From NCBI GenBank assembly GCA_021324885.1, contig JAJPIF010000002.1, forward strand, positions 124,001 through 188,000: a stretch of DNA of 64,000 nucleotides, in the 5' to 3' direction. A program made the translations under genes and the position numbers. The DNA comes from Pseudomonadota bacterium. Lineage in GTDB: Bacteria > Desulfobacterota > Binatia > Binatales > Binataceae. The notes under the pieces were generated by a model, which saw only the letters and a list, made by a program, of their open reading frames with translations, was not told the origin of the DNA and ran no database searches. Positions 1 through 64,000 of this stretch are shown here, one piece after another; the stretch's first letter is position 1, and each line of letters starts with the position of its first letter.

Positions 1-275
1 CGAATCACCGTCAGTTGCACCCCGAGATCCGCAATCGTAGCGACCGCATCCGTGACCATCGAGGCGAACAGCCATAGACCGAAAAGATCCGTTCCAAGCC
101 CTTTCAGCATCAGCGGGACCAGAACAATTGCGACCAGGGCCAGAAGGAGCTTGCTCCCGCCGTTGATGAGTCCGTGGCCCATCAGCCGCATCGGCTCCGA
201 AGTTCCCGCAGTGGCGGAGCGCGGTGCCGGTCTTATTTCCGGCAGGTCAGCGATAGCTTCAGCGGACGCCGGCAT
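1..275 (-). CDS. Wzx-type polysaccharide flippase, N-terminal part (cut by window edge)
   Basis: The reading frame runs off the left edge, so only about the first 91 residues are visible. From the ATG at 191 it reads MRLMGHGLINGGSKLLLALV, then hydrophobic segments with FGLWLFASMV and ADLGVQLTVI. This is the usual beginning of the polysaccharide-biosynthesis flippase family (MOP/Wzx), whose first two membrane helices sit here. An in-frame ATG at 275 would add 28 residues and overlap the end of the preceding glycosyltransferase by 17 bases; the start at 191 would leave a 67-base gap instead. It would move lipid-linked repeat units across the inner membrane. The locus has a second, complete flippase at 26751-28106. 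Family call is fairly sure; which start is used is not. Confidence 0.7.
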   Translation of the reverse strand, partial: MPASAEAIADLPEIRPAPRSATAGTSEPMRLMGHGLINGGSKLLLALVAIVLVPLMLKGLGTDLFGLWLFASMVTDAVATIADLGVQLTVI

Positions 276-2010
276 GCTCGTTGCTACGCAATTTGCACGA
301 ATGCCCCAAGACCGGTTGGGTTCGGGGCGAAGAAACGGCGTTCACGACAACCGGGTTACGGGCGCGCAGCGACACCCGGCCCAATTCAACGGCCAGGGCA
401 AGATTGCCTATTCGATGGTCAGACCTGATAGCCGTGGTATGCATCCGGTAAAGATCCGTGCACAGCGCGTTAAGACCTGGTTGGTCGCCCATTGCCATCT
501 CGAACGATCGCCGCACGCAGTCCAAAATCGCGTCATTCACGGCACCGCCGGGATATAGGAAGGACAGTGGAGGACGGCCCAGCACCCGGGTCAGGTCCGC
601 GGCACTGCCTTCGATCTCATCCGCCAGCCGATCGGCTTCGAGCCCGCTTAGATGGCGAAGGCGGCGGCCATGCGAGCCAAACTCGATCCCTTTTTCCGCC
701 CAGTACCGGATTTGCGCGGCGGTCATCAGGGGCTGGGGACCGATGCCCGACTCGCGATCCCATTGCGACGTGCCGCCGATTTCCGCGGTGACCACGTGAA
801 CCGCAGCACGGAAACCGTGGCGGAGCAGAATCGGAAGCGCGCTTTCCGCCAACTCCGCGTAGGCGCAGTCGAAGCTTATCAGCACCGGGCGATCGGGCAG
901 CGCTTCTCCCCTTCTTATCCAGGCCAGCCATTGCGACGGCGCGATTGCGGCATATCCGCGGCGCGCCAGCCATCGCACCTGCGCCTGGAAACTCTGCGCC
1001 GATTCAATCCGCGCATAGCGCAGCACTGGCAGCCTCATCCCGAACTCGCGCCGCAAAGCTTGCCAGGAACCCGCCTCGCGCATCGCGCCGCGCATGATCG
1101 CGATCGCCCTGCGGTATTGAAAAACACGAAGGCCGATCTGCTCGATTCGGGAATTCGCGCTCAGACTTTCCGCCATTGAACACGGTACACGCAGGGCCAG
1201 GTCCGGCGAAATCGGGGGAATACAGCACAGCGACCAGAGCATCAGCTTCGCGCGCGATTCCCCAATCAACGAGGCGAGGATCGATGCGCGCCGGTACCCG
1301 CCATGCTTGCGCGCCAACTGTACATCCGCTTTACCCGTACGCGGCGCATCTGAAGCGACCGCCTGGCCGGCGCTTTTGGAGTAGATTTCGTAAACCGGGG
1401 CGTCGGGCAGAAACCTGAATTGCACTCCTGCATTCCACAGCCGGATCGCGAACTCCTGATCCTCGGAGCTGGAAAACCTTTCGTCATAGCCCCGATGGTT
1501 GAGCAGCAGATTTCGGGGGGCGGAAAAGTTGGCGGCAAGCCAGATTTTGTATGCGGACCGCATCGGTCCCTGCCCGGCCAGCTGGTCGTGATATTCGTTA
1601 TGCGAGCGTCTTACCAGTTCAGTCGCGAGACCGCTTCTGCTTTCCGGCGCGCTGCGCAGAGGTCCAATTACGATGCCGTCGAAGCCGTCGTTGTGCGCCG
1701 CGATATGGCGAGCGGCGAACGTCGGTTGGCCAAACATGTCGTCATCCAGGAGCAACACCAGTTCACCACGCGCTGCCTCAATGCCGGCGTTGCGCGCAGC
1801 CGCTAGACCGCGATGCGGACGTTCGATTACCCGCAGCGCAACCGACGATCTTATGCTGCGGACAAATTCAGCGGTGCCGTCGGTGGATCCGTCGCAGACC
1901 ACAACCACTTCGTATTCGCCCGGCGGCAAATCCTGATTGAGGGCGTGCGGCAAAGTTCTGGCCAGCATCGCGCAGCGATTGAGCGTCGGTATAACGATCG
2001 AAAGCTTCAC
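259..2010 (-). CDS. GT2 glycosyltransferase fused to a degenerate NodB-type deacetylase domain (copy A)
   Basis: The N-terminal part (about residues 1-230) is a family 2 glycosyltransferase: KLSIVIPTLNR at the start, CDGSTDGT, and the DDD metal/nucleotide motif in LLLDDDMF. The C-terminal part aligns with the polysaccharide deacetylase (NodB) domain of its paralogue at 5120-6913, but the active site is damaged: the TFDD motif is SFDC (D381 kept, the second Asp is C382), and the HxxxH zinc motif is reduced to SHGRRLRH. Deacetylation is therefore unlikely. I chose the GTG at 2010 because its first four bases, GTGA, overlap the stop of the upstream gene and the GT2 motif begins at once; a longer frame to 2130 would add 40 residues without family similarity. 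Cytoplasmic or membrane-associated; acceptor sugar unknown. Confidence 0.8.
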   Translation of the reverse strand: MKLSIVIPTLNRCAMLARTLPHALNQDLPPGEYEVVVVCDGSTDGTAEFVRSIRSSVALRVIERPHRGLAAARNAGIEAARGELVLLLDDDMFGQPTFAARHIAAHNDGFDGIVIGPLRSAPESRSGLATELVRRSHNEYHDQLAGQGPMRSAYKIWLAANFSAPRNLLLNHRGYDERFSSSEDQEFAIRLWNAGVQFRFLPDAPVYEIYSKSAGQAVASDAPRTGKADVQLARKHGGYRRASILASLIGESRAKLMLWSLCCIPPISPDLALRVPCSMAESLSANSRIEQIGLRVFQYRRAIAIMRGAMREAGSWQALRREFGMRLPVLRYARIESAQSFQAQVRWLARRGYAAIAPSQWLAWIRRGEALPDRPVLISFDCAYAELAESALPILLRHGFRAAVHVVTAEIGGTSQWDRESGIGPQPLMTAAQIRYWAEKGIEFGSHGRRLRHLSGLEADRLADEIEGSAADLTRVLGRPPLSFLYPGGAVNDAILDCVRRSFEMAMGDQPGLNALCTDLYRMHTTAIRSDHRIGNLALAVELGRVSLRARNPVVVNAVSSPRTQPVLGHSCKLRSNEHAGVR

Positions 2011-3668
2011 TTGCCAGGCCAACCGCGCAACCGAAGTTTCGGGCGGCCGAACAGGACCGCACAGGCAAGTTCGCGCATGTGCGAGTCGGGCGTGATGGCG
2101 GCGCTGCGCATCAGGTGCGGGTCGGTACACAGCGAGTTGAGTCCTGGCGCACCGCTCAACGCCAGATCAAAGCACTGCCGCACCCGCTCGACCATCGCGT
2201 GATCCAGCGGTCCGTGGGGATAGGCGAATGATACGGGGCGATAGCCGAGTACCTGCTCCAAATCCTTAAGTCCGCTTGCGACCTCCTCAGTCAGCGCCGG
2301 TCCTTCAAACTCCGTCAGCCCGCTATAGCTGCGACCGCACAAACCAAACTCGATACCATGCCCGGCCCAATAGCGAATCTGCTCCGCCGTCATCGGACGC
2401 GGTTGCGAACGCCGGTCGGATTGCGGCCTGCCGTCTGTTTGGGCAAGGGCGACATGGACCACCGCGCCAAAGCCATAACGGCGCAGAACCGGCAACGCGT
2501 GCTCGGCTAATTGCCCGTGTGCCGGCTCGAAGCTTATTAACACCGGCCGCTCAGGAAGCGGAGCGCCCCTTCGCACCCAGGCCAGCCATTGGGATGGAGT
2601 GATTCCCACGTATCCGCGCCGTGCCAGCCATCGCACCTGGGCTTGGAACCGGCAGCCAACCTTCGCGCGATAGCGCAGCACCGGCAGCAGGACTCCGAAC
2701 TCATCGCGCAACGCCCGCCATGAACCGGCTTCGCGCATCGCGCTGCGCATGACCGCCGTCGCTTTACGGTACTGCAGAACACGGATGCCAAAGCTCTCAA
2801 TCCTGGCGTTCCTTCGCAGACGTTCAGTCAACAGGCACGGAATCCGAAGGACAGGGTCCGGTGAAATCGGCGGCGCGCAAAACATCCACCATGCCATCTG
2901 CTTGGCGCGCGATTGGCCAAGCAGCGAGGCTGGCAGCGAGAAACGCCGGTATCCAGGCGCTTTGCGGGAGAATTTTATCTCGTCAACGCCGATCGAGGGT
3001 GCATCGGAGAACACCACGTCGTCGGCCGACTTCGTATATATCTCATACACGGGGGCATCGGGCAGAAACTTGAAGCGCACACCCGCGTCCCACAGTCGCG
3101 TCCCCAGTTCGCGGTCCTCCGTGCTGTATTTGAGGCTTTCGTCAAAGCCGCCATGGGCCAGGAGAAGTTTTCGCGGAACGGAAAAATTGCTGTCGAGCCA
3201 GACATCGAAGCGGCCGCGCGGCCCACCTTCCTGCGTCAGCCTGCGGGCGTGGTCGCGGTACCAGTTGCCCAGCATCGCGGTTGCCAGTCCCGGCCGGCTT
3301 TCGGGGGAAAAAAAACGGGGACCAAAGGCAACGCAGAAGAAATCCTCCTGATGAGCGTCGAGATGCCTGTCCATCAGCGCTGGCCCGCAAAGTATGTCAT
3401 CGTCGAGCACCATGACCAAATCGCCGCGAGCCTGCTCGATTCCGGCATTCTGTGCCGCCGCGATTCCACGATGGTCCCGATCGAGGACCCGCAACGGGAC
3501 GGTGGTCTTGACGCCCCGCACAAAATCCGCCGTGCCGTCGGTCGAACCGTCGGATACAACCAACACTTCGTACTCGCCGGGCGCCACATTCTGATTCAGG
3601 ACCGTAGGCAGAGTCCGTGCCAGCAGATGGCGGCGATTACGCGTCGGAATGACGACCGAGAGTTTCAA
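2007..3668 (-). CDS. GT2 glycosyltransferase fused to a degenerate NodB-type deacetylase domain (copy B)
   Basis: Same architecture as its neighbours: GT2 domain first (KLSVVIPTRNR, SDGSTDGT, VLDDDI), then a deacetylase-like domain. Here the deacetylase is the most eroded of the three copies: the catalytic/metal Asp pair is E381-P382 (SFEPAHG) and the His motif is FGLCGRSYSG, with no histidine. A purely structural role, or decay, is likely for that half, while the GT2 half keeps its motifs. The start codon is TTG at 3668, overlapping the upstream stop as TTGA, so translation is probably coupled to the GT39-like gene. The closest relative within the window is copy A directly downstream, pointing to tandem duplication. 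Confidence 0.8.
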   Translation of the reverse strand: MKLSVVIPTRNRRHLLARTLPTVLNQNVAPGEYEVLVVSDGSTDGTADFVRGVKTTVPLRVLDRDHRGIAAAQNAGIEQARGDLVMVLDDDILCGPALMDRHLDAHQEDFFCVAFGPRFFSPESRPGLATAMLGNWYRDHARRLTQEGGPRGRFDVWLDSNFSVPRKLLLAHGGFDESLKYSTEDRELGTRLWDAGVRFKFLPDAPVYEIYTKSADDVVFSDAPSIGVDEIKFSRKAPGYRRFSLPASLLGQSRAKQMAWWMFCAPPISPDPVLRIPCLLTERLRRNARIESFGIRVLQYRKATAVMRSAMREAGSWRALRDEFGVLLPVLRYRAKVGCRFQAQVRWLARRGYVGITPSQWLAWVRRGAPLPERPVLISFEPAHGQLAEHALPVLRRYGFGAVVHVALAQTDGRPQSDRRSQPRPMTAEQIRYWAGHGIEFGLCGRSYSGLTEFEGPALTEEVASGLKDLEQVLGYRPVSFAYPHGPLDHAMVERVRQCFDLALSGAPGLNSLCTDPHLMRSAAITPDSHMRELACAVLFGRPKLRLRGWPGK

Positions 3669-5002
3669 GTTTCGTCAATGCGACCCCGAACGTGATGGGG
3701 CAATACGGCTGACGCCCAGCCCATCCCGGCCAGAACACTGAGAAAGGGAATTGCTGGCGTGCGAAACCGGACGTTGATGTTTCCGGGAAAAGGCGCGGCT
3801 GCCAGCAGAAGAACAAGGGCCGCGCACAACAGCAGCCACCCGTCGCGATCTTCCGGCCGCTTTATCAAAGCAAGCACAACCCCGGACCATAGCAACACCA
3901 GCAGAGCGGTCTGCATTATCGCGCAGGCCCGTTTAACTAGTGCGACGATGTCCTTGTTGGTGATAAATCCCTGCCAGCCCGTTTCAAGTTGATAGGGCTC
4001 AAACGCAAGCTGCGCAAATCCTTCCAGGGTAACCAGCGCAGTATCCAGTGGGTAATCGCGGATTGTCTCGATGGCTCGCGCCAGCATCAGACGCGATCCC
4101 GCGGGCGTCCCTGCCGGTCCCCAGATGAGCGATGGTTTATATGATTTTATAAGGCCGAGGTGAGCGTCCAACGCGTGGTTCAACGATTCCTCGACTGCTG
4201 CCGGCGAGACCCCGTCGTGATGCGCGATGACGCCGGGAGCCGTGAACCAAAAAAGATTGGCCGCGCCCTCGATGGTGAAATTGAATATGCCGATTTGCCG
4301 GTCATTGCGCAAAGCCCACGTCAGGACCAAAACCGAAAGAACTCCCAAAACGGCGAAACCAACTTTCCAGTTGCGCTTGACGCACAGGATAAGCACGCCG
4401 GCCGGTATGATCGCCAAGCCAACCGGACGAATGAAAATACACAACCCAAGCAGCCCGGCGGCAAGGATTCCCAGGCCTTCGAAGCACGCGAAAATCGCTG
4501 CGAATGCCATACACTGGAACAGGGCCTCAGAAACCAGTTCCTTGGTAACGAGGATCGTGGGAAGGTCGAACGCGACCAGTCCCGCAGCGATCAAAGCCGC
4601 GATCGCTCCTCGTTTTTTCCCCGCCATTTTCGCCGCCAGATAACATGTCAGCGCGCCCAGCAGAGCCTGGACCGCTACTGTCAGGCGAAAGTGCCCGGCA
4701 AACGGGATCAAAAAAAGCGGATAACCTGGAAGCCGCAACACCTCAGGCGGTCCACAATAAGCGGAGAACGGCGCGAAACCACAGCCATGCAGGAAACCCC
4801 GCGCCAGTTCCAGATAATAGCCGCTGTCATCGCTGAAAGCCCAACGCGATCCCGGCCGGACTAAAAACATCGCGCGAACCGCGAACGCGGCCAATATAAC
4901 CGCGCTCAGCCACAGCCGTGGATCTTTCACGGCGCCGTTGAAGCCTGCGGCCGGAGCATCCGAAGAGGACGCGGTTTCCAAACGTGTGAGAACGGTTTTC
5001 AA
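3665..5002 (-). CDS. Polytopic GT39/ArnT-like glycosyltransferase
   Basis: A 445-residue membrane protein. After the first membrane segment (about 31-48) comes FSDDSGYYLELARG, with the acidic pair D58-D59. This is the periplasmic catalytic motif of GT-C enzymes of the GT39/PMT-2/ArnT type, which use a polyprenyl-phosphate sugar. Around ten further hydrophobic segments follow, including a last one in FLSVLAGMGWASAVL. It probably decorates the polysaccharide or lipid carrier with an extra sugar on the periplasmic side. The start is TTG at 5002 with AAGG six bases upstream. Its stop overlaps copy B of the GT2-deacetylase genes. The donor and acceptor cannot be told from sequence. Confidence 0.72.
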   Translation of the reverse strand: MKTVLTRLETASSSDAPAAGFNGAVKDPRLWLSAVILAAFAVRAMFLVRPGSRWAFSDDSGYYLELARGFLHGCGFAPFSAYCGPPEVLRLPGYPLFLIPFAGHFRLTVAVQALLGALTCYLAAKMAGKKRGAIAALIAAGLVAFDLPTILVTKELVSEALFQCMAFAAIFACFEGLGILAAGLLGLCIFIRPVGLAIIPAGVLILCVKRNWKVGFAVLGVLSVLVLTWALRNDRQIGIFNFTIEGAANLFWFTAPGVIAHHDGVSPAAVEESLNHALDAHLGLIKSYKPSLIWGPAGTPAGSRLMLARAIETIRDYPLDTALVTLEGFAQLAFEPYQLETGWQGFITNKDIVALVKRACAIMQTALLVLLWSGVVLALIKRPEDRDGWLLLCAALVLLLAAAPFPGNINVRFRTPAIPFLSVLAGMGWASAVLPHHVRGRIDET

Positions 5003-5119
5003 GCGGCCTTATCCAGGCGGCTGTTGCGCGTAAATTGAATCACGAGGTGCCTGAACCTTGGTCCCCAAGGCGCCGTGGCTCCCGCTCTGAACAGCGGAAG
5101 CTGCCGTGAATGCCGGCGC

Positions 5120-6913
5120 TCAAGTTCCAATGCGTCTGGTGATTTTAACGTCGGAAGGGGATACGGAATGGGGGCGGGGCAGTCTGCGGACTGCGGCCTG
5201 CAGGCGGGATCGGATGGCCATCCTTTTGCGCAAGGCCGTAAGCGGGCGAGAGCCCCAGGCCAGAAACATCGCGAAGGTTGCCAGATTGTCGTTGGGCAGA
5301 ATTTCCAGGCGATGGAGCAGAAAAGGATCATCACCCAGACAGTTGATCCCCTCACGCGTGGTGAAGGACAAATCGAACACCCGGCTGACGCAATCGCGCA
5401 CCTCGTCGCTGAAACATCCATAAGGATAGGCGAAGGCAACCGGGCGCGAGCCGGTTATCGACTCAAGTTCGCGTGCGCTCTCTTCGATCTCATCCTTGAG
5501 CCGCTCCCGCGAAACGGTGGTCAGATCCGGATGCGTGCGGGTGTGTGACCCGAACTCGATGCCTTGCGCCGCCCACTCACGAATCTGCGCCCGATTCATG
5601 AGAGGAAGCAGCGCCCAAGTCCCATCATCCCACTCATTTGTTTTGCCGATGCAGCGGGTGGGAATGAATATGGTGGCGGTCAGACCGTAGTCCTTGAGCA
5701 CCGGCAATGCGTACTGAACGAGGTCCGCATACCCGTCATCGAAGGTGATGAGCACGGGCTTGCGCGGCAACGCACCCGCGCCGCGCTTCCATGAGATCCA
5801 GTCCGCGGAGCGAATCGCGGTGTATCCCCGCTGCCGGAGCCATCTCATCTGTCTTTCGAATTTTGCATAGGACAAAGTCAAAAACGGATAGGCACCGGGC
5901 TGGCGCGGACCGACGTGATGGTAGAGCAGAACGGGCAGAGTTGCGCAGAACTCGCCACGAAACGACGGCCAGGAACCGGCCTCGCGCACGGCCCCGCGAT
6001 AAAGCGCCGACCCGCGGCGGAAATCCAGCAGGCGAAACGCGATTTTTTCGCCGACTCCCAGCCGTGTCAGAGCTTCGCTGGCACGAAACGCGGGAGCCAG
6101 AACCGGTTCGAGCGAAAAAGGCGCGCGGGCCGCTGCATAACGAAGCGTGCGGGTGGTCCAGGCGCCTTGATTGAAACGCGACAGCGCTGACACCGGCCTG
6201 AATTCCGGATGCTTGCGGCACAAACGTACCTCATTGGCGCCGCGGGCAGGGCAATCGCGCCGCACCATCGCCTGGGCCGTTTTGACATAAATCTCGCTGG
6301 CCACCGCGTCAGGCAGGTAGCGGAATTGCGCACCGGCCTTTCTGGCCCGGATCCCCAGGTCGAACTCCTCGCAGGCGCCCACAAAGGTTTCGTCAAAGCC
6401 GCCGCACGACAACAGCAATTTTCGCGGTGCCGAATAATTCGCGCACAGCGCTATATCCACGGGCCATTGCGGGCCAATTGTCGCCAGCCGCAGCGTCCTG
6501 GCTTCGACCGACCTGCGGACCCATTGCGCGGCAATCGCGCGGGGACTGTCGCTGGAAACCGGCACCGCTCCCATCGCAATCAGGTTATCCCGGGCCGCCT
6601 CAGCGTGGCGTCTGACCAGCCGGCGACTGCACATCAGGTCATCGTCGAGCAACAGCACCGTTTCCGCCCGGGCTTCCCTGAGCCCGGTATTGCGCGCCGC
6701 CGCCAGCCCGCGATGCGCCTGCTCGACCACGCGGAGCAGCGGCTCAACGGCAGGCAGACTTTTGAGCCACCGCGCGGTCTCTTCGTCAGGGCCGTCGAGC
6801 ACGACTATGATTTCGTACTGATCCGGCGCAAGATCCTGATCCAGGACGGTCGGCAAGGTCCGTCTCAGAAGCGCGGGCCTTTTATATGTCGCAATCAGGA
6901 CCGAGATTCGCAA
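5120..6913 (-). CDS. GT2 glycosyltransferase fused to an intact NodB-type polysaccharide deacetylase (copy C)
   Basis: Residues 1 to about 230 are a GT2 domain (RISVLIATYKRP, VVLDGPDE, LLLDDDL). Residues about 330-560 are a polysaccharide deacetylase (carbohydrate esterase 4) domain with the expected elements: LLYHHVG at its start, motif 1 TFDDGYAD with D392-D393, motif 2 SHTRTH with H457 and H461, and motif 3 FAYPYG. The protein could transfer an N-acetylhexosamine and remove its acetyl group, analogous to the separate NodC/NodB steps. No signal peptide is seen, so the deacetylase half would work on the cytoplasmic intermediate unless the protein is otherwise displaced. The only start that reaches the GT2 motif is TTG at 6913, without a convincing ribosome site. 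The 117 bases before the next gene (5003-5119) contain nothing I recognise. Confidence 0.85.
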   Translation of the reverse strand: MRISVLIATYKRPALLRRTLPTVLDQDLAPDQYEIIVVLDGPDEETARWLKSLPAVEPLLRVVEQAHRGLAAARNTGLREARAETVLLLDDDLMCSRRLVRRHAEAARDNLIAMGAVPVSSDSPRAIAAQWVRRSVEARTLRLATIGPQWPVDIALCANYSAPRKLLLSCGGFDETFVGACEEFDLGIRARKAGAQFRYLPDAVASEIYVKTAQAMVRRDCPARGANEVRLCRKHPEFRPVSALSRFNQGAWTTRTLRYAAARAPFSLEPVLAPAFRASEALTRLGVGEKIAFRLLDFRRGSALYRGAVREAGSWPSFRGEFCATLPVLLYHHVGPRQPGAYPFLTLSYAKFERQMRWLRQRGYTAIRSADWISWKRGAGALPRKPVLITFDDGYADLVQYALPVLKDYGLTATIFIPTRCIGKTNEWDDGTWALLPLMNRAQIREWAAQGIEFGSHTRTHPDLTTVSRERLKDEIEESARELESITGSRPVAFAYPYGCFSDEVRDCVSRVFDLSFTTREGINCLGDDPFLLHRLEILPNDNLATFAMFLAWGSRPLTALRKRMAIRSRLQAAVRRLPRPHSVSPSDVKITRRIGT

Positions 6914-6997
6914 GGCAGGCCATTATTCAAAAGCGGCGGGCCGCAACAAGTGCTACCTCGCCTTGATATCGGCGGCGGTGCCGCAAGAGGGACCGGC

Positions 6998-7960
6998 TCA
7001 TTGCGGCAACGCCTCGGCGCTTGAAAGCTTATGCCACATCCGCGTTCCCATGTAGGATCCGGCTCCCGACAAAGCGGCCAGCAATTCACGCCATCGCGGC
7101 GCCAGGCGGATGGCGTGCGCGCAGGTTTGTTCTTCGGTGGTTCGCCGCCGGCGCCGCAGAGCATCCAGCAGCAAATGCGCAATCCAGAGCCGGTATTGCC
7201 GCTGTTCAGCCATCAGAAACGCCAGATATGCACCGGCGCTGCCCGCCACTTCCAGGCGCCACGCGCGGGCTTCCTCGTAATTGAGCGGCATATGATGGCG
7301 CACGACCGCAGCGGGAGTATAAACCGCCCGGTAACCGAGACTGAGAATCTGGTAGAAGGCGTAATTTTCCTCCCCGCCAGGCACCAGGCTTCCGCGTCCC
7401 AGACGCGGATCGAATCCAGACCAGACCTCGATGATGCGGCGGCGCAAAGCCATGTTGGCGCCGATCCCGATGGCCCCGAGATTAGCCAGCTCAAACCATC
7501 GCGCGGTCCGATTATCGAAAGCGCGCCGCACCGGACCGCGATCCAGCATCGCCGCCCATGGATTTGGCGGATCGCCGAAACCCTCCAGCGGCACGATTCG
7601 CCCCGCCACCGCCATAACCTGCGGATCCTCGAACTCCCGTACCAGCGCTGCCAGCCATCCCGGCTGCGCGATAGCGTCATCATCGATGAAGGCGACGATT
7701 TCGCTGCCGCATTGCGCCAGCCCGCGATTGCGCGCACGGCTGAGCCCCGGGACTGGCTCGATTGTGTAATGGCAGCCCCAATGCCGCGCCTGCTCCCGCG
7801 TGCGTTGGTCGCTGGAAGCGTTATCCACCACCAGCACGTCGAAGCGGCCATAGTCCTGATGCGCCAGAGATTCCAGACAACGGCCAAGCTCCGCCGGCCG
7901 ATCGCGCGTGCAGATCACCACCGAGCAGCTCGATGATCGCTCAGAACAATCGCGGGACAT
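6998..7960 (-). CDS. GT2 family glycosyltransferase
   Basis: 320 residues. SVVICTRDRP near the start, VVDNASSD and the DDD motif at about 93-95 (FIDDDAIAQPGW) are classical GT2 (GT-A fold) elements; GEENYAFYQILSLGYR corresponds to the acceptor-side ED-type helix. It is a soluble enzyme without membrane segments, so it should add one sugar from a nucleotide donor to the growing repeat unit on the cytoplasmic face. It starts with ATG and lies 16 bases downstream of the GT4 gene at 7977-9113, in the same transcriptional direction. Donor and linkage are unknown. Confidence 0.85.
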   Translation of the reverse strand: MSRDCSERSSSCSVVICTRDRPAELGRCLESLAHQDYGRFDVLVVDNASSDQRTREQARHWGCHYTIEPVPGLSRARNRGLAQCGSEIVAFIDDDAIAQPGWLAALVREFEDPQVMAVAGRIVPLEGFGDPPNPWAAMLDRGPVRRAFDNRTARWFELANLGAIGIGANMALRRRIIEVWSGFDPRLGRGSLVPGGEENYAFYQILSLGYRAVYTPAAVVRHHMPLNYEEARAWRLEVAGSAGAYLAFLMAEQRQYRLWIAHLLLDALRRRRRTTEEQTCAHAIRLAPRWRELLAALSGAGSYMGTRMWHKLSSAEALPQ

Positions 7961-7976
7961 TGCGGTGTAAGTCGCC

Positions 7977-9113
7977 TCAGTGAGCGGCGCGTCCGTTGGT
8001 CATCCAGCCCAGCGTCTCACCGCCGGCTTTGGTCCAGTCAAAATGGGCGGCTCTTTGGGCGCTGCGCCGGGAGGCCATGGACAGCTCTTCCGGATGGTTG
8101 TAGTAGCGCTGAATCAGGAGCGCCAGCAATTCGGCATTGTCGGGCGCGAAGAACGCCGCCGCCGAACCGCATACCTCACGATTGACGGGCGTGTCCGCCG
8201 CGATGATTGGCAAGCCAAAGGCCATCGCTTCCACCTGCGGAAAGCCAAAGGATTCACAAATCGAGGGAAAGACGAATACATGGGAGTTCTCGTAGAGCTC
8301 GGATACGGCGGAGCGGCTGAGCTGGCCGTGATTGATGATCCAATCGGAGACGCCAAGCTGGTCGATTTGCCGCTCCAGGTTAATCACCTCCGGCTTGCTG
8401 CGATCCAGCGTCAAATGCAACCGGACGGGGATTCCTCTGCTCCTGAGCAGTTTTACCGCCTCGATGAGCGTCGCGAAGTTCTTGTGGTCGCGATAGAAGG
8501 CGACGTAGACGATTTCGAAAATGTCCGACGGCTGGAGGCGACCGATTTGGCGCGGACAGGGCTTGTCCAAATAACCGGGTCCATGCGGTATCACTTTGAT
8601 CCGATCGGTGGCCGACGGGATACAGCCGCTGATCAGATTCGCCAACGCCTGGGTTTGCACCGTCACCTCATCGGCTATCGCCACCGAACGATGGACCCAC
8701 AGGCGGCGCAGGCCGAATTTCACGCGGTCCAGAGTTGACAGCCGTGGGTACCACGCCGGATTGCGGCAGAAATAGGTGGCATCCTGAACCAGCAACGCCG
8801 CGCGCTTCAAGCCAATCAGCGGCGGCAGGTAACTGGTTTGTGAAAACAGGACGTCGATGCGCTTTCTTTGCAGCCAGGCCGGAAGCACCGCCAGGTACCA
8901 CAGGGTGATCATCGGAAAATTGCGCTCAGCCCATACGAAATGGCAGCGGTGTACCGTTTTATGTTCCAGGCAGTGCAGGCGCGGCAGCGCCTTGCTTGCG
9001 ATCAGGTAATATTCGTATTCGGGCTTGAGGCGGATAAACTCGGAAAGCAACTTCTCCAGCGCAACGAGGCCGCCTCCCTCCCGGATCGTGAGAGCGTTGA
9101 TCGCAATTCTCAT
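7977..9113 (-). CDS. GT4 family glycosyltransferase
   Basis: 378 residues with the GT-B layout. The N-terminal Rossmann-like half begins MRIAINALTIREGGG, a glycine-rich acceptor loop. The C-terminal half carries FEIVYVAFYRDHKN and the donor-binding stretch SICESFGFPQVEAMAFGLP, the GT4 E-x7-E-like region. It would transfer a hexose or similar residue from a nucleotide sugar to the polysaccharide intermediate. It stands between two other glycosyltransferases. The 139 bases upstream (9114-9252) hold no gene and no clear signal, so it may still be read through from the upstream gene. Confidence 0.85.
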   Translation of the reverse strand: MRIAINALTIREGGGLVALEKLLSEFIRLKPEYEYYLIASKALPRLHCLEHKTVHRCHFVWAERNFPMITLWYLAVLPAWLQRKRIDVLFSQTSYLPPLIGLKRAALLVQDATYFCRNPAWYPRLSTLDRVKFGLRRLWVHRSVAIADEVTVQTQALANLISGCIPSATDRIKVIPHGPGYLDKPCPRQIGRLQPSDIFEIVYVAFYRDHKNFATLIEAVKLLRSRGIPVRLHLTLDRSKPEVINLERQIDQLGVSDWIINHGQLSRSAVSELYENSHVFVFPSICESFGFPQVEAMAFGLPIIAADTPVNREVCGSAAAFFAPDNAELLALLIQRYYNHPEELSMASRRSAQRAAHFDWTKAGGETLGWMTNGRAAH

Positions 9114-9252
9114 TCAGTGGACCACAATAGCAGGGTTCTCAAACCGGCGTCAGACTTCCATCCAGCGCGTCAAGCTCCGTTTCCAGACTCATTGAGAGTT
9201 GGTTCAAAGGGCAGCAGTACGCCGCGGGATGGATAAGGCAGTACGCCGGGTT

Positions 9253-10521
9253 TCACTTGCCGACCGGAGCCGAGTGAATGTGGCTCAGCGATTGATGGAC
9301 GGATGGTACGGTCTTTTCGAAGGCGGCCAGCATGTCCCGGGCCTGTTTTTCGCGGGTGAACAACGGGGCCGCCGCCAGCGCGTTTCGGGACAGGGCCTGC
9401 ACGAACTGGGGCGAAGCCGCCATCTTTTTGATCTCCTCCGCCAGAACTCGCGGCTGTTCCGCCGGGAGCACAACTCCGGCGCCGGTCTCGCGAATAATAC
9501 TGGCCGCCTCGCCGTCGGGCGCAGCCAGCAGGATGGGATGTCCCATAGCCATCGCCTCAAAGATCTTGGAAGGAATTACCGTCTTGAACAACGGCGTATC
9601 TTTCAAATGGACCAGCGCCACATCGCACAGACTCCAGTATGCGGGCATTTTCTCCTTGGGCTGCGCCGGCACGAAGATCACGTTGGAAAGCGCGCGCCGC
9701 GCCGCTTGCGCGACCAGCGCTTCACGCGCCGCCCCGGGGCCGACGAACAACAGGCGTACCGCGGGGGTATCGGCCAGCAGCTCGGCGGCATCCAGCACTC
9801 GTTCCAGCGCATGCGCCATACCGTGAGTGCCGATATACCCGACCACGAAGCGCCCCTGCAGACCCAGTTCCGCGGCCAGGCCGCAATCACGTGGACGCGG
9901 CGCATAGCGCGTCATGTCCGCCCCGTTGATCACCACCGCTATTTTCTGTGGCGGGACTCCCCGATTGACCAAATCGGCTTTGAAGGCGTTGGTCAAGGCT
10001 ATGATTTTAGCCGACCGGCGGTAGAGGAAAAGCTCCAGGCGCTCCATCATCCTCAGGGCCAGATTATCGCGCATCGCGCCGACCGCGGTTATCGAAGCCG
10101 GCCACAGGTCGGACAGTTCGAAAATAAAAGGGCGCCGGCGCGCCGCCGCCAGGGCGCAGCCGGCAACCGCGGTAAAGAATTGCGGCGAGGTTGCGATGAC
10201 GACATCGGGCCGCGGCTGCACCAGGCCGCCGCAAAATCCGGTGAACATGAAGGACAGAAAATCGAGGGTGCGCAACAACACGCCCTCGTTGGCGGCGATC
10301 AGGCTCTTGACCCTGACGACACGGATGCCGTCGCGCTCCTCAAGCTGGTACCAGCGGTTGCGATAACCATTGTGAATCCTGCCTTCGGGAAAATTCGGCA
10401 CCGTGGTGACGACGGTCACCTGATGTCCCCATTTAACCCAGTAACAGGCCCGCTCGTAAACGCGGCTGGCGGCAGCGTTGCGTTCGGGCGGAAAATTCTC
10501 GCTAAGAAAAAGTATACGCAT
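9253..10521 (-). CDS. GT4 glycosyltransferase, WbuB/WcaI-like
   Basis: 422 residues. RILFLSENFPPERNAAASRV at the start, PNFPEGRIHNGY, and FELSDLWPASITAVG are the characteristic signature of the WbuB/WcaI-like branch of GT4, in which enzymes usually transfer an amino sugar such as L-FucNAc or a related residue. The donor-binding half contains YIGTHGMAHALERVLDAA and KIFEAMAMGHPILLA. The first base of its ATG is the last base of the wecB stop (TGATG), so the two are almost certainly co-translated, fitting transfer of the ManNAc-derived sugar made by WecB. The substrate link is inference. Confidence 0.82.
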   Translation of the reverse strand: MRILFLSENFPPERNAAASRVYERACYWVKWGHQVTVVTTVPNFPEGRIHNGYRNRWYQLEERDGIRVVRVKSLIAANEGVLLRTLDFLSFMFTGFCGGLVQPRPDVVIATSPQFFTAVAGCALAAARRRPFIFELSDLWPASITAVGAMRDNLALRMMERLELFLYRRSAKIIALTNAFKADLVNRGVPPQKIAVVINGADMTRYAPRPRDCGLAAELGLQGRFVVGYIGTHGMAHALERVLDAAELLADTPAVRLLFVGPGAAREALVAQAARRALSNVIFVPAQPKEKMPAYWSLCDVALVHLKDTPLFKTVIPSKIFEAMAMGHPILLAAPDGEAASIIRETGAGVVLPAEQPRVLAEEIKKMAASPQFVQALSRNALAAAPLFTREKQARDMLAAFEKTVPSVHQSLSHIHSAPVGK

Positions 10522-11621
10522 CAGCTATTCAGCAGGATTTGCACAATTCGATGCGCAGCCTGTCCATCCCATTTTTCCGGGCGGCGGAAGGTGCCGCCGG
10601 CTGCGGCCAGTTTGCATCGCACCGCGGCGACGATCGCGTCCGTGTCGTTGTCCACCAACTGATTTGCACCTACCGCGATCGTAATCGGCCGCTCGGTGTT
10701 GGGCCGCAGCGTGATGCAGGGAACGCCCAGCACCACCGCCTCTTCCTGCAAACCTCCACTATCGGTCAGAATCAGCGCTGCACTGCCGGTCAGCGAGAGC
10801 ATCTGCAGATATCCGAGGGGCGCGAGCAGGCGCAGATTCTTCATCCCCTGCAGGCGGTTCCACAGTCCGAAATTTTCAGCCATCCGCCGCGTTCGCGGAT
10901 GGACCGGAAAGACCAGCGCCAGCTCGTCCTGCACTACGTCCAGCGCATCGACGATTTTTTTGAACTCCTCAGGCGCATCGACGTTGCTGGGACGATGCAG
11001 CGTCACCACGCCATAGCCGCGGCGCGCCAGTCCGAGATCCTCCCATTGCCTGAGCGCCTGCGCGCGCACGTGGTGCTTGAGCAAGGTGTCTATCATCACG
11101 TTGCCGACGAAATGAATTTTCGCCGGCTCGACGCCCTCGCGCCTGAGATTGTCAGAGGCCAGCGTATCGGTGGTAAACAACGCGTCGCACAGGACGTCGG
11201 TTACCACCCGGTTCACTTCCTCGGGCATCGTCCAATCGCGGCTTCGCAGACCCGCCTCGACATGCGCGACCTTGATGCAGAGCTTTTTGGCCGCCAGCGC
11301 GCAGGCGACGGTCGAGTTGACATCGCCCACCACTACTACCCAGTCAGGTTTGCGTTCCAGCAGCAGCGCCTCGAACGCGATCATCACGCGGCCGGTCTGT
11401 TCGGCGTGGGTGCCCGAACCGACTTCGAGATCGACATCGGGCCGCGGCAGCCCCAGGTCGTTGAAAAAAGCGCGCGACATCTGCTCGTCGTAATGCTGCC
11501 CGGTATGCACCAGCAGCAATTCCAAAGCGGGGTCGATGGCCTGCTGTTTTTTCAGCGCCTCGATTATCGGCGCCACTTTCATGAAGTTTGGCCTCGCGCC
11601 GGCCACTACCACTATCTTCAT
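10521..11621 (-). CDS. wecB: UDP-N-acetylglucosamine 2-epimerase (non-hydrolysing)
   Basis: Interconverts UDP-GlcNAc and UDP-ManNAc in the cytoplasm. The sequence begins MKIVVVAGARPNFMKVAPII and carries HVEAGLRSRDWTMPEEVNR and DSGGLQEE, the family's catalytic and UDP-binding motifs; about 366 residues is the normal length. The ATG at 11621 is preferred over an upstream in-frame start at 11687 because the family always begins at the KIVVVAGARP strand. Downstream it is fused by TGATG to a WbuB-like transferase, upstream lies the bi-domain oxidoreductase after 91 bases. UDP-ManNAc, or the corresponding uronic acid, is therefore a probable repeat-unit precursor. Confidence 0.9.
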   Translation of the reverse strand: MKIVVVAGARPNFMKVAPIIEALKKQQAIDPALELLLVHTGQHYDEQMSRAFFNDLGLPRPDVDLEVGSGTHAEQTGRVMIAFEALLLERKPDWVVVVGDVNSTVACALAAKKLCIKVAHVEAGLRSRDWTMPEEVNRVVTDVLCDALFTTDTLASDNLRREGVEPAKIHFVGNVMIDTLLKHHVRAQALRQWEDLGLARRGYGVVTLHRPSNVDAPEEFKKIVDALDVVQDELALVFPVHPRTRRMAENFGLWNRLQGMKNLRLLAPLGYLQMLSLTGSAALILTDSGGLQEEAVVLGVPCITLRPNTERPITIAVGANQLVDNDTDAIVAAVRCKLAAAGGTFRRPEKWDGQAAHRIVQILLNS

Positions 11622-11712
11622 CTGATTCCAGCCTCGCGTAATTGGCGGCCATGATGGCGCCGGTTGGCAGCCAACCGCGCCTCGCATCCAAAAACATCGA
11701 TAAGCCGCAAGC

Positions 11713-13839
11713 TCAAAAAGCCGCGTGGCTGGAAATTTCCAAACTCACACGCGTCACCTCTATCAGTTCATTGAAAGCAATCGGCGCCGGAAGTCCTTGT
11801 CTGATCGATTCGGCGAAGGCCGCGATCGCCGCCTTGTGCCCCTTGTCCTGCCGCCACAAGGCCATCCGTCTGAAGCCCGGCCAGTTGTAGCCGACCAGGC
11901 GGCGAAAATTCTCCAGGGCCAAAACCCGGTGCGCAGTGAATACCTCGATGCGTTCCTTGGCAAAGGAATTGGCGCCATTGTCCAGGTAATTGATCGTGGC
12001 CACCGATCCGTCCGCGAACCGCAGCGTAAAGCAGACGGACTCGCCACTTGCGCCGAGCCGAACCGTCTGCACCGAGCTGATGGGATGTCCGGCCAGAAAT
12101 CTCGCCAGGTCCACGAAATGACACGCCTCGCCGATGATCCGTCCCCCGCCGACCCGGGGATCGCGCGTCCAATGGTCCGCCGCCACCGCTCCGGCGTTGA
12201 CCGTAACAATGAAGCATTTGGGCTCGTTGACGGTCTCAAGCAGAGATTTCATCTTCTGCGTCAGCGGCGAGAAACGCCGATTGAAACCAACCATCAGCCG
12301 AACCCCGAAATCGCGCACCGCGGCCTGGTGCGCCTTTTCAATCTGCTCCAGCTCGCTTTGACTCAACGCCAGCGGCTTTTCGACGAATACGTGCTTACCA
12401 GCCTTAAGCGCCTCACAGGTAAATGCCGCGTGACTGTCATGGCGCGTGACCACGATCACGGTGTTGACCTGGCGGTCGGCGATCGCGCCATGCGCGTCGG
12501 TGGAGCTCTGTTCGCAAGCGAACTTTTGCGCCATCCGCGCCGCGCTCACACCGTTAGCCGAAACCACGGTCCGCAGACGTACGTTGGCCTCGCGCAACGC
12601 GGGCAGCAGCGCTCGTGCGGCAAAGTTACCGGCCCCGATGACGGCGGCCACCGGCTGCGCGGGATGCGGCGCGAGACGGGGCGTGACGCCGGTCGGGATG
12701 GTATGGCGGCGCAGTGACTCCCCGTCGGCATCCGCCCGAGGATATTCGATCAGGATGCCCAGCGACGCTCCCGAAGCCAGAGCGCCGTAGGCCTGGCTTG
12801 CCTGCTCAAGCGTGAAACGGTTGCTGATCAGCGGCGCAACTTCGAGGCGGCCCGACGCCATCATTTCGAGCACGGCTTCGAAATTGCGCCGCGCGGTCCA
12901 GCGCACGAAGCCAAGCGGATAATCGCAGGATCCGGACTCATACTGAGGGTCGTAGCGTCCGGGGCCGTAAGAACATGAAACCTGGAAACTCAGTTCCTTT
13001 TCATAGAAATCAGCGCGCGCCAGTTTCAGCCCGGTCACTCCGACCAGCACGATACGTCCACGCTTGCGGCACATCAGCGCGGCCTGATGCACCGGTTCGT
13101 CGCTCGGGGTGGACGCGGCGATGATCACGCCGTCCACGCCGCGTCCGGCGCTGAATGAACCGGCGGCGGCAACCGGGTCGGCGCCATCGGTCAGCACCAA
13201 AGTCTCGACTCCGGATTTGCGCGCCAGTTGCGCCCTCGCCGCGTCGGGCTCAATGCCCAACACGCGGCATCCCTGCGCCCGCAACAACTGACAGGCCAGT
13301 TGCCCGACCAGACCCAGGCCGATCACGACGAAGCTCTCACCCAAAGTCGGCGCAGCCAACCGGATACCCTGCAAGGCAATCGCGCCCAGAACCGTGAAGA
13401 CGGCATCCTGATCGCTGACCGCGGGCGGAATTTTCGCGCACAGATTCGCCGAAACCATCACTGCTTCCGCATGTGCGCCGTTGGATACAACCCGATCTCC
13501 GGGGGCGAAGCCCTCCACTCCCGCTCCGACTTCCAGCACCTCGCCCGCGTTGCAATAGCCAAGGCTGATTGGCTGATCGAGTTTGGCGCGCACGGCCTCG
13601 ATGGTCGGAAGCAGGCCGTCGGTTTTGACCTTGTTCCACGCCTCCCGGACGCGGTCGGGATGCTGGCGCGCTTTGCCGAGCAGCCCGGCCTTGCCGAACT
13701 CCAGCAGCATCCGCTCCGTGCCGGCCGAAACCAGGCTGACAGCGGTGCGCACCAGCAGATGGCCGGGGGCCGCCTGCGGACAGGGCACCTCCAGGATTCT
13801 GATATCCCCGTTGGAAAGATCCTGCAGCAGTTGTTTCAT
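11713..13839 (-). CDS. Bi-domain oxidoreductase: zinc-type alcohol dehydrogenase fused to Gfo/Idh/MocA domain
   Basis: 708 residues in two enzymes' worth of sequence. Residues 1 to about 370 form a medium-chain dehydrogenase (RTAVSLVSAGTERML, then Rossmann motif VIGLGLVGQLACQLL). Residues from about 395 form a Gfo/Idh/MocA oxidoreductase with a second nucleotide site (AAVIGAGNFAARALLPAL) and the hallmark EKPLALS plus GFNRRFSP. Such fusions are regular members of exopolysaccharide loci and are usually next to a heparinase-like gene, as here (4 bases away). The exact reaction is not established; oxidation of a sugar nucleotide or polymer terminus is a reasonable guess. It shares the transcript with heparinase, asnB and wecB. 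Confidence 0.85.
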   Translation of the reverse strand: MKQLLQDLSNGDIRILEVPCPQAAPGHLLVRTAVSLVSAGTERMLLEFGKAGLLGKARQHPDRVREAWNKVKTDGLLPTIEAVRAKLDQPISLGYCNAGEVLEVGAGVEGFAPGDRVVSNGAHAEAVMVSANLCAKIPPAVSDQDAVFTVLGAIALQGIRLAAPTLGESFVVIGLGLVGQLACQLLRAQGCRVLGIEPDAARAQLARKSGVETLVLTDGADPVAAAGSFSAGRGVDGVIIAASTPSDEPVHQAALMCRKRGRIVLVGVTGLKLARADFYEKELSFQVSCSYGPGRYDPQYESGSCDYPLGFVRWTARRNFEAVLEMMASGRLEVAPLISNRFTLEQASQAYGALASGASLGILIEYPRADADGESLRRHTIPTGVTPRLAPHPAQPVAAVIGAGNFAARALLPALREANVRLRTVVSANGVSAARMAQKFACEQSSTDAHGAIADRQVNTVIVVTRHDSHAAFTCEALKAGKHVFVEKPLALSQSELEQIEKAHQAAVRDFGVRLMVGFNRRFSPLTQKMKSLLETVNEPKCFIVTVNAGAVAADHWTRDPRVGGGRIIGEACHFVDLARFLAGHPISSVQTVRLGASGESVCFTLRFADGSVATINYLDNGANSFAKERIEVFTAHRVLALENFRRLVGYNWPGFRRMALWRQDKGHKAAIAAFAESIRQGLPAPIAFNELIEVTRVSLEISSHAAF

Positions 13840-13843
13840 CGAA

Positions 13844-16096
13844 TCAGGCTGCTCGATCCTTGACCACGATGCCGTATCCGGGGGAGTAGCGCGGGCTTTC
13901 GCGCCATCCGCAACGCCATCCGCAATCCAGCGTCAATTGCCGCAGCCGGCCTTCGCCCTTTATCCCGTCGGTGACTGAAACGGCGTGCGCGCCGATTTCT
14001 ATGATCCGATAGACCGTTGGCCCGAACGCGCGATGGCATCCGGCAAAACCCCGCGGACCGAAATACAGGCACTCGGCATGCGCGCGGTCGCGCATTTCAA
14101 ACAACCCCGGACCCGTGCCTTGCGCCTCGTGCCCTTCGACTTGCGGGGCGAAATGAGCCGAGGCGCCACGGTACTCGTCGCGGCGATACTTGAGCGCGGT
14201 GTACAGGCAGGTGCCGGGATCGAGAATTAAATCACGTCCGTCCAGCCAAAGTTCTATTGATAGCTGATCATGATGGGCGTGGCCGCCGTTTCCAACCAGA
14301 CCGAAGCTGCCGCAGCGCACCGCGAGGTAAAGACGCGGCGAGCGAAACACGTAGATTCCAAACTGCGGATATCCGCAACAGGCCATCCCGTCGCGCAAAT
14401 CGCTGCCAGCATGAGCCGGAAATTCGTAGGACAGGGTTGCGCCTTGAGCGCAAAGTTCCTGGTGCAGCGATGCAATTCTATCTGCGCCATCCGGCTCGAT
14501 AGTCTGCGCCTGGGGAATTGACGGGCGCGGGGAGCCGGAGTCGGAGACGAACGCAGTGCCAAGACCTCGTATTACTTCGGCCTCCAGCGAACCTTCCCCG
14601 GCGGCCATGATTAGATCGTCGCGCCCGGTCAGGACGCCGATCGCCCCAATCAATCCGCGATGGTCGAGATGGCTTTCGTCCCAATAGGGCGCATCATCGG
14701 GCAGGTCGGCGTACTGCTGCAGATTGTCGTAGTGATCTCGCGCCTGCGCGACGGTCATCCGCTCGTAGGCGGCGTCAAAACGGAAAAACCGGCCGCTGTC
14801 ATTATCGCCGATCTGCGCCAGGCGGCCGTCGGGTTTCGTCAAATGCGCCGCGAATTCGCCCATCCGCTGCAGCCGCTCGATGTACCATTGCGGAAACGGC
14901 GTCAACGCCTCACCGCATGCACTCCGATACAGAGGGATTGGCGCCGCGGCAAGCGCGGGCCGGCAGGTCATCAGACGATGGTCATAGCGTTTGAGGGCTT
15001 CGAGTCTGTGCGGCGGCAGAGCGAGCACCAACGCGGTCGCGTACGCGATCATCTCCGCCGCCAGGCAATGATAACTGGTCGAAGCCTCGCGATGGGTGCC
15101 GTCGGCGGCAAACTGAAAGTCGCATTCGCGCACCAGCTCCTGTATCGCAAACGCCAGCCACGCGTCGGTTTTGGGCGTGCGCGGAAGATAAGCCGCGATG
15201 AAGAGCAGACCGGCGATGTTGGCCAGATAGTGATTGCCGCGCACCTGCGGATCCCATTCCAGATTCGCTTCGATATGAAGTCCGTGTTCAAACAGGCTGC
15301 GCGCCAACACCATTTGAAACGGGTCATCGAAATCGGCGCCGGCCGCGCGGAACAGATCGGCCGCGACCGCCCAGTTGGCGGCGCGAATAGCCACTTCCAT
15401 CGCCGAGCGCCAGTTAACGCCGAAACGCGGCGGGTTGGTTGCGATAAAATCCAGCACCTGACTTCGAAATTCGCGCCAGTATCGTTGCGGAGAAGCAAAA
15501 CCCCGCGAGTCCATTCTGGCCAGCACATACGCCCATGCGAGTTGCGCCAAATGCTGCATCCGCGCCAGTTCCCAGGGCACCTTTATGTCCACACCCGGCT
15601 TATGCCCGTAACGGATATCGAGATACCAGACGCTTTCGGACCAGCGGTAGCCGGACTTGAAGTCGCGCTGCCAGTCGATCGGAATATAGTCGCCATCGAC
15701 CAGCCGCCAGATGCGCTGCGATTCTTCCAGGTTTGGACCATTGATCCTGCCGGCCAGCCAGCGGCCATCGGGGTCCACGCGGACCTCCTTGCCGCCGTCG
15801 TACCCGAAACCTTCCACTCCGCGGCAGCTCATGCCGTGCCGCACCACAGTCCATCCCGATCCGAGCAGGTCAAACCGATGCTCCAGGTAGTTAGCGGCAA
15901 GTCCCGCAAACCGTGTCCGATAAGCATTGAGCAATCGCGCAGAAACCGGCCGGAAATACAATCCCAAGCCCGGCTCGAATGCTGGACCTGCGACATAAGT
16001 GGGATGGATCAAATCCAGCAGCCGCCGGCCAATTCCGGTGGCCTGCCTGCGCGCAAAACCAATCGCCCGACCCGTGTAAGTCCGGCGCGAAACCAC
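13844..16096 (-). CDS. Heparinase II/III-family protein (alginate-lyase-like)
   Basis: 750 residues. The first two thirds are rich in Trp/Tyr helices typical of the alpha/alpha-toroid (WRLVDGDYIPIDWQRDFKSG, RGNHYLANIAGLLF). The C-terminal third is a beta-sandwich with the family motif GNGGHAHHDQLSIEL followed by ILDPGTCLYT, at about residue 605 onward. Family members cleave uronic-acid polysaccharides by beta-elimination. No signal peptide is visible at the GTG start used here (16096), so export is uncertain and the protein may act in synthesis rather than degradation. It sits between asnB and the bi-domain oxidoreductase, an association common in exopolysaccharide loci, suggesting a uronic-acid-containing polymer. 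Confidence 0.85.
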   Translation of the reverse strand: MVSRRTYTGRAIGFARRQATGIGRRLLDLIHPTYVAGPAFEPGLGLYFRPVSARLLNAYRTRFAGLAANYLEHRFDLLGSGWTVVRHGMSCRGVEGFGYDGGKEVRVDPDGRWLAGRINGPNLEESQRIWRLVDGDYIPIDWQRDFKSGYRWSESVWYLDIRYGHKPGVDIKVPWELARMQHLAQLAWAYVLARMDSRGFASPQRYWREFRSQVLDFIATNPPRFGVNWRSAMEVAIRAANWAVAADLFRAAGADFDDPFQMVLARSLFEHGLHIEANLEWDPQVRGNHYLANIAGLLFIAAYLPRTPKTDAWLAFAIQELVRECDFQFAADGTHREASTSYHCLAAEMIAYATALVLALPPHRLEALKRYDHRLMTCRPALAAAPIPLYRSACGEALTPFPQWYIERLQRMGEFAAHLTKPDGRLAQIGDNDSGRFFRFDAAYERMTVAQARDHYDNLQQYADLPDDAPYWDESHLDHRGLIGAIGVLTGRDDLIMAAGEGSLEAEVIRGLGTAFVSDSGSPRPSIPQAQTIEPDGADRIASLHQELCAQGATLSYEFPAHAGSDLRDGMACCGYPQFGIYVFRSPRLYLAVRCGSFGLVGNGGHAHHDQLSIELWLDGRDLILDPGTCLYTALKYRRDEYRGASAHFAPQVEGHEAQGTGPGLFEMRDRAHAECLYFGPRGFAGCHRAFGPTVYRIIEIGAHAVSVTDGIKGEGRLRQLTLDCGWRCGWRESPRYSPGYGIVVKDRAA

Positions 16097-16129
16097 TAAC
16101 CCAGTCGGCCTGTCATAATGGCTGTATAG

Positions 16130-18052
16130 TCAATTAATCCAATGGCGATGCCACATTTCCAGATTGTATAGATTCCACAGCTCCACCCCGTGATCGGCCG
16201 GGCCCGACTGATGCTGGTCGAGAAGCGTTTTCACAAAGTTCCGGTTGAGATAGCCGCGCTTGATCATCTGGCCGTCCAGTAAACAGGAGCGTATCTCGGG
16301 AGCCAATTCATTGCGCAGCCATTCGGAAGCCGGTGCTGAAAAGCCCTGTTTCGACCGATCGATTATCTCGTCAGGTATAAGACCGCGAACCGCCCGCTTG
16401 AGTACGGCTTTGGTCTGATGATTACGTATCTTGACCCGCTCGGGTATGCCCATAGCGAATTCGACCAGCCGATGATCCAGATAGGGAACGCGCGACTCTA
16501 TCGAAGTTGACATCGTTACCTTGTCGACTCGCATCAGCAGCAATTCCGCCAGGCGCTGCTTGAGTTCAAAATAGGTCATCCGCTCAAGCAGGTCTGCGTC
16601 GGGCTTGTCACGCGCGAATTGATCCGCGATCCCGTCGATCACTGCAGTGGACTCCAAATGTCCGTTGTCGCGCCACATCGCGGTATCCAGCAGCAGACTC
16701 TTTGGTCCGTTGCGAAACACGATCGCGCCGCCCCAGAACCTGCCCTGCTCCTCCTCCAGTATCTGCATCAGGCGTTCGGCTTTGTGGGCTCGCCGCAATC
16801 CGGCGTTGCGCAGCCGCGCGGCGAGCGCACCGCCAGCCTGCCACAGCGCAGGCGGAACTTTCGCCAGCCACGGCCACATCCGTTGTATGGCCAGACTGGC
16901 CAGATACAGCGGATAGCCGCAAAACAACTCGTCCGCGCCCTCGCCGACCTGCACCACTATCACCCCGTTGTCGCGCGCCAGTTTGGAGACAAAGTAAAGC
17001 GGTACACATACCCAGTCGGCAATTGGTTCGTCCTGCGAATGGACCAGCTCCGGCAGGTACTCCAATGCCTGGCGGTGGTCGATGATTACTTCGTGATGGT
17101 TGGCGCCGAAGCGCCGGGCAACCTGTCGGGCATAGGAAAGTTCGTTGTAGGCGTCGTGATCCTTGAAGCCGACTGAAAAAGTGTTGACCGGCCGCGCGCT
17201 CTGAGCGGCGATCAACGCGACCAGGGCGCTGGAATCCAAACCGCCGCTGAGAAACACTCCGACCGGGACATCGCTCATCATGTGTATCCGCGTCGTTTCG
17301 CGCAGCAGTTCGAGTGTTCTTTGCGCGTAAGCTTCGTCGGACTGATCGCCTGGCGGCGCGGGTACAACCGCGTCCCAATAGGCATCGGAACGGACGTTTC
17401 CGCGGCGGTCGACGCTCATTCGGAACCCGGCGGGAAGCTTTCTGATGCCTCTGAACAGGGTCAGCGGCGCGGGTGGGATCATGAAGGTCAGGTAATGATA
17501 CAGCGCCTCGTTATCGATTTCGCGCTTAACCCCGGGAAAAGCGGCAACTGCCTTGATTTCCGAACCAAAAACGAAGGCCCCGTTGAACAAACCATAATAC
17601 AGAGGCTTGATCCCCAACCGATCGCGGGCCAGAAAGAGTTCCTGTCGGTTCTCGTCCCATATCGCGAAGGCGAACATCCCCCGCAGATGATCGACACAGT
17701 CTTCACCGTACTCCTCGTATAGATGAAGTATGGTTTCGGTATCACTGCGGCCTCTGTAAACATGGCCCCGCGCTTCCAGCGCCGGGCGATGCTCGGCGTG
17801 ATTGTATATTTCGCCATTGAAGACAATCCATATACTGCCGTCTTCGTTGCTCATCGGCTGATGGCCACCGGGGGACAAATCGATGATCGCCAGCCGGCGA
17901 AAACCCAGTCCCAGCCGCCGGTCACGGCTTATGTACACGCCTTCATCGTCGGGTCCGCGATGCGCCATCGAACCAGCCATCCGGGCCAGCACCGCGTCAT
18001 CCAAAGCAGGCTCAAGCCGCGCGTACGCGTATACACCGGTGATGCCACACAT
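16130..18052 (-). CDS. asnB: Asparagine-synthase-type glutamine amidotransferase
   Basis: 640 residues. The class II glutaminase domain begins MCGITGVYAY, and the start is set at 18052 so that Cys2 becomes the N-terminal nucleophile; the ATG three bases earlier would block it. SMAHRGPDDEG and FNGEIYNH belong to the same domain. The synthetase domain carries the ATP-binding PP-loop SGGLDSSALVALI at about residue 265 and SIESRVPYLDHRLVEFA. Within O-antigen and exopolysaccharide loci this family (for example WbpS) is thought to amidate sugar carboxylates to uronamides rather than to make asparagine. Its position next to heparinase, oxidoreductase and wecB supports that role here, by inference. 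Confidence 0.85.
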   Translation of the reverse strand: MCGITGVYAYARLEPALDDAVLARMAGSMAHRGPDDEGVYISRDRRLGLGFRRLAIIDLSPGGHQPMSNEDGSIWIVFNGEIYNHAEHRPALEARGHVYRGRSDTETILHLYEEYGEDCVDHLRGMFAFAIWDENRQELFLARDRLGIKPLYYGLFNGAFVFGSEIKAVAAFPGVKREIDNEALYHYLTFMIPPAPLTLFRGIRKLPAGFRMSVDRRGNVRSDAYWDAVVPAPPGDQSDEAYAQRTLELLRETTRIHMMSDVPVGVFLSGGLDSSALVALIAAQSARPVNTFSVGFKDHDAYNELSYARQVARRFGANHHEVIIDHRQALEYLPELVHSQDEPIADWVCVPLYFVSKLARDNGVIVVQVGEGADELFCGYPLYLASLAIQRMWPWLAKVPPALWQAGGALAARLRNAGLRRAHKAERLMQILEEEQGRFWGGAIVFRNGPKSLLLDTAMWRDNGHLESTAVIDGIADQFARDKPDADLLERMTYFELKQRLAELLLMRVDKVTMSTSIESRVPYLDHRLVEFAMGIPERVKIRNHQTKAVLKRAVRGLIPDEIIDRSKQGFSAPASEWLRNELAPEIRSCLLDGQMIKRGYLNRNFVKTLLDQHQSGPADHGVELWNLYNLEMWHRHWIN

Positions 18053-18075
18053 CATTCAGCAGCTTGAAAAGTCGT

Positions 18076-18107
18076 GCCGGTCATGTCCGCGCCGGCCGGT
18101 CATGTCC
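18076..18107. repeat. Short direct repeat between asnB and the sulfotransferase gene
   Basis: The 13-base unit GCCGGTCATGTCC occurs at 18076-18088 and again at 18095-18107, a 19-base period, in the 73-base spacer upstream of asnB. It could be an operator-like element or chance in a GC-rich spacer. Confidence 0.4.
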
Positions 18108-18125
18108 ACTACAGTACATGGGTAT

Positions 18126-19010
18126 CTACACGCGCAGCCATAGAGACAAATCCCGGCCTACCAGCTCGGAGAGCTGTTCCAAATCCGGGCGGAAGTACTC
18201 TGCCAGCTCGGATCTGAACCGTGCATTAATGACTTCATTCTTGACGCCCTGCGTGTTGAACTTATATAAAAGCGGAAGAACGCCGAATGACCTGTTGATT
18301 CCGAATCTGAGCTTGAATTGGGAAACGAAATGGATAACAACCTGAACCAATTGCGAGCGGATTGGTTTGAAGCGCTGGTTGTGAACCCCGAATTCGACTC
18401 TCCCATCGTCCTGGACACCGAGGAAGTCCAGGGTCATCTGATATACAGACCTCGCATCAGCGCGCAGATCGTCCTGGAACAAAACCAGCACGCGGTCTCT
18501 CGGCACTCTTCCATATAGCCGTTTCAGTTGCCATCCCGCGCTGCAGACCTGGCCATAAAGCAAAAGGCTGGGGTCGGCGCAAAAAGAGGGTATTCCTCGG
18601 CCGTTGCGTCTGGCTTCCTGCTTATGCCACGCACGTTCGATGTCTCGAGTGTCTTCAAGTCCATAGTGACGCAGGTGCGCATGCCAGGATGCCATCATCT
18701 CTATTGGGTTTCGGAGCATGACAATGAATCTGGCATCCGGGATTGCCTTGAGAATATTGGGCACCGCCGCATCTGAGTACAAGTAGGAAACGGAACCTTC
18801 GCCCACCGCGGCGTGTTCCGGGCCGGCACCGCTGAAGTAGGCATAGTATTCGCCTTCAGAGTGCAGCATGCGAGAACGCATATCGGTGTTGAAAAAATGC
18901 AGCTCCTTGCGCGCGGGGAAGAATATTTTCGGATGTTCAATAAGATAACGAGCCAGGGAGGTAGTGCCGCATTTAGGAGACCCAATAATGAAAAAATTTG
19001 GCTTACGCAT
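18126..19010 (-). CDS. PAPS-dependent sulfotransferase
   Basis: 294 residues, soluble. FFIIGSPKCGTTSLARYL at residues 6-23 is the 5'-phosphosulfate-binding loop, and FIVMLRNPIEMMASWHAHL matches the 3'-phosphate-binding region (Arg and Ser) of Sulfotransfer-type enzymes related to heparan sulfotransferases. KELHFFNTD also fits the family. It would move sulfate from PAPS to a sugar hydroxyl or amine. Lying inside the polysaccharide locus between asnB and two GT4 genes, it most likely sulfates the repeat unit in the cytoplasm. No PAPS-synthesis gene is in the window. The surrounding genes from here to about 31000 look more A+T-rich than the flanks, as is usual for the variable core of such loci. 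Confidence 0.85.
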   Translation of the reverse strand: MRKPNFFIIGSPKCGTTSLARYLIEHPKIFFPARKELHFFNTDMRSRMLHSEGEYYAYFSGAGPEHAAVGEGSVSYLYSDAAVPNILKAIPDARFIVMLRNPIEMMASWHAHLRHYGLEDTRDIERAWHKQEARRNGRGIPSFCADPSLLLYGQVCSAGWQLKRLYGRVPRDRVLVLFQDDLRADARSVYQMTLDFLGVQDDGRVEFGVHNQRFKPIRSQLVQVVIHFVSQFKLRFGINRSFGVLPLLYKFNTQGVKNEVINARFRSELAEYFRPDLEQLSELVGRDLSLWLRV

Positions 19011-19077
19011 ACATTATAGCCGCCTGGTTCAGGCTTTCAGATCGATGAATCGCCCACGAACCGGGGGGCTGATTGGA

Positions 19078-20307
19078 TCACTGTCTTTCCGAATGCACAC
19101 GATTTTGCTCAATCAGGTTGCGATAGAAGGTCGCTGCATGCCGCATTACCTTGTCGTAGCCAGCCCGCTCCGAAATCATCTTAACATTACAGTCAGTGGC
19201 ATACCTGCGTAAATTGGCATCATGCAGTGCCTTGATCAACGCCGAGGCAATGGATTCGGCCGAATTCGGATCGCAGAGGAGCCCGTTTGAACCAGGCTCG
19301 ATCCATTCACGCACTGACTCCACATCGCCGGCGACCGGCAGACATCCGCTGGCCATGGCCTCCAGAAGCGTATTGGGAGTGCCATCATGGGTGCTGGGTG
19401 AAATTGATATTTGAGCAAGGCGGAATAGCTCGGCCAGATTTTCACGGCTCATTTGGGGCAGCAGCTTTACGCGAGAATGGATCCCGAGCTCCCGCACCGT
19501 TTTTTCCGCGTACGGCTCGCCCTGCATCCCGGGACAGATGAAAAAAGCCGCCGGTTCTTCCCGAATCACCATGGGAATGGAACGGAAGAACGAATCGTTG
19601 CGGACATAAAGCCGCATCCCGCGAGGGTTGATAATCACTCGAGCATCCGCCGGAAGGTCCAGGCCGTATCCATTGAGGTGCGGTTTGCCGGGATGAAAAA
19701 GCGACTGGTCCACTCCGCCCGCCCCCGGCAGGACCACGGATGGCTTGCGTGAATCGAAGCCCCAGCGGCGAGCCAGGCGGACATCCTTGATGCAGTCGCA
19801 GTGCAGCGCATCCGCGCGTAACATGGCATGCCTGACCAAGAGTCGGTCCGGGGCAGTGGCGGTGAAGAGCGTGAAGTCATTGCCCCAGCAGGAGATCAGC
19901 AGCGGCCGGTGGCGTACGGCCAGGCTTGCCATGATTCCTTCGTACGGGATCCGCATGGCGTGCACCAGGTCGGGCGCAACCGCGTTGCACAACCTGCGCA
20001 ATCTTGGAACGTGCGGGAGCAGATCGATTGGAGCTGCCCAGCTTCGCAGTCTGCCCTTGGTCACGCGGTCGAGCCGGCGCAAAGCCCCGACAAATCCGCC
20101 GCCGGAACCCGCAGCGTTGCTGCCCTTATGGGAGCGACTGACGCCGCCGAAGGCAATCGGCAACTGGTAAAGCTTGGCACCTTCAATGGCTTGTGGCGGA
20201 CATAGATGAGAGGAAGCCACATGCACGTCGTATCCATGGGCGACGAAGTAGCGGATCCAGCTCGCCGCTATCGGGCTCCGCGCATCTACTAAAAAGAGCA
20301 GCCTCAT
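19078..20307 (-). CDS. GT4 family glycosyltransferase
   Basis: 409 residues, GT-B fold. The N-terminal half starts MRLLFLVDARSPIAASWIRY and contains PDLVHAMRIPYEG and LISCWGNDF; the C-terminal half has SISPSTHDGTPNTLLEAMAS followed by GCLPVAGDVESVREWI, the GT4 donor-binding region. It should add one sugar to the repeat unit. It lies 27 bases downstream of another GT4 gene and 67 bases upstream of the sulfotransferase gene, on the same strand. Donor unknown. Confidence 0.85.
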   Translation of the reverse strand: MRLLFLVDARSPIAASWIRYFVAHGYDVHVASSHLCPPQAIEGAKLYQLPIAFGGVSRSHKGSNAAGSGGGFVGALRRLDRVTKGRLRSWAAPIDLLPHVPRLRRLCNAVAPDLVHAMRIPYEGIMASLAVRHRPLLISCWGNDFTLFTATAPDRLLVRHAMLRADALHCDCIKDVRLARRWGFDSRKPSVVLPGAGGVDQSLFHPGKPHLNGYGLDLPADARVIINPRGMRLYVRNDSFFRSIPMVIREEPAAFFICPGMQGEPYAEKTVRELGIHSRVKLLPQMSRENLAELFRLAQISISPSTHDGTPNTLLEAMASGCLPVAGDVESVREWIEPGSNGLLCDPNSAESIASALIKALHDANLRRYATDCNVKMISERAGYDKVMRHAATFYRNLIEQNRVHSERQ

Positions 20308-20334
20308 CAGCTATTTTCTTGGCTTAAGAGAAAA

Positions 20335-21525
20335 TCACTGAGGCCGCGCGGTCCGCTTGGTGCGGCTTGCGTCGAGTGCGGTCCTGGCCGCCACCGCCAT
20401 GCTGTCCGCCCAGAATTCAGGGCTCCATCGCGCAATCAGTTTGCGCGAAGAGTCGCCCATGGCTTGCCGCTGCGCGCGTGATTGCTCGGACATATGCACC
20501 ATCAGGGTAGTCAACTCGCCGGCGTTGTCAGGATTGAAACTGTAACCATTTTCTCCCGTTCTTACCAAGTCTCCAACGCAGCCACATCGACGCGAAACGA
20601 GGACCGGCAATCCGGCTGCCATGGCCTCGTTTACAACGAGGCCCCACGGCTCCAGAACGCTGGGCAGGATAAAGCAATCAGCAAAAGCATAATAGGCGGG
20701 AAGTTCGTCAAATTGCTTGAAGCCGGCCCAGCGGACGCCCTCCAGCCCTTCAGTTCGCGCGAGTTGCAGGAGCTCCGATTTTTGTGGCCCGTCACCCACC
20801 ATCACCAGATCCCAGGGATCCTTTCGCAGCTCGCGGTAACGCCGATAGGCACGCAGTAAAAATGGCAGGTTCTTTTCCGACGCAAAACGTCCGACGTATA
20901 AGAAGTAGCGTTCGGGAAGTCCGGCTTTTAGCTGGGCGTTGTGACCGACGGTGCGCAGCTCACCGCAGCGGCGGACGAAAAAGTCGTTATCCACAACATC
21001 GTAACCGACGCTGATCCGCTCCGGGTGAATGCCGAGTTTGGCGAAATAATCGCGGCTGGCCTGCCCGGCCACAAAAGCGGCATCGGCGTACCGCCTGAGC
21101 CACATCCGCTTGGCCAGCTCCCGCCATGGTAATCTGTGGTGATCAGCCTCGGTCGAGTCGCCCATCATTACCACGGCAGCGGCGAAGCATCGCGCCCATT
21201 TCGCCGCAGACCTCATCGGCGCTTCGCTATACCCGGCGAGAGCGACAACGTGCGGCCGTAATCCTGATAGCACGCCGATCAGGTCTTTGCCCAACGCCCG
21301 AGGCGCTGAGTCTTCATACGTTCCATCGCGCAAAGTGAGCAGGCGTTCCCCGAGGCAGCCCTTCTCGGCACGCCATGGATATTTCGCTTCAACCGACGCC
21401 AGTTCGACGAAGTACGGATCCAGCTCTGGAAGCCGTAAAACCGCGCGCGCCCGGGCTAGATGGTACGGACCATAATTCACAAAAACTATCGCGAGCCGCA
21501 GTCTGCGACCACTCCAGGCGTCCAT
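20335..21525 (-). CDS. GT4 family glycosyltransferase
   Basis: 396 residues. LAIVFVNYGPYHLARARAV at the start is the acceptor-side glycine/histidine loop; YFLYVGRFASEKNLPFLLRA begins the donor domain, and FILPSVLEPWGLVVNEAMAA is the GT4 E-x7-E motif. These together make it a confident GT-B retaining-type transferase. The ATG at 21525 is three bases past the stop of the secreted protein gene upstream, so the genes are tightly packed. The specific linkage is not predictable. Confidence 0.87.
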   Translation of the reverse strand: MDAWSGRRLRLAIVFVNYGPYHLARARAVLRLPELDPYFVELASVEAKYPWRAEKGCLGERLLTLRDGTYEDSAPRALGKDLIGVLSGLRPHVVALAGYSEAPMRSAAKWARCFAAAVVMMGDSTEADHHRLPWRELAKRMWLRRYADAAFVAGQASRDYFAKLGIHPERISVGYDVVDNDFFVRRCGELRTVGHNAQLKAGLPERYFLYVGRFASEKNLPFLLRAYRRYRELRKDPWDLVMVGDGPQKSELLQLARTEGLEGVRWAGFKQFDELPAYYAFADCFILPSVLEPWGLVVNEAMAAGLPVLVSRRCGCVGDLVRTGENGYSFNPDNAGELTTLMVHMSEQSRAQRQAMGDSSRKLIARWSPEFWADSMAVAARTALDASRTKRTARPQ

Positions 21526-21528
21526 ACA

Positions 21529-23181
21529 CTAAAATCGGTGGCGCCTCCGCACGACCGAAACCCTTTGTTCGGTATCGATGATGAATGGAATATGCGGATC
21601 GTTGAACCATACCTGCGTCATCAACACGTCACCGCCGATGGCCCTCTCAGACGGATCCATTTTTGCCGGATTCCGCCCTGCTGCCAGATCGGCCGCGCTC
21701 AGATTGATTACGCTGAAGGCATTGGGAAAAATCCATCGCGCCTGCGCCGATGGGCAATCATCTTTATTGTTTCGCTCGTCGCAATATGGCGCGGTGAAGC
21801 CATAGTAAAGAATATTCTTCTGCTCCGGGATAAACAGAACGTTTGGAAATTTTTGCTGAAGTCGGGCAAAGATCCGCCAATCCAACGGCCAGCCGGTCGT
21901 CCCGTTGGAATCCACATAGAACAGGGTGCAGCCCAACTGCTGCTGAACATACTGTGCCTTTGCGCTAAGCCACTGGAAGACCGTGTCGGGATCGTCACTG
22001 TATATCTGGCGTGAGTTGGAATTGAGCTGCTGGCCCAGTGGTGTGGAAATTTTCTGTGCTCTAAGGGTGACTCCGCAGCGGATGCCGTTTCCGGTGAACT
22101 GTTTCATGAATTCCTGAGCCACGCCGTTCTGCATTTCGGGCGGAAGATAGCGAGGATCACCGACATACGTTACCTGGGGTTGCGGATACTGTTGCCCCTC
22201 GATGTCCCACACGATTACACCCTGAGCGTTCATCCGCTTCAGATTGGCCACGCTTCTGGCGGCCAAAGAAAGAAGGCGAGTTCTAAACACCTGACGCCCC
22301 TGTGCGGAGTTGATATCAAGTTTGGGGTCGGCAATGCCCCAGTATCTTGGATTGAGCGGATTAAACGGAACATTGGGTCCCCTTCTGCCCAGGACCAGCA
22401 TTCCAATCGGGCGCCGGTCGGTCCAGTTCAAAGTCCCCGGAAAACGGGCCCGCCAGCGCTCGAAAAGGTCTTTCATCACCACGTAAGGCTGGTCCGCAGG
22501 ATTGGCGAAGCGGAAAGTCAGCCAATAGTTCTCGGAGCCACCGGGCTGGATTGGACGCGTGACAGGGGCATGGGCCTGCGGAGGCGCAACCTCGGAGTTG
22601 ATCAGGATATCAAGGCTTCCCCCCATAATCGGCGCATTCAGTCCCAGCGGCCGCCCGACCTGCTGGTTGCCGATGAACAATTTGGATCCTTTATACGAGA
22701 CCATCAAGACGTCAGGGCCACCCAGATTATCGTCCGATCCGGGCATGCGACTGGTCTGACCATCGGGCGTCTTTAGCGAAACCACGATGACGCGCACAGA
22801 CGCCAAAGCGGCCGACGTTGCGTTCTTAATGGTCACGTTCGCACGTACGTAGTCAGCGGCCGCCGAGTACACGCATTTCAGGGTGCCCCACCTGTACATT
22901 CGTAATATAGAGACTACCCCGGGACCATAATTGACTTGAGAGTTGACCAATTGTACCTGTCCCGACCTGTTCTGACCCCCCTGGCGCAAGAGCACACTGA
23001 GCGCCGAGCAACTCTGCCCTCCTCCCAGGTACGAGACACCGTTGTAGCTGAATGAAGCCAGCCCTTTGGGTCCGGCCGACACGGATGTTTGGGCACGCGC
23101 GAGGAAAGGCGTCAACAAAACGGCCATAATCGCAAATCGGATAATTTTCGCCTTCGACATTTGAGCACGCATCCCTTTCAT
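21529..23181 (-). CDS. Secreted protein of unknown function, probable TIM-barrel glycosidase-like
   Basis: 550 residues with a Sec signal peptide (IIRFAIMAVLLTPFLARAQ, cleavage after about residue 30). The first part (about 30-240) looks like a beta-sandwich (FSYNGVSYLGGGQSCSAL). From about 250 on, alternating strands and helices carry acidic residues at strand ends: VIVWDIEGQQYP, LFYVDSNGTTGWPLDW and VLFIPEQKNILYYG. This is what a barrel glycoside hydrolase or lyase looks like, but I cannot assign a known family. Its ATG overlaps the polymerase stop (ATGA), so it is made together with Wzy, and could trim, degrade or modify the exported polymer in the periplasm. Function is inference. Confidence 0.6.
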   Translation of the reverse strand: MKGMRAQMSKAKIIRFAIMAVLLTPFLARAQTSVSAGPKGLASFSYNGVSYLGGGQSCSALSVLLRQGGQNRSGQVQLVNSQVNYGPGVVSILRMYRWGTLKCVYSAAADYVRANVTIKNATSAALASVRVIVVSLKTPDGQTSRMPGSDDNLGGPDVLMVSYKGSKLFIGNQQVGRPLGLNAPIMGGSLDILINSEVAPPQAHAPVTRPIQPGGSENYWLTFRFANPADQPYVVMKDLFERWRARFPGTLNWTDRRPIGMLVLGRRGPNVPFNPLNPRYWGIADPKLDINSAQGRQVFRTRLLSLAARSVANLKRMNAQGVIVWDIEGQQYPQPQVTYVGDPRYLPPEMQNGVAQEFMKQFTGNGIRCGVTLRAQKISTPLGQQLNSNSRQIYSDDPDTVFQWLSAKAQYVQQQLGCTLFYVDSNGTTGWPLDWRIFARLQQKFPNVLFIPEQKNILYYGFTAPYCDERNNKDDCPSAQARWIFPNAFSVINLSAADLAAGRNPAKMDPSERAIGGDVLMTQVWFNDPHIPFIIDTEQRVSVVRRRHRF

Positions 23182-24602
23182 CGCATAGTGCCACTTACGA
23201 TCGCGGCACCCGAGAACGCGCCAATGGCCCGAGGCATACGAGCGCGCTCTCTCGCCGCTTTGTACATCATCCAGAGAACCAAAACCGGTATTCCGAATTT
23301 GAACAGCCAGAAATTCGCGAACATTAAAAATAGGCTGTCTCGGCCAAGTTGGGGCAACATACTATAAAGGCCCGCATAACCGAGTTGTATGTGCAGCGCT
23401 CCCGGCCTTCGGCGCGCGGCTTCTTCCCACTTCCGAATGATCAGTCCCGTAAGTATGAACTCAAACGGTATCCCCAGCCAGCCCCACTGCTCGTATGCCA
23501 TGCCGATCGAGCCGGGTGCGCCGCCTATAAGTCCAATACGCGGATCCACCTCGATACCGCGCAGCTTCTCCGGCCACGCGTACGGAGTGCCCTTTCCCGG
23601 CCACAGGACTCGCGGGATCGGCTGCACGAAATAATAATACAAATACTGGGTGCCCAACTCGGACCGGTTGTCATTGATCAGGTGAGCCAGCGTCAGTTCG
23701 AATCCGGCGACCGGGCTGCTGGTACCAACATAGTCCTGCACCAGATCGTCGGGATCCGTGGACGATCTAAGCATCAGAAACGCATCTTTGGAATATAACG
23801 AGTTGATTCCCAGCTCGTGTTTGAGCGCGCGGAGCATGCCCATCAGGGGAAACAGCACCAGCACAACCAGCACCCCGGCGCTGATCGTTAAAACCTGACG
23901 CGATTTCACCTTCGCAGCGCGGGTTACCGAACGCTGCCTTAGAAAATAGACAGCCATCAGCCCGAAAAAATGGCCAATCAGATTCGTTCTGCCTCCCCCA
24001 TTCAAGATCCTAATGGCCATCCATGGAGCGGAGAGCAGGAGGCTGGTTCCAAGATGGCCCGTAAGTATGTAGTACAAGATAGTGGCGCTGGAAATAAGCA
24101 GGTCGTCCTGAGCGAACCAGGCAGTGTTGTGTTCGTACGCGCCCATATTGGCATCGGCATAATGTAGGTCGGCTACCCCACTGCCGTGTTTAATGACGAA
24201 CAGGGTCGATATATAGCCTATAAGGAGAAGGACGAAAACGAGCCCTTTAACCGCCCGTGGATTGGGTTTCGGCTCCGACTTCGAGCGTAGGGATGACGGC
24301 GCATGAGTCCCGGGCCGGCCAGCCGCGTATCCGATGGCGAACGAAAACAACGCAAGCGGCACCGCTGTCGCCATCAACTGCCAGTGTTCTTCAAAAGTCC
24401 CAATTCGCAACCAGTCGTACAGCCAGAAGTCGCCGGTGAGTTCAGACAGGCTCGGCCGTATGGCGTAGGTGGTCAGGAACACCAGCATGTACCATCCCAC
24501 GCAACGGCTGAAATCAATGGCGTTTCGCGGCTTGATCAACAGCAGTGCAATGACCCACGCCGCCAACGCAATTAGATCGTAAATTATAAATTCGCTAGTC
24601 AT
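23178..24602 (-). CDS. wzy: Wzy-type O-antigen/exopolysaccharide polymerase
   Basis: 474 residues, about ten hydrophobic segments (for example LIALAAWVIALLLIKP and VLTISAGVLVVLVLFPLMG) and a large loop with SPVAGFELTLAHLINDNRSE and QPIPRVLWPGKGTPYAWPE. This pattern matches the oligosaccharide repeat-unit polymerase group, which joins lipid-linked repeats in the periplasm. Such proteins share little sequence, so the call rests on topology, loop motifs and position next to glycosyltransferases, flippase and chain-length gene. The downstream secreted protein overlaps it by four bases. Confidence 0.75.
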   Translation of the reverse strand: MTSEFIIYDLIALAAWVIALLLIKPRNAIDFSRCVGWYMLVFLTTYAIRPSLSELTGDFWLYDWLRIGTFEEHWQLMATAVPLALFSFAIGYAAGRPGTHAPSSLRSKSEPKPNPRAVKGLVFVLLLIGYISTLFVIKHGSGVADLHYADANMGAYEHNTAWFAQDDLLISSATILYYILTGHLGTSLLLSAPWMAIRILNGGGRTNLIGHFFGLMAVYFLRQRSVTRAAKVKSRQVLTISAGVLVVLVLFPLMGMLRALKHELGINSLYSKDAFLMLRSSTDPDDLVQDYVGTSSPVAGFELTLAHLINDNRSELGTQYLYYYFVQPIPRVLWPGKGTPYAWPEKLRGIEVDPRIGLIGGAPGSIGMAYEQWGWLGIPFEFILTGLIIRKWEEAARRRPGALHIQLGYAGLYSMLPQLGRDSLFLMFANFWLFKFGIPVLVLWMMYKAARERARMPRAIGAFSGAAIVSGTMR

Positions 24603-24636
24603 TCACGGGTCCGTGGCTCTACCATGCTGAGAATCC

Positions 24637-25944
24637 CTAACCATTAAACGCTGCAGAAGCAGGACTGTCGATCGATGCAATTGCGCCTGACAGCGACTTG
24701 ATGAACTCGACGAGCCGCTGCGCGTATTTATCCAGACTGAACTCAAGGCTGCGCCGGCGCGCCTGAGCGGACATCGCCCGGAGTAACTCACGATCTTCCA
24801 GGAACTGTTGCAAGCGATCGGCAATCGCGTCGGGGTCGCGAATCGGCACGACAAATCCTTCCTTTCCGTCGCGCACTACCGAACCTGAGTTGGGCGTTGT
24901 TATCACCGGGAGTGCGCAGGCCAAGGCCTCGTAGGTTGCGACCGCCGAGCCTTCGCATATCGAGGGTAAAACCAACAGGTCCGCCCAACAGTACATGCGC
25001 ATTATTTCGGAGCGCGGGACCGCCCCGAGCACTTCGACCAGGTTCCGGTAGCGAGCAAGCCATGACAGACCAAGCTCGACCTGGCCGATCAGCCGACAGT
25101 GAATCTGCGGCGAACGCAGCTTGCGCAAGGCTTCGAGCAGGTACGGCACCCCTTTTCTTAACCCGACTGCGCCGACGAATAAAACCTTCAGGCCGCCAGC
25201 CGAATGTCGGTCTGGCGGCGCGCAGAAGCGTGAAGTATCGACTCCGTATGGCAAAAGGCGACACTTGCCCGATCGGACACCAAGTTGGCGTAATCCGTCG
25301 ACGACGAACTCCGAGCCGCAGATAATGCGGTCCGCGAGTTGCCACTCCACCTCTTCCCGTTCAGCCAGCGGACTCAGATCCCACTGATCCGCGGTTGTGG
25401 GCCGGCCCTGCCCATAGCGGTCGATTTCTTCGGCCATCAGTTTCTGCTCGACGCGCGCCGGCGCGATGGTCTGTTCCAGGATGCAGAATATGCCGCGCCG
25501 CTTCGCCGCACGAAAAATCTCGGCGGCAGCGCCGTTGAGCGCGTAGACGGCATCCGTCTGCGACGATATTTCGCGCGCAACACGTTCACAGAACATCCGG
25601 TTGGTCTCGGCGAAGACTCTGGCGATTTCGCTTTGCGAACGGCGACTGCGCGTCCGCCACTGTGTTTTCAATCCCAGCAGATCAAATGAAACTACCTGGG
25701 CAGCCAACCCCGGCGCTTCCCGTCCGGCCAGCCGGCGAAGCGGCGCCGGTGTCCATCGGGATGGAAGTTCCTTTAAAATCCAAAGGAGCAGCGGTTTATT
25801 GCCGATATAATTGTCGGTGTAAAACCTGCCGAGCAGGTTGGCCTGCGCCAGTATTCTTGGAACAGCATAGTGCATACGCGCTCCAAGAATCGCCACGTCA
25901 ATTCGTAAGCACTTCGCCGGCGGAGTCGGTTTCGACTCAGACAT
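24637..25944 (-). CDS. GT4 family glycosyltransferase
   Basis: 435 residues. The donor domain carries LKVLFVGAVGLRKGVPYLLE and LVLPSICEGSAVATYEALAC, typical for GT4; the N-terminal domain (RIDVAILGARMHYAVPRIL) is less conserved. It overlaps the upstream methyltransferase by eight bases, implying coupled translation. Likely adds one of the sugars of the repeat unit; donor unknown. Confidence 0.83.
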   Translation of the reverse strand: MSESKPTPPAKCLRIDVAILGARMHYAVPRILAQANLLGRFYTDNYIGNKPLLLWILKELPSRWTPAPLRRLAGREAPGLAAQVVSFDLLGLKTQWRTRSRRSQSEIARVFAETNRMFCERVAREISSQTDAVYALNGAAAEIFRAAKRRGIFCILEQTIAPARVEQKLMAEEIDRYGQGRPTTADQWDLSPLAEREEVEWQLADRIICGSEFVVDGLRQLGVRSGKCRLLPYGVDTSRFCAPPDRHSAGGLKVLFVGAVGLRKGVPYLLEALRKLRSPQIHCRLIGQVELGLSWLARYRNLVEVLGAVPRSEIMRMYCWADLLVLPSICEGSAVATYEALACALPVITTPNSGSVVRDGKEGFVVPIRDPDAIADRLQQFLEDRELLRAMSAQARRRSLEFSLDKYAQRLVEFIKSLSGAIASIDSPASAAFNG

Positions 25945-26689
25945 GGCGCTTTATCCCGACCACGCCGATGATATAGAAGGGGGAGCGGGCTGCCCGGGTC
26001 ACCGGCACGTCGACGGCTTGAAAGATTCGCAGCGGAAAAGTGGCGGCCCAGGCAAATGTTCGTCCAATCGGTTCAAGCCTCCGCATAACCTCCATCAGAC
26101 TTTGGGTTATGACTCCACACATACAGGCCTCGCCCGCGACCTCAAGACCAGCTTGCGCGAACATGTCGCGTATCTCCTCGTGCGTGTAGCCCGCACGGAC
26201 GTGACCTCCATCCTCAGTATCAGAAATCCTATCGCCGTGAATTGGCCGTCCATGCTTGAAAGGAGTGGTCAGGATCAGCCTACCGCCGCTTTTCAAAAGG
26301 CTCGAAAGATCGGCGAGCAGCTTTCGATCGTTCAATATATGCTCGATTACCTCGGTACAGATGATTTGATCGAATTTCCCGAGATTTTCTGAAATTTCGT
26401 CAAGTTTCCGCAGGTCGGCAGTGATGAACCTGATGTTAGTCAGACCGAGCAGACGAGATCTCTCAGTCGCGATCAAGTTATTCCTGTCATCGAACGAAAT
26501 ACCGACCGCCTCGTTGCCGCACCTGGCGGCATACATGGTGAAGGCACCCGAACCACAGCCCGCATCGAGAGTTCGCACGGACCCATGAAGCAACTGACGC
26601 CGAATCCACCGCCAACGGTCAAAAACGGACGGATCGCCGTGCAGGATAGTGGCGGGCCACCCTGTGATTTTTACTAAAGTGTTCGTCAC
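25937..26689 (-). CDS. Class I SAM-dependent methyltransferase
   Basis: 250 residues. The SAM-binding motif I is at residues 41-50 (LDAGCGSGAF), followed by FDDRNNLIATERSR (motif II region) and FDQIICTEVIEHILNDRKLL (motif IV, acidic). LLKSGGRLILTTPF is the post-IV strand. It resembles methyltransferases of the UbiG/type-11 group found in polysaccharide loci and probably O-methylates a sugar or terminates chain growth. Start codon is GTG at 26689. The C-terminal hydrophobic stretch TFAWAATFPLRIFQ could give weak membrane association. Substrate is unknown. Confidence 0.82.
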   Translation of the reverse strand: MTNTLVKITGWPATILHGDPSVFDRWRWIRRQLLHGSVRTLDAGCGSGAFTMYAARCGNEAVGISFDDRNNLIATERSRLLGLTNIRFITADLRKLDEISENLGKFDQIICTEVIEHILNDRKLLADLSSLLKSGGRLILTTPFKHGRPIHGDRISDTEDGGHVRAGYTHEEIRDMFAQAGLEVAGEACMCGVITQSLMEVMRRLEPIGRTFAWAATFPLRIFQAVDVPVTRAARSPFYIIGVVGIKRHV

Positions 26690-26750
26690 AATTATGCACT
26701 GAACCCCAGCCGAACATTATTTCCGGGCGGGAATTGATTGAGCTTTCGTT

Positions 26751-28106
26751 TCAAACCCGAGAGATCGCCGGCACCATCCACCGCGCCAATATAGCCAACT
26801 CCCTGACTCCGGCACGCAGCTCGGCGGTGCGGGGCAGTAGCAATTCCGCGGGGGACCGGCCGGTCAACCAGCGGGTCTCGAGCAACAGCGCCAGCATTAT
26901 CGTGGAATACCCCGCCAACGAAGCAATCGACGCCCCGACAATACCCATGGGACGCAACAGCAAATATAGGCTGATGAGTGTTGTCAGCATTCCGGCAAGC
27001 TGCGCATACAGAGGCGCGGCCGGAATTCCAAGGCCCCGGAGGCCGTCCTCAATCACCGTATTCAAGGCGGCGATAGCTCCGGCAGGCACCAAGATAAGCG
27101 CGGCCGGAATTGCGGCGCGAAAATTCCGGCCAAACAGCAAAACAACGCCCCAAGGCGTGACCACCAGTAATAGCGGAGTAAGCAAAAGGGCGAACAGAGC
27201 CGCAAGCCGGCTTCCGCGGCAGAAGCTACGCAAACGATCGGCCTCGGCTTCATGCGCCGCGACTTTGGGCAACAACACCGCCCCTATAGCACTCATTAAC
27301 GGGTTGATTGCGCCACTCCAGGCCACCGCCGCGACGTATAGACCCAAGTTCTCAGGGGACAGCAAGCCGGCCATAAGCATCTGATCCAGCCGCAAATTGA
27401 GGATTTTCGGGAAATTGGATGCGACACACGGCAGTCCGTAAAAAAGCATCGGTCTGAAATAGCGGGAATCAGGTCTGAATGTGCCGGGAATGTACTTCCT
27501 GACCACCAATGCGGTCGGAATCAAGAGTCCCGTCATAGCCAGGAGATGCGCTGCCGCCAGCTTCTCCGGATCGTTAATTCCATGAGTCCAGGCCAGGAAG
27601 AGAATGGCCAGCCAGGCCAGCGGGGGAGCAGTTTGTAGCGCGTTCCATGGCACGAACTCGCTGCGGCCGCGGAGTGCAAACAGCAGTGTTGCGTGTAGCG
27701 CCAGCACCGGAACGATGAAAAGATACCATCGGGCAGCCGCGACAATCGCCAAAGATTGAGCAGATAACAGGGCCGGCATCGCGATATATGTAACGGCAAC
27801 AACGGGCAAGCACCCGGCCAGTGAGATTATCGCTGCACAACCGAGATAGCGGCCAGCGCGCTCCGGGTCGCACGCGGAATAATAAGCCAGCGCCGCTCCG
27901 CTTCCCAAAAGAGTGAAGTATCCAACCATGGTTGGATAGGTCTGAATTGCCGCCAGTTCTCCCCGTCCGTGCGGACCCAGCAATCGCGCCGCCAGCATTC
28001 CGGTGACCATACCGAGTCCGCCGATTCCCAGATTCGTAACGGCCGTCAGCGCGGCATTGGCGCCAAAAGCGCTGCGGCTTTGCAGATTGCGCCAGAATCT
28101 CTTCAT
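26751..28106 (-). CDS. wzx: Wzx-type polysaccharide flippase
   Basis: 451 residues with about twelve to fourteen membrane segments. The start (FGANAALTAVTNLGIGGLGM followed by TGMLAARLLGPHGRGELAAI) is typical for the MATE-like polysaccharide-biosynthesis flippases, and the C-terminal half has the repeat-fold NTVIEDGLRGLGIPAAPLYA. It flips the undecaprenyl-linked repeat unit to the periplasm for Wzy. The 164 bases upstream (28107-28270) show no gene. A second flippase begins at the left window edge. Confidence 0.85.
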   Translation of the reverse strand: MKRFWRNLQSRSAFGANAALTAVTNLGIGGLGMVTGMLAARLLGPHGRGELAAIQTYPTMVGYFTLLGSGAALAYYSACDPERAGRYLGCAAIISLAGCLPVVAVTYIAMPALLSAQSLAIVAAARWYLFIVPVLALHATLLFALRGRSEFVPWNALQTAPPLAWLAILFLAWTHGINDPEKLAAAHLLAMTGLLIPTALVVRKYIPGTFRPDSRYFRPMLFYGLPCVASNFPKILNLRLDQMLMAGLLSPENLGLYVAAVAWSGAINPLMSAIGAVLLPKVAAHEAEADRLRSFCRGSRLAALFALLLTPLLLVVTPWGVVLLFGRNFRAAIPAALILVPAGAIAALNTVIEDGLRGLGIPAAPLYAQLAGMLTTLISLYLLLRPMGIVGASIASLAGYSTIMLALLLETRWLTGRSPAELLLPRTAELRAGVRELAILARWMVPAISRV

Positions 28107-28270
28107 CTACGCCCAATCGGATTTGTCGGGCTGACCAAAACTGACCATGTCATATCCCGTTTTCCTGTATTCCTGGTTGAGTGTCTCGGCTCCGTCCCTG
28201 CGAGATATTCGTGAAAAGCAGCTCGGCGACATGCCTCAAGCGCGGATAATCATCGCCGGAATGTGCGCAA

Positions 28271-29494
28271 TCAATTGAGCCCCATACCCTGGAAAATTGT
28301 ACAAGCAAACTTTTCAGTGCTGTTTTCAGCAGCGAAGCTGCGAGCTTCGCTGCGGTCGAGTAGTGCATCGCAACCTATCTGGACCGATCTCTCGAGCGCC
28401 TTGGCGATCTCTTCAGGGTCCGACGTGTCAACCGTGATACCGAGATTCCTGCGGCGCACCAACTGCCCTATCAATCCGTAGTCCTGCGCCAGCACCGGCA
28501 CGCCCGCGGCCGCAGCACGCATCAAGACCGCGCTATCACCAACATGGTGCTGGTAAGGCAGCAGCACCAGATCGGCCGCGGCGAAGAAATTATCCAGTTC
28601 GTGTTCCGGTATGCGCTCATCCCGAACAATGATTTGGACTCGCCGCAATTCACTGATTTCATTAACTTTCAAGAGCAGGGCGGGACGGTCGCTTTCAGGA
28701 ATTTTACCCGCCAGCACGAGACAAATCCTGCCGATGGTCTGCTCCGAAAGAAGTCGGAGGGCCTCCAGGGTCTGAAAGATCCCCTTGCGCCTCGAGAGCA
28801 GACCAAAGAGCAACAAAACCAACCTGTCATGCTCAATTCGGAGAGATTGCTTGAAAGAGGAAATGTCAGTTCTTCCCCTTGGAAGGTCGACCGGGTCGGG
28901 AAGGGACAAGACTCTGACGCCCGGAGCCATGGCGGCCAATGGAGGAACACTATAGGGATCCGCGCAGAAAATTGTTTCCAAATGTCGATTGCGCGCGGTC
29001 AGCCAAAGAATGTGTTTCTGGTGCAGGGCCCGAAAACGATCCCCTCTTTTGGTCGAGAACCCGCACTGCCGATAGTGGAACATCGGGCTCAAATAGATAC
29101 CGGCGAACTTCACCGGAAAGTTGAAACGAAGGCCGAACGCCAAGGGCAATCGCAATCCGTCCAGACCCATAAGCAGGCATTTGTCGGGACGGACTCTTTG
29201 GACGCACTCGTGCACCAAACGTCCGCTGCTTAGAGCGCCGAGCAGCCGTCCGCCATTGCCCCTGGCGCCATCTTCAATCCCCACCACTCCCACGCCCCGG
29301 TGAGCGCCGGCCGAGATCGTTTCAGCCAATTCCGGTTGTTCGTTATCCAGAAATCGGCGAATCAGTGCGACATCAAGTCTTCCCCGATAACCGTGATCGC
29401 ACCAGTACTTGACCAGGCGCCGAATTTGATCGCCGTGATATCCATTCAGGTCGGAGTCGTCGAAGATCATTATGTGTCGCGCGCTTGTCTTCAT
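28271..29494 (-). CDS. GT4 family glycosyltransferase
   Basis: 407 residues if it starts at the ATG at 29494, 19 bases after the upstream gene; a longer in-frame extension to 29647 would overlap that gene widely and adds residues unlike any family. RLVLLLFGLLSRRKGIFQTL opens the donor domain, and LVLLPYQHHVGDSAVLMRAA is the GT4 donor-binding stretch. HIMIFDDSDLNGYHGDQIRR at the N-terminus is unusual for GT4 but plausible as an acceptor loop. Probably adds one sugar to the repeat unit. Confidence 0.78.
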   Translation of the reverse strand: MKTSARHIMIFDDSDLNGYHGDQIRRLVKYWCDHGYRGRLDVALIRRFLDNEQPELAETISAGAHRGVGVVGIEDGARGNGGRLLGALSSGRLVHECVQRVRPDKCLLMGLDGLRLPLAFGLRFNFPVKFAGIYLSPMFHYRQCGFSTKRGDRFRALHQKHILWLTARNRHLETIFCADPYSVPPLAAMAPGVRVLSLPDPVDLPRGRTDISSFKQSLRIEHDRLVLLLFGLLSRRKGIFQTLEALRLLSEQTIGRICLVLAGKIPESDRPALLLKVNEISELRRVQIIVRDERIPEHELDNFFAAADLVLLPYQHHVGDSAVLMRAAAAGVPVLAQDYGLIGQLVRRRNLGITVDTSDPEEIAKALERSVQIGCDALLDRSEARSFAAENSTEKFACTIFQGMGLN

Positions 29495-29513
29495 GCTTGT
29501 GGTCAAGCCAAGT

Positions 29514-30590
29514 CTAACAGGCAGCGGACACGGCGGATCTGAAATCCTCGAATGTTTTGTTGAGCAGTTTCTGATATTTGGCTCTTTTCCGCATGGTGTG
29601 GAAAAATCCGTACGGGTGTCTGATGGATCTGGTGGCCGCTGCGCCAAACCGCATCAGGCTGCCGAGGCCGAGACGATCCAGTTGTACCAAAAGTCTTATT
29701 CTATTGGCCTGATTTTTCGATCCGAAATAGCCCTCCAGCAGGTCCGCGCCTTTCAGGGCTTCGGTGCGGGATCCTTTCATGGCGCTTTTCTGCGCATGAA
29801 AAAAAACATGCTTCTGACAAAGCCGTTCAAACAATCTGAGAGCCTCGGTCTGATATTCATTGGGAAACAGCGCGCCGTTTCTCATATTGCGCATTATATT
29901 AAGTCTGCCGTTCCACAGGACGCTCAGCTTCAACTGCTCGGTCGCTGATTGCGGGTGCAAAACGTAAATGGCTCCAGGCTGTTTTGACACGACGATGGAA
30001 TGTCGCGCCGCGGCACGAATAAGAAAGTCCAGATCCGCGGCCTCTCCGACATCAACATCGAGCAGCCCGACCGTCGAAAGTATCTCTCGTCGAAAAACCA
30101 GGCTGGTCCAGAACGGCATTTCGCCACGTAAGATTGCGTAGAGCGCTGCGGGAGGCCGGTGCACACCCGCTTGCCATTTGTCCAGCGCCAGGCCAATAAC
30201 GCCACCATCAAGATTGACGTGGATTGCCGGGGCGGCAAACAACATCGCAGAGGGATTTCGTTCGAGTGCGCCGATCGCCTCTTCATAAAAGCGCGGCAAG
30301 AGCAGGTCATCGTCGCTGAGAAAGGAGAAATAAGGCGTCCTGACCTGGCGCATTCCGAACTCGAAATTGCGAATCGACCCGATATTGCAGGGGTGGCAGA
30401 AGTATCGTACGCGAGGATCCTTGCTGGCCGCTTCAGCCACCACCGCGGCGGTTTCGTCACCTGAAGCGTTGTCAAATACCTCAACGGCGACCGCCTCGTA
30501 GGTCTGATTCAAGGCGCTTGCGATCGCCCGTTTTAACAGATGCGGCCGCCGAAAAGTTGGAATTACCGTCGTGACTACCGCCTGCTTCAC
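29514..30590 (-). CDS. GT2 family glycosyltransferase
   Basis: VVTTVIPTFRRPHLLKRAI begins the GT2 domain directly; VEVFDNASGDET and FLSDDDLLLPRF provide the nucleotide-sugar and metal motifs, and DVDVGEAADLDFLIRAAA the acceptor-side motif. The GTG at 30590 (358 residues) is preferred; an alternative start at 30674 would overlap the upstream gene and add a non-homologous leader. Only a weak AGGG precedes the GTG. Soluble, cytoplasmic. It sits between a GT4 gene and a CmcI-family gene. Confidence 0.8.
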   Translation of the reverse strand: MKQAVVTTVIPTFRRPHLLKRAIASALNQTYEAVAVEVFDNASGDETAAVVAEAASKDPRVRYFCHPCNIGSIRNFEFGMRQVRTPYFSFLSDDDLLLPRFYEEAIGALERNPSAMLFAAPAIHVNLDGGVIGLALDKWQAGVHRPPAALYAILRGEMPFWTSLVFRREILSTVGLLDVDVGEAADLDFLIRAAARHSIVVSKQPGAIYVLHPQSATEQLKLSVLWNGRLNIMRNMRNGALFPNEYQTEALRLFERLCQKHVFFHAQKSAMKGSRTEALKGADLLEGYFGSKNQANRIRLLVQLDRLGLGSLMRFGAAATRSIRHPYGFFHTMRKRAKYQKLLNKTFEDFRSAVSAAC

Positions 30591-30639
30591 GCGCCGATAC
30601 CCTGACCGAAAAGGACCCCGACTATCTTCACGCCCACAA

Positions 30640-31464
30640 TCAGTTTGGCCGCCCCATGCGGCTGTGTTCCCCATTTTGTATACAGTCCGCGCCGCCCCTT
30701 GCGATGCGTTTCAAAAAACCACCGGGCCAGTATGTCACGCGAGTTTGCACCAGGCTCTCGTTGAAGGGAATTTGAGGATCCTCGATTATAAACTCCGCAT
30801 GCTCGCTGGCGAATTCTTCAGCCGCTCTTCTTGGATTATTCGACTTCCAGTCGGCCGCCGTTCTGGGATCTCCGGCGATATCGGCCATCACACCGTCACA
30901 GACAACGATGTAAGAACCGTCCGAGACCAGCGGACTATAAGCCTCGAGTTCGGCGCGTACGTGATCCCGCGTGTGATTACTGTCCAGCACCACCATCACG
31001 GTGCTGCCGGACGGGACCTGGGCACGCACCTTTTCCACGACGTGCGGTTCGATCGAGCTTCCCTCAATCAAGGTAATCATCGGAGCGAGCTCGTGAGCCT
31101 CGATTGCGCGGCGGTTGTGGGGACGTATCTCGACATCGATGCCGACAACTTTTCCTTTCCCGATCAGCTTGAGCAAACTGGCGTAAAAGATCAGCGAACC
31201 GCCATGTGCAATACCGGTTTCGACTATCACGTCCGGCTTGAGCCGGTAGATAATCTCCTGAATCCGGATCATATCTTCGGGTAATTGGATAATGGGACGG
31301 CCGAGCCAGGAGAACGCATAACTGTATTTCCGGTTCCAGCCGACCCTCAGCCACAGTTTGGAGATCAGATCGAACGCTTCAGTCGAGAACAGCGGTATCT
31401 CGGCGACTCGGTTATCGTCTTCGACAACCAGGTTTGACAAGGACGTATCAACGACAATTTTCAT
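30640..31464 (-). CDS. Cephalosporin hydroxylase (CmcI/RhmC)-family methyltransferase
   Basis: 274 residues from the ATG at 31464, which overlaps the stop of the SDR gene as ATGA. The body has DVIVETGIAHGGSLIFYASL (SAM site), VVGIDVEIRPHNRRAI (motif II Asp) and VVLDSNHTRDHVRAELEAY with SYIVVCDGV, the metal-binding acidic/His set of the CmcI fold. Despite the historical name, members in polysaccharide clusters are usually O-methyltransferases acting on rhamnose or other deoxysugars. With rfbC, rfbF and two SDR genes upstream it probably methylates the deoxysugar made by them. Substrate is inferred. Confidence 0.82.
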   Translation of the reverse strand: MKIVVDTSLSNLVVEDDNRVAEIPLFSTEAFDLISKLWLRVGWNRKYSYAFSWLGRPIIQLPEDMIRIQEIIYRLKPDVIVETGIAHGGSLIFYASLLKLIGKGKVVGIDVEIRPHNRRAIEAHELAPMITLIEGSSIEPHVVEKVRAQVPSGSTVMVVLDSNHTRDHVRAELEAYSPLVSDGSYIVVCDGVMADIAGDPRTAADWKSNNPRRAAEEFASEHAEFIIEDPQIPFNESLVQTRVTYWPGGFLKRIARGGADCIQNGEHSRMGRPN

Positions 31465-32378
31465 CCGCTTTCCTTTGCGGCGGCCGTCCGCCACCATTCC
31501 ACCGCATGCTGAAGACCATCTCCGATTGAAAATCTCGGAACCCAACCCACTGTGTCGTTGAGCCGGCGCGTGTCAGCCGCCAGCAGCGGCGGTTCGTGCT
31601 CACGGGCGGGAATGGCGTTCCACCTGACCAGGCCGCGCTTGTCCAGAAGCTGTTCGAGCATACATCCCAGCGATCGCATGCTAATCGCCTGACCGGACGC
31701 GATGTTCACCGGTCCCTCGACGTTGCTGGCCAGCAGTTCAACGAAGGCATCCGCGATGTCCTGCACATGGGAATAATCGCGGATCAGCCGGGCGTCACCG
31801 CACGCCACCGGCTCGCCGCGCAGCAGTCCGCGTATAATCGAAGGGATCAGTCGGGCGGGCGGTTCGTGCGGTCCATAAAGGTGAAACACGCGCCCCCACG
31901 CCAGGCTAAGCTTGCGCTGCGCCGCTAATTGAGAGACGACCAGGTATAAGGCGTTCTTGCAGGTGCCGTACAATGAGACCGGACGAGTGGGCGTAAGGTC
32001 CTCGCGGCAATATCCGAAATTCCAATCGTATTCGGCGCACGTCCCCGCCATTACGGCGCGCTTGCCGCCACAATCGGTGAACGCCACCAACAGATCGATC
32101 CCGGATTGCAACCACCAAAGATTCTCCTGCGCCGTCCAATATTTGCCGGGAACGGTGTACCAGGCGAGATGGAGAAGCACGTCCGGACACACGATTTCGA
32201 CCAGATTGCGGAGCTGTTTGCGATCGAGCAGGTCTGCGCGGTGCCATTGAATATGCCGATCGGTCGGCGGGAGACCGGCGGATGATACGGCGTGGATTTC
32301 GTAACCCTTTTCGAGCAGGCCGCGGATACAATGACGGCCGATGAAACCGCTGGCGCCGGTTAGCAATACGCGTGTCAT
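31461..32378 (-). CDS. NAD-dependent epimerase/dehydratase (extended SDR)
   Basis: 305 residues. TRVLLTGASGFIGRHCIRGL gives the Rossmann GxxGxxG; SLYGTCKNALYL supplies the catalytic Tyr-x3-Lys; CAEYDWNFGYC lies where Ser/Thr is expected. Such enzymes reduce, epimerise or dehydrate nucleotide sugars. It overlaps rfbC upstream and the CmcI-family gene downstream by four bases each, so these three are one translational unit. Likely the 4-ketoreductase finishing the deoxysugar, which is inference from position. Confidence 0.83.
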   Translation of the reverse strand: MTRVLLTGASGFIGRHCIRGLLEKGYEIHAVSSAGLPPTDRHIQWHRADLLDRKQLRNLVEIVCPDVLLHLAWYTVPGKYWTAQENLWWLQSGIDLLVAFTDCGGKRAVMAGTCAEYDWNFGYCREDLTPTRPVSLYGTCKNALYLVVSQLAAQRKLSLAWGRVFHLYGPHEPPARLIPSIIRGLLRGEPVACGDARLIRDYSHVQDIADAFVELLASNVEGPVNIASGQAISMRSLGCMLEQLLDKRGLVRWNAIPAREHEPPLLAADTRRLNDTVGWVPRFSIGDGLQHAVEWWRTAAAKESG

Positions 32379-32905
32379 GGCTGAAAATCCGGATAAAGGC
32401 GATCTTTTTCAGACATAATCGGCGGCGCGATCGGCCAGCGGATTGCAAATGCCGGATCGTCCCATCTCACGCCTCGCTGACATTGAGGAAAATAGAATTC
32501 AGACATCAGGTAAAAAATTTCAGTCTCGTCCTCAAGGGTCTGGAAGCCATGGGCAAACCCTCCGGGAACATACAGCGCCGCGCGATTGTCGGCCGACAAC
32601 TCCACCCCGATCCACCGTTTAAAGGTCGGCGAGCCGCGGCGGAGATCGACGATTACGTCGTAAACCGCCCCTCTCGTGCAGCGCACCACTTTGGTTTCCT
32701 CATGGGGAGCGGACTGGTAGTGCATCCCGCGCAGCGTTCCGCGGCGGCGATTGAAGGAAATGTTGCACTGCACGATTGCGGGATTGATCCGATGCTCCGC
32801 AAATTCCCGCTGACAGAAGCTGCGCGCAAAAAAGCCCCGCTCGTCCTCGATCGGTTCGAGTTCGATGATGAAGGCTCCCCTGAGTTCGGTCTCTACGAAT
32901 CTCAC
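32375..32905 (-). CDS. rfbC: dTDP-4-dehydrorhamnose 3,5-epimerase family protein
   Basis: 176 residues, normal length for RfbC. GTLRGMHYQSAPHEE carries the catalytic His, RCTRGAVYDVIVDLRRGSPT and YVPGGFAHGFQTL are signature stretches of the cupin fold, and EIFYLMSEFY the active-site Tyr region. It epimerises C3 and/or C5 of a 4-keto-6-deoxy sugar nucleotide. Because the neighbouring nucleotidyltransferase is of the CDP-glucose type rather than RfbA, the real substrate may be a CDP-linked keto sugar. GTG start; 26 bases after the methyltransferase gene. Confidence 0.85.
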   Translation of the reverse strand: MRFVETELRGAFIIELEPIEDERGFFARSFCQREFAEHRINPAIVQCNISFNRRRGTLRGMHYQSAPHEETKVVRCTRGAVYDVIVDLRRGSPTFKRWIGVELSADNRAALYVPGGFAHGFQTLEDETEIFYLMSEFYFPQCQRGVRWDDPAFAIRWPIAPPIMSEKDRLYPDFQP

Positions 32906-32931
32906 CGCCCGACTTTTCCGGAACCGGAAAG

Positions 32932-34176
32932 TTAGCCGTCAACGATAACTGGATGCGGTATGGGAATAATGAATTTACCCCCGGCGCGCAGGTATTGCTG
33001 CTGCTGCTCGATTATCTCGCTGGCGATGTTCCAGGGCAGGATGACCGCGTATTGCGGTCGCTTCTCGAGCAGCGCCTGCGGCGCGAGGATTGGAATACGC
33101 GAGCCCGGCAGCAGAAGTCCCTGCTTATGCGGGCTGCGGTCAACCGTGAATTGCACCAGATCGCGGCCGACACCGCAGTAATTCAAAAGCGTATTGCCTT
33201 TGGCGGGGGCCCCATAAGCAGCTACGCTCTTGCCCGACGCCCTCAGCTCCCACAGCAATCTCAGCAACTCGGATTTCAGGTCCTCAACCGCCTTCCCAAA
33301 GGAGCGGTAAAGTTCAGGGCCGAGAAGTCCGCGCCGTTTCTCCTCCTCAAGCATCGCCGGCACGGCGGGCGCCGGCGGCCCCGCGCTTTCATGCTGGAGA
33401 AAAATCCGCAAAGAACCGCCATGCACGGACTGGCGTTCAACATCCACCAGTTTCAGGCGCGCGCGCCGCACCAGAGCGCAAACCGCACCCAGCGAGTAAT
33501 AAAAAACATGTTCATGGTAAATAGTATCGAATTCATTATTATCCAGCAGGTCTCCCAAATAGGGAAACTCGAACACCGCCGTACCTTGAGGTTTGAGGCA
33601 GGTACGAACCGCGGACAGAAAAGCGTTGATGGCGGGAACATGCGCCATTACATTATTTCCGATGATCAAATCCGCCAGCGAATTTCGCGCGACTATTGCC
33701 GCGGCGCTGTCCGTTCCGAAGAAACATTCCATGGTGGGAATCCCACGCTCGCGAGCCTGCACCGCGATATTGTGCGCGGGCTCGATGCCAAGGACGGGGA
33801 TTCCTCTTCTTTTAAAGAATTGCAGCAGATAGCCGTCGTTGCTGGCGATTTCGAGCACGCGGGATGAAGAGTCAAGATTCAGGCGTGAAATCAGCGAATC
33901 GGCCATCTCGCTGGCATGGGCAAGGTAGCTTTCCGAATAGGACGAGAAATACAGGTATTCCGAGAACAGGCTTTCCGGGGGCACCGTGCTGGTGAGCTGT
34001 ACCAGATGGCATTGGCCGCAGTATGTCACCGCCAGGTCGAAAACCGGCTCATTCGCTGCGGCGTGCTCGGGCCGCAAGTAACTATTGGCCAGCGGCGTTC
34101 GGCCCAGATTCAAAAACGGCGGGGCAAGCGCCGCCCCGCAGCCCAAACAGGCGGTAGTCTTATGATTGTCCGGCAC
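32932..34176 (-). CDS. Zinc-binding C-methyltransferase (TylC3/NovU-like)
   Basis: 414 residues in the three-part layout of sugar C-methyltransferases: an N-terminal zinc module with C10-x2-C13 (ACLGCG) and C53-x2-C56 (YCGQCH), a central SAM domain ([16 protein letters not shown], then [16 protein letters not shown]), and a C-terminal domain with [19 protein letters not shown]. Known relatives add a methyl group to C3 of keto sugars. Placed between an SDR gene (17-base overlap) and rfbC, it suggests a branched-chain deoxysugar in the polymer. GTG start. The product is inferred, the family is clear. Confidence 0.87.
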
Positions 34177-35233
34177 GGCCCTGCTCCGAATTCCACGGGC
34201 TCCAACGCAAAGTCGAGTCCAGACGACCGCGATCCAGCAAATATTTGAATTGTGCCAGGCGATTGAATTTGCGTCCCTGGAAATCTTCCACGCTCATTCC
34301 GGTCTGATGAAATTGCGACACCAGTTGGCCGGCTCCCAGTTGCGCGTTCCAGCGTGGCGTGAAGTCCGGAAAATGAGCGGAGAATTTGCTGAAATCAACG
34401 CGGTAACTGCGCGGGTCTGGACTGTTGTTGCCGCTGTATTCGATGGCACATCGCGCAAGCGCCTCGCGCGCGATACCGGCGAGATCCTTGACCTGGTAGT
34501 TTTGGCCGTTGGAGCCGACGTTGAAGGCTTCGTTATGGATGCGTTGGACGGGAGCCTCAAGCGCGGCCACGAAAGCCCGGGAGATGTCTTCCACGTGAAC
34601 TAGTGGACGCCAGGGCGTGCCGTCGCTCATGATCCGTATACAGCCGGTAGTGAAGCCCCATCCGACCAGGCTGTTGAGCACCACGTCCACCCGAAGCCGC
34701 GCGGAGGCTCCATACGCGGTGGCGTTGCGCATGAAGACCGGGCTGAAACCGTCGCCCGCCAGTTTCGCGATATCCTCCTCGGCGCGCACCTTGGATTCGG
34801 CATACGCGGTCAGCGGACGCAGCGGCGCGTCTTCGTTTACGGCTTCATCGCCCGCCGCTCCATACATGCTGCATGAGGATGAATACAGAAACCGCTTCAC
34901 ACCCGCATCTTTGGCCATCCTCGCCAGCCGCACCGACGCCTGATGATTAATCTCCATCGTGAGTTGGGGATTCAGTTCGCCAAGCGGGTCATTGCACAGG
35001 GCCGCCAGATGGATGACAGCGTCGAAACCCAGCAGGTCGGCGGCCACGACATCGCGTATATCCCGGCGTAGCGCGTGGATGGGGACGAATCCGCCGCCGA
35101 AATCGCATTTGTCAAAGTAAAATGTATCCAGACCGGTGACCTCGTAGCCCGCCGCAATCAGGGTCGGAACCATCACCGAACCGATATAGCCGGCGTGGCC
35201 GGTAACCAGCACCCGTCTTATTGAATCAGCCAA
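34160..35233 (-). CDS. NAD-dependent epimerase/dehydratase (extended SDR)
   Basis: 357 residues. [20 protein letters not shown] is the cofactor site, [10 protein letters not shown] the Ser region and [13 protein letters not shown] the Tyr-x3-Lys pair. The motif Thr-Asp-Glu of 4,6-dehydratases is absent, so this is more likely an epimerase or reductase than CDP-glucose 4,6-dehydratase. TTG at 35233 is used as start because a strong Shine-Dalgarno AAGGAGG lies six bases upstream and no ATG is available. It is followed with overlap by the C-methyltransferase and preceded by rfbF, forming a CDP-sugar operon segment. Confidence 0.83.
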
Positions 35234-35263
35234 AAATCCCCTCCTTGCCCCCGCGCGACGCGC

Positions 35264-36034
35264 TCACCAGATCTTCCAGCGAGCGGTGCCGTCGCGCCAT
35301 GCCTCATTGAGCATCTGCATCTCGCGGTAGGTATCCATGCATTGCCAAAAACCATCATGCCGGTACACGGCAAGCTGACGATGATTGGCCAGTTTGGTCA
35401 GCAGGCCCGCTTCCAGACTTTCTTCGTCGCCCTCGATCCAATCCAATACCTCGGGCTCGAAAACAAAAAAGCCGCCGTTGATCCAGCCCTCATGGACCTG
35501 CGGCTTTTCGCGGAAGACCTTGACGACGTCATTCTCGATTGCCAGTTCGCCGTAGCGCGAAGACGGCCTCACCGCCGTGACGGTAGCCAGTTTTCCCTGA
35601 CGCCGATGGCAGTGGGTGAGGCGCTCGATGTCGATATCTGCAACTCCATCGCCGTATGTAACCATGAAAGTGGAATCTTTGACGTAGCGGGCAATACGCC
35701 TGAGCCGGCCGCCGGTATTGGTTTTTTCGCCGGTTTCGGCTAGCGTGACGAGCCATCCGTCTTCGTCATGTTCGCCGTGAATTTCGCGCCGGCCCGAGCC
35801 CAGGGCTACCGTGAAATCGCGGTTGCGCATCTCATAATTGAGGAAGTAATCGCGGATGACATCGCCTTTGTAGCCCAGGCAGATCACGAATTGAGTATGA
35901 CCGAAATGCGCATAACATTTCATGATGTGCCAGAGGATGGGACGTCCGCCGATTTCGACCATCGGCTTGGGGCGATATTCGGTTTCTTCACGCAGCCGCG
36001 TGCCCAAACCTCCGGCCAGGATCACCACCTTCAT
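35264..36034 (-). CDS. rfbF: Glucose-1-phosphate cytidylyltransferase
   Basis: 256 residues. MKVVILAGGLGTRLREETEY followed by RPKPMVEIGGRPILWHIM is the signature of RfbF, which makes CDP-glucose from CTP and glucose-1-phosphate; MVTYGDGVADID holds the metal-binding Asp, and WINGGFFVFEPEVLDW is also conserved. The start at the ATG at 36034 is set by the family's N-terminus. It gives the entry to CDP-deoxysugars; the next enzyme, CDP-glucose 4,6-dehydratase (RfbG), is not in the window. Confidence 0.92.
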   Translation of the reverse strand: MKVVILAGGLGTRLREETEYRPKPMVEIGGRPILWHIMKCYAHFGHTQFVICLGYKGDVIRDYFLNYEMRNRDFTVALGSGRREIHGEHDEDGWLVTLAETGEKTNTGGRLRRIARYVKDSTFMVTYGDGVADIDIERLTHCHRRQGKLATVTAVRPSSRYGELAIENDVVKVFREKPQVHEGWINGGFFVFEPEVLDWIEGDEESLEAGLLTKLANHRQLAVYRHDGFWQCMDTYREMQMLNEAWRDGTARWKIW

Positions 36035-36112
36035 GAGATTCTCTCTATTCGGCATAACCGAGCCGTTTCACGGTTTTCGGGAACCAAACTTCCAGCCGAC
36101 AGACAAACGCAG

Positions 36113-37177
36113 TCAGTAGGTGTAAGGACGATCATCTTCGGGCAACGGAGCTCGGGGTTTGCGGGCCAGCGCGATACTTTCCGGTATGCGTTCCGATTCC
36201 GACGCGGCCTCCGCCAGTTCCTGCTTCAGGCGGGGAATCCAGTCACGGATCACCAGCCCCGCGAAGATAAACAGTGGAACCGCAATTGTGGCAAAAAGGG
36301 TATCCAGGATTACCCACGGCCGGGAAGGGACGGGAGGAACATAAGGCTCCTCAATGACACTGAAGGCGAAATCCGCATTCGCCTCGGCAGTCTTGGTCTT
36401 CTGAACCTGCATCGCCGCCAACTGGTAAAGATCATCGCGCAGCATCGGGTCCGAGGCCGAGGCCGCCGCTTCCTCCAGAGAATTTGCGGCGTCCTTGTCG
36501 TAAACTACATCGTGCGATCGAAGATAGTCGCGGAGCCGATCGATATAGAGCTGGAGCACATGCCTGGCAAAAGCCGGGTCCTTGTGCAGGAAATTCAGTG
36601 TGATATTGCCGGTGCGCACGCTGTTTTCGCAGGTAAAGGCTGAGCTCATCCTGAGATAGTAGCCCCATAGCGGCGAGTCATGCGCATCTTCGTGATGAGA
36701 AAAGGGCAGCGAGGGAATAAGCCACGAGAGACTGCGGCCACCGCTCAGATGCGGTCCCAGGTTCTCGGCCTGGATCATGGAAACCGTGAAGTTATAGCTG
36801 TTCAAAATCGCGACAAGTTCCTCAGGGTCATGCACATTGGTTCCGATATCGCTATCGATCCCGACACCGCTAACGCTCTGCGTTATGCCGGCACTCTGGA
36901 GAAGTCCCCCAAGGCTGTTAGGGTTCTGGCCCACCGGCCGAATGATCGCGGTGGCTTCATACTTGGGATTCATTACGAAAGCGGTCAGGCAATAAGCCCC
37001 GACCAGCGAACATAACGCCGCAACCATGAGCAACCGCCGATGGCGCAACGCAAGCAGCACGAAATATGATTGTAAGATCCCGCCGGCCTCGCGCTCGTCA
37101 ACGAGGTCGAGCACCACGGCACCATTGCCATTTCTATCTGGCGTGTAATCCGAACCGTTTGATTCCTTGCTAGCCAT
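36113..37177 (-). CDS. Wzz/Wzc-type chain-length determinant without kinase domain
   Basis: 354 residues. One membrane segment at about 50-68 (LLMVAALCSLVGAYCLTAF), a large periplasmic part (YEATAIIRPVGQNPNSLGG) with helical region, and a second membrane segment near 300-320 (LFATIAVPLFIFAGLVI) preceded by the proline-rich VPPVPSRPW. This is the polysaccharide co-polymerase layout. The cytoplasmic tail is short and has no Walker motifs or Tyr cluster apart from the last residues, so no tyrosine kinase is present. It should set polymer length and bridge Wzy to the outer-membrane exporter. It follows the Wzi-like gene after 126 bases that hold no convincing gene. Confidence 0.82.
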   Translation of the reverse strand: MASKESNGSDYTPDRNGNGAVVLDLVDEREAGGILQSYFVLLALRHRRLLMVAALCSLVGAYCLTAFVMNPKYEATAIIRPVGQNPNSLGGLLQSAGITQSVSGVGIDSDIGTNVHDPEELVAILNSYNFTVSMIQAENLGPHLSGGRSLSWLIPSLPFSHHEDAHDSPLWGYYLRMSSAFTCENSVRTGNITLNFLHKDPAFARHVLQLYIDRLRDYLRSHDVVYDKDAANSLEEAAASASDPMLRDDLYQLAAMQVQKTKTAEANADFAFSVIEEPYVPPVPSRPWVILDTLFATIAVPLFIFAGLVIRDWIPRLKQELAEAASESERIPESIALARKPRAPLPEDDRPYTY

Positions 37178-37303
37178 CGGCGATGGCCTCCCTGGCAGGC
37201 TTTGACGAATCGATTCCGTTATGCGGTTTCGCCGGATCGATCAGTGGAGCAGCTGCCTTGAACTCCTGTTGTGGTGGAAGAAAGAAAAACACACTTTGCT
37301 CGC

Positions 37304-39157
37304 TCAGCGCCAAATCCAGCTTTCTCGGGTCGGCCATAAGGATCCGGAAAGCTGGAACAGCGTGCGTACGGAATCCGTACCGGGCATCCAGTTGATATCG
37401 TGCACATATTCGCAAGCGACACGCACTTTCAAAGCTCCGAACAGATTGAAATTCTGAAACTCGAAATTGCCGGGGATCCGAAACACGTCGATGGCAATGC
37501 CGCCGCTGCGTTCCTTGCTCAACGTTGCCACGCCAAATGCCGGCGCCCGTTCCGTGTAAAACAGGTCGGTGTCAACCTTATAACTGTAGTCAACCCAGCG
37601 GCCCACGCTGAGGTCGACCTCGGTCGCGTCAGGTCCCATCGGATCTCCCATCAACTGGCTGTAATAGGCCCAATAGAGCGAATCGTCATGCCGTGAATAA
37701 TTTGGCTCCATTACGGCGTACTCGAACCGGGCGTCGGTCAGCCCGTCGCGGGTCAATCTGGGAATGTACACGCCGCCCTGAAAGGAAGTCGACAAAATCG
37801 GCAGCTTGCCCCTGTTATCTTCGGCTAAATACTCCTGGTAAATCTCGGTGTTTCTCAGGCTGGGGAAATACAATTTGAGAAAGGCTCCAGCCCGGGAGTT
37901 GGTATCGCCCTGACTTCGCGAGCCGGTGTTGAGCCCGGTCACCCGGCCCAGCCATCCGGTCCATCCGTACCTGGAGTTATTGGTACCCCCGAACATGATC
38001 ACGTGATCGACGCCGAACTCAAAGGTGGGAAGCGGCTTAAAGGCAATAACCTGTCCGGAGATCCATGGGTAGGGATAATTGCCAATCTTCACCGGCTTTG
38101 GAAAGAAAGTTTCGTCATAGCGGCCGTGGTCCAGTTCGCCGACAAAGATTTGATGCCGAAATGGCCCCAGGTAGCGCAAGAACCCGGGCAACGGCCTGGC
38201 GTGGACATTCTGAAAAATAAGAGCCGGAAACGGCGGCGCGTTGTTACTTTGGGACAAAGAGCCGAAATATCCCGTGCCCCAACTCATCTCCTGATAACCA
38301 AAGGCGAGCGCCTGGTTTCCAAGGCTGGCGACCACGCCGCCCCGCAGCAATTGGAGCCGGTTCTCATCCGAGATCTGCGTGACCGCCGGCGAACCGGGAT
38401 ACATTCCACCCTTTGGCCAGGCCTGGCGAAACAGTTGTGGATTGCGGCTGATCGGTCCGGCGAGTGCCGCTTCGCCATAGGCGGTCATAAATCCCCCCAA
38501 CCCTGCCCAACTGGAAGCGCGGAGAATCTCGTTGCTTCCACTCAAAGTGGACAAACCATCATTGTTGGGGAGCAGAGGAGTGCCTTCACGTCCTTGAAAC
38601 TCAGTAGTACTTTGAGCGAGATCAAAAAGGCGCCGGGTGCCCCCGGAATAGACGTACTCGGCCTCGACGCGCTCCAGCGGATGGATCATGGTGGGCGGGT
38701 TGTCTTCGTGGTTGGCCTCCAGCCATTGGACCTCCTCGCTGAATTCCTCCCGCATCGAATTGATTATAGAGCTGGCCAGCGGATCGGCCTGCTCGGAATC
38801 ATTGAGATTGCGCTCCGCCTCCAAGGTCAGGCGCGCGGCCTCCACGCGGGCAATAGGTCTGATTTCGGACAGATAATCATCCAACAGTCCGAGTCCGTTG
38901 AGCGTGTCCAGCTCATCATAGACCGGATCGTCCAGCGCGACATATACAACATAGGTTGAGGCCGCGGACGCGGAGGCAAGTATCAGAATCCATAGGGCGC
39001 CGATTGCAAGCGCGACGGCCGTCAGCAGCAGGCTTCCGGTCCTCGTCACGGCAGGCGTCGGAGCAACCGGAGTTCGCCCATGTTTTCTGCAAACCTCAGT
39101 CCTGGCGGCCTTCTGACGCAGGGTGGAATTATTTTCCATAACTACTTTCCCCGGCAT
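37304..39157 (-). CDS. Wzi-family capsule assembly outer-membrane protein
   Basis: 617 residues. A hydrophobic segment at about 44-68 (LLLTAVALAIGALWILILAS) ending in AAS acts as signal peptide with an unusually long basic n-region of about 40 residues. The mature protein has the Wzi-family opening (DDPVYDELDTLNGLGLLDDY) and many alternating amphipathic strands (FEFGVDHVIMFGGTNNSRYG, VRVACEYVHDINWMPGTDS), as expected for an 18-strand beta-barrel. Wzi anchors capsular polysaccharide to the cell surface. It lies between the SLBB export gene and the chain-length gene, which suits this role. Start could also be the ATG at 39139. Confidence 0.8.
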   Translation of the reverse strand: MPGKVVMENNSTLRQKAARTEVCRKHGRTPVAPTPAVTRTGSLLLTAVALAIGALWILILASASAASTYVVYVALDDPVYDELDTLNGLGLLDDYLSEIRPIARVEAARLTLEAERNLNDSEQADPLASSIINSMREEFSEEVQWLEANHEDNPPTMIHPLERVEAEYVYSGGTRRLFDLAQSTTEFQGREGTPLLPNNDGLSTLSGSNEILRASSWAGLGGFMTAYGEAALAGPISRNPQLFRQAWPKGGMYPGSPAVTQISDENRLQLLRGGVVASLGNQALAFGYQEMSWGTGYFGSLSQSNNAPPFPALIFQNVHARPLPGFLRYLGPFRHQIFVGELDHGRYDETFFPKPVKIGNYPYPWISGQVIAFKPLPTFEFGVDHVIMFGGTNNSRYGWTGWLGRVTGLNTGSRSQGDTNSRAGAFLKLYFPSLRNTEIYQEYLAEDNRGKLPILSTSFQGGVYIPRLTRDGLTDARFEYAVMEPNYSRHDDSLYWAYYSQLMGDPMGPDATEVDLSVGRWVDYSYKVDTDLFYTERAPAFGVATLSKERSGGIAIDVFRIPGNFEFQNFNLFGALKVRVACEYVHDINWMPGTDSVRTLFQLSGSLWPTRESWIWR

Positions 39158-39228
39158 CCTGTCTTTTCGCTGAAATCAGGCGGCGCGCGGAAATCATCGA
39201 AGGACTCGGCTATCGGGGCGGGTCCGCA

Positions 39229-39313
39229 ATCAACCGAACCCGCCGCTAACGCAGGCTGACTCGCGCGGACAATCCGGAACAGGCGCGGCGCGCGCCCATC
39301 AACCGAACCCGCC
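39229..39313. repeat. 16-base direct repeat in the spacer after the SLBB gene
   Basis: ATCAACCGAACCCGCC occurs at 39229-39244 and at 39298-39313, 69 bases apart, in the 159-base spacer (39158-39316) between the SLBB gene and the Wzi-like gene. The second copy lies four bases past the SLBB stop. It might form part of an attenuator or a processing site; no U-tract is seen, so termination is not supported. Confidence 0.5.
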
Positions 39314-39316
39314 CGG

Positions 39317-42300
39317 TTACAACTGCGTCGCCAGCAGAGCCAGCACGGCCAGTCCCTGGGCGCTGTTGGCGATGATCGTGGTGATGTCCTTGGTCTCCTG
39401 GAGATTCTGGAACCGCGTCAGGTTCTCGGGCACGTAAACCGTATCGCCAACATCGAGCTTGGAACTCATCAGGCCACCTGAAATGAGCGGCAGCACCGGG
39501 AACAGAGCGGAGCGGCGGCTTTGATCATAACCTTCTGCCGTCACCACTGATCCGTCCGCCTTGATTACGAAGACCTGCTTTTTGTCCGCGAAACGCGTAT
39601 AACCGCCGGCTTCGTTGATATAGTCGCTGACGGTATAGGAAGCCAGCCTCAGGAATGAGCTGGGATGGTTTACCTCACCCATCACGTTGACGGAGGAGGG
39701 GATCATCGGAACCATAATTTGATCTCCGTCTTCCAAAACCACATCATCCGGGGTACCCGATTTATCACCCATCGCGTTGACGTGGATAACCATGCGGCCG
39801 TCGGCCTGCTGGTTTTGGCTGCTGTTGAGAACATTTTGCAGCAGCATCATGGACGTGCTGGAGCCGCCCGATACGGCGGCGCTGGCGCCGGCGGCCGCCA
39901 ACTGGGTTTGCGCCAGGGCCGCATTGGCAGCCTCTTTCATAAGACGGTCGCGAGCCTCGTTCAGCACCTCCTGCTGAACCTGCTGCACCGAGACACGCGT
40001 GAACACTATACCCTTGACAAAAGCGTCAGGCAGAAAGCCGCCGCAGCGTTCGAGCACCGAATGCAGCCGCTCGCCCTCCCGAATCGTGTACACCCCCGGA
40101 CGCATCACCTTGCCGCTGACCAGCACGGTGAACGGCAGATGGTAGTTGGAGGCCGCCTTGACCAGCAGTTCGTCGTTGGGCTTGAGCACGATGTTCTTGT
40201 CATTGGAACCCGCCGGATGCGAACGCAGGTCGATATCCATATAGACATGGCGCGCCGCCGATCCATTTATCACTTCAGTGCGCGCCAGTTCGGCCCGCTT
40301 CAGGTATGCGTCGTCCAGCGTTCCGCCGGCATTGGCGACCAGATCGCTCACCCGCATTCCGGGATAATAGTCATAGATGCCGGGGAAACGCACTTCGCCG
40401 GAAATTTCCACGAATTCCGGCGGACGCTGCCAATCCAGGATGGTCCTGACGAAAATCTCGTCATTGGGCTTGAGCGGCACGTCGAACTCGTACTGACCCT
40501 TGAGGACAGCGCGGAGATTGACGTCGATATACCTGCGCACGGCTTTCCCCGCGGCATTGACATCGGAGCGCACCAGCACCACGCGGTCCTGGTAGGCGTC
40601 ATCGCGCAACCCACCGGCCATATACACCAGATCGCTCACCTTCATGTCGGGGCTGAATACGAAGCGCCCCGGCAAACGCACTTCACCGTTGATTGCCACG
40701 GAGGGCAGATCCCGGATGTCGTCGAGATTATAGATATCGACTTCGTCCTTGGGATTTAGTGTTATATCACCCCGCCCCATGCGTGGATTGGACAACGCGT
40801 CAGCGAGATCCACCTGCAGGAAGTGCACCGTTTTTTCGGGTCCGGAAAGGCGCCTGATTAGCGCATATTTGAAGTAGGTATTGGGCAGAATTCCTTCGCC
40901 TTTCTTGACCAGGTCGGAGACCCGCATCCCTTTGAACCATTGATATTCTCCGGGCCGGCGCACATTACCCGAAAGCACCACGGTGTTAACCCGCCCGGGC
41001 AGAACCGGATAAACTTTGATTACGTCTCCGTCGCGAATCGTGTAGTTCTGGTTGGTCAGCCGCTTGAGACTTACGTCGAGCGCGATCATCCTTCGATGGT
41101 TCTGGATCCGTTCCACCTGGAGATGGCCGCCGAAGCCGAAGCCGTCGATTCCTCCCGCCAGTTTCAAAACCTCGCCAAGCGTTTCCGGGTGATCCTTCCT
41201 GAGCTCGTAGATCGCCGGACGGTTCACTTCGCCGGCGACCGCCACCACGCTGCCGATCACTGGCACGAAGATCACATCGCCGTCCTCCAGCCGCCGGTCC
41301 GCGGAATTGTCGCCGTGCAACAGGATGTCATACATGTCGATGACGTCGACCAGTTGATTGCCGTTGCGCACCTCGATTCGGCGCAGGCTGCCCACCTTGC
41401 TCACACCGCCGGCCGCCACTAACGCGTTGGACACCCGCGACAGCGCGCTGACCTGGTAGCTGCCGGGCTGGATCACGTCACCGGCCACGGTGACGGTGAT
41501 GGTACGCAACTGACCCATCGTCACATCGACCTGGGTTCCGGTCATCTTTTTGGCCTTGCTTTCGATCAGCTTCTTGGCCTGCGCGAAAGTCAGACCGGCA
41601 ACCTGAATCGGCCCCAGTTCGGTTATCTGGATAGTGCCCTGACGATCGACGACCGGGTTCAAAACGGTGTTAACGCGGCCCCAAAGCAGGATGTCGATTT
41701 CGTCGCCCGGACCGATCACATAGTCGTTGCCAACCGGAACATTGCCGACCGGAGCGAAAGTCGAAACCATCGAGGTGAAAAAGTTATAACCAAACTGAAC
41801 CAAATTGTCGGTAACCGGCGGTGGCGGTACGTCGAGAGGATTGTCGATTATCTGGAACTTCGTCTCGATCGGCGAGGGGATCCAGTTGACGCCGTTGATC
41901 AAGGGCAAACCATTGGGGCCAAGCGGCGGGTTCCCGGTGGGCGAAGTCATTGCGTTGAGCTGCGGGACGCCGTACGGTGACATGCCGTAAGGTGGCATGG
42001 TCGTACTGGCAGGCGTAACGCCGTTGGGATAAGGCGCAACCATCCCGTTCGCCGGCATCGTGCTGCCGTTGGCGCCCATCGCGCCATAGGGCGGCATCGT
42101 TGCGGACTGGGGCATCCCTGGCGGCTGCATGCCGAAGCCGGGGCCTTGTGGACCCGTTGGCATCCCCCGCGAGGCCATCATTTGTTGAATCGCACCCAAC
42201 TGCGCATCACTCAATCCCAGCGTCCTGCCGATCGCTGCAACCTGGGTGTTGCTTAAATTCAATGCACTGAAACGCGCGGTAAGCTGCTGTATCTGATCGG

Positions 42301-43339
42301 GGCTGACCGCGCCGCTGGCAATCTGATTCTTCAGTTGGTTAAGCTGGCTGCCGGAAACACCGAGCTGTGCAGCAATCGTGTTGAGGGTGTTCTGATCGAT
42401 CCCGCTCACCAGGTTGGAGAAGCCCGACGACCCCAGGGCTCCACCCATGGTGCTACCCCCCACGGCGCCCCCATTGAGGCCACCTGCCATCGCGCCACCA
42501 GGTCCGCTACCAAAGGGTTGGCCCAGGGTGCCCGCATTTGGGAAACCGCTCGAAGTTGGGTATCCACCCGCAGGCGAAGGAGCGCCAAAACCAGGCATCT
42601 GGCTGTTAGCGGGATTGGCCGATCCGGCCGAATAGCTCGTGTTAGCACCACCGGGTCCCGCATAGCCCATCGGCATCCAAGGCGTATTGGTGGCCCCATA
42701 CGGCATGCCGTTGGCGCCATAACCGAACGAACTCCCGCCCATCGATCCCATCGCTGGATTCATCTGCTGGCCGTAGCCTGAGCCATAGCCGGGCACCGGC
42801 GTCGGGCCATAGTTCGCTCCATAGCTTCCGCCGTAACCGGGCCCGAAGCTGGTGCCCGGGCTTGCAGGGTATCCGGGGGCTGCATTGTAACCGAAACTGC
42901 CGCCATATCCTGGAACTGTCTGCCCATATCCGGGTCCAAAGGTGGGGCCGTAGCCGAGGGCGGAACTGGTGCCATATCCAGGTCCCGAGTTGGGTCCGAA
43001 ACTATTGCCGTAAACCGGTGGATAGTAGCTGCCCGAGCCGATCGGCCCGACATTGGGGCCCAGGTAGCCATTGGACGGGGCGTTGGTGCAATTTCGCGGG
43101 TCCCTGGCGCAAGCGGCCGCACGCCAGCTCATAAACGATTGTGTTCCCAGATACCCATTCGAGACGTTGGGTGCCGCCTGGCCATAGCCGTTGCTTGGCA
43201 GACTATACCCGCTGCCCGAGGACGATGCGGTTCCCGAGCTTACCTGCGCCTGGGACCCGAAGGCGAGCGTCAAAATGGCGGCGGTTCCCAACAGACCGCC
43301 TGCAACCCAACTTAACGTGCGGATACGAGGGTGAAACAT
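39317..43339 (-). CDS. Giant Wza-like polysaccharide export protein with seven SLBB repeats
   Basis: 1340 residues, several times the length of Wza. Signal peptide in residues 1 to about 32 (VAGGLLGTAAILTLAFGSQA). Residues about 35-520 are low-complexity, rich in Gly, Pro, Tyr, Ser and Asn with recurring GYG, interrupted near 305-395 by a helical stretch (TLNTIAAQLGVSGSQLNQLK). The polysaccharide export domain begins near 540 (YVIGPGDEIDILLWG). SLBB-like repeats follow near 614, 699, 790, 884, 979, 1074 and 1217, each with a core such as ISGEVRFPGIYDYYPGMRVS. An Ala/Gln-rich helix precedes the last repeat. First gene of the locus; the ATG at 43339 has GGAGG six bases upstream. No lipobox Cys was seen. 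Expected to form the outer-membrane/periplasmic export conduit. Confidence 0.85.
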   Translation of the reverse strand: MFHPRIRTLSWVAGGLLGTAAILTLAFGSQAQVSSGTASSSGSGYSLPSNGYGQAAPNVSNGYLGTQSFMSWRAAACARDPRNCTNAPSNGYLGPNVGPIGSGSYYPPVYGNSFGPNSGPGYGTSSALGYGPTFGPGYGQTVPGYGGSFGYNAAPGYPASPGTSFGPGYGGSYGANYGPTPVPGYGSGYGQQMNPAMGSMGGSSFGYGANGMPYGATNTPWMPMGYAGPGGANTSYSAGSANPANSQMPGFGAPSPAGGYPTSSGFPNAGTLGQPFGSGPGGAMAGGLNGGAVGGSTMGGALGSSGFSNLVSGIDQNTLNTIAAQLGVSGSQLNQLKNQIASGAVSPDQIQQLTARFSALNLSNTQVAAIGRTLGLSDAQLGAIQQMMASRGMPTGPQGPGFGMQPPGMPQSATMPPYGAMGANGSTMPANGMVAPYPNGVTPASTTMPPYGMSPYGVPQLNAMTSPTGNPPLGPNGLPLINGVNWIPSPIETKFQIIDNPLDVPPPPVTDNLVQFGYNFFTSMVSTFAPVGNVPVGNDYVIGPGDEIDILLWGRVNTVLNPVVDRQGTIQITELGPIQVAGLTFAQAKKLIESKAKKMTGTQVDVTMGQLRTITVTVAGDVIQPGSYQVSALSRVSNALVAAGGVSKVGSLRRIEVRNGNQLVDVIDMYDILLHGDNSADRRLEDGDVIFVPVIGSVVAVAGEVNRPAIYELRKDHPETLGEVLKLAGGIDGFGFGGHLQVERIQNHRRMIALDVSLKRLTNQNYTIRDGDVIKVYPVLPGRVNTVVLSGNVRRPGEYQWFKGMRVSDLVKKGEGILPNTYFKYALIRRLSGPEKTVHFLQVDLADALSNPRMGRGDITLNPKDEVDIYNLDDIRDLPSVAINGEVRLPGRFVFSPDMKVSDLVYMAGGLRDDAYQDRVVLVRSDVNAAGKAVRRYIDVNLRAVLKGQYEFDVPLKPNDEIFVRTILDWQRPPEFVEISGEVRFPGIYDYYPGMRVSDLVANAGGTLDDAYLKRAELARTEVINGSAARHVYMDIDLRSHPAGSNDKNIVLKPNDELLVKAASNYHLPFTVLVSGKVMRPGVYTIREGERLHSVLERCGGFLPDAFVKGIVFTRVSVQQVQQEVLNEARDRLMKEAANAALAQTQLAAAGASAAVSGGSSTSMMLLQNVLNSSQNQQADGRMVIHVNAMGDKSGTPDDVVLEDGDQIMVPMIPSSVNVMGEVNHPSSFLRLASYTVSDYINEAGGYTRFADKKQVFVIKADGSVVTAEGYDQSRRSALFPVLPLISGGLMSSKLDVGDTVYVPENLTRFQNLQETKDITTIIANSAQGLAVLALLATQL

Positions 43340-43390
43340 CATTGGCCTCCGCCTGCAAACCTAAACTTCAGCGACCGATTCCGCAGTCCG

Positions 43391-43406
43391 CGCAGGGGCC
43401 TTGCCA
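43391..43406 (-). promoter_or_regulatory. Candidate sigma-54 (-24/-12) promoter of the polysaccharide operon
   Basis: On the minus strand the bases read TGGCAAGGCCCCTGCG. Against the RpoN consensus TGGCACG-N4-TTGCW it keeps GG and GC with exactly ten bases between them and matches at most other positions. A start of transcription about 12 bases downstream, near 43380, would give a leader of about 40 bases before the SLBB gene at 43339. No comparably good sigma-70 element was found here. Unproven but well placed. Confidence 0.5.
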
Positions 43407-43684
43407 GGGCAAATGCTGCCGGCCGGCGCAAGAGCGGGCGCTTCACTTGCGATATCAAAAAAAGTTCAAATTGCGTGGGAATATTTGAATTCCGGTTCGA
43501 TTCGACGATTTAGAGGGATTCAGCAAATCACTCAAAGTCGAGCCATCGATCTATCGATTCGCAAAAACAAACAAACTTAGGGTCTTGTTCATTTTTTGAC
43601 ACGCGTCCGCCATCTCGTGCCAGAAGGTCAAGCACGACCGGCCGGCGGATATCGCCTGCCTTGAAATCAGCTTTTATTCGTCAG

Positions 43685-43709
43685 CAGAAGCACCAAACTC
43701 GTGCTTCTG
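43685..43709. promoter_or_regulatory. Perfect 9-bp inverted repeat, possible activator site
   Basis: CAGAAGCAC at 43685-43693 and GTGCTTCTG at 43701-43709 are perfect inverted complements separated by seven bases. It lies about 300 bases upstream of the predicted sigma-54 start, a distance typical for enhancer-binding proteins. No T-run follows on either strand, so it is less likely a terminator. Confidence 0.45.
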
Positions 43710-43730
43710 GCAAAAAGAACCCGATGTACC

Positions 43731-43757
43731 TCTCAGAAGTGTTTGGTTTCTCAGAAG
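43731..43757. repeat. Tandem TCTCAGAAG motif
   Basis: TCTCAGAAG occurs at 43731-43739 and 43749-43757, an 18-base period. The core CAGAAG also occurs at 43621-43626 and within the inverted repeat at 43685, giving a cluster of like motifs within 140 bases that could be binding sites for one regulator. Confidence 0.4.
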
Positions 43758-43774
43758 ACTTACTTTATGTCGGG

Positions 43775-44353
43775 TTTTGACCGCAATTGCGGGTTTTTGT
43801 AGAACCCGGAAAAGTTGCCGCCACTGTGCAGATGATTAATTCCCTCGTTTTCAGGAATCAAACCGGGGAAAACCAGCTGTTTAAGGCCCCAAGCTCATTA
43901 CCATAATACGGCGCAAGGCTCGATGAGCCATATTTGCAAGTCGTTTTCGATCGCGAAATAGCCGAAGTCACAGTGAAAAAAGTCATATATTGATTTAACT
44001 TGATTAGCGTTCCAAAAACGATGGAGCTGCGAAAGCCTGCCCAAAGCTAAACTGATCTGCTAACCGCTTTCAATCTCGTGAACAAAAAGAAGTACCAGAC
44101 GCAATCTGGGAAATCAATAGCACAAATAGGAGACCTTTAGGTTGCGGAACATACCGGCTTTCGCTTTTAGAGGCGAAAATAGCAGCTTAAAGCAGCCCGC
44201 CGAAGCCTTGGTTATTCCTGCCTCAACCTACGTCTCTCCGCTGATTTCGCTTAATTACTTGGTCTCGATGGTAATAACTGGCCCTGTTATCCTCTGGCCA
44301 CACCAGCCGCGGCCGTATTGAGAAGATGTCAATAACGGACTTTTTGACCGCAA
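43775..44353. repeat. Duplicated 12-base motif in the divergent spacer
   Basis: TTTTGACCGCAA is found at 43775-43786 and again at 44342-44353, same orientation, 567 bases apart. Both include a TTGACC that resembles a -35 box. Only the two end copies are meant, not the interval between. Confidence 0.4.
43777..43805 (+). promoter_or_regulatory. Weak candidate sigma-70 promoter facing right
   Basis: TTGACC at 43777-43782 and TAGAAC at 43800-43805 are separated by 17 bases. The -35 box differs from consensus at one position, the -10 at two. The nearest rightward gene starts 750 bases further on, so it would drive either a long leader or a non-coding transcript. Could be chance. Confidence 0.25.
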
Positions 44354-44370
44354 AAAAGTGTCGTTTCGGA

Positions 44371-44403
44371 ACTTGACCGTTAGCCGCTCAAGTCAATTTT
44401 TTT
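44371..44403 (+). terminator. Weak hairpin followed by seven T residues
   Basis: ACTTGA (44371-44376) pairs with TCAAGT (44388-44393) around an 11-base loop; three bases later seven T residues run from 44397 to 44403. The six-pair stem is A/T-rich and weak, so termination efficiency is doubtful. Confidence 0.25.
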
Positions 44404-44557
44404 AAAAGGCCGGCAGTCTCGCGGCCTCAAGCCTGCCGCCACCACAGGGCGGTACGCCGATCGAGCAGCCAGTTCAGCCGACCCTACCGAGGTTGGCAGG
44501 CGAGCGCCACCCGTAGTACCTCTGATGTTCGGGTTCCAAAGCCCCATGGAGGAAACG

Positions 44558-45412
44558 ATGAGCGACGACGCGATCTTATACGAAAAGGACGGCCCCGTGG
44601 CTCGGGTCATCTTGAATCGACCGGAGCGGCGCAATGCCCTGACCGATCCGATGTTCACCCAAATCGTCGAGGCCTACCACCGGGCTGAGCAGGATGACGA
44701 CGTCAAGGTAATCGAATTGATGGGCAAGGGCGACACTTTCTGCGTCGGCTTCGACCTGCGCGACCCCGACCTGTTCTATGAAGGCGCCGACGTCGGCGAA
44801 AACAACGTCCGCGACGGCATCTATGCGCTGCGCTTTCGCACCGAGGTCATGCGCGACATGATGTTCGTGCTCAAGCCAACCATCGCGCGCGTCCATCGCC
44901 ATTGTATTGGCGCGGGCCTGTTCCTGACCCTGGTAGCGGATTTCGCGATCGCCTCGGACAATACCGTCTTTGGCTTCCCCGAATCACGTTACGGCGACGC
45001 CGGCGGGGTCTGGTGCTTTCCCTTCGTGGTCATGCAATGCGGGCTTAAGCGCGCCCGCGAGCTGCTGATGACGGGGCGCAAGTTTACCGCCCAGGAAGCT
45101 GAGCGTTTTAACTTCATCAACCATGCGGTGCCGATGGAAAAGCTGGACGACGAAGTGGGCGAGCTGATCCACGCCCTGTGCAGCCTGCCGCGCGACAGCC
45201 TGGCCTTCGCCAAATCCTTCCAGCACGAAATCTATGGCACGCTCGGCATACCAAGCTTCTTTTTGCCCCATTACACGATTCATCCGCTGGCCCTGCATGT
45301 GAAACGCAAAGCCGACGAATTTGATTTTCGCGAAACCATCCGCGAAAAAGGGCTGCGCGGCGGAATCGAGGAGCGCAACAGACGCTTTGCGGGGAAATAC
45401 TGGAACTGGTAA
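44558..45412 (+). CDS. Enoyl-CoA hydratase/isomerase family protein
   Basis: 284 residues of the crotonase fold. DTFCVGFDLRDPD is the region of the first oxyanion strand, IARVHRHCIGAGLFLTLVAD the second, with FGFPESRYGDAGG following. Members hydrate enoyl-CoA or perform related steps on CoA esters. The ATG at 44558 was chosen because GGAGG stands five bases before it; an upstream in-frame ATG at 44525 lacks one. First gene of a rightward operon with two acyl-CoA dehydrogenases 13 bases downstream, so a role after or before their dehydrogenation is likely. The exact substrate is not known. Confidence 0.85.
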   Translation: MSDDAILYEKDGPVARVILNRPERRNALTDPMFTQIVEAYHRAEQDDDVKVIELMGKGDTFCVGFDLRDPDLFYEGADVGENNVRDGIYALRFRTEVMRDMMFVLKPTIARVHRHCIGAGLFLTLVADFAIASDNTVFGFPESRYGDAGGVWCFPFVVMQCGLKRARELLMTGRKFTAQEAERFNFINHAVPMEKLDDEVGELIHALCSLPRDSLAFAKSFQHEIYGTLGIPSFFLPHYTIHPLALHVKRKADEFDFRETIREKGLRGGIEERNRRFAGKYWNW

Positions 45413-45425
45413 CCGGAGGGGATCG

Positions 45426-46589
45426 GTGGATTTTTCGCTCACGCCCGAGCAGGAGGCGTTTCAAAAACAGGTCAGAGACTTCATCCGCCAACATCTGACC
45501 CCGGAGCTGCGCGAGGAGGTCGAACGCGAGCAGTACGCGATCGGTCCGTTGGGCAAGAATTTCGTCCGCCTGATGGGCCGCCAGGGATGGCTCGGGATCG
45601 GCTGGCCAAAGGAATATGGCGGTCAGGGACGCGGCGCGATCGACCAGTGGATTTTTCTGGAGGAGATGGCGGCCGAGAACCTGCCCACCGGCGGTCTGAC
45701 CCTCAATTCGGCCGGACCGACCCTGATGCGGGTCGGCTCGGAGCGGCAAAAGCGTGAGTATCTGCCGAAAATTCTGACCGGCGAGATCGAGTTCGCGATC
45801 GGCTACACCGAACCCAACGCCGGCTCCGATCTGGCTTCGCTCCAGACCCGGGCCGTGCGCGACGGCGACAGCTACGTCATCAACGGCCAGAAGATTTACA
45901 CCTCGGCGGCGCACCACTCCACGCATATCTGGCTGCTGGCGCGCACCGACCCGAAGCTGCCCAAACATCGCGGCATTTCCATCTTTATCGTACCGATCGA
46001 CACGCCCGGCGTAACCATTCGACCGCTGGAAACGATGGGCAGCGAGCGCAGCAACGAGGTGTTCTTCGAAGATGCGCGCGTTCCCGCCGCCAACCTGGTC
46101 GGTGAGGAGAATCGCGGATGGCAGTATGTCACGATGGCGCTGGATTTCGAGCGGCTGATGCCGCATGCGCGCATCCGCACCCATCTCGACAATCTGATCG
46201 ACTATGCCAGGAACACGGTGAAGGACGGCCGCCCGCTCAGCCAGCATTACCACGTGCGCATCGCGCTGGCGCGGCTGGCGGTCGAGGTCGAAGTGCTGCG
46301 GCTGTTCTCGATGCGCTGTGCGTGGATGATCGAGCGCGGGCAGGTGCCCAACGCCGAAGCGTCGGTGTTCAAGATTTACATGAGCGAACTCAATGAACAT
46401 ATCGCGAGGGCCGCACAAAATATCATGGGCGCCTATGCCGCCATTCGCGGCGAGGACCGGCTGGCGCCGGTCGGGGGCCGGCTGGAGAAGTTGTACCGCA
46501 GTTTCCCGCTCTACAAGTTTGCCGGCGGCACCAACGAGGTGATGCGCAACATTATCGCGCAGCGCGGACTCGGGATGCCGCGCGATTAA
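45426..46589 (+). CDS. Acyl-CoA dehydrogenase (likely catalytic subunit of a pair)
   Basis: 387 residues beginning VDFSLTPEQEAFQKQVRDFI from a GTG at 45426, with GGAGG just upstream. FAIGYTEPNAGSDLASLQTR is the FAD/substrate signature, and the C-terminus FAGGTNEVMRNIIAQRGLG carries the conserved Glu-containing segment. It introduces a double bond into an acyl-CoA, passing electrons to ETF. The adjacent gene encodes a second, different family member lacking this C-terminal motif, as in heteromeric steroid-type dehydrogenases. Substrate unknown but probably branched or cyclic. Confidence 0.88.
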   Translation: MDFSLTPEQEAFQKQVRDFIRQHLTPELREEVEREQYAIGPLGKNFVRLMGRQGWLGIGWPKEYGGQGRGAIDQWIFLEEMAAENLPTGGLTLNSAGPTLMRVGSERQKREYLPKILTGEIEFAIGYTEPNAGSDLASLQTRAVRDGDSYVINGQKIYTSAAHHSTHIWLLARTDPKLPKHRGISIFIVPIDTPGVTIRPLETMGSERSNEVFFEDARVPAANLVGEENRGWQYVTMALDFERLMPHARIRTHLDNLIDYARNTVKDGRPLSQHYHVRIALARLAVEVEVLRLFSMRCAWMIERGQVPNAEASVFKIYMSELNEHIARAAQNIMGAYAAIRGEDRLAPVGGRLEKLYRSFPLYKFAGGTNEVMRNIIAQRGLGMPRD

Positions 46590-46636
46590 GCCTTTTGGCC
46601 AAAATGAGGTCGTCGAACTGAATTGGAGAGCAAGAC

Positions 46637-47755
46637 GTGATCGATCTGGGATGGAGTCAAGCGCAGGAGATGCTGCGCGAAAGCGCGCGCGGCTTTCTGG
46701 CCAAGGAAGCACCCAAAAGTGTCGTCCGGCAAATCGAAGCTGACCCGCTCGGCTATTCGCCCGCGCTGTGGCGCAAGATGGCTGACCTGGGCTGGCTCGC
46801 CATGCCGTTTCCGGAAAGCGCCGGCGGCGTCGGCGGCAGCCTGATCGACGCCGGATTGCTGGCCGAAGAACTGGGCCGCGCCTGCCTTCCCTGCCCCTAC
46901 ATCCATACGGTCGCGGCCGGCCTGACGCTGCTCGAAGGGGGAAGAACCGACCTGGTGGCCAAAATCGTCGCCGGCGATCTGGTGGTCGTTCCCGCCTTTA
47001 CCGAAGTCGACCCGCGCCCGATTCCAAAGGCCTTGAAGCTCGCGATCGTTCCACAAGGCGCAGGCTATCGGCTCACCGGACTCAAGCGCTTCGTCGAATA
47101 CGGCCATGCCGCCAATCTGCTGCTTTGCTCGGGCCGCGTGAACCAATCCGAAGCGGAAGAAGGCGCCACGCTGATGCTGGTCGGCGGCGACACCCGCGGG
47201 CTGGCACGGCGCACCCTCGCCAGCACCGGCGGCGATCCGGTGGCCGAACTGGAGTTCCAGGATGTGCAAACCGACGCCGCCAGTCTGGTCGGAGATGCGG
47301 GACGCGGATGGCCAATGATTCACCGGACCATCAACCGATTCCTGGCCCTGCGCGCGGCGGAAATGGCGGGTGGTACGCGTCGCGTTTTGGAAATGACGGT
47401 GGACTACACCAAAATGCGCGTCCAGTTCGGACGCACGCTGGCCTCGTTCCAGGCCGTTCAGCATATTTGTGCCGACATGGCGATCATGGCCGACGGCGCC
47501 GAACTGGCCGCGCGTCAAGCCGTTTGGGCGGTGGACCGCAACCCGTCCAGCGATTATGAAGTCAGCGCCGCCAAGGCGTTCGCCGCTCAGGCCTACAGCA
47601 TGGCGACGATCAACGCGGTCCAGCTCCATGGGGGCATCGGCTACATGCAGGAGTACGACCTTCAATTCTATTACCGCCGCGCCCGCTCCGAAGAGGTCCT
47701 GATGGGGACGATCGAGGATCACCTGGAGAGGGTGGCAACGGCAATCGGTCTGTAA
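46637..47755 (+). CDS. Acyl-CoA dehydrogenase (likely partner subunit)
   Basis: 372 residues, GTG start at 46637 with GGAGAG upstream. MADLGWLAMPFPESAGGVGG, AEELGRACLPCPYIHTVAAG and the C-terminal region LHGGIGYMQEYDLQFYYRRA place it in the acyl-CoA dehydrogenase family. The usual glutamate-bearing GGTNE segment is replaced at the end by EEVLMGTIEDHLERVATAI, as in the non-catalytic or complementary subunit of alpha2-beta2 enzymes. It lies 47 bases after the first dehydrogenase, same strand. The pairing is inference. Confidence 0.85.
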   Translation: MIDLGWSQAQEMLRESARGFLAKEAPKSVVRQIEADPLGYSPALWRKMADLGWLAMPFPESAGGVGGSLIDAGLLAEELGRACLPCPYIHTVAAGLTLLEGGRTDLVAKIVAGDLVVVPAFTEVDPRPIPKALKLAIVPQGAGYRLTGLKRFVEYGHAANLLLCSGRVNQSEAEEGATLMLVGGDTRGLARRTLASTGGDPVAELEFQDVQTDAASLVGDAGRGWPMIHRTINRFLALRAAEMAGGTRRVLEMTVDYTKMRVQFGRTLASFQAVQHICADMAIMADGAELAARQAVWAVDRNPSSDYEVSAAKAFAAQAYSMATINAVQLHGGIGYMQEYDLQFYYRRARSEEVLMGTIEDHLERVATAIGL

Positions 47756-47840
47756 TCGCGCAGGACAGCGCCGCGCGCTGACAGCTTGCTCCCTTTCCGC
47801 CAGGCATTTCCAGCGGACTTTGATCGAGGACTGAGAACAG

Positions 47841-49556
47841 GTGGCTGAGATAATCATTGAAAGAAACGTGCCGGTGCCGATGCGCGACGGCGTGGTGCTG
47901 CGCGCCGACGTCTATCGTCAAAACGGCGCGGGACGGCGTCCGGTGCTGCTCGAACGCACGCCGTACAGCAAAACGCTCCCTCGCATGGTGCTGGACACGA
48001 TCCATGTGCTGAAGGCGTCGGAGGCGGGGTATGCCGTAGTGATCCAGGACTGCCGCGGGCGCTTCGATTCCGACGGCGAGTTCGTACCGTTCCTGTGCGA
48101 CATCAACGACGGCTACGACACGGTGGAATGGTGCGCCAATCAATCGTGGTCCAATGGCCGGATCGGAATGTTCGGCACCTCCTATGTCGGCGCCACGCAA
48201 TTGCTGGCCGCGATTGCCGCGCCGCCGCATCTGGCCGCGATTTGCCCGGTGGTCAGCGGGGCTGATTTTCACAACGGATGGATTTACGAAGGCGGCGCGT
48301 TCAGGCTCGCCTTCGTCACCGCGTGGGCCGCGCAATTTCTCGCCGCCCCCAATATCGACAGGCTGCCGCTGCCGCCTGCCCGGCGCGAAAGCGAACGGCA
48401 GAACCTGCTTGACAGCATCGAGCGCCTGCGCCGCACGGTGTCACATTGGCCGCTGTCCGAACTGCCGCTGTTCAAGCTCGAAGGGCTGGCACCCTATTTT
48501 TATGAATGGCTGGCGCATCCGGATTACGACGACTACTGGCGGCGCGTCGATATCACCGCCCATCATGACCGCGTCACCGTTCCAGGCTTGCACATGGGTG
48601 GATGGTACGATTTGTTCGTGGCGGGAGCGCTGCACAATTTCACCGGCATGCGCCGCCGCGCCGCCACGCCGCACGCGCGCGACGGCCAACGCCTGCTGTT
48701 CGGGCCGTGGGTGCACGGCTCCCTGCAATCGCAGCTCTCGCCCATTGGCGAGCGCGACTACGGATGGCGCTCGCTGGTGCCGCTGAGCGAGACCAAGATC
48801 GGATGGTTCGATCACTGGCTGCGCGATGCGGACAACTGGGTGGTCTCGGAGGCGCCTGTGCGCGTCTATGTGCTGAACCGCGGATGGCGTCATGAGCAGC
48901 AATGGCCGCTGGAAGGCACGCAGTGGACGCGCTACTACCTGCACAGCGGCGGACGTGCCAACTCGCTCAATGGCGACGGGCGCCTCAGCCGCGATACGCC
49001 GGGCTCGCAGCCGCCCGATATCATGCTTTACAATCCGCTCAATCCGACTCCGACGGTTGGCGTCGGCGGCATCTACGATCAACGCCCGGTCGAAGCGCGC
49101 TCCGAGGTGCTGGTCTATTCGACGCCGCCGCTCAGCGAGGCGATCGAAGTTACAGGTCCGGTCAAAGTGGTGCTCTATGCTTCCAGTTCAGCACCCGATA
49201 CGGACTTCACCGCCAAGCTGGTCGATGTCGCTCCCAACGGCTATGCGGCCAATCTGTGCGACGGGCTGATTCGGGCGCGCTACCGCAATTCGCCGGCGCG
49301 ACCCGAACTGATGCAGCCGGGTGAGGTTTATGAATTCACCATCGATCTTAACGGAACCGGCAACGTATTTATGGCCGGCCATCAGATCCGGTTGGAGATT
49401 TCCAGCAGCAATTTTCCCAAGTTCGACCGCAATCCCAACACCGGAGAACCCGCGGCGATGGCGCGGCACACCAAGCCGGCCGTGCAAACCATTTTTCATG
49501 ACTCGCAGCATGCTTCCCACGTCGTGCTGCCGGTAATTCCGGCGAAAGGCCGTTGA
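47841..49556 (+). CDS. CocE/NonD-family alpha/beta hydrolase
   Basis: 571 residues. PVPMRDGVVLRADVYRQNG at the start, VIQDCRGRFDSDGEFVPF and the nucleophile motif GMFGTSYVGATQ (Ser in G-x-S-Y-x-G) are characteristic of the CocE/NonD group; GPWVHGS supplies a possible catalytic His region. The C-terminal third is a jelly-roll-like domain (GHQIRLEISSSNFPKFDRN). Known members hydrolyse cocaine-type esters, macrolactones or act as X-Pro aminopeptidases. No signal peptide. GTG start at 47841, 85 bases after the dehydrogenase. It may open an ester or lactone for the pathway here. Confidence 0.87.
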   Translation: MAEIIIERNVPVPMRDGVVLRADVYRQNGAGRRPVLLERTPYSKTLPRMVLDTIHVLKASEAGYAVVIQDCRGRFDSDGEFVPFLCDINDGYDTVEWCANQSWSNGRIGMFGTSYVGATQLLAAIAAPPHLAAICPVVSGADFHNGWIYEGGAFRLAFVTAWAAQFLAAPNIDRLPLPPARRESERQNLLDSIERLRRTVSHWPLSELPLFKLEGLAPYFYEWLAHPDYDDYWRRVDITAHHDRVTVPGLHMGGWYDLFVAGALHNFTGMRRRAATPHARDGQRLLFGPWVHGSLQSQLSPIGERDYGWRSLVPLSETKIGWFDHWLRDADNWVVSEAPVRVYVLNRGWRHEQQWPLEGTQWTRYYLHSGGRANSLNGDGRLSRDTPGSQPPDIMLYNPLNPTPTVGVGGIYDQRPVEARSEVLVYSTPPLSEAIEVTGPVKVVLYASSSAPDTDFTAKLVDVAPNGYAANLCDGLIRARYRNSPARPELMQPGEVYEFTIDLNGTGNVFMAGHQIRLEISSSNFPKFDRNPNTGEPAAMARHTKPAVQTIFHDSQHASHVVLPVIPAKGR

Positions 49557-49626
49557 TCATTCGCGCCCGATGTGGACAAGAGGACAGTCATTCCGGCACA
49601 AGGGCCGGCGCTACAGGAGGTAGGCA

Positions 49627-50505
49627 ATGGCGCACGAATACAAACTGGTTGACCCGTTTATCGGGCTTCCACCCAAGGCTCCCAATCCCTCGCAGGACCC
49701 CAACATCGCGCGCTGGTTTCGCAACTCCAAGGCGCTGATGGAAGGAGCGACGGTCGAGCAGATGATCGCCGACATGGACGAAACCTCGATCGAGGCGGCG
49801 ATCCTTACCGCCACCGGGCAACCCGAGCTGCCTACCGGTCCCTACTCGGTCGGCCAGAGGATCAGCGATGAAACCTTCAATGCCGCCTGCAAGGAAGTGG
49901 CGGACATTATCAAGCGCTATCCGGGGCGGCTTTACGGATGCGCCGCGATCGATCCGACCGGGATGATGCGCGCGGTACGGCAGGTCGAGCGCGCCTACAA
50001 GGAATACGGTTTTCGTTCGATCTGGATGATGCCGGCGCTGGTCGGGCTGCCAGCCAATCACGCCTGCTACTTTCCGGTCTATGCTAAATGCGCCGAATTA
50101 GGCATCACGGTGAAGATTAACTGCGGCGTCCCCGGCCCGCTGCGCCAGGCCCGTCTGCAACAACCGATGAACCTCGACGAGGTGCTGATCGCATTTCCCG
50201 AACTGACCGTGGTGGGCACTCACGTAGGCCATCCGTGGCATCTGGAAACGGTTGCCCTGCTGCAGAAATTCCCCAACTTCTACATGATCACCTCGGGCTG
50301 GGCGCCCAAACACGTCCCTCAGGAGTTGTGGAATCTGGCCAACACCCGTGGCGCCAACAAAATCCTATGGTCCAGCGACTACCCGATCCTGCCGATGCAG
50401 CGCTGCTCCCAGGAAGGGTGGGCCGTCCCCCTCAAAGACGAAGTAAAACGGCGCTACCTGCGCGACAACGCCATCGAGGTGTTCAAACTAAACCTGTCCA
50501 AATAA
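49627..50505 (+). CDS. Amidohydrolase-2-family TIM-barrel protein lacking the N-terminal HxH motif
   Basis: 292 residues with the amidohydrolase-related (Amidohydro_2/ACMSD-like) body: FNAACKEVADIIKRYPGRLY, CAAIDPTGMMRAVRQVERAY, LTVVGTHVGHPWHLETVALL and ILWSSDYPILPMQRCSQEG, where the histidines and the late Asp fit metal/catalytic positions. At the N-terminus, where DxHxH normally binds zinc, the sequence is KLVDPFIGLPPK, with no histidine. It may bind metal differently or be a catalytically altered hydrolase/decarboxylase. AGGAGG precedes the ATG by six bases. Fifth gene of the rightward operon, 70 bases after the CocE-type gene. Confidence 0.8.
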   Translation: MAHEYKLVDPFIGLPPKAPNPSQDPNIARWFRNSKALMEGATVEQMIADMDETSIEAAILTATGQPELPTGPYSVGQRISDETFNAACKEVADIIKRYPGRLYGCAAIDPTGMMRAVRQVERAYKEYGFRSIWMMPALVGLPANHACYFPVYAKCAELGITVKINCGVPGPLRQARLQQPMNLDEVLIAFPELTVVGTHVGHPWHLETVALLQKFPNFYMITSGWAPKHVPQELWNLANTRGANKILWSSDYPILPMQRCSQEGWAVPLKDEVKRRYLRDNAIEVFKLNLSK

Positions 50506-50566
50506 CAAATTCCCCGACCCGCCGGTGCTATGGTAGGATAGGGTGTCGCAGTCATAGGAGTCGCAA

Positions 50567-50605
50567 GCGCCACCTTATTCAATCTGTAACAGAATAAGGT
50601 GGCGC
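50567..50605. terminator. Strong inverted repeat between convergent genes
   Basis: GCGCCACCTTATTC at 50567-50580 and GAATAAGGTGGCGC at 50592-50605 are a perfect 14-base inverted repeat with an 11-base loop, placed between the stops of the amidohydrolase gene and the leftward crotonase gene. Neither side has a T-run, so classical intrinsic termination is uncertain; a bidirectional hairpin barrier is likely. Confidence 0.6.
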
Positions 50606-50697
50606 CAAAGAAAACCACGCATCAAAAGACCAGTTCTCTGAGTAACCCGGTCAACAACCGCGGCCTGAGTATTCAGGCGCTGGCGGGGCGTGCGGGT

Positions 50698-51471
50698 TCA
50701 GGCTTTGGGTCTGGTTGCCACCCAATGCTCGCCGGCCGCCAGACCTTCCAATGCCAGTCCGAGACTCAGATTATCGAGCATCAAGCGCTTCAGATGCATG
50801 GTCAGCGCCTGGCGGGCATAACGCACCGCCAGCGGCGGCTTTTCCGTGATCTGGCGAGCCAGTTCCCAGGCTCGCGGCATCAGTTTGTCTCGCGCCATCA
50901 CTTCCGCGACCAGCCCCATGTCCAGGGCCTGGCGCGCGGAGATTTTCTGCCCGGTCAGCAGGAAATAGCGCCCGCGATTGAATCCCATCAGCAGCGGGAA
51001 GACGACGTGAACGCCGTCGCCGGGAACCAGTCCGCCGGGGAAATGGGGCAGGTCCTGGAACTCCGCGTTGTCCGACGCGATCACGACATCGCACAGCAGC
51101 GCCAGTTCGGCATGGATCAGCGCGGGACCGTTGACCGCAGCGATCATCGGCACCTCGATATCCAGATGGTTCATCAGCAGATGCTTGCCATCGGAAAAGG
51201 TGTGGTCCCACGCGCCGGGCGGGATCCTGGTGGTATCGCCGCCCCACAGCGCGTCCGCGATGAATTCGTCTCCGGTACCGGTGAGAATCACGGCCTTGTT
51301 GTCGCGGTCGCGAGCGATATCGCCGAAGGCGTAGGACAGTTCCTCGTGCGGGCGCATCCCCCATTTAAGCGGTCCGCCCTTGCTGTGCAGCGTCACTTGC
51401 AGGATGCCATCGGTGCGCTCCATTTTGATGAATTTGTACTTGTTCGCGTATTCTTCCAACCTGATCGCCAT
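50698..51471 (-). CDS. Crotonase-fold beta-diketone hydrolase, 6-oxocamphor hydrolase-like
   Basis: 257 residues. From memory of Rhodococcus 6-oxocamphor hydrolase, the residues reported important there (Trp40, His122, His145, Asp154, Glu244) have counterparts here at W37, H120, H143 (DLPHFPGG), D152 (VPGDG) and E242 (LALEGL), with nearly constant offset, and stretches such as [11 protein letters not shown] and PRAWELAR agree. That enzyme cleaves a cyclic beta-diketone by a retro-Claisen reaction without CoA. The GGAGG before the ATG at 51471 fixes the start; an in-frame extension to 51597 has none. It is divergent from the luciferase-like oxidoreductase gene beside it. Otherwise it would simply be an enoyl-CoA hydratase family protein. 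Confidence 0.75.
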
Positions 51472-51620
51472 CGTTGTTCTCCTCCGGGTGATTGGTTCGA
51501 GGCCGAGTATACAAAAACTTGCGCGCCATCGTTCCAGTTGGGCGGGGCGGCGCCGATTGACAAATGCGGGCAAGACATGGCGGTATGCAATACACACTCC
51601 AGCGAGCGCGAGGCTAGAAA

Positions 51621-52511
51621 ATGAAAGTTGGCATGGGTTCGATGGGACTGGGTCCCTTCAGCGATCCGGATATCATGGCTCACGTGGCGCGCACCGCCGA
51701 GCGATGCGGCTTCGAATCGCTATGGGCTCCGGATCATTCGGCGGTTCCCGACGCGCATCAGACCAAATGCCCCTATACTCCGGACGGCGAAATACCCGGC
51801 GGCCCAGATGCTCCGCTGGTCGAACCAATCACGGCATTGTCATTCGTCGCCGGGTTGACCTCGAAGATCAGGCTGGGCACCGGCGTCATGATCCTGCCCC
51901 AGCGCCATCCGTTCTATGTGGCCAAGGAGGTTGCCACCCTGGATCTGATATCCAAGGGTCGCGCGCTGCTGGGAATCGGCAGCGGTTGGTGCGCGGAGGA
52001 ATTCGCCGCTCTCGGCCTGGATTTCCATCAGCGCGGCAAACGCACCGACGAGGCGATGCAGGCCTTGCGCGTGCTGTGGCGCGAGGATCCCTCGACCTTC
52101 AAGGGCACCCATTTCAATTTCGAGCGCATCCGCAGCTTTCCCAAACCGGTGCAGCGCGGCGGCGTGCCGATCCTGGTCGGCGGCCATTCGCGGGCCGCGG
52201 CGCGCCGCGCGGCCCGCTACGGCGACGGCTTCTATCCGCTCACCCCAATCGTCGATACCGATATTGCCAAAATCGATTTTTTGAAATCGATGAAGGGGCT
52301 TCTCGCGATGTTCAAGGAGGAATGCGATAAGGCCGGGCGCAAGTACGACGGTTTCGATATCACCACGGGCGCCGGCCCCGACCTCGATTTCATCAAACGC
52401 CTGGAGGACCTCGGAGTCACGCGCGTGTTCCTGAGTTCAGCCGCTACCGATCGCGACGGCATCACCCGTTCGCTCGAGCAAATCGGCAACCAGATTATCG
52501 CGCGGCTGTAA
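51621..52511 (+). CDS. Luciferase-like (LLM) F420/FMN-dependent oxidoreductase
   Basis: 296 residues of the bacterial-luciferase TIM barrel: [40 protein letters not shown] and [20 protein letters not shown] are signature stretches, and [20 protein letters not shown] closes the core. The pattern is close to the TIGR03619-type F420-dependent group; FMN-dependent monooxygenase activity is the main alternative. It reads away from the 6-oxocamphor-hydrolase-like gene, 149 bases apart. Its stop abuts that of the VanZ-like gene with no spacer. Substrate unknown. Confidence 0.82.
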
Positions 52512-53033
52512 TCACGCGGAGGTGGCGGTTTGCTGCTCGGGCGCCGCAGCGGTCTTCGGACGCAGCGTCCGACGCAGCCGGATCGCCGCTGCGCTCAACA
52601 GGAACGCGCTCAGCGCGCCGGCCCAGTCGTATTTCAGATCGAGCAGGCTGCAGGTGCGGTCGGGGATGAAATACTGATGGCCTTCATCCGCCGCCCCCAA
52701 AGCCAGGCAAATCACCATCGCGGTAAACGGCCGTAGTCCGACCAACCAGACCAGGACCAGGCACAGGACAAGATACTCCATGAAATGAGCGGTCCATCTT
52801 ACGATCGAAAGGTAGAAAAAGAGTTGACCGCTGTCGCTGACATGGAGCAGAGAACGGAAGTATGGATAAAAGATCGGCTCCATCCGGGCGGCTGAGAAGA
52901 ATGAAGTGCCCAGCACATAGACGAGGACAGCAACGGCGGTCAGAACAGCCAGTCGCACAACCCAGCTAAGATGGAATTTGGCGGCACTGCCTGCCCGCTG
53001 CGGTTCCGCCGCGCCGATGCTTGCAGTCATCAA
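52512..53033 (-). CDS. VanZ-like membrane protein
   Basis: 173 residues with four to five membrane segments (LAVLTAVAVLVYVLGTSFF, YLVLCLVLVWLVGLRP). The VanZ signature is present: RWTAHFMEYLVL followed by GAADEGHQYFIPDRTCSLLD and a further Asp in YDWAGALSA. Function of the family is poorly known; the best-known member raises teicoplanin resistance. It is convergent with the LLM gene and 54 bases downstream of the murU start region, but no clear functional link is seen. Confidence 0.8.
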   Translation of the reverse strand: MMTASIGAAEPQRAGSAAKFHLSWVVRLAVLTAVAVLVYVLGTSFFSAARMEPIFYPYFRSLLHVSDSGQLFFYLSIVRWTAHFMEYLVLCLVLVWLVGLRPFTAMVICLALGAADEGHQYFIPDRTCSLLDLKYDWAGALSAFLLSAAAIRLRRTLRPKTAAAPEQQTATSA

Positions 53034-53087
53034 AGCCTTAAGTTTTCATCTTAAACGTGTTTTTGCAACCGGGCGCTTTACTGCGGC

Positions 53088-53846
53088 TCAATTGAACTCA
53101 GGCGGTGCTGCGGCGAATTCACATCTGAGCTTTTCGTAGGCCGTCAGATCGTCAACGGTGCGGAAAAAGCCTCGATGTACGTAACCGTACAGGGGCAGTC
53201 CACGTACCAACATCGGAGCAAACAGATCCTTCATGCTGCTGAAGGGTCCCTCCGGCGGCATCCCCTGGTAGACCTGCGGGTCGCAGATGTAAAGACCGCA
53301 GAACATGTATGGCTCAACAGCGGCGGGCGGCGGACCGGGAGGGAAATCCTCCAATCCTCCGTCCCGTCCGGTCAAAAGGCGCATCCGGCGCACGCGGCGG
53401 TCGTGATCGATTTCCAGATGGCTGTACGCGCTCATGTTGGCAGGCCGAAACAGCGCGAAGGTCGCCACCGCGCCGCGGGTGCGATGCAACTCGAGCATGG
53501 ACGGCAGGTCCAGATCCATGATGGTGTCTGAATTGGCGACCACGAACGGCTGCGATCCGAAGAAATCACGCAGCCTGCACAACGGCCCACCGGTTCCGAG
53601 CAGGACCTTCTCCGGAGCATAGGTAATCCTTAAACCGAGCGAGCTGCCGTCGCCCAGGCCCGATTGGATCCGCTCGGCCAGATGGTGGACGTTGACCGCG
53701 ATTTCCGTAATCCCGGCCCGCTTCAGCATCATCAGAGGATAATGGATCAGCGGCCGGCCTCCGACCTCGAGCATCGGCTTGGGCATGGTTTCGGTCAGCG
53801 GACGCAGCCGCTCGCCTTTGCCCGCCGCCAGGACCAACGCTTTCAT
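53088..53846 (-). CDS. murU: Sugar-1-phosphate nucleotidyltransferase, MurU-like
   Basis: 252 residues. MKALVLAAGKGERLRPLTET and KPMLEVGGRPLIHYPL form the nucleotide-binding loop; GDGSSLGLRITYAPEKVLLG and TGGPLCRLRDFF match MurU, which makes UDP-MurNAc from MurNAc-1-phosphate. Its ATG overlaps the stop of an AmgK-like kinase gene, the same arrangement as in the Pseudomonas peptidoglycan-recycling pathway. A mannose-1-phosphate guanylyltransferase role is the alternative. Cytoplasmic. Confidence 0.82.
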   Translation of the reverse strand: MKALVLAAGKGERLRPLTETMPKPMLEVGGRPLIHYPLMMLKRAGITEIAVNVHHLAERIQSGLGDGSSLGLRITYAPEKVLLGTGGPLCRLRDFFGSQPFVVANSDTIMDLDLPSMLELHRTRGAVATFALFRPANMSAYSHLEIDHDRRVRRMRLLTGRDGGLEDFPPGPPPAAVEPYMFCGLYICDPQVYQGMPPEGPFSSMKDLFAPMLVRGLPLYGYVHRGFFRTVDDLTAYEKLRCEFAAAPPEFN

Positions 53847-54910
53847 ACCCGACTCATCATCTCGCGCAGTGCCGGAAAGCCACTGCCGGCTTCGAGCATC
53901 CGGCGCGCCTGCGCAATAGCGGCGGGGAGATATTGCTTATAACCCGCTTTGCCGGTCTGTTCGAGAAACACAAAGCGTCCGATCACCTTGAGCGCATGTT
54001 GCAGCACGCACCATCGGTAGCTTTGTACGAAGGCATCGCGGTCCAGCGCTGGCGCGCCCTGTTTTGCCGCCGCGCCCAGGTAATAATCGAGCAGCTCCGA
54101 TTCCAACCGCGGCGAGATGAACGCCCCCGTGTCGCGAGTGGTCAGCAGGACGGCAAGGTCCTGCGCCGCAGGCGCCATCAGCGCGTCCTGGAAATCGATA
54201 ACGCGGATTCGGACCGCACCGTCGCGCTCCTGTATGAAAAGGTTGTGGCAGTGGTAGTCGCGATGGGACAAAACTCGAGGCAATCTGCCTAAATTTGCGG
54301 CCAGTCGATCGAGTTCGGGAGCCAGCGCAGCCGAATCGGCGCCGGGCGCAATCGTGGGAATGCCGTATGCGACAAACTGTTCCATCTCCCATCGGAACAG
54401 GCGCTCGTCATAGGCCAGAGCATAGGCGATACAGTCCTGAGTCGGAGCGGAGCTGCGGCCGTAATGAATCTTGAGCAATTCATCGATTGCGAGGCGATAG
54501 AGTTCGGCGGTGCGCGCCGGATTGTCCTTCACGGCCATATAAAGCGACAGGTCGCCCAGGTCCTCCACCAGCAGCTTGCGCCGGGGCGGATCGGCCGCGT
54601 AAAGCGCGGGGACCGCGACGCCGATTCGTTCCATCAACCGCTGTACGTTCAGCAACGGCGGCTCGGGTGGAGGCTGCTTGACCAGTGCAAGGACGCGGGC
54701 ATAAAGCGGCAGGTCATCGGGTCCGAGGTCGATCGCCACAACCGTGGCCGGAGCGCACGAAGGATCGGCCTCAATTAAACCGCGCCAGAACCGGCGCATC
54801 GAAGCGTCGCCCTTGAGCGCGCGCAGCCCGACAAGACGCGCCCCCGGCCATCGATGCTCCACCGCCTGCTCGGCCCACCGCCGCATTGCATCTTGCCAGT
54901 CGTCCGCCAC
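53843..54910 (-). CDS. amgK: Anomeric sugar kinase, AmgK-like
   Basis: About 355 residues of aminoglycoside-phosphotransferase fold. LKGDASMRRFWRGLIE is the N-lobe nucleotide region, LSHRDYHCHNLFIQ (H216, D218, N223) the catalytic loop and VIDFQDALMAPAAQDLAVLL the metal-binding Asp. AmgK phosphorylates C1 of MurNAc and GlcNAc, and the product is the substrate of MurU next to it. The start is uncertain: GTG at 54910 is used here; TTG at 54955 or ATG at 54886 are also in frame. Together the pair recycles cell-wall sugar without de novo synthesis. Confidence 0.8.
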   Translation of the reverse strand: MADDWQDAMRRWAEQAVEHRWPGARLVGLRALKGDASMRRFWRGLIEADPSCAPATVVAIDLGPDDLPLYARVLALVKQPPPEPPLLNVQRLMERIGVAVPALYAADPPRRKLLVEDLGDLSLYMAVKDNPARTAELYRLAIDELLKIHYGRSSAPTQDCIAYALAYDERLFRWEMEQFVAYGIPTIAPGADSAALAPELDRLAANLGRLPRVLSHRDYHCHNLFIQERDGAVRIRVIDFQDALMAPAAQDLAVLLTTRDTGAFISPRLESELLDYYLGAAAKQGAPALDRDAFVQSYRWCVLQHALKVIGRFVFLEQTGKAGYKQYLPAAIAQARRMLEAGSGFPALREMMSRV

Positions 54911-55087
54911 AGGCGGAATCTTAGCTGTGGGCGCCCCGCTATTCCATGGCGTCAAACATACAAGCTGCGCGAGAGCATTGGAAAATCACGAGGTATACGG
55001 TATTGCCTTGGGGCGCGCGGCTTGCGAATTTATGCACTGGATCGCCTGCGTTCTTACGCAAGGAACGGCGGGAAGGGCGAAAAGCTG

Positions 55088-55453
55088 ATGGCACCTTGGG
55101 TCACAACCTGGTTTCCGATCGCGGTCACGCTGGGCTTTGCCGCTCTGGTCGTGGGCGCGATGGTCTCGATCAACAGGATTCTCGGCCCCAAACGGCCGGG
55201 TCTCATCAAGTCCGAGGCCTTCGAATGCGGCAATCCGCCCAGCGGCAGCGCGTGGGGCCGTTTTTCCGTGCGCTTTTACCAGACCGCGATTTTGTTCCTG
55301 GTGTTCGACGTGGAAATCATCTTCCTGTATCCGTGGGCGGTTGAACTGAGGCATCTGGGCGTCTTTGGCCTGGTCGAAGTACTGGTCTTCATCGCGATCC
55401 TGGTTGTTGGCTTGGTCTACGCGTGGCAGCGCGGGGCCCTGGACTGGGATTAA
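55088..55453 (+). CDS. nuoA: NADH-quinone oxidoreductase subunit A
   Basis: 121 residues with three membrane segments. SEAFECGNPPSGSAWGRFSV and RFYQTAILFLVFDVEIIFLY are the family's hallmark regions. The ATG at 55088 has GGAAGG in reach; an open extension upstream is not homologous. It forms part of the membrane arm of complex I. The order nuoA - nuoC - nuoD follows with nuoB missing. The 177 bases between the amgK start and this gene contain no recognisable promoter. Confidence 0.93.
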   Translation: MAPWVTTWFPIAVTLGFAALVVGAMVSINRILGPKRPGLIKSEAFECGNPPSGSAWGRFSVRFYQTAILFLVFDVEIIFLYPWAVELRHLGVFGLVEVLVFIAILVVGLVYAWQRGALDWD

Positions 55454-55475
55454 GCCAACCAGGAATGGAAAACAG

Positions 55476-55976
55476 ATGTTGATCGACGCACTCAAACAAC
55501 GCTTTCAATCGGAGCTCCTCAACGCTGAAAACAGCCGCGGCCAGGACGTGATAACCGTCAGCCGTGAAGCGGCTCCTGCGGTCCTGCGCGCGCTGCGCGA
55601 CGAGCCCGATTTCGAATTCAATGTTCTGATTGATTTGACCGCGGTAGACTGGCTCAGTCGCGAGCCGCGGTTCGAGGTGGTCTATCAGCTCAAGTCGCTC
55701 TCCCGCAACCATCGCTTGCGCGTCAAAGTACCCGTTCCCGGCAACGATGCCTGGATTGCGAGCGCGGTCGAGGTCTGGAATGGGGCGGATTGGCTGGAGC
55801 GGGAATGCTACGACATGTTCGGGATCGATTTCCGGGGTCATCCCGACCTGCGCCGCATCCTGATGTATGATTCCTTCGTAGGCCATCCGCTGCGCAAGGA
55901 TTATCCCGTAGACCGCCGCCAACCGATTGTCGAGGAAATCGATCCGATTGCCTCGCCGCGCCCGCCCTCGCGTTAG
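55476..55976 (+). CDS. nuoC: NADH-quinone oxidoreductase subunit C
   Basis: 166 residues. FNVLIDLTAVDWLSREPRFE, then RECYDMFGIDFRGHPDLRRI and GHPLRKDYPVDRR are classical for the 30-kDa subunit in the peripheral arm of complex I. It starts at the ATG at 55476, 22 bases after nuoA, with AGGA nearby. A longer in-frame extension overlapping nuoA is not homologous. It is a separate protein here, not fused to NuoD. Confidence 0.93.
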   Translation: MLIDALKQRFQSELLNAENSRGQDVITVSREAAPAVLRALRDEPDFEFNVLIDLTAVDWLSREPRFEVVYQLKSLSRNHRLRVKVPVPGNDAWIASAVEVWNGADWLERECYDMFGIDFRGHPDLRRILMYDSFVGHPLRKDYPVDRRQPIVEEIDPIASPRPPSR

Positions 55977-56009
55977 CCGTCAGAAATTCCAGGGAGCATT
56001 AACGACGAT

Positions 56010-57224
56010 ATGGCACTGCCTGCACGATGGGCCAAGAAGCTCGAAGCGTCCGACCCCGCCGACGAGATCATGGAGATCCAGATGGGGCCGTCGCATCCGG
56101 CTTCGCACGGCACCATCAAATTCAATCTTAAACTCGACGGCGAGCGCATCATGGACTGCGACGTCGAGATCGGCTACCTGCATCGCGCCTTCGAGAAAAT
56201 GACCGAACAGGGAACCTGGACCCAGGCCATCCCCTATACCGATCGGCTCAATTACGCCTCGCCCTGCATCAACAACGTCGCATTCGCGCTGGCGGTGGAA
56301 AAGCTGATTGGGATCGAGGTACCCGACCGGTGCAAATACGTGCGCATGATCATGAGCGAGATCTCACGCATCACCGACCATCTGACCTGCCTTGGGATGG
56401 CCAGCGGCGAGGTCGGCGCGCAGACCGTGATGTTCTACATGCTGGAGGCGCGCGAACTGCTCTATGACCTGGTCGAGGCGGCTACGGGCGCCCGGCTGAC
56501 GGTGAGCTGGTGCCGTGTGGGTGGTATCACGCGCGATTTGCCTGACGATTTTGGCGACCGCATCAAGTTCGCGTTCCATAACCTGGAAGCCGTGATGGAC
56601 GATTGTGACAAGCTGCTAACGCGCAACCGCGTCTTCATCGACCGGATGAGCGGAATCGGAATATTGCCGCGCGACAAGGCGATCTCCTATGGGCTGACGG
56701 GGCCGCTGCTGCGCGCCACCGGAGTCGCTTACGACGTACGCAAGGCCGATCCCTACCTGTTGTACGATCGGGTGGACTTCGATGTTCCAACCGGCGATCG
56801 GGGCGACAACTACGATCGCTTCAACGTACGCTTCCAGGAAATTTACCAGTCCCAGCGGATCATCGAGCAGGCGATGCGCCAGATTCCTGACGGCCCCGTT
56901 AACATCGACGATTATCGCTATATCCTGCCGCCTAAGGAACAGGTCTATAACTCGATCGAAGGCCTGATGAATCATTTCAAGATCATCATGGAAGGGATCA
57001 AGGTGCCCGCCGGCGAGATTTACAGCGCGGTGGAAGGCGCCAACGGCGAGCTGGGTTTTTACATCGTCAGCGACGGCAGTGGGCGTCCCTACCGCGTGCG
57101 GGTGCGCCCGCCGTGCTTCTTCGGGATGGCCGCGCTCAATCAGATGCTGATTGGCCACATGATCCCCGACATCATCACCACCTTCGGCATGATCAACATG
57201 ATCGGCGGTGAATGCGACCGCTGA
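56010..57224 (+). CDS. nuoD: NADH-quinone oxidoreductase subunit D
   Basis: 404 residues. EIQMGPSHPASHGTIKFNLK is the quinone-site region (the usual form is GPQHPATHG), and EIGYLHRAFEKMTEQGTW, MIMSEISRITDHLTCLG and the C-terminal GGECDR are conserved. It is the 49-kDa hydrogenase-related subunit forming the quinone pocket with NuoB. It follows nuoC by 33 bases. No further nuo gene follows; the next gene lies on the opposite strand. Confidence 0.93.
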   Translation: MALPARWAKKLEASDPADEIMEIQMGPSHPASHGTIKFNLKLDGERIMDCDVEIGYLHRAFEKMTEQGTWTQAIPYTDRLNYASPCINNVAFALAVEKLIGIEVPDRCKYVRMIMSEISRITDHLTCLGMASGEVGAQTVMFYMLEARELLYDLVEAATGARLTVSWCRVGGITRDLPDDFGDRIKFAFHNLEAVMDDCDKLLTRNRVFIDRMSGIGILPRDKAISYGLTGPLLRATGVAYDVRKADPYLLYDRVDFDVPTGDRGDNYDRFNVRFQEIYQSQRIIEQAMRQIPDGPVNIDDYRYILPPKEQVYNSIEGLMNHFKIIMEGIKVPAGEIYSAVEGANGELGFYIVSDGSGRPYRVRVRPPCFFGMAALNQMLIGHMIPDIITTFGMINMIGGECDR

Positions 57225-57255
57225 TCGCTCTGGCCGCGGGCTTTGATGCCGCGCA

Positions 57256-57957
57256 CTAGCCCACCGACTTCAGCCATTCGTCGAACCACTTGCGCGCCTG
57301 GACCTCCAGCCGCGACGCGTAAAGCGCGGTGTCGGCGCGCAACTTCGTCACTGATATCTGGGACGCCGCCAGTTCGCAGGCGTGGCCGATGAACCACTGC
57401 TCCAGGCGCGCCGCGGCCGCTTCCGGATGGAATTGGAAGCCGACCGCGTTGGCGCCCCATGAAAAGGCCTGGTTGGGGCAAATCGCCGTCGAGGCGAGCA
57501 GGGTCGCGCCAGGCGGCAGGTCGAAAGTGTCGCCGTGCCAGTGAAGTACGGCTGTGTTGTCCTGGCCCAGATGGCGCAACGCGGACTCGCTTCCCGCCGC
57601 GCTCAGCGTGATCGGCGCCCATCCGATCTCTTTGACTCCCGATGGATAGACCCGCGCGCCGAGCACACGGGCCATCAGCTGCGCGCCCAGGCAGATTCCC
57701 ACCGTGGGTCGATTCGCCCTCAGGCGGCCTTCCAACAACCTGAGTTCGTCCTTCAGCGCCGGATAAATGTCGTCTTCGTACGCGCCAATCGGCCCGCCCA
57801 GCACGAACAGCAAATCCGTCGTCGCTGGATCAATCGCCCCGATATCGTCAACCCCGCAGTCCAGATATCGGATAGCGTGTCCGGTTTGTGTCAGAACCGG
57901 TTCGAGGCTGCCGAGATCCTCGAAATGCACATGGCGGATCGCAACTGCGGTCTTCAT
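57256..57957 (-). CDS. Class I glutamine amidotransferase
   Basis: 233 residues from the ATG at 57957. TVGICLGAQLMARVLGARVY carries the nucleophile Cys, and GFQFHPEAAA the His-x-Glu of the triad; LLFVLGGPIGAYEDDIYPAL is the oxyanion strand. Related proteins are annotated as GMP-synthase-like glutamine amidotransferases and may release ammonia for an unknown partner or hydrolyse gamma-glutamyl compounds. Convergent with nuoD across 31 bases and divergent from the CoA-transferase gene. An in-frame extension to 58077 adds no family sequence. Confidence 0.83.
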   Translation of the reverse strand: MKTAVAIRHVHFEDLGSLEPVLTQTGHAIRYLDCGVDDIGAIDPATTDLLFVLGGPIGAYEDDIYPALKDELRLLEGRLRANRPTVGICLGAQLMARVLGARVYPSGVKEIGWAPITLSAAGSESALRHLGQDNTAVLHWHGDTFDLPPGATLLASTAICPNQAFSWGANAVGFQFHPEAAAARLEQWFIGHACELAASQISVTKLRADTALYASRLEVQARKWFDEWLKSVG

Positions 57958-58153
57958 CAGAGAATCATCAAACGGCCGGCCGGTACGGTTTGGCTCGCCA
58001 TCTGAATTATCTTTTTTAAAGCGCGGCTGCGGTGGCGCGCAAGCGCTCAAGGCAGGTCTGACTCGGCTGCGGCTCATGACTCGTTTTGATCCTTTGACAA
58101 ATCGCTCAGGCGGCGTAGATCATCTCGAACCGTGCTCATCGGGAGATCAAGCG

Positions 58154-60628
58154 ATGGCGCAGCAGGCGCGGATCGAGGCAAACGGCGATAACCCCAATAC
58201 CTCAGGACTACCGCTGGCCGGAGTTTCGGTGGTCGAATGCGGCCAGGGCGTATCGGCCGCTTTCGGCGGCAAGTTGATGGCGCTGCTGGGCGCTGACGTG
58301 ATCAAGGTCGAGCCGCCGGATGGCGATGGTACGCGGCGGCGCGGTCCGTTTGCCGGTGATATAGCCAACCCTGAAAAGAGCGGTCTGTTCCTTTACCTTA
58401 ATCACGGCAAGCGCGGTATTGCTTTGGATCTCGCCGATGATCGCGGACGCAAAACGCTGGATGATCTGCTGGAGCGGGCGGATATCCTAATCCACAACAT
58501 CCCAACACCGCAGCGCGATCGCTGCTCGATGCGGTCCGACATGATTGCAGCACGCCATCCGCACCTGGTGATCGCCGCAATCTCGCGCTTCGGCGATTGG
58601 GGCCCGCGCAGCCATTACAAGGCCTACGAACTCAACACCATCCATGCCAGCGGCTCGGCGATTCTCAATCCGATGTTGTGCGAAAATCCTGAACTGCCGC
58701 CGCTTAAGTACTTCGGCGCGCAAGCCGAGTTCCAGTCCGGTATTCACGCCGCGATGACCGCGCTGGCCGCGTACATCTATCGCGAGAAGTCCGGCGCCGG
58801 ACAGGCGATCGAAGTCTCCGAACAGGAATGCATGGCCACGATGCTCGACCTGAGCCTGGTCTGGTACACCTACCAGAATATGCAGACTTCGCGGCTGGGC
58901 TTCGCCGTAATCGGACCCGGCGGGGCGCATCGATGCGCTGACGGTCTGGTCCAGATTGTCTGCGTGGAGGAAACGCAGTGGCGCCGGCTCGTCGAACTCA
59001 TGGGCAATCCGCAATGGGCCGGCGAGGAGATTTTTAAAGACCGCACCGCGCGCGGCAAAAATATCGACGCGCTCACGGTTCTGATCGAGGAGTGGACGCG
59101 ATCGCGCACGGTCGATGAACTGGTCGAACAGATGCAGGCGCGGCGGATTCCGGCCGCTCCGATCAACAACCCCAGCCGCATTTACGCCGATCCCCATCTG
59201 AAAGCGCGCGAGTTCTTCGTGCCCTTGCCGTGCCGTGAGGCAGGCGAGCCGACAATCCTTGCGCCGGGCGCGCCGTTTAAGTCCACGGCGATGCGATGGT
59301 CGTTTGGTGGTGCGGCGCCGCGGCTGGCCGAGCACACGGCGGAAATCATGCGCGAGTTGGCGGCGCGCCCGGTTCGGAGCAATCCGCGGCCGCCGACTGA
59401 TCGCCAGGCGCGGCAATTCGGGCCGCTGCACGGCATCAGGGTGCTCGATTTCTGCTGGGTGTGGGCGGGACCGTTCTGCACCTCGCAACTCGCCCGCCTT
59501 GGGGCGGAAGTGATTCGGGTCGAAAGCGCGCGCCATCCCTGCGTCGGCCGCCTGTTCGTTCCGCAGGCCGACGGCCAGGCGGGACTCAACCGCGGCGGCA
59601 GTTTCAACGAGAAGAATCACAACAAGCTGAGCGTCCAGATCGATCTGGAGAAGCCTGAGGGCGTCGCGCTGGTGCATGAACTGGCGCGCCATTGCGATAT
59701 CGCCGCGGAGAATTTTGCGGCGGGGGTCATCGATCGGCTTGGCGTTGGATACCATAGCCTGCGCGCCGTAAAACCCGACCTGATCATGATTTCGCTGGCC
59801 GGCTACGGCCAGAGCGGACCATTTCGCAATTATGTCAGCTACGGCCCGATTATGGCGGCCCATTGCGGATTGCAGACGCTGACCACCTATCCCGGCGACG
59901 GTCCGCGCAATCCGGGAATCAGCTACGGAGATCCGGTGGTGGGAATTTTCGGCGCATGGCTGCTCAATGCCGCCCTGATCCATCGGGCCCGCACCGGCCA
60001 GGGACAATATATAGACTTATCCAATCTGGAAGCGCTGGAAATGCTGATGCCCGAGGCGCTGCTGGAATTCGCGATCAACGGGCGCGACCCGCAACCGATG
60101 GGCAATCACGACCCGCTGATGGCGCCGCACAACTGCTATAAGACGTTGGGCGATCCGGAGCATTGGGTCACTATCGCGGTCGGCAGCGAGCGGGAATGGT
60201 GCGCGCTGTGCGATGCGATCGGCCAGCCGTCTTTAGCCAATGATTCACGCTTCGCCACCGCCGCGGCGCGCAAGCGTAACGAGGATGAACTGGATCGAAT
60301 AATCAGCGCCTGGACCTCCAACCGCGACCGCTGGCAAATCACCGAGCTGCTGCAACGCGCGGGCGTCGCCGCGATACCGACCTTTACCAATATCGACATC
60401 GTGAACGATCCGCACCTGCGCGAGCGCGGCTTCCTGGTCGATCTCGACCATCCCGAAGTCGGCGTCCGCACCTACGCCGGCGTGCCCTGGACGATGTCGC
60501 TGACACCGTGCAAGTTGCGCCGCGTCTCGCCCTGCCTGGGCCAGGACACCGACGACGTCCTGCAGCGGCTGCTTGGCTATTCGCCCCAACGGATCGCCGA
60601 GTTACGCGCAGCGGAAATTCTCGCCTGA
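58154..60628 (+). CDS. Double-domain CaiB/BaiF (class III) CoA transferase
   Basis: 824 residues made of two complete class III CoA-transferase domains in tandem: about 20-400 (VVECGQGVSAAFGGKLMALL, VIKVEPPDGDGTRRRG) and about 425-820 (VLDFCWVWAGPFCTSQLARL, GAEVIRVESARHP, NEKNHNKLSVQIDLEKPEG). Normal members are about 400 residues and form interlocked dimers, so this may be a dimer fused in one chain. Where the catalytic acid is expected after GQ-x-[ID]-x-S, both halves have Glu (SEQEC and SNLEA). GGGAG eight bases upstream supports the ATG at 58154. Acceptor acid unknown. Confidence 0.85.
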   Translation: MAQQARIEANGDNPNTSGLPLAGVSVVECGQGVSAAFGGKLMALLGADVIKVEPPDGDGTRRRGPFAGDIANPEKSGLFLYLNHGKRGIALDLADDRGRKTLDDLLERADILIHNIPTPQRDRCSMRSDMIAARHPHLVIAAISRFGDWGPRSHYKAYELNTIHASGSAILNPMLCENPELPPLKYFGAQAEFQSGIHAAMTALAAYIYREKSGAGQAIEVSEQECMATMLDLSLVWYTYQNMQTSRLGFAVIGPGGAHRCADGLVQIVCVEETQWRRLVELMGNPQWAGEEIFKDRTARGKNIDALTVLIEEWTRSRTVDELVEQMQARRIPAAPINNPSRIYADPHLKAREFFVPLPCREAGEPTILAPGAPFKSTAMRWSFGGAAPRLAEHTAEIMRELAARPVRSNPRPPTDRQARQFGPLHGIRVLDFCWVWAGPFCTSQLARLGAEVIRVESARHPCVGRLFVPQADGQAGLNRGGSFNEKNHNKLSVQIDLEKPEGVALVHELARHCDIAAENFAAGVIDRLGVGYHSLRAVKPDLIMISLAGYGQSGPFRNYVSYGPIMAAHCGLQTLTTYPGDGPRNPGISYGDPVVGIFGAWLLNAALIHRARTGQGQYIDLSNLEALEMLMPEALLEFAINGRDPQPMGNHDPLMAPHNCYKTLGDPEHWVTIAVGSEREWCALCDAIGQPSLANDSRFATAAARKRNEDELDRIISAWTSNRDRWQITELLQRAGVAAIPTFTNIDIVNDPHLRERGFLVDLDHPEVGVRTYAGVPWTMSLTPCKLRRVSPCLGQDTDDVLQRLLGYSPQRIAELRAAEILA

Positions 60629-60647
60629 TGCCCCGAGATGGCGGCGC

Positions 60648-61048
60648 TCAGCCGTTGCCATGGCAGGAATCGATCGCGATTTCGTAGATAATGCGAACCT
60701 CGCCGGGCGCGCGGAACGGGTATTTGTCCTGGCCAGATAACGCCTGGCCAAAGCGTCGATGTGGGCGTCGGCGCCGTCTTTGGTGCTGCGCGTGACGTGT
60801 CCGCGGATTTGCAGGTAGCGATAGGGGTTGGCGGGGTCCATAATGGCCATCGCGACCCTGGGGTTGCGATCGAGGTTGCGCGCCTTTATGCGGCCGACGG
60901 CGGTATTGATGCGAATCAGGCCGTCTTTGTATTCGAACCAGATTGGCGTCACCTGGGGTGAGCCGTCGGGCATAATCGTGGCCAGGTTGGCGAAAGCTAC
61001 TTTCTCGACCAGCAGATCCATAAAATTGCCGGGAACTTTGGAGGCCAT
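60648..61048 (-). pseudogene. Frameshifted PPOX/F420-type flavin or F420 oxidoreductase
   Basis: The N-terminal part (FANLATIMPDGSPQVTPIWF, NPRVAMAIMDPANPYRYLQI) is the pyridoxamine-oxidase-like split-barrel family, F420-dependent type. At about 60731-60735 the frame breaks: the continuing frame gives a nonsense tail to 60602, while the other frame gives GQDKYPFRAPGEVRIIYEIA, the family's normal C-terminus, ending at 60648. Adding one G after CTG at the break restores a 133-residue protein of normal length that no longer runs into the CoA-transferase gene. A genuine recent frameshift or an assembly or sequencing error are equally possible. ATG start at 61048. Confidence 0.8.
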
Positions 61049-61238
61049 GATGAAATCCTTTAGGCTTGATTCGGGATAAAATGAACAATCTGCGCGGGCG
61101 ACGCGGGTTGTTCCTACGATTCTGGCGGGTTATCCGGCATTATTCTGGAAAGATGTAACGCCTTGCGCCACTGAATCTCTTGACCGCAACGGCCGGCTGC
61201 CGACAGTATGCTGTATTAACTGCGGCAGCAGCCCAAAA

Positions 61239-61267
61239 TTGACTGATTTTCCACCATGGTATATTAG
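61239..61267 (+). promoter_or_regulatory. Candidate sigma-70 promoter of bactofilin and ATP synthase genes
   Basis: TTGACT at 61239-61244 and TATTAG at 61262-61267 are separated by 17 bases; an overlapping TATATT at 61260-61265 with 15-base spacing is the alternative. It lies 70 bases before the bactofilin ATG. The rest of the 285-base spacer (61049-61333) shows nothing else. Confidence 0.5.
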
Positions 61268-61333
61268 CGCGGTGAGCATCGCTGTTATTCGTCGTTGATG
61301 GGGCGGCAGGTCTAACCAAGGAGCATAACCGAG

Positions 61334-61921
61334 ATGGCGCTTTTCAGCAAAGAGCCCGAAAATAACCCAAAATCCCGGGACACTATAAAGCCGGCCACGC
61401 CGGTTGCGGCTCCGGCCGCATCGCCGTCGGCATCGCAGCCCGAAGAGCGTGCCACCATCCGAGCGGCTGCGCCCGCGACGCAGGTGGTCGCACCTGCAAG
61501 CGAGGCTCGTGCCTACCTGGATAAGGCGAGTAAAATCAGCGGCAAGCTCTTTTTCGAAGGCCCGGTCAGAATCGACGGGCAGGTCGACGGCGAAATCAGC
61601 GCCAGCGACGCCGTGGTGATCGGCGAGAGCGCAGTGATTACCGCCCAGGTCAAGGCCGCCGCGGTGGTGATTGCGGGGAAAGTCAGCGGCGATATAATCG
61701 CTGGCAAGCGGGTGGAGATCCGGCCGACGGCCAGGGTTTTCGGCAATCTGACGACGCCGGTTCTGGTGGTGCATGACGGCGCGCTGTTCGAGGGGCACTG
61801 CGCGATGAACGCCGAAGTAAAGAACAGCGAAATCAAGGACGATCGCAAGGTAACCCCGATCGTGGCCAAGGAGGAGCGCGTGGTCGCGCAAGTCGCGGCC
61901 GGCGGCAACAAACTCGGCTAA
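61334..61921 (+). CDS. Bactofilin (polymer-forming cytoskeletal protein)
   Basis: 195 residues. A disordered Ala/Pro-rich N-terminus (to about 58) is followed by the beta-helix core: SKISGKLFFEGPVRIDGQVD, GEISASDAVVIGESAVITAQ, IAGKVSGDIIAGKRVEIRPT, with the alternation of Gly and hydrophobic residues typical of the bactofilin domain. It polymerises without nucleotide and organises envelope or chromosome-segregation machinery. AAGGAG lies about 12 bases before the ATG. It is directly upstream of ATP synthase genes, an order also known in some deltaproteobacteria. Confidence 0.9.
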   Translation: MALFSKEPENNPKSRDTIKPATPVAAPAASPSASQPEERATIRAAAPATQVVAPASEARAYLDKASKISGKLFFEGPVRIDGQVDGEISASDAVVIGESAVITAQVKAAAVVIAGKVSGDIIAGKRVEIRPTARVFGNLTTPVLVVHDGALFEGHCAMNAEVKNSEIKDDRKVTPIVAKEERVVAQVAAGGNKLG

Positions 61922-61995
61922 CTGAGTGCCTGTTCGCCGGTTTCCCCCGCCTCGATCGCTTTTGAATCCGTCCTGACCAACGGAGAACCTCGCAA

Positions 61996-62463
61996 ATGCT
62001 TAACATTCCGCCGAATTGGGGGACGTTTTGTGCCCTGATTGTTTCGTTCCTGGTTTTCTGGTTTATATTCAAACGGTTTTTGTTTGACCCCTTTCTGAAG
62101 CTGCTGGCCGAACGCGAGCGCAAGCTCAAGAGCTTAAAGGAGCGCACTGAACAGCTCCTTCGCGAAGGGCGCGAGGCGCACGAACGGCATGAGCGTGAGA
62201 TAATCGCCGTCCGCCGTGCCGCCCTGGCCGAACGTGAAAACGAACGCCGGCGCGCGGAAGAGGAGATTGCACGCCAAATCGAGGAAGCACGGATGGCAGC
62301 CAGGGATTCAATTGAGAAGGTGCGGGCTGAAATCGAACGGGAACTGAGGGCGGCAGAGCAGCAGCTCGGCAGCCTGGGTGAAAATCTCGCGACGGAATTG
62401 GCGGAACGGGTATTGGGCCGTACGTTGAAAACCGGCGGACCTCGCGTACATTCCCCAAACTGA
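61996..62463 (+). CDS. atpF: ATP synthase F0 subunit b' (first b-type subunit)
   Basis: 155 residues. One N-terminal membrane segment (FCALIVSFLVFWFIFKRFLF), then a long charged coiled coil (DPFLKLLAERERKLKSLKER onward) to the end. This is the peripheral-stalk b subunit. A second b-type gene follows after 19 bases, so the stalk is probably a b/b' heterodimer. GGAGAA lies upstream of the ATG at 61996. The subunit a and c genes are not next to it, so the F0 genes are split, as in several deltaproteobacteria. Confidence 0.88.
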   Translation: MLNIPPNWGTFCALIVSFLVFWFIFKRFLFDPFLKLLAERERKLKSLKERTEQLLREGREAHERHEREIIAVRRAALAERENERRRAEEEIARQIEEARMAARDSIEKVRAEIERELRAAEQQLGSLGENLATELAERVLGRTLKTGGPRVHSPN

Positions 62464-62482
62464 AGCGTCGCCATCCTGATTG

Positions 62483-63058
62483 ATGAAACTGAAGACCCTA
62501 CTGGCAGTGACTTTAAGCGTCGGGCTCAGCCCGGCGCTGGCCTTTTGCGCCGAACAGCCGGCCGCGAACAGGGGCTCGTGGATCGCGCTGATTTTTTACG
62601 TTATCAACTTTGCGATTTTTCTCTTCCTGATGGTCCATTATGCGGGACCCTTCATCCTCAAGTTCTTTGCTGAGCGCGCCAGCGAGATTCGGGAACAGTT
62701 CAAGGTTTCCGAATCCAGCCTGCGCAGCGCCAGCCGGACGGCGGACGAGGCCGGTGCCGCTATGGCCAACCTGGAAACTGAAAAGACACGAATCCTAAGT
62801 GAAATGCGTGCGGAAACGAATCGCGAAATTGCCCGTCTGCGCGACGCCGGAAAGGCGGCCGTCGAACGAATCAGACGCGACGCCGAACTGACGGCGGGCT
62901 CCCTGGTCGAAAACGGCCGCGGGATAATACAGGCCCATCTCGCATCCGCCGCGGCCCGGATTGCCCGCGATTTGATCGTGAATAACTTCGAGCCGGCGGA
63001 TCAGACCAGACTGGTGCGCGAATTTCTGCACGCCGTTACTGAGGAGAGACGGCCGTGA
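62483..63058 (+). CDS. atpF: ATP synthase F0 subunit b (second b-type subunit)
   Basis: 191 residues. It begins with a signal-peptide-like stretch (KLKTLLAVTLSVGLSPALAF, Cys at 22) before the usual membrane segment (WIALIFYVINFAIFLFLMVH) and coiled coil (FAERASEIREQFKVSESSLR). The coiled coil reaches about residue 150 and the C-terminal part (ARDLIVNNFEPADQTRLVRE) contacts delta. ATG at 62483. Its stop overlaps atpH as GTGA, showing coupled translation. Confidence 0.87.
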   Translation: MKLKTLLAVTLSVGLSPALAFCAEQPAANRGSWIALIFYVINFAIFLFLMVHYAGPFILKFFAERASEIREQFKVSESSLRSASRTADEAGAAMANLETEKTRILSEMRAETNREIARLRDAGKAAVERIRRDAELTAGSLVENGRGIIQAHLASAAARIARDLIVNNFEPADQTRLVREFLHAVTEERRP

Positions 63059-63624
63059 CCAGCACCAAGGTAGCCCGGCGTTATGCCCAGGCCTTGCTGG
63101 AGCTGGCCGCCGATCAGGGTCAACTTGAAAAATGGGGCGCGGAATTGGAACGTCTAGCCCAGGTAATCTCCAGCCCCGAACTCCTGCCCCGGCTGACTTC
63201 TCCCGAACTTCCCGATCAGCAACGCCTCGAGGCGGTGACGCTGATCGCCTCACGCATGGAGCTGAGTTTCCCTCTGCGCTCCTTCGCCGTGGTCGTAGCG
63301 CGCCATGGTCGGCTGGCTGAAATGGCGGCGATTGCACAGGCCTATCGCGACCTGCTCGATCGCCATCTGGGCCGCACGCGGGCTCGGATCACGTTTGCTG
63401 CGAAGCCTTCCCGCGAGGAACTGGCGACCGTGGTTGAAGCTTTGGAACGGGTTTCGGGCAAGAAAGTAATCCCGCAGGTCGAAGTCGATGCCAGTCTAAT
63501 CGGGGGCGTCGTCGCCGAACTTGAGGGTCGGACGTACGACGCGAGCGTGGCTAACCGGCTTTTGATTCTGCAGCGCGAATTGGGCCGTGATGGCTATGGA
63601 GGACGCCTGGCGGTTCAAGGGTAA
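63055..63624 (+). CDS. atpH: ATP synthase F1 subunit delta
   Basis: 189 residues, normal length. [20 protein letters not shown] at the start and [20 protein letters not shown] near the end are conserved in the delta/OSCP family, which links the peripheral stalk to alpha subunits. GTG start within the atpF stop; atpA follows eight bases after the stop. Confidence 0.92.
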
Positions 63625-63632
63625 CTATTGTT

Positions 63633-64000
63633 ATGGCGGAAATCAGACCAGCGGAAATAAGTGAGATTCTCAAGCAGGAAATCAAAGGCTTCGAGGCGCG
63701 CGTTGACGTGCGCGAGACCGGCCGCGTGCTCTCCTGCGGCGACGGTATTGCGCGCATTTACGGGCTGCAGAACGCCGCCTCGGGTGAATTGCTCGAATTT
63801 CCCAACAACATTTTCGGTCTCGTCCTCAATCTCGAAGAGGACAATGTGGGTGCGGCGCTGTTTGCCGATCCCGAGTCGGTGCGCGAGGGTGACGAAGTCA
63901 AGCGTACCGGCAGGATCGCGGAGGTACCGGTTGGCGACGCCTTGCTCGGCCGCGTCGTCAATGCGCTGGGACAGCCGATCGACGACAAGGGGCCTATCCG
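63633..64000 (+). CDS. atpA: ATP synthase F1 subunit alpha, N-terminal part (cut by window edge)
   Basis: The frame from the ATG at 63633 is open to the end of the window, giving about 122 residues: [40 protein letters not shown] and [15 protein letters not shown] are classical for the alpha subunit's beta-barrel and start of the nucleotide domain. The P-loop lies beyond the edge. It follows atpH by eight bases in the same operon. Confidence 0.93.

Follow-up and report, generated by a model that had tools for sequence, protein, structure and literature searches.

The closest described systems are 6-oxocamphor hydrolase (OCH) and the Anabaena beta-diketone hydrolase (ABDH, Alr4455), which we take to be the two characterised members of one family, both acting on cyclic substrates without CoA. 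The paper on ABDH describes the enzyme in its title as coenzyme-A-independent. The catalytic residues of ABDH are named as D153, H144, E243 and H43 in PMC3584854, which also puts forward EchA15-like crotonases as beta-diketone hydrolases. During steroid breakdown, the five-membered ring is opened by the crotonase EchA20 and the six-membered ring by IpdAB, after which a thiolase acts (PMC5380842). Expansions of luciferase-like (FMNO) genes have been described in SAR202, with up to 114 such genes (PMC6946804), and their products have been proposed to open rings by Baeyer-Villiger oxidation (PMC5395668). Neither diketone nor claisen is used in the main text of PMC5395668, and diketone is likewise missing from that of PMC6946804; the main text of the Binatota paper PMC8262859 contains none of the terms camphor, luciferase, flavin, alicyclic, diketone and cyclohexane. 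In the open-licence literature, no paper joined Binatota with luciferase-like enzymes, the records on 6-oxocamphor hydrolase gave a match on asymmetric catalysts only, and Binatota appeared in no title on diketone hydrolases.

The locus described here lies in the window, which is the whole stretch of 64,000 nucleotides that was analysed. Its candidate hydrolase was found to be identical to OCH (1o8u, 1szo) at 132 of 243 aligned positions (54%) and to ABDH (2j5g, 2j5s) at 117 of 245 (48%). It shares with OCH all five residues considered below and the predicted fold, and with ABDH the equivalents of the His/Asp/Glu set and of H120. In contrast, Phe82 of OCH corresponds to Asp79 and no camphor pathway context was seen, and ABDH has a Phe at the position of Trp37. 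The EchA15-like crotonases (3q1t, 3qk8), of which there are six genes in the same genome, have His/Asp/Glu at 143/152/242 but no His at 120, and are approximately 25% identical to the candidate hydrolase. The likeness to the EchA20/IpdAB steroid systems lies in relatives of the gene, which adjoin IpdA-like CoA-transferase-fold and thiolase-like genes; however, the crotonase of that cassette is OCH-type, its beta subunit is nearer to glutaconate CoA-transferase than to the beta subunit of 6con, and the cassette is absent from the window locus. More than 100 luciferase-like genes are found in the one genome here, comparable to the SAR202 expansions, and OCH-family genes occur in SAR202 records, but the chemistry proposed there is the Baeyer-Villiger oxidation.

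The hydrolase gene and its family

50698..51471, minus strand: OCH-type beta-diketone hydrolase, very probably, 257 aa, by sequence, tree and predicted fold

The gene was found at the coordinates given by the first-pass annotation, where an ATG begins a frame that stays open for 257 codons up to the stop. An alternative GTG start lies 126 bases upstream of the ATG and would add 42 residues; the ATG was favoured because both congener proteins match from it. The protein was 92-94% identical to its two congener orthologues compared to 85-86% for the DNA, indicating that the frame is under selection.

In a search of the PDB, the protein matched OCH with E values of 1.1e-81 (1o8u) and 2.6e-80 (1szo, also OCH) and ABDH with 4e-74 (2j5g), and the first match after these was an enoyl-CoA hydratase at 3.3e-24; the likeness to OCH is well beyond chance. 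Within the PDB copy searched, OCH and ABDH were the sole family enzymes that stood out. A tree was built from 102 family genes together with OCH, ABDH and four of the genome's six EchA15-like crotonases. The family, OCH and ABDH formed one clade against the four crotonases (SH-aLRT 100), the exact placement of OCH and ABDH being unsure because of their long branches. The structure predicted from 32 family rows had a mean pLDDT of 90.2, and a model made from the single sequence was discarded (pLDDT 32.8). When the retained model was compared with known structures, it was closest to the OCH entry 1szo (Z 39.6, rmsd 1.4 over 249 residues). The OCH/ABDH entries ranked first (Z 39.6, 39.0, 37.9 and 37.8), the next crotonase entry had a Z of 31.6, and Foldseek concurred. 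On these findings the product very probably belongs to the known OCH/ABDH family, and sequence, tree and predicted fold all support the 6-oxocamphor-hydrolase-like family and catalytic residues that had been proposed from the letters of the DNA. It is one more member of a known enzyme family, and the interest lies in the recurrent gene context; what goes beyond the ordinary is the four copies in the genome, the distribution across Binatota and the gene neighbourhoods of relatives.

Conservation of the catalytic residues

Five residues, W37, H120, H143, D152 and E242, had been said to have counterparts in OCH, and all five did in the pairwise alignment (W37=W40, H120=H122, H143=H145, D152=D154, E242=E244), in which the catalytic His and Asp line up. 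Further equivalents were H42=H45, E122=E124 and H155=H157. Catalytic roles are assigned here after those of the OCH counterparts, and the entry 1szo is titled as the His122Ala mutant of OCH bound to its product. The numbering of ABDH in PMC3584854 and the chain positions of the alignment differed by a constant 10.

A total of 132 family ORFs, drawn from 136 loci and the window, were aligned, giving 106 distinct proteins. H120, E122, H143 and D152 were each present in 106/106, the invariance of D152 being partly ascertained because many loci were collected via a pattern containing VPGDG. Position 242 was Glu in 103 proteins and Gln in 3. Of the 104 proteins with a letter at position 37, 100 had Trp and 4 had Phe. 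As in ABDH, Phe replaces W37 in one paralog of the same genome.

All 38 crotonase hits in the genome were aligned at the same columns. His120, Glu122, His143, Asp152 and Glu242, together with Trp or Phe at 37, were found in four of them, namely the hydrolase of the window and its paralogs on contigs C20, C2 and C8 (68%, 64% and 49% identical to it, respectively). Another six (L005-L010), 33-37% identical to the hydrolase, had His/Asp/Glu at 143/152/242, lacked Trp at 37 and carried Gly at 120, which another alignment gave as Ala in two of them; one of these, L006, was searched and was closest to 3q1t and EchA15 entries. In the remaining 28, His143, Asp152 and Glu242 never occurred together. 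Because the six EchA15-like crotonases share His-Asp-Glu, the triad marks a wider group. Glu122 was also present in several ordinary hydratases of the genome, and His120 was the only examined column confined to the four OCH-type proteins among the 38 hits. Judging from their residues, L005-L010 are possible further diketone hydrolases.

Genes beside the hydrolase

51472..51620, no strand: intergenic gap of 149 bases between two divergent genes; a CitE-like lyase gene lies here in both congeners
51621..52511, plus strand: luciferase-like oxidoreductase, TIGR03619 F420-dependent subfamily (253.8 bits, cut-off 166.9)
49627..50505, plus strand: Amidohydro_2 protein, convergent with the hydrolase and not adjoining it in congeners
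47841..49556, plus strand: CocE/NonD family hydrolase, adjacency to the OCH-type gene not conserved
44525..47755, plus strand: crotonase-family protein and two acyl-CoA dehydrogenases, adjacency to the OCH-type gene not conserved

The luciferase-like oxidoreductase that the first-pass annotation had placed beside the hydrolase is real; it was kept in the three genus genomes examined, and such genes are moderately enriched across the family. In both congeners the orthologous gene (84 and 88% identical) was found on the same side of the hydrolase. In both congeners a CitE-like gene (malyl-CoA lyase type; L099:10483-11349 and the equivalent place in L100) separates the luciferase-like gene from that of the hydrolase; it is absent from this place in the window. 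Because the neighbour exceeds the F420 cut-off of TIGR03619, it need not be a monooxygenase. Its solved relatives included two F420-dependent enzymes, a hydroxymycolic acid dehydrogenase (E 1.8e-16) and an alcohol dehydrogenase (8.8e-11), but luciferase-like monooxygenase entries scored as well or better (2.1e-18). The F420 biosynthesis genes cofH (456 bits against a cut-off of 374.1) and cofD (298.1 against 257.45) were present in the genome. The neighbour may be an F420-dependent oxidoreductase for the compound on which the hydrolase acts.

On the other flank, a tblastn search (E 1e-10) of the approximately 20 kb surrounding the gene in each congener found none of the five products of the 44525-50505 run, and the run was rejected as part of the system because it is not conserved beside the gene. 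Only the luciferase-like neighbour is therefore supported as a partner. The Amidohydro_2 gene was also considered by itself and rejected, with a near/far ratio of 1.62 (p 0.16) and none beside the gene in congeners, and it is probably not part of the system. Within the run, the start of the first acyl-CoA dehydrogenase (listed ORF 45321) is uncertain because it overlaps the crotonase frame.

Some other arrangements were observed. The C20-type paralog (L011; orthologs L104 and L105) was divergent from a run of Amidohydro_2, luciferase-like and short-chain dehydrogenase genes in 3/3 genus genomes. Short-chain dehydrogenases near family genes had a ratio of 1.59 (p 0.11) with genes taken as independent, and p values of 0.02, 0.06 and 0.27 when clustered at 70, 80 and 90%, respectively. 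Elsewhere in the window, a single open frame at 57767-60628 codes for 953 aa and includes two stretches of CoA-transferase family III.

A gene cassette in relatives

A CoA-transferase-fold gene and a luciferase-like gene both lay within 2 kb of each of nine family genes (L021, L022, L024, L027, L028, L030, L113, L115 and L117). A thiolase-like gene lay downstream on the same strand in 9/9, both CoA-transferase-fold subunits were present in 7/9, and a protein with a ChsH2-type OB-fold and zinc ribbon in 6/9. In this layout the OCH-type hydrolase, luciferase-like and thiolase-like genes are on one strand and the IpdAB-like CoA-transferase-fold genes are divergent. Seven of the nine loci, all but L022 and L028, were placed in genomes of Binataceae, and the surroundings of the other three OCH-type genes of the window's genome, like the window locus itself, were without the cassette. 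The neighbour genes were picked heuristically and some were missed, e.g., the luciferase-like gene in L019.

One alpha subunit protein of the cassette was searched and gave as best matches 6con chain A (E 1.3e-29) and 6co6 (1.2e-27), both labelled as CoA-transferase alpha subunits and corresponding to IpdA. One beta subunit protein matched glutaconate CoA-transferase 1poi best (5.8e-29) and then 6con chain B (5.1e-18). The Glu in the ESG stretch of 1poi chain B, presumably the transferase nucleophile, faces Leu in the cassette beta subunit, and 6con chain B is gapped there.

CoA-transferase-fold genes near family genes gave a ratio of 24.7 (p 5e-5) with genes as independent; the association was one cluster at 70 and 80%, which points to a single event with its descendants. 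Thiolase-like genes were not enriched in the nearest bin around the 103 family genes (1 near, 4 far and 13 at 2-4 kb). By analogy, the cassette resembles the steroid-ring arrangement with an OCH-type enzyme in the place of the crotonase. Two OCH-family genes in tandem or near tandem were observed at L042, L045, L102, L035 and L039.

Proposed reaction and alternative explanations

We consider it likely, with good confidence, that the gene product is a retro-Claisen hydrolase of the OCH/ABDH family that needs no coenzyme A, with the mechanism proposed here and a putative luciferase-like partnership included. The family, the residues, the predicted fold, the genus-wide adjacency and the F420 biosynthesis genes are shown, and from them we infer both the reaction and the partnership. 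By homology with OCH, His143-Asp152 and Glu242 would activate water, which would attack a carbonyl group of a 1,3-diketone that His120 and Trp37 hold in place. Cleavage of the C-C bond that links the two carbonyls and protonation of the enolate would then give a keto acid, with ring opening in the case of a cyclic substrate. The divergent luciferase-like enzyme probably shares the compound of the hydrolase; in the simplest case it would be an F420-dependent oxidoreductase making or consuming one ketone. Asp79, the equivalent of OCH Phe82, is in a variable stretch of low model confidence, and residues ~77-79, modelled with low confidence, are unlike OCH. Because of Asp79, 6-oxocamphor need not be the substrate. 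The cyclic beta-diketones suggested by the first-pass annotation are candidate substrates, and a terpenoid or camphor as substrate is a guess.

Automatic annotation would label the protein an ordinary enoyl-CoA hydratase/isomerase. ECH_1 was the sole Pfam domain above its cut-off (103.5 bits compared to 27, an assignment at superfamily level only), and plasmid-borne relatives are annotated as enoyl-CoA hydratase/isomerase family. However, His143 occupies the position of the catalytic Glu of ordinary hydratases (rat Glu164), the hydratase GGG loop is replaced by IH, the NCBIfam hydratase models were all below their cut-off (best 124.7 of 354 bits), and the protein is in the clade of OCH and ABDH, which together make a hydratase very improbable. 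The same retro-Claisen chemistry might instead be carried out on an open-chain 1,3-diketone or on a ring-keto-acid CoA-thioester, in a BadI/EchA20-like manner, and not on a free cyclic diketone. OCH and ABDH, both characterised members, use cyclic compounds without CoA (as in the titles of their PDB entries and of the ABDH paper), and we regard this variant as unlikely, although the substrate-side stretch is unlike that of OCH, the CoA-transferase-fold and thiolase-like genes adjoining relatives imply CoA intermediates nearby, and a published title names a hydrolase of the open-chain diketone curcumin.

As to the partnership, the luciferase-like neighbour could be unrelated to the hydrolase, such genes being everywhere in the genome (at least 103 Bac_luciferase matches in 4.53 Mb). 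The divergent neighbour was nevertheless found in 3/3 genus genomes despite a differing other flank. Around 103 non-redundant family genes there were 33 luciferase-like genes at 0.4-2 kb, 15 at 2-4 kb and 39 at 4-9.6 kb, centre to centre, which is a 2.33-fold higher density near than far (p 0.0004 with genes treated as independent). When the genes were clustered at 70, 80 and 90% identity, p became 0.08, 0.07 and 0.04, respectively, and the enrichment is only suggestive once relatedness is allowed for. Partners outside the genus were mostly 23-37% identical to the luciferase-like protein of the window, and no single ortholog was found family-wide. The tree took 102 of the 103 genes (one of <180 residues was dropped), and 92 of them were labelled for adjacency, 10 being too near a contig end; a luciferase-like gene was adjacent in 29 of the 92, with at least 15 label changes on the tree. 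The distant partners and the repeated changes indicate repeated pairing in luciferase-rich genomes and not one inherited pair. With the abundance of such genes, the clustered p values and the lack of one ortholog on one side, and the genus-wide conservation, the density near the gene and the recurrent changes on the other, an unrelated neighbour is somewhat unlikely.

Starting from the proposed CoA-independent hydrolase and its putative luciferase-like partner, a wider reading can be put forward very tentatively. Binatota and, via the same family, SAR202-type Chloroflexi might have an undescribed route for recalcitrant rings, in which an F420- or FMN-dependent luciferase-like enzyme would lead to a 1,3-diketone and an OCH-type enzyme would cleave its C-C bond with no need for CoA; in Binataceae the product would be finished by an IpdAB-like hydrolase together with a thiolase. 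We doubt that this will hold as a whole; if true, rings would be opened by hydrolysis instead of the Baeyer-Villiger oxidation suggested for the SAR202 luciferase-like expansions. The OCH-type family points to a concrete, testable candidate for ring opening in uncultured, luciferase-rich bacteria, and with cultured relatives in Roseiarcus, Variovorax and Bradyrhizobium genetics are feasible. The observation as a whole is judged to be sound, and the first-pass reading of the locus mostly so.

Distribution of the family

Family matches at E 1e-60 or better were found in 22 of 57 relatives, a count that includes the own genome. In the class as a whole, 40 of 145 genomes had such matches, counting the own genome and the congeners, and no genome had more than five. 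The lineage had been described as uncultured, and this held, yet relatives occur in cultured bacteria too. Among the best 80 of at least 428 confirmed matches, relatives were found in Roseiarcus fermentans (61%), Variovorax sp. (59%) and Bradyrhizobium sp. (57%), as well as in Chloroflexi, including SAR202 records, and Gammaproteobacteria. No relative was found in the viral contigs searched, and 28 plasmid records carried one, every one at <60% identity.

Besides its luciferase-like (PF00296) matches, the genome had at least 110 Amidohydro_2 (PF04909) matches. Across eight chosen Binatia genomes, the luciferase-like matches ranged from 74 to at least 103 and the Amidohydro_2 matches from 25 to at least 112.
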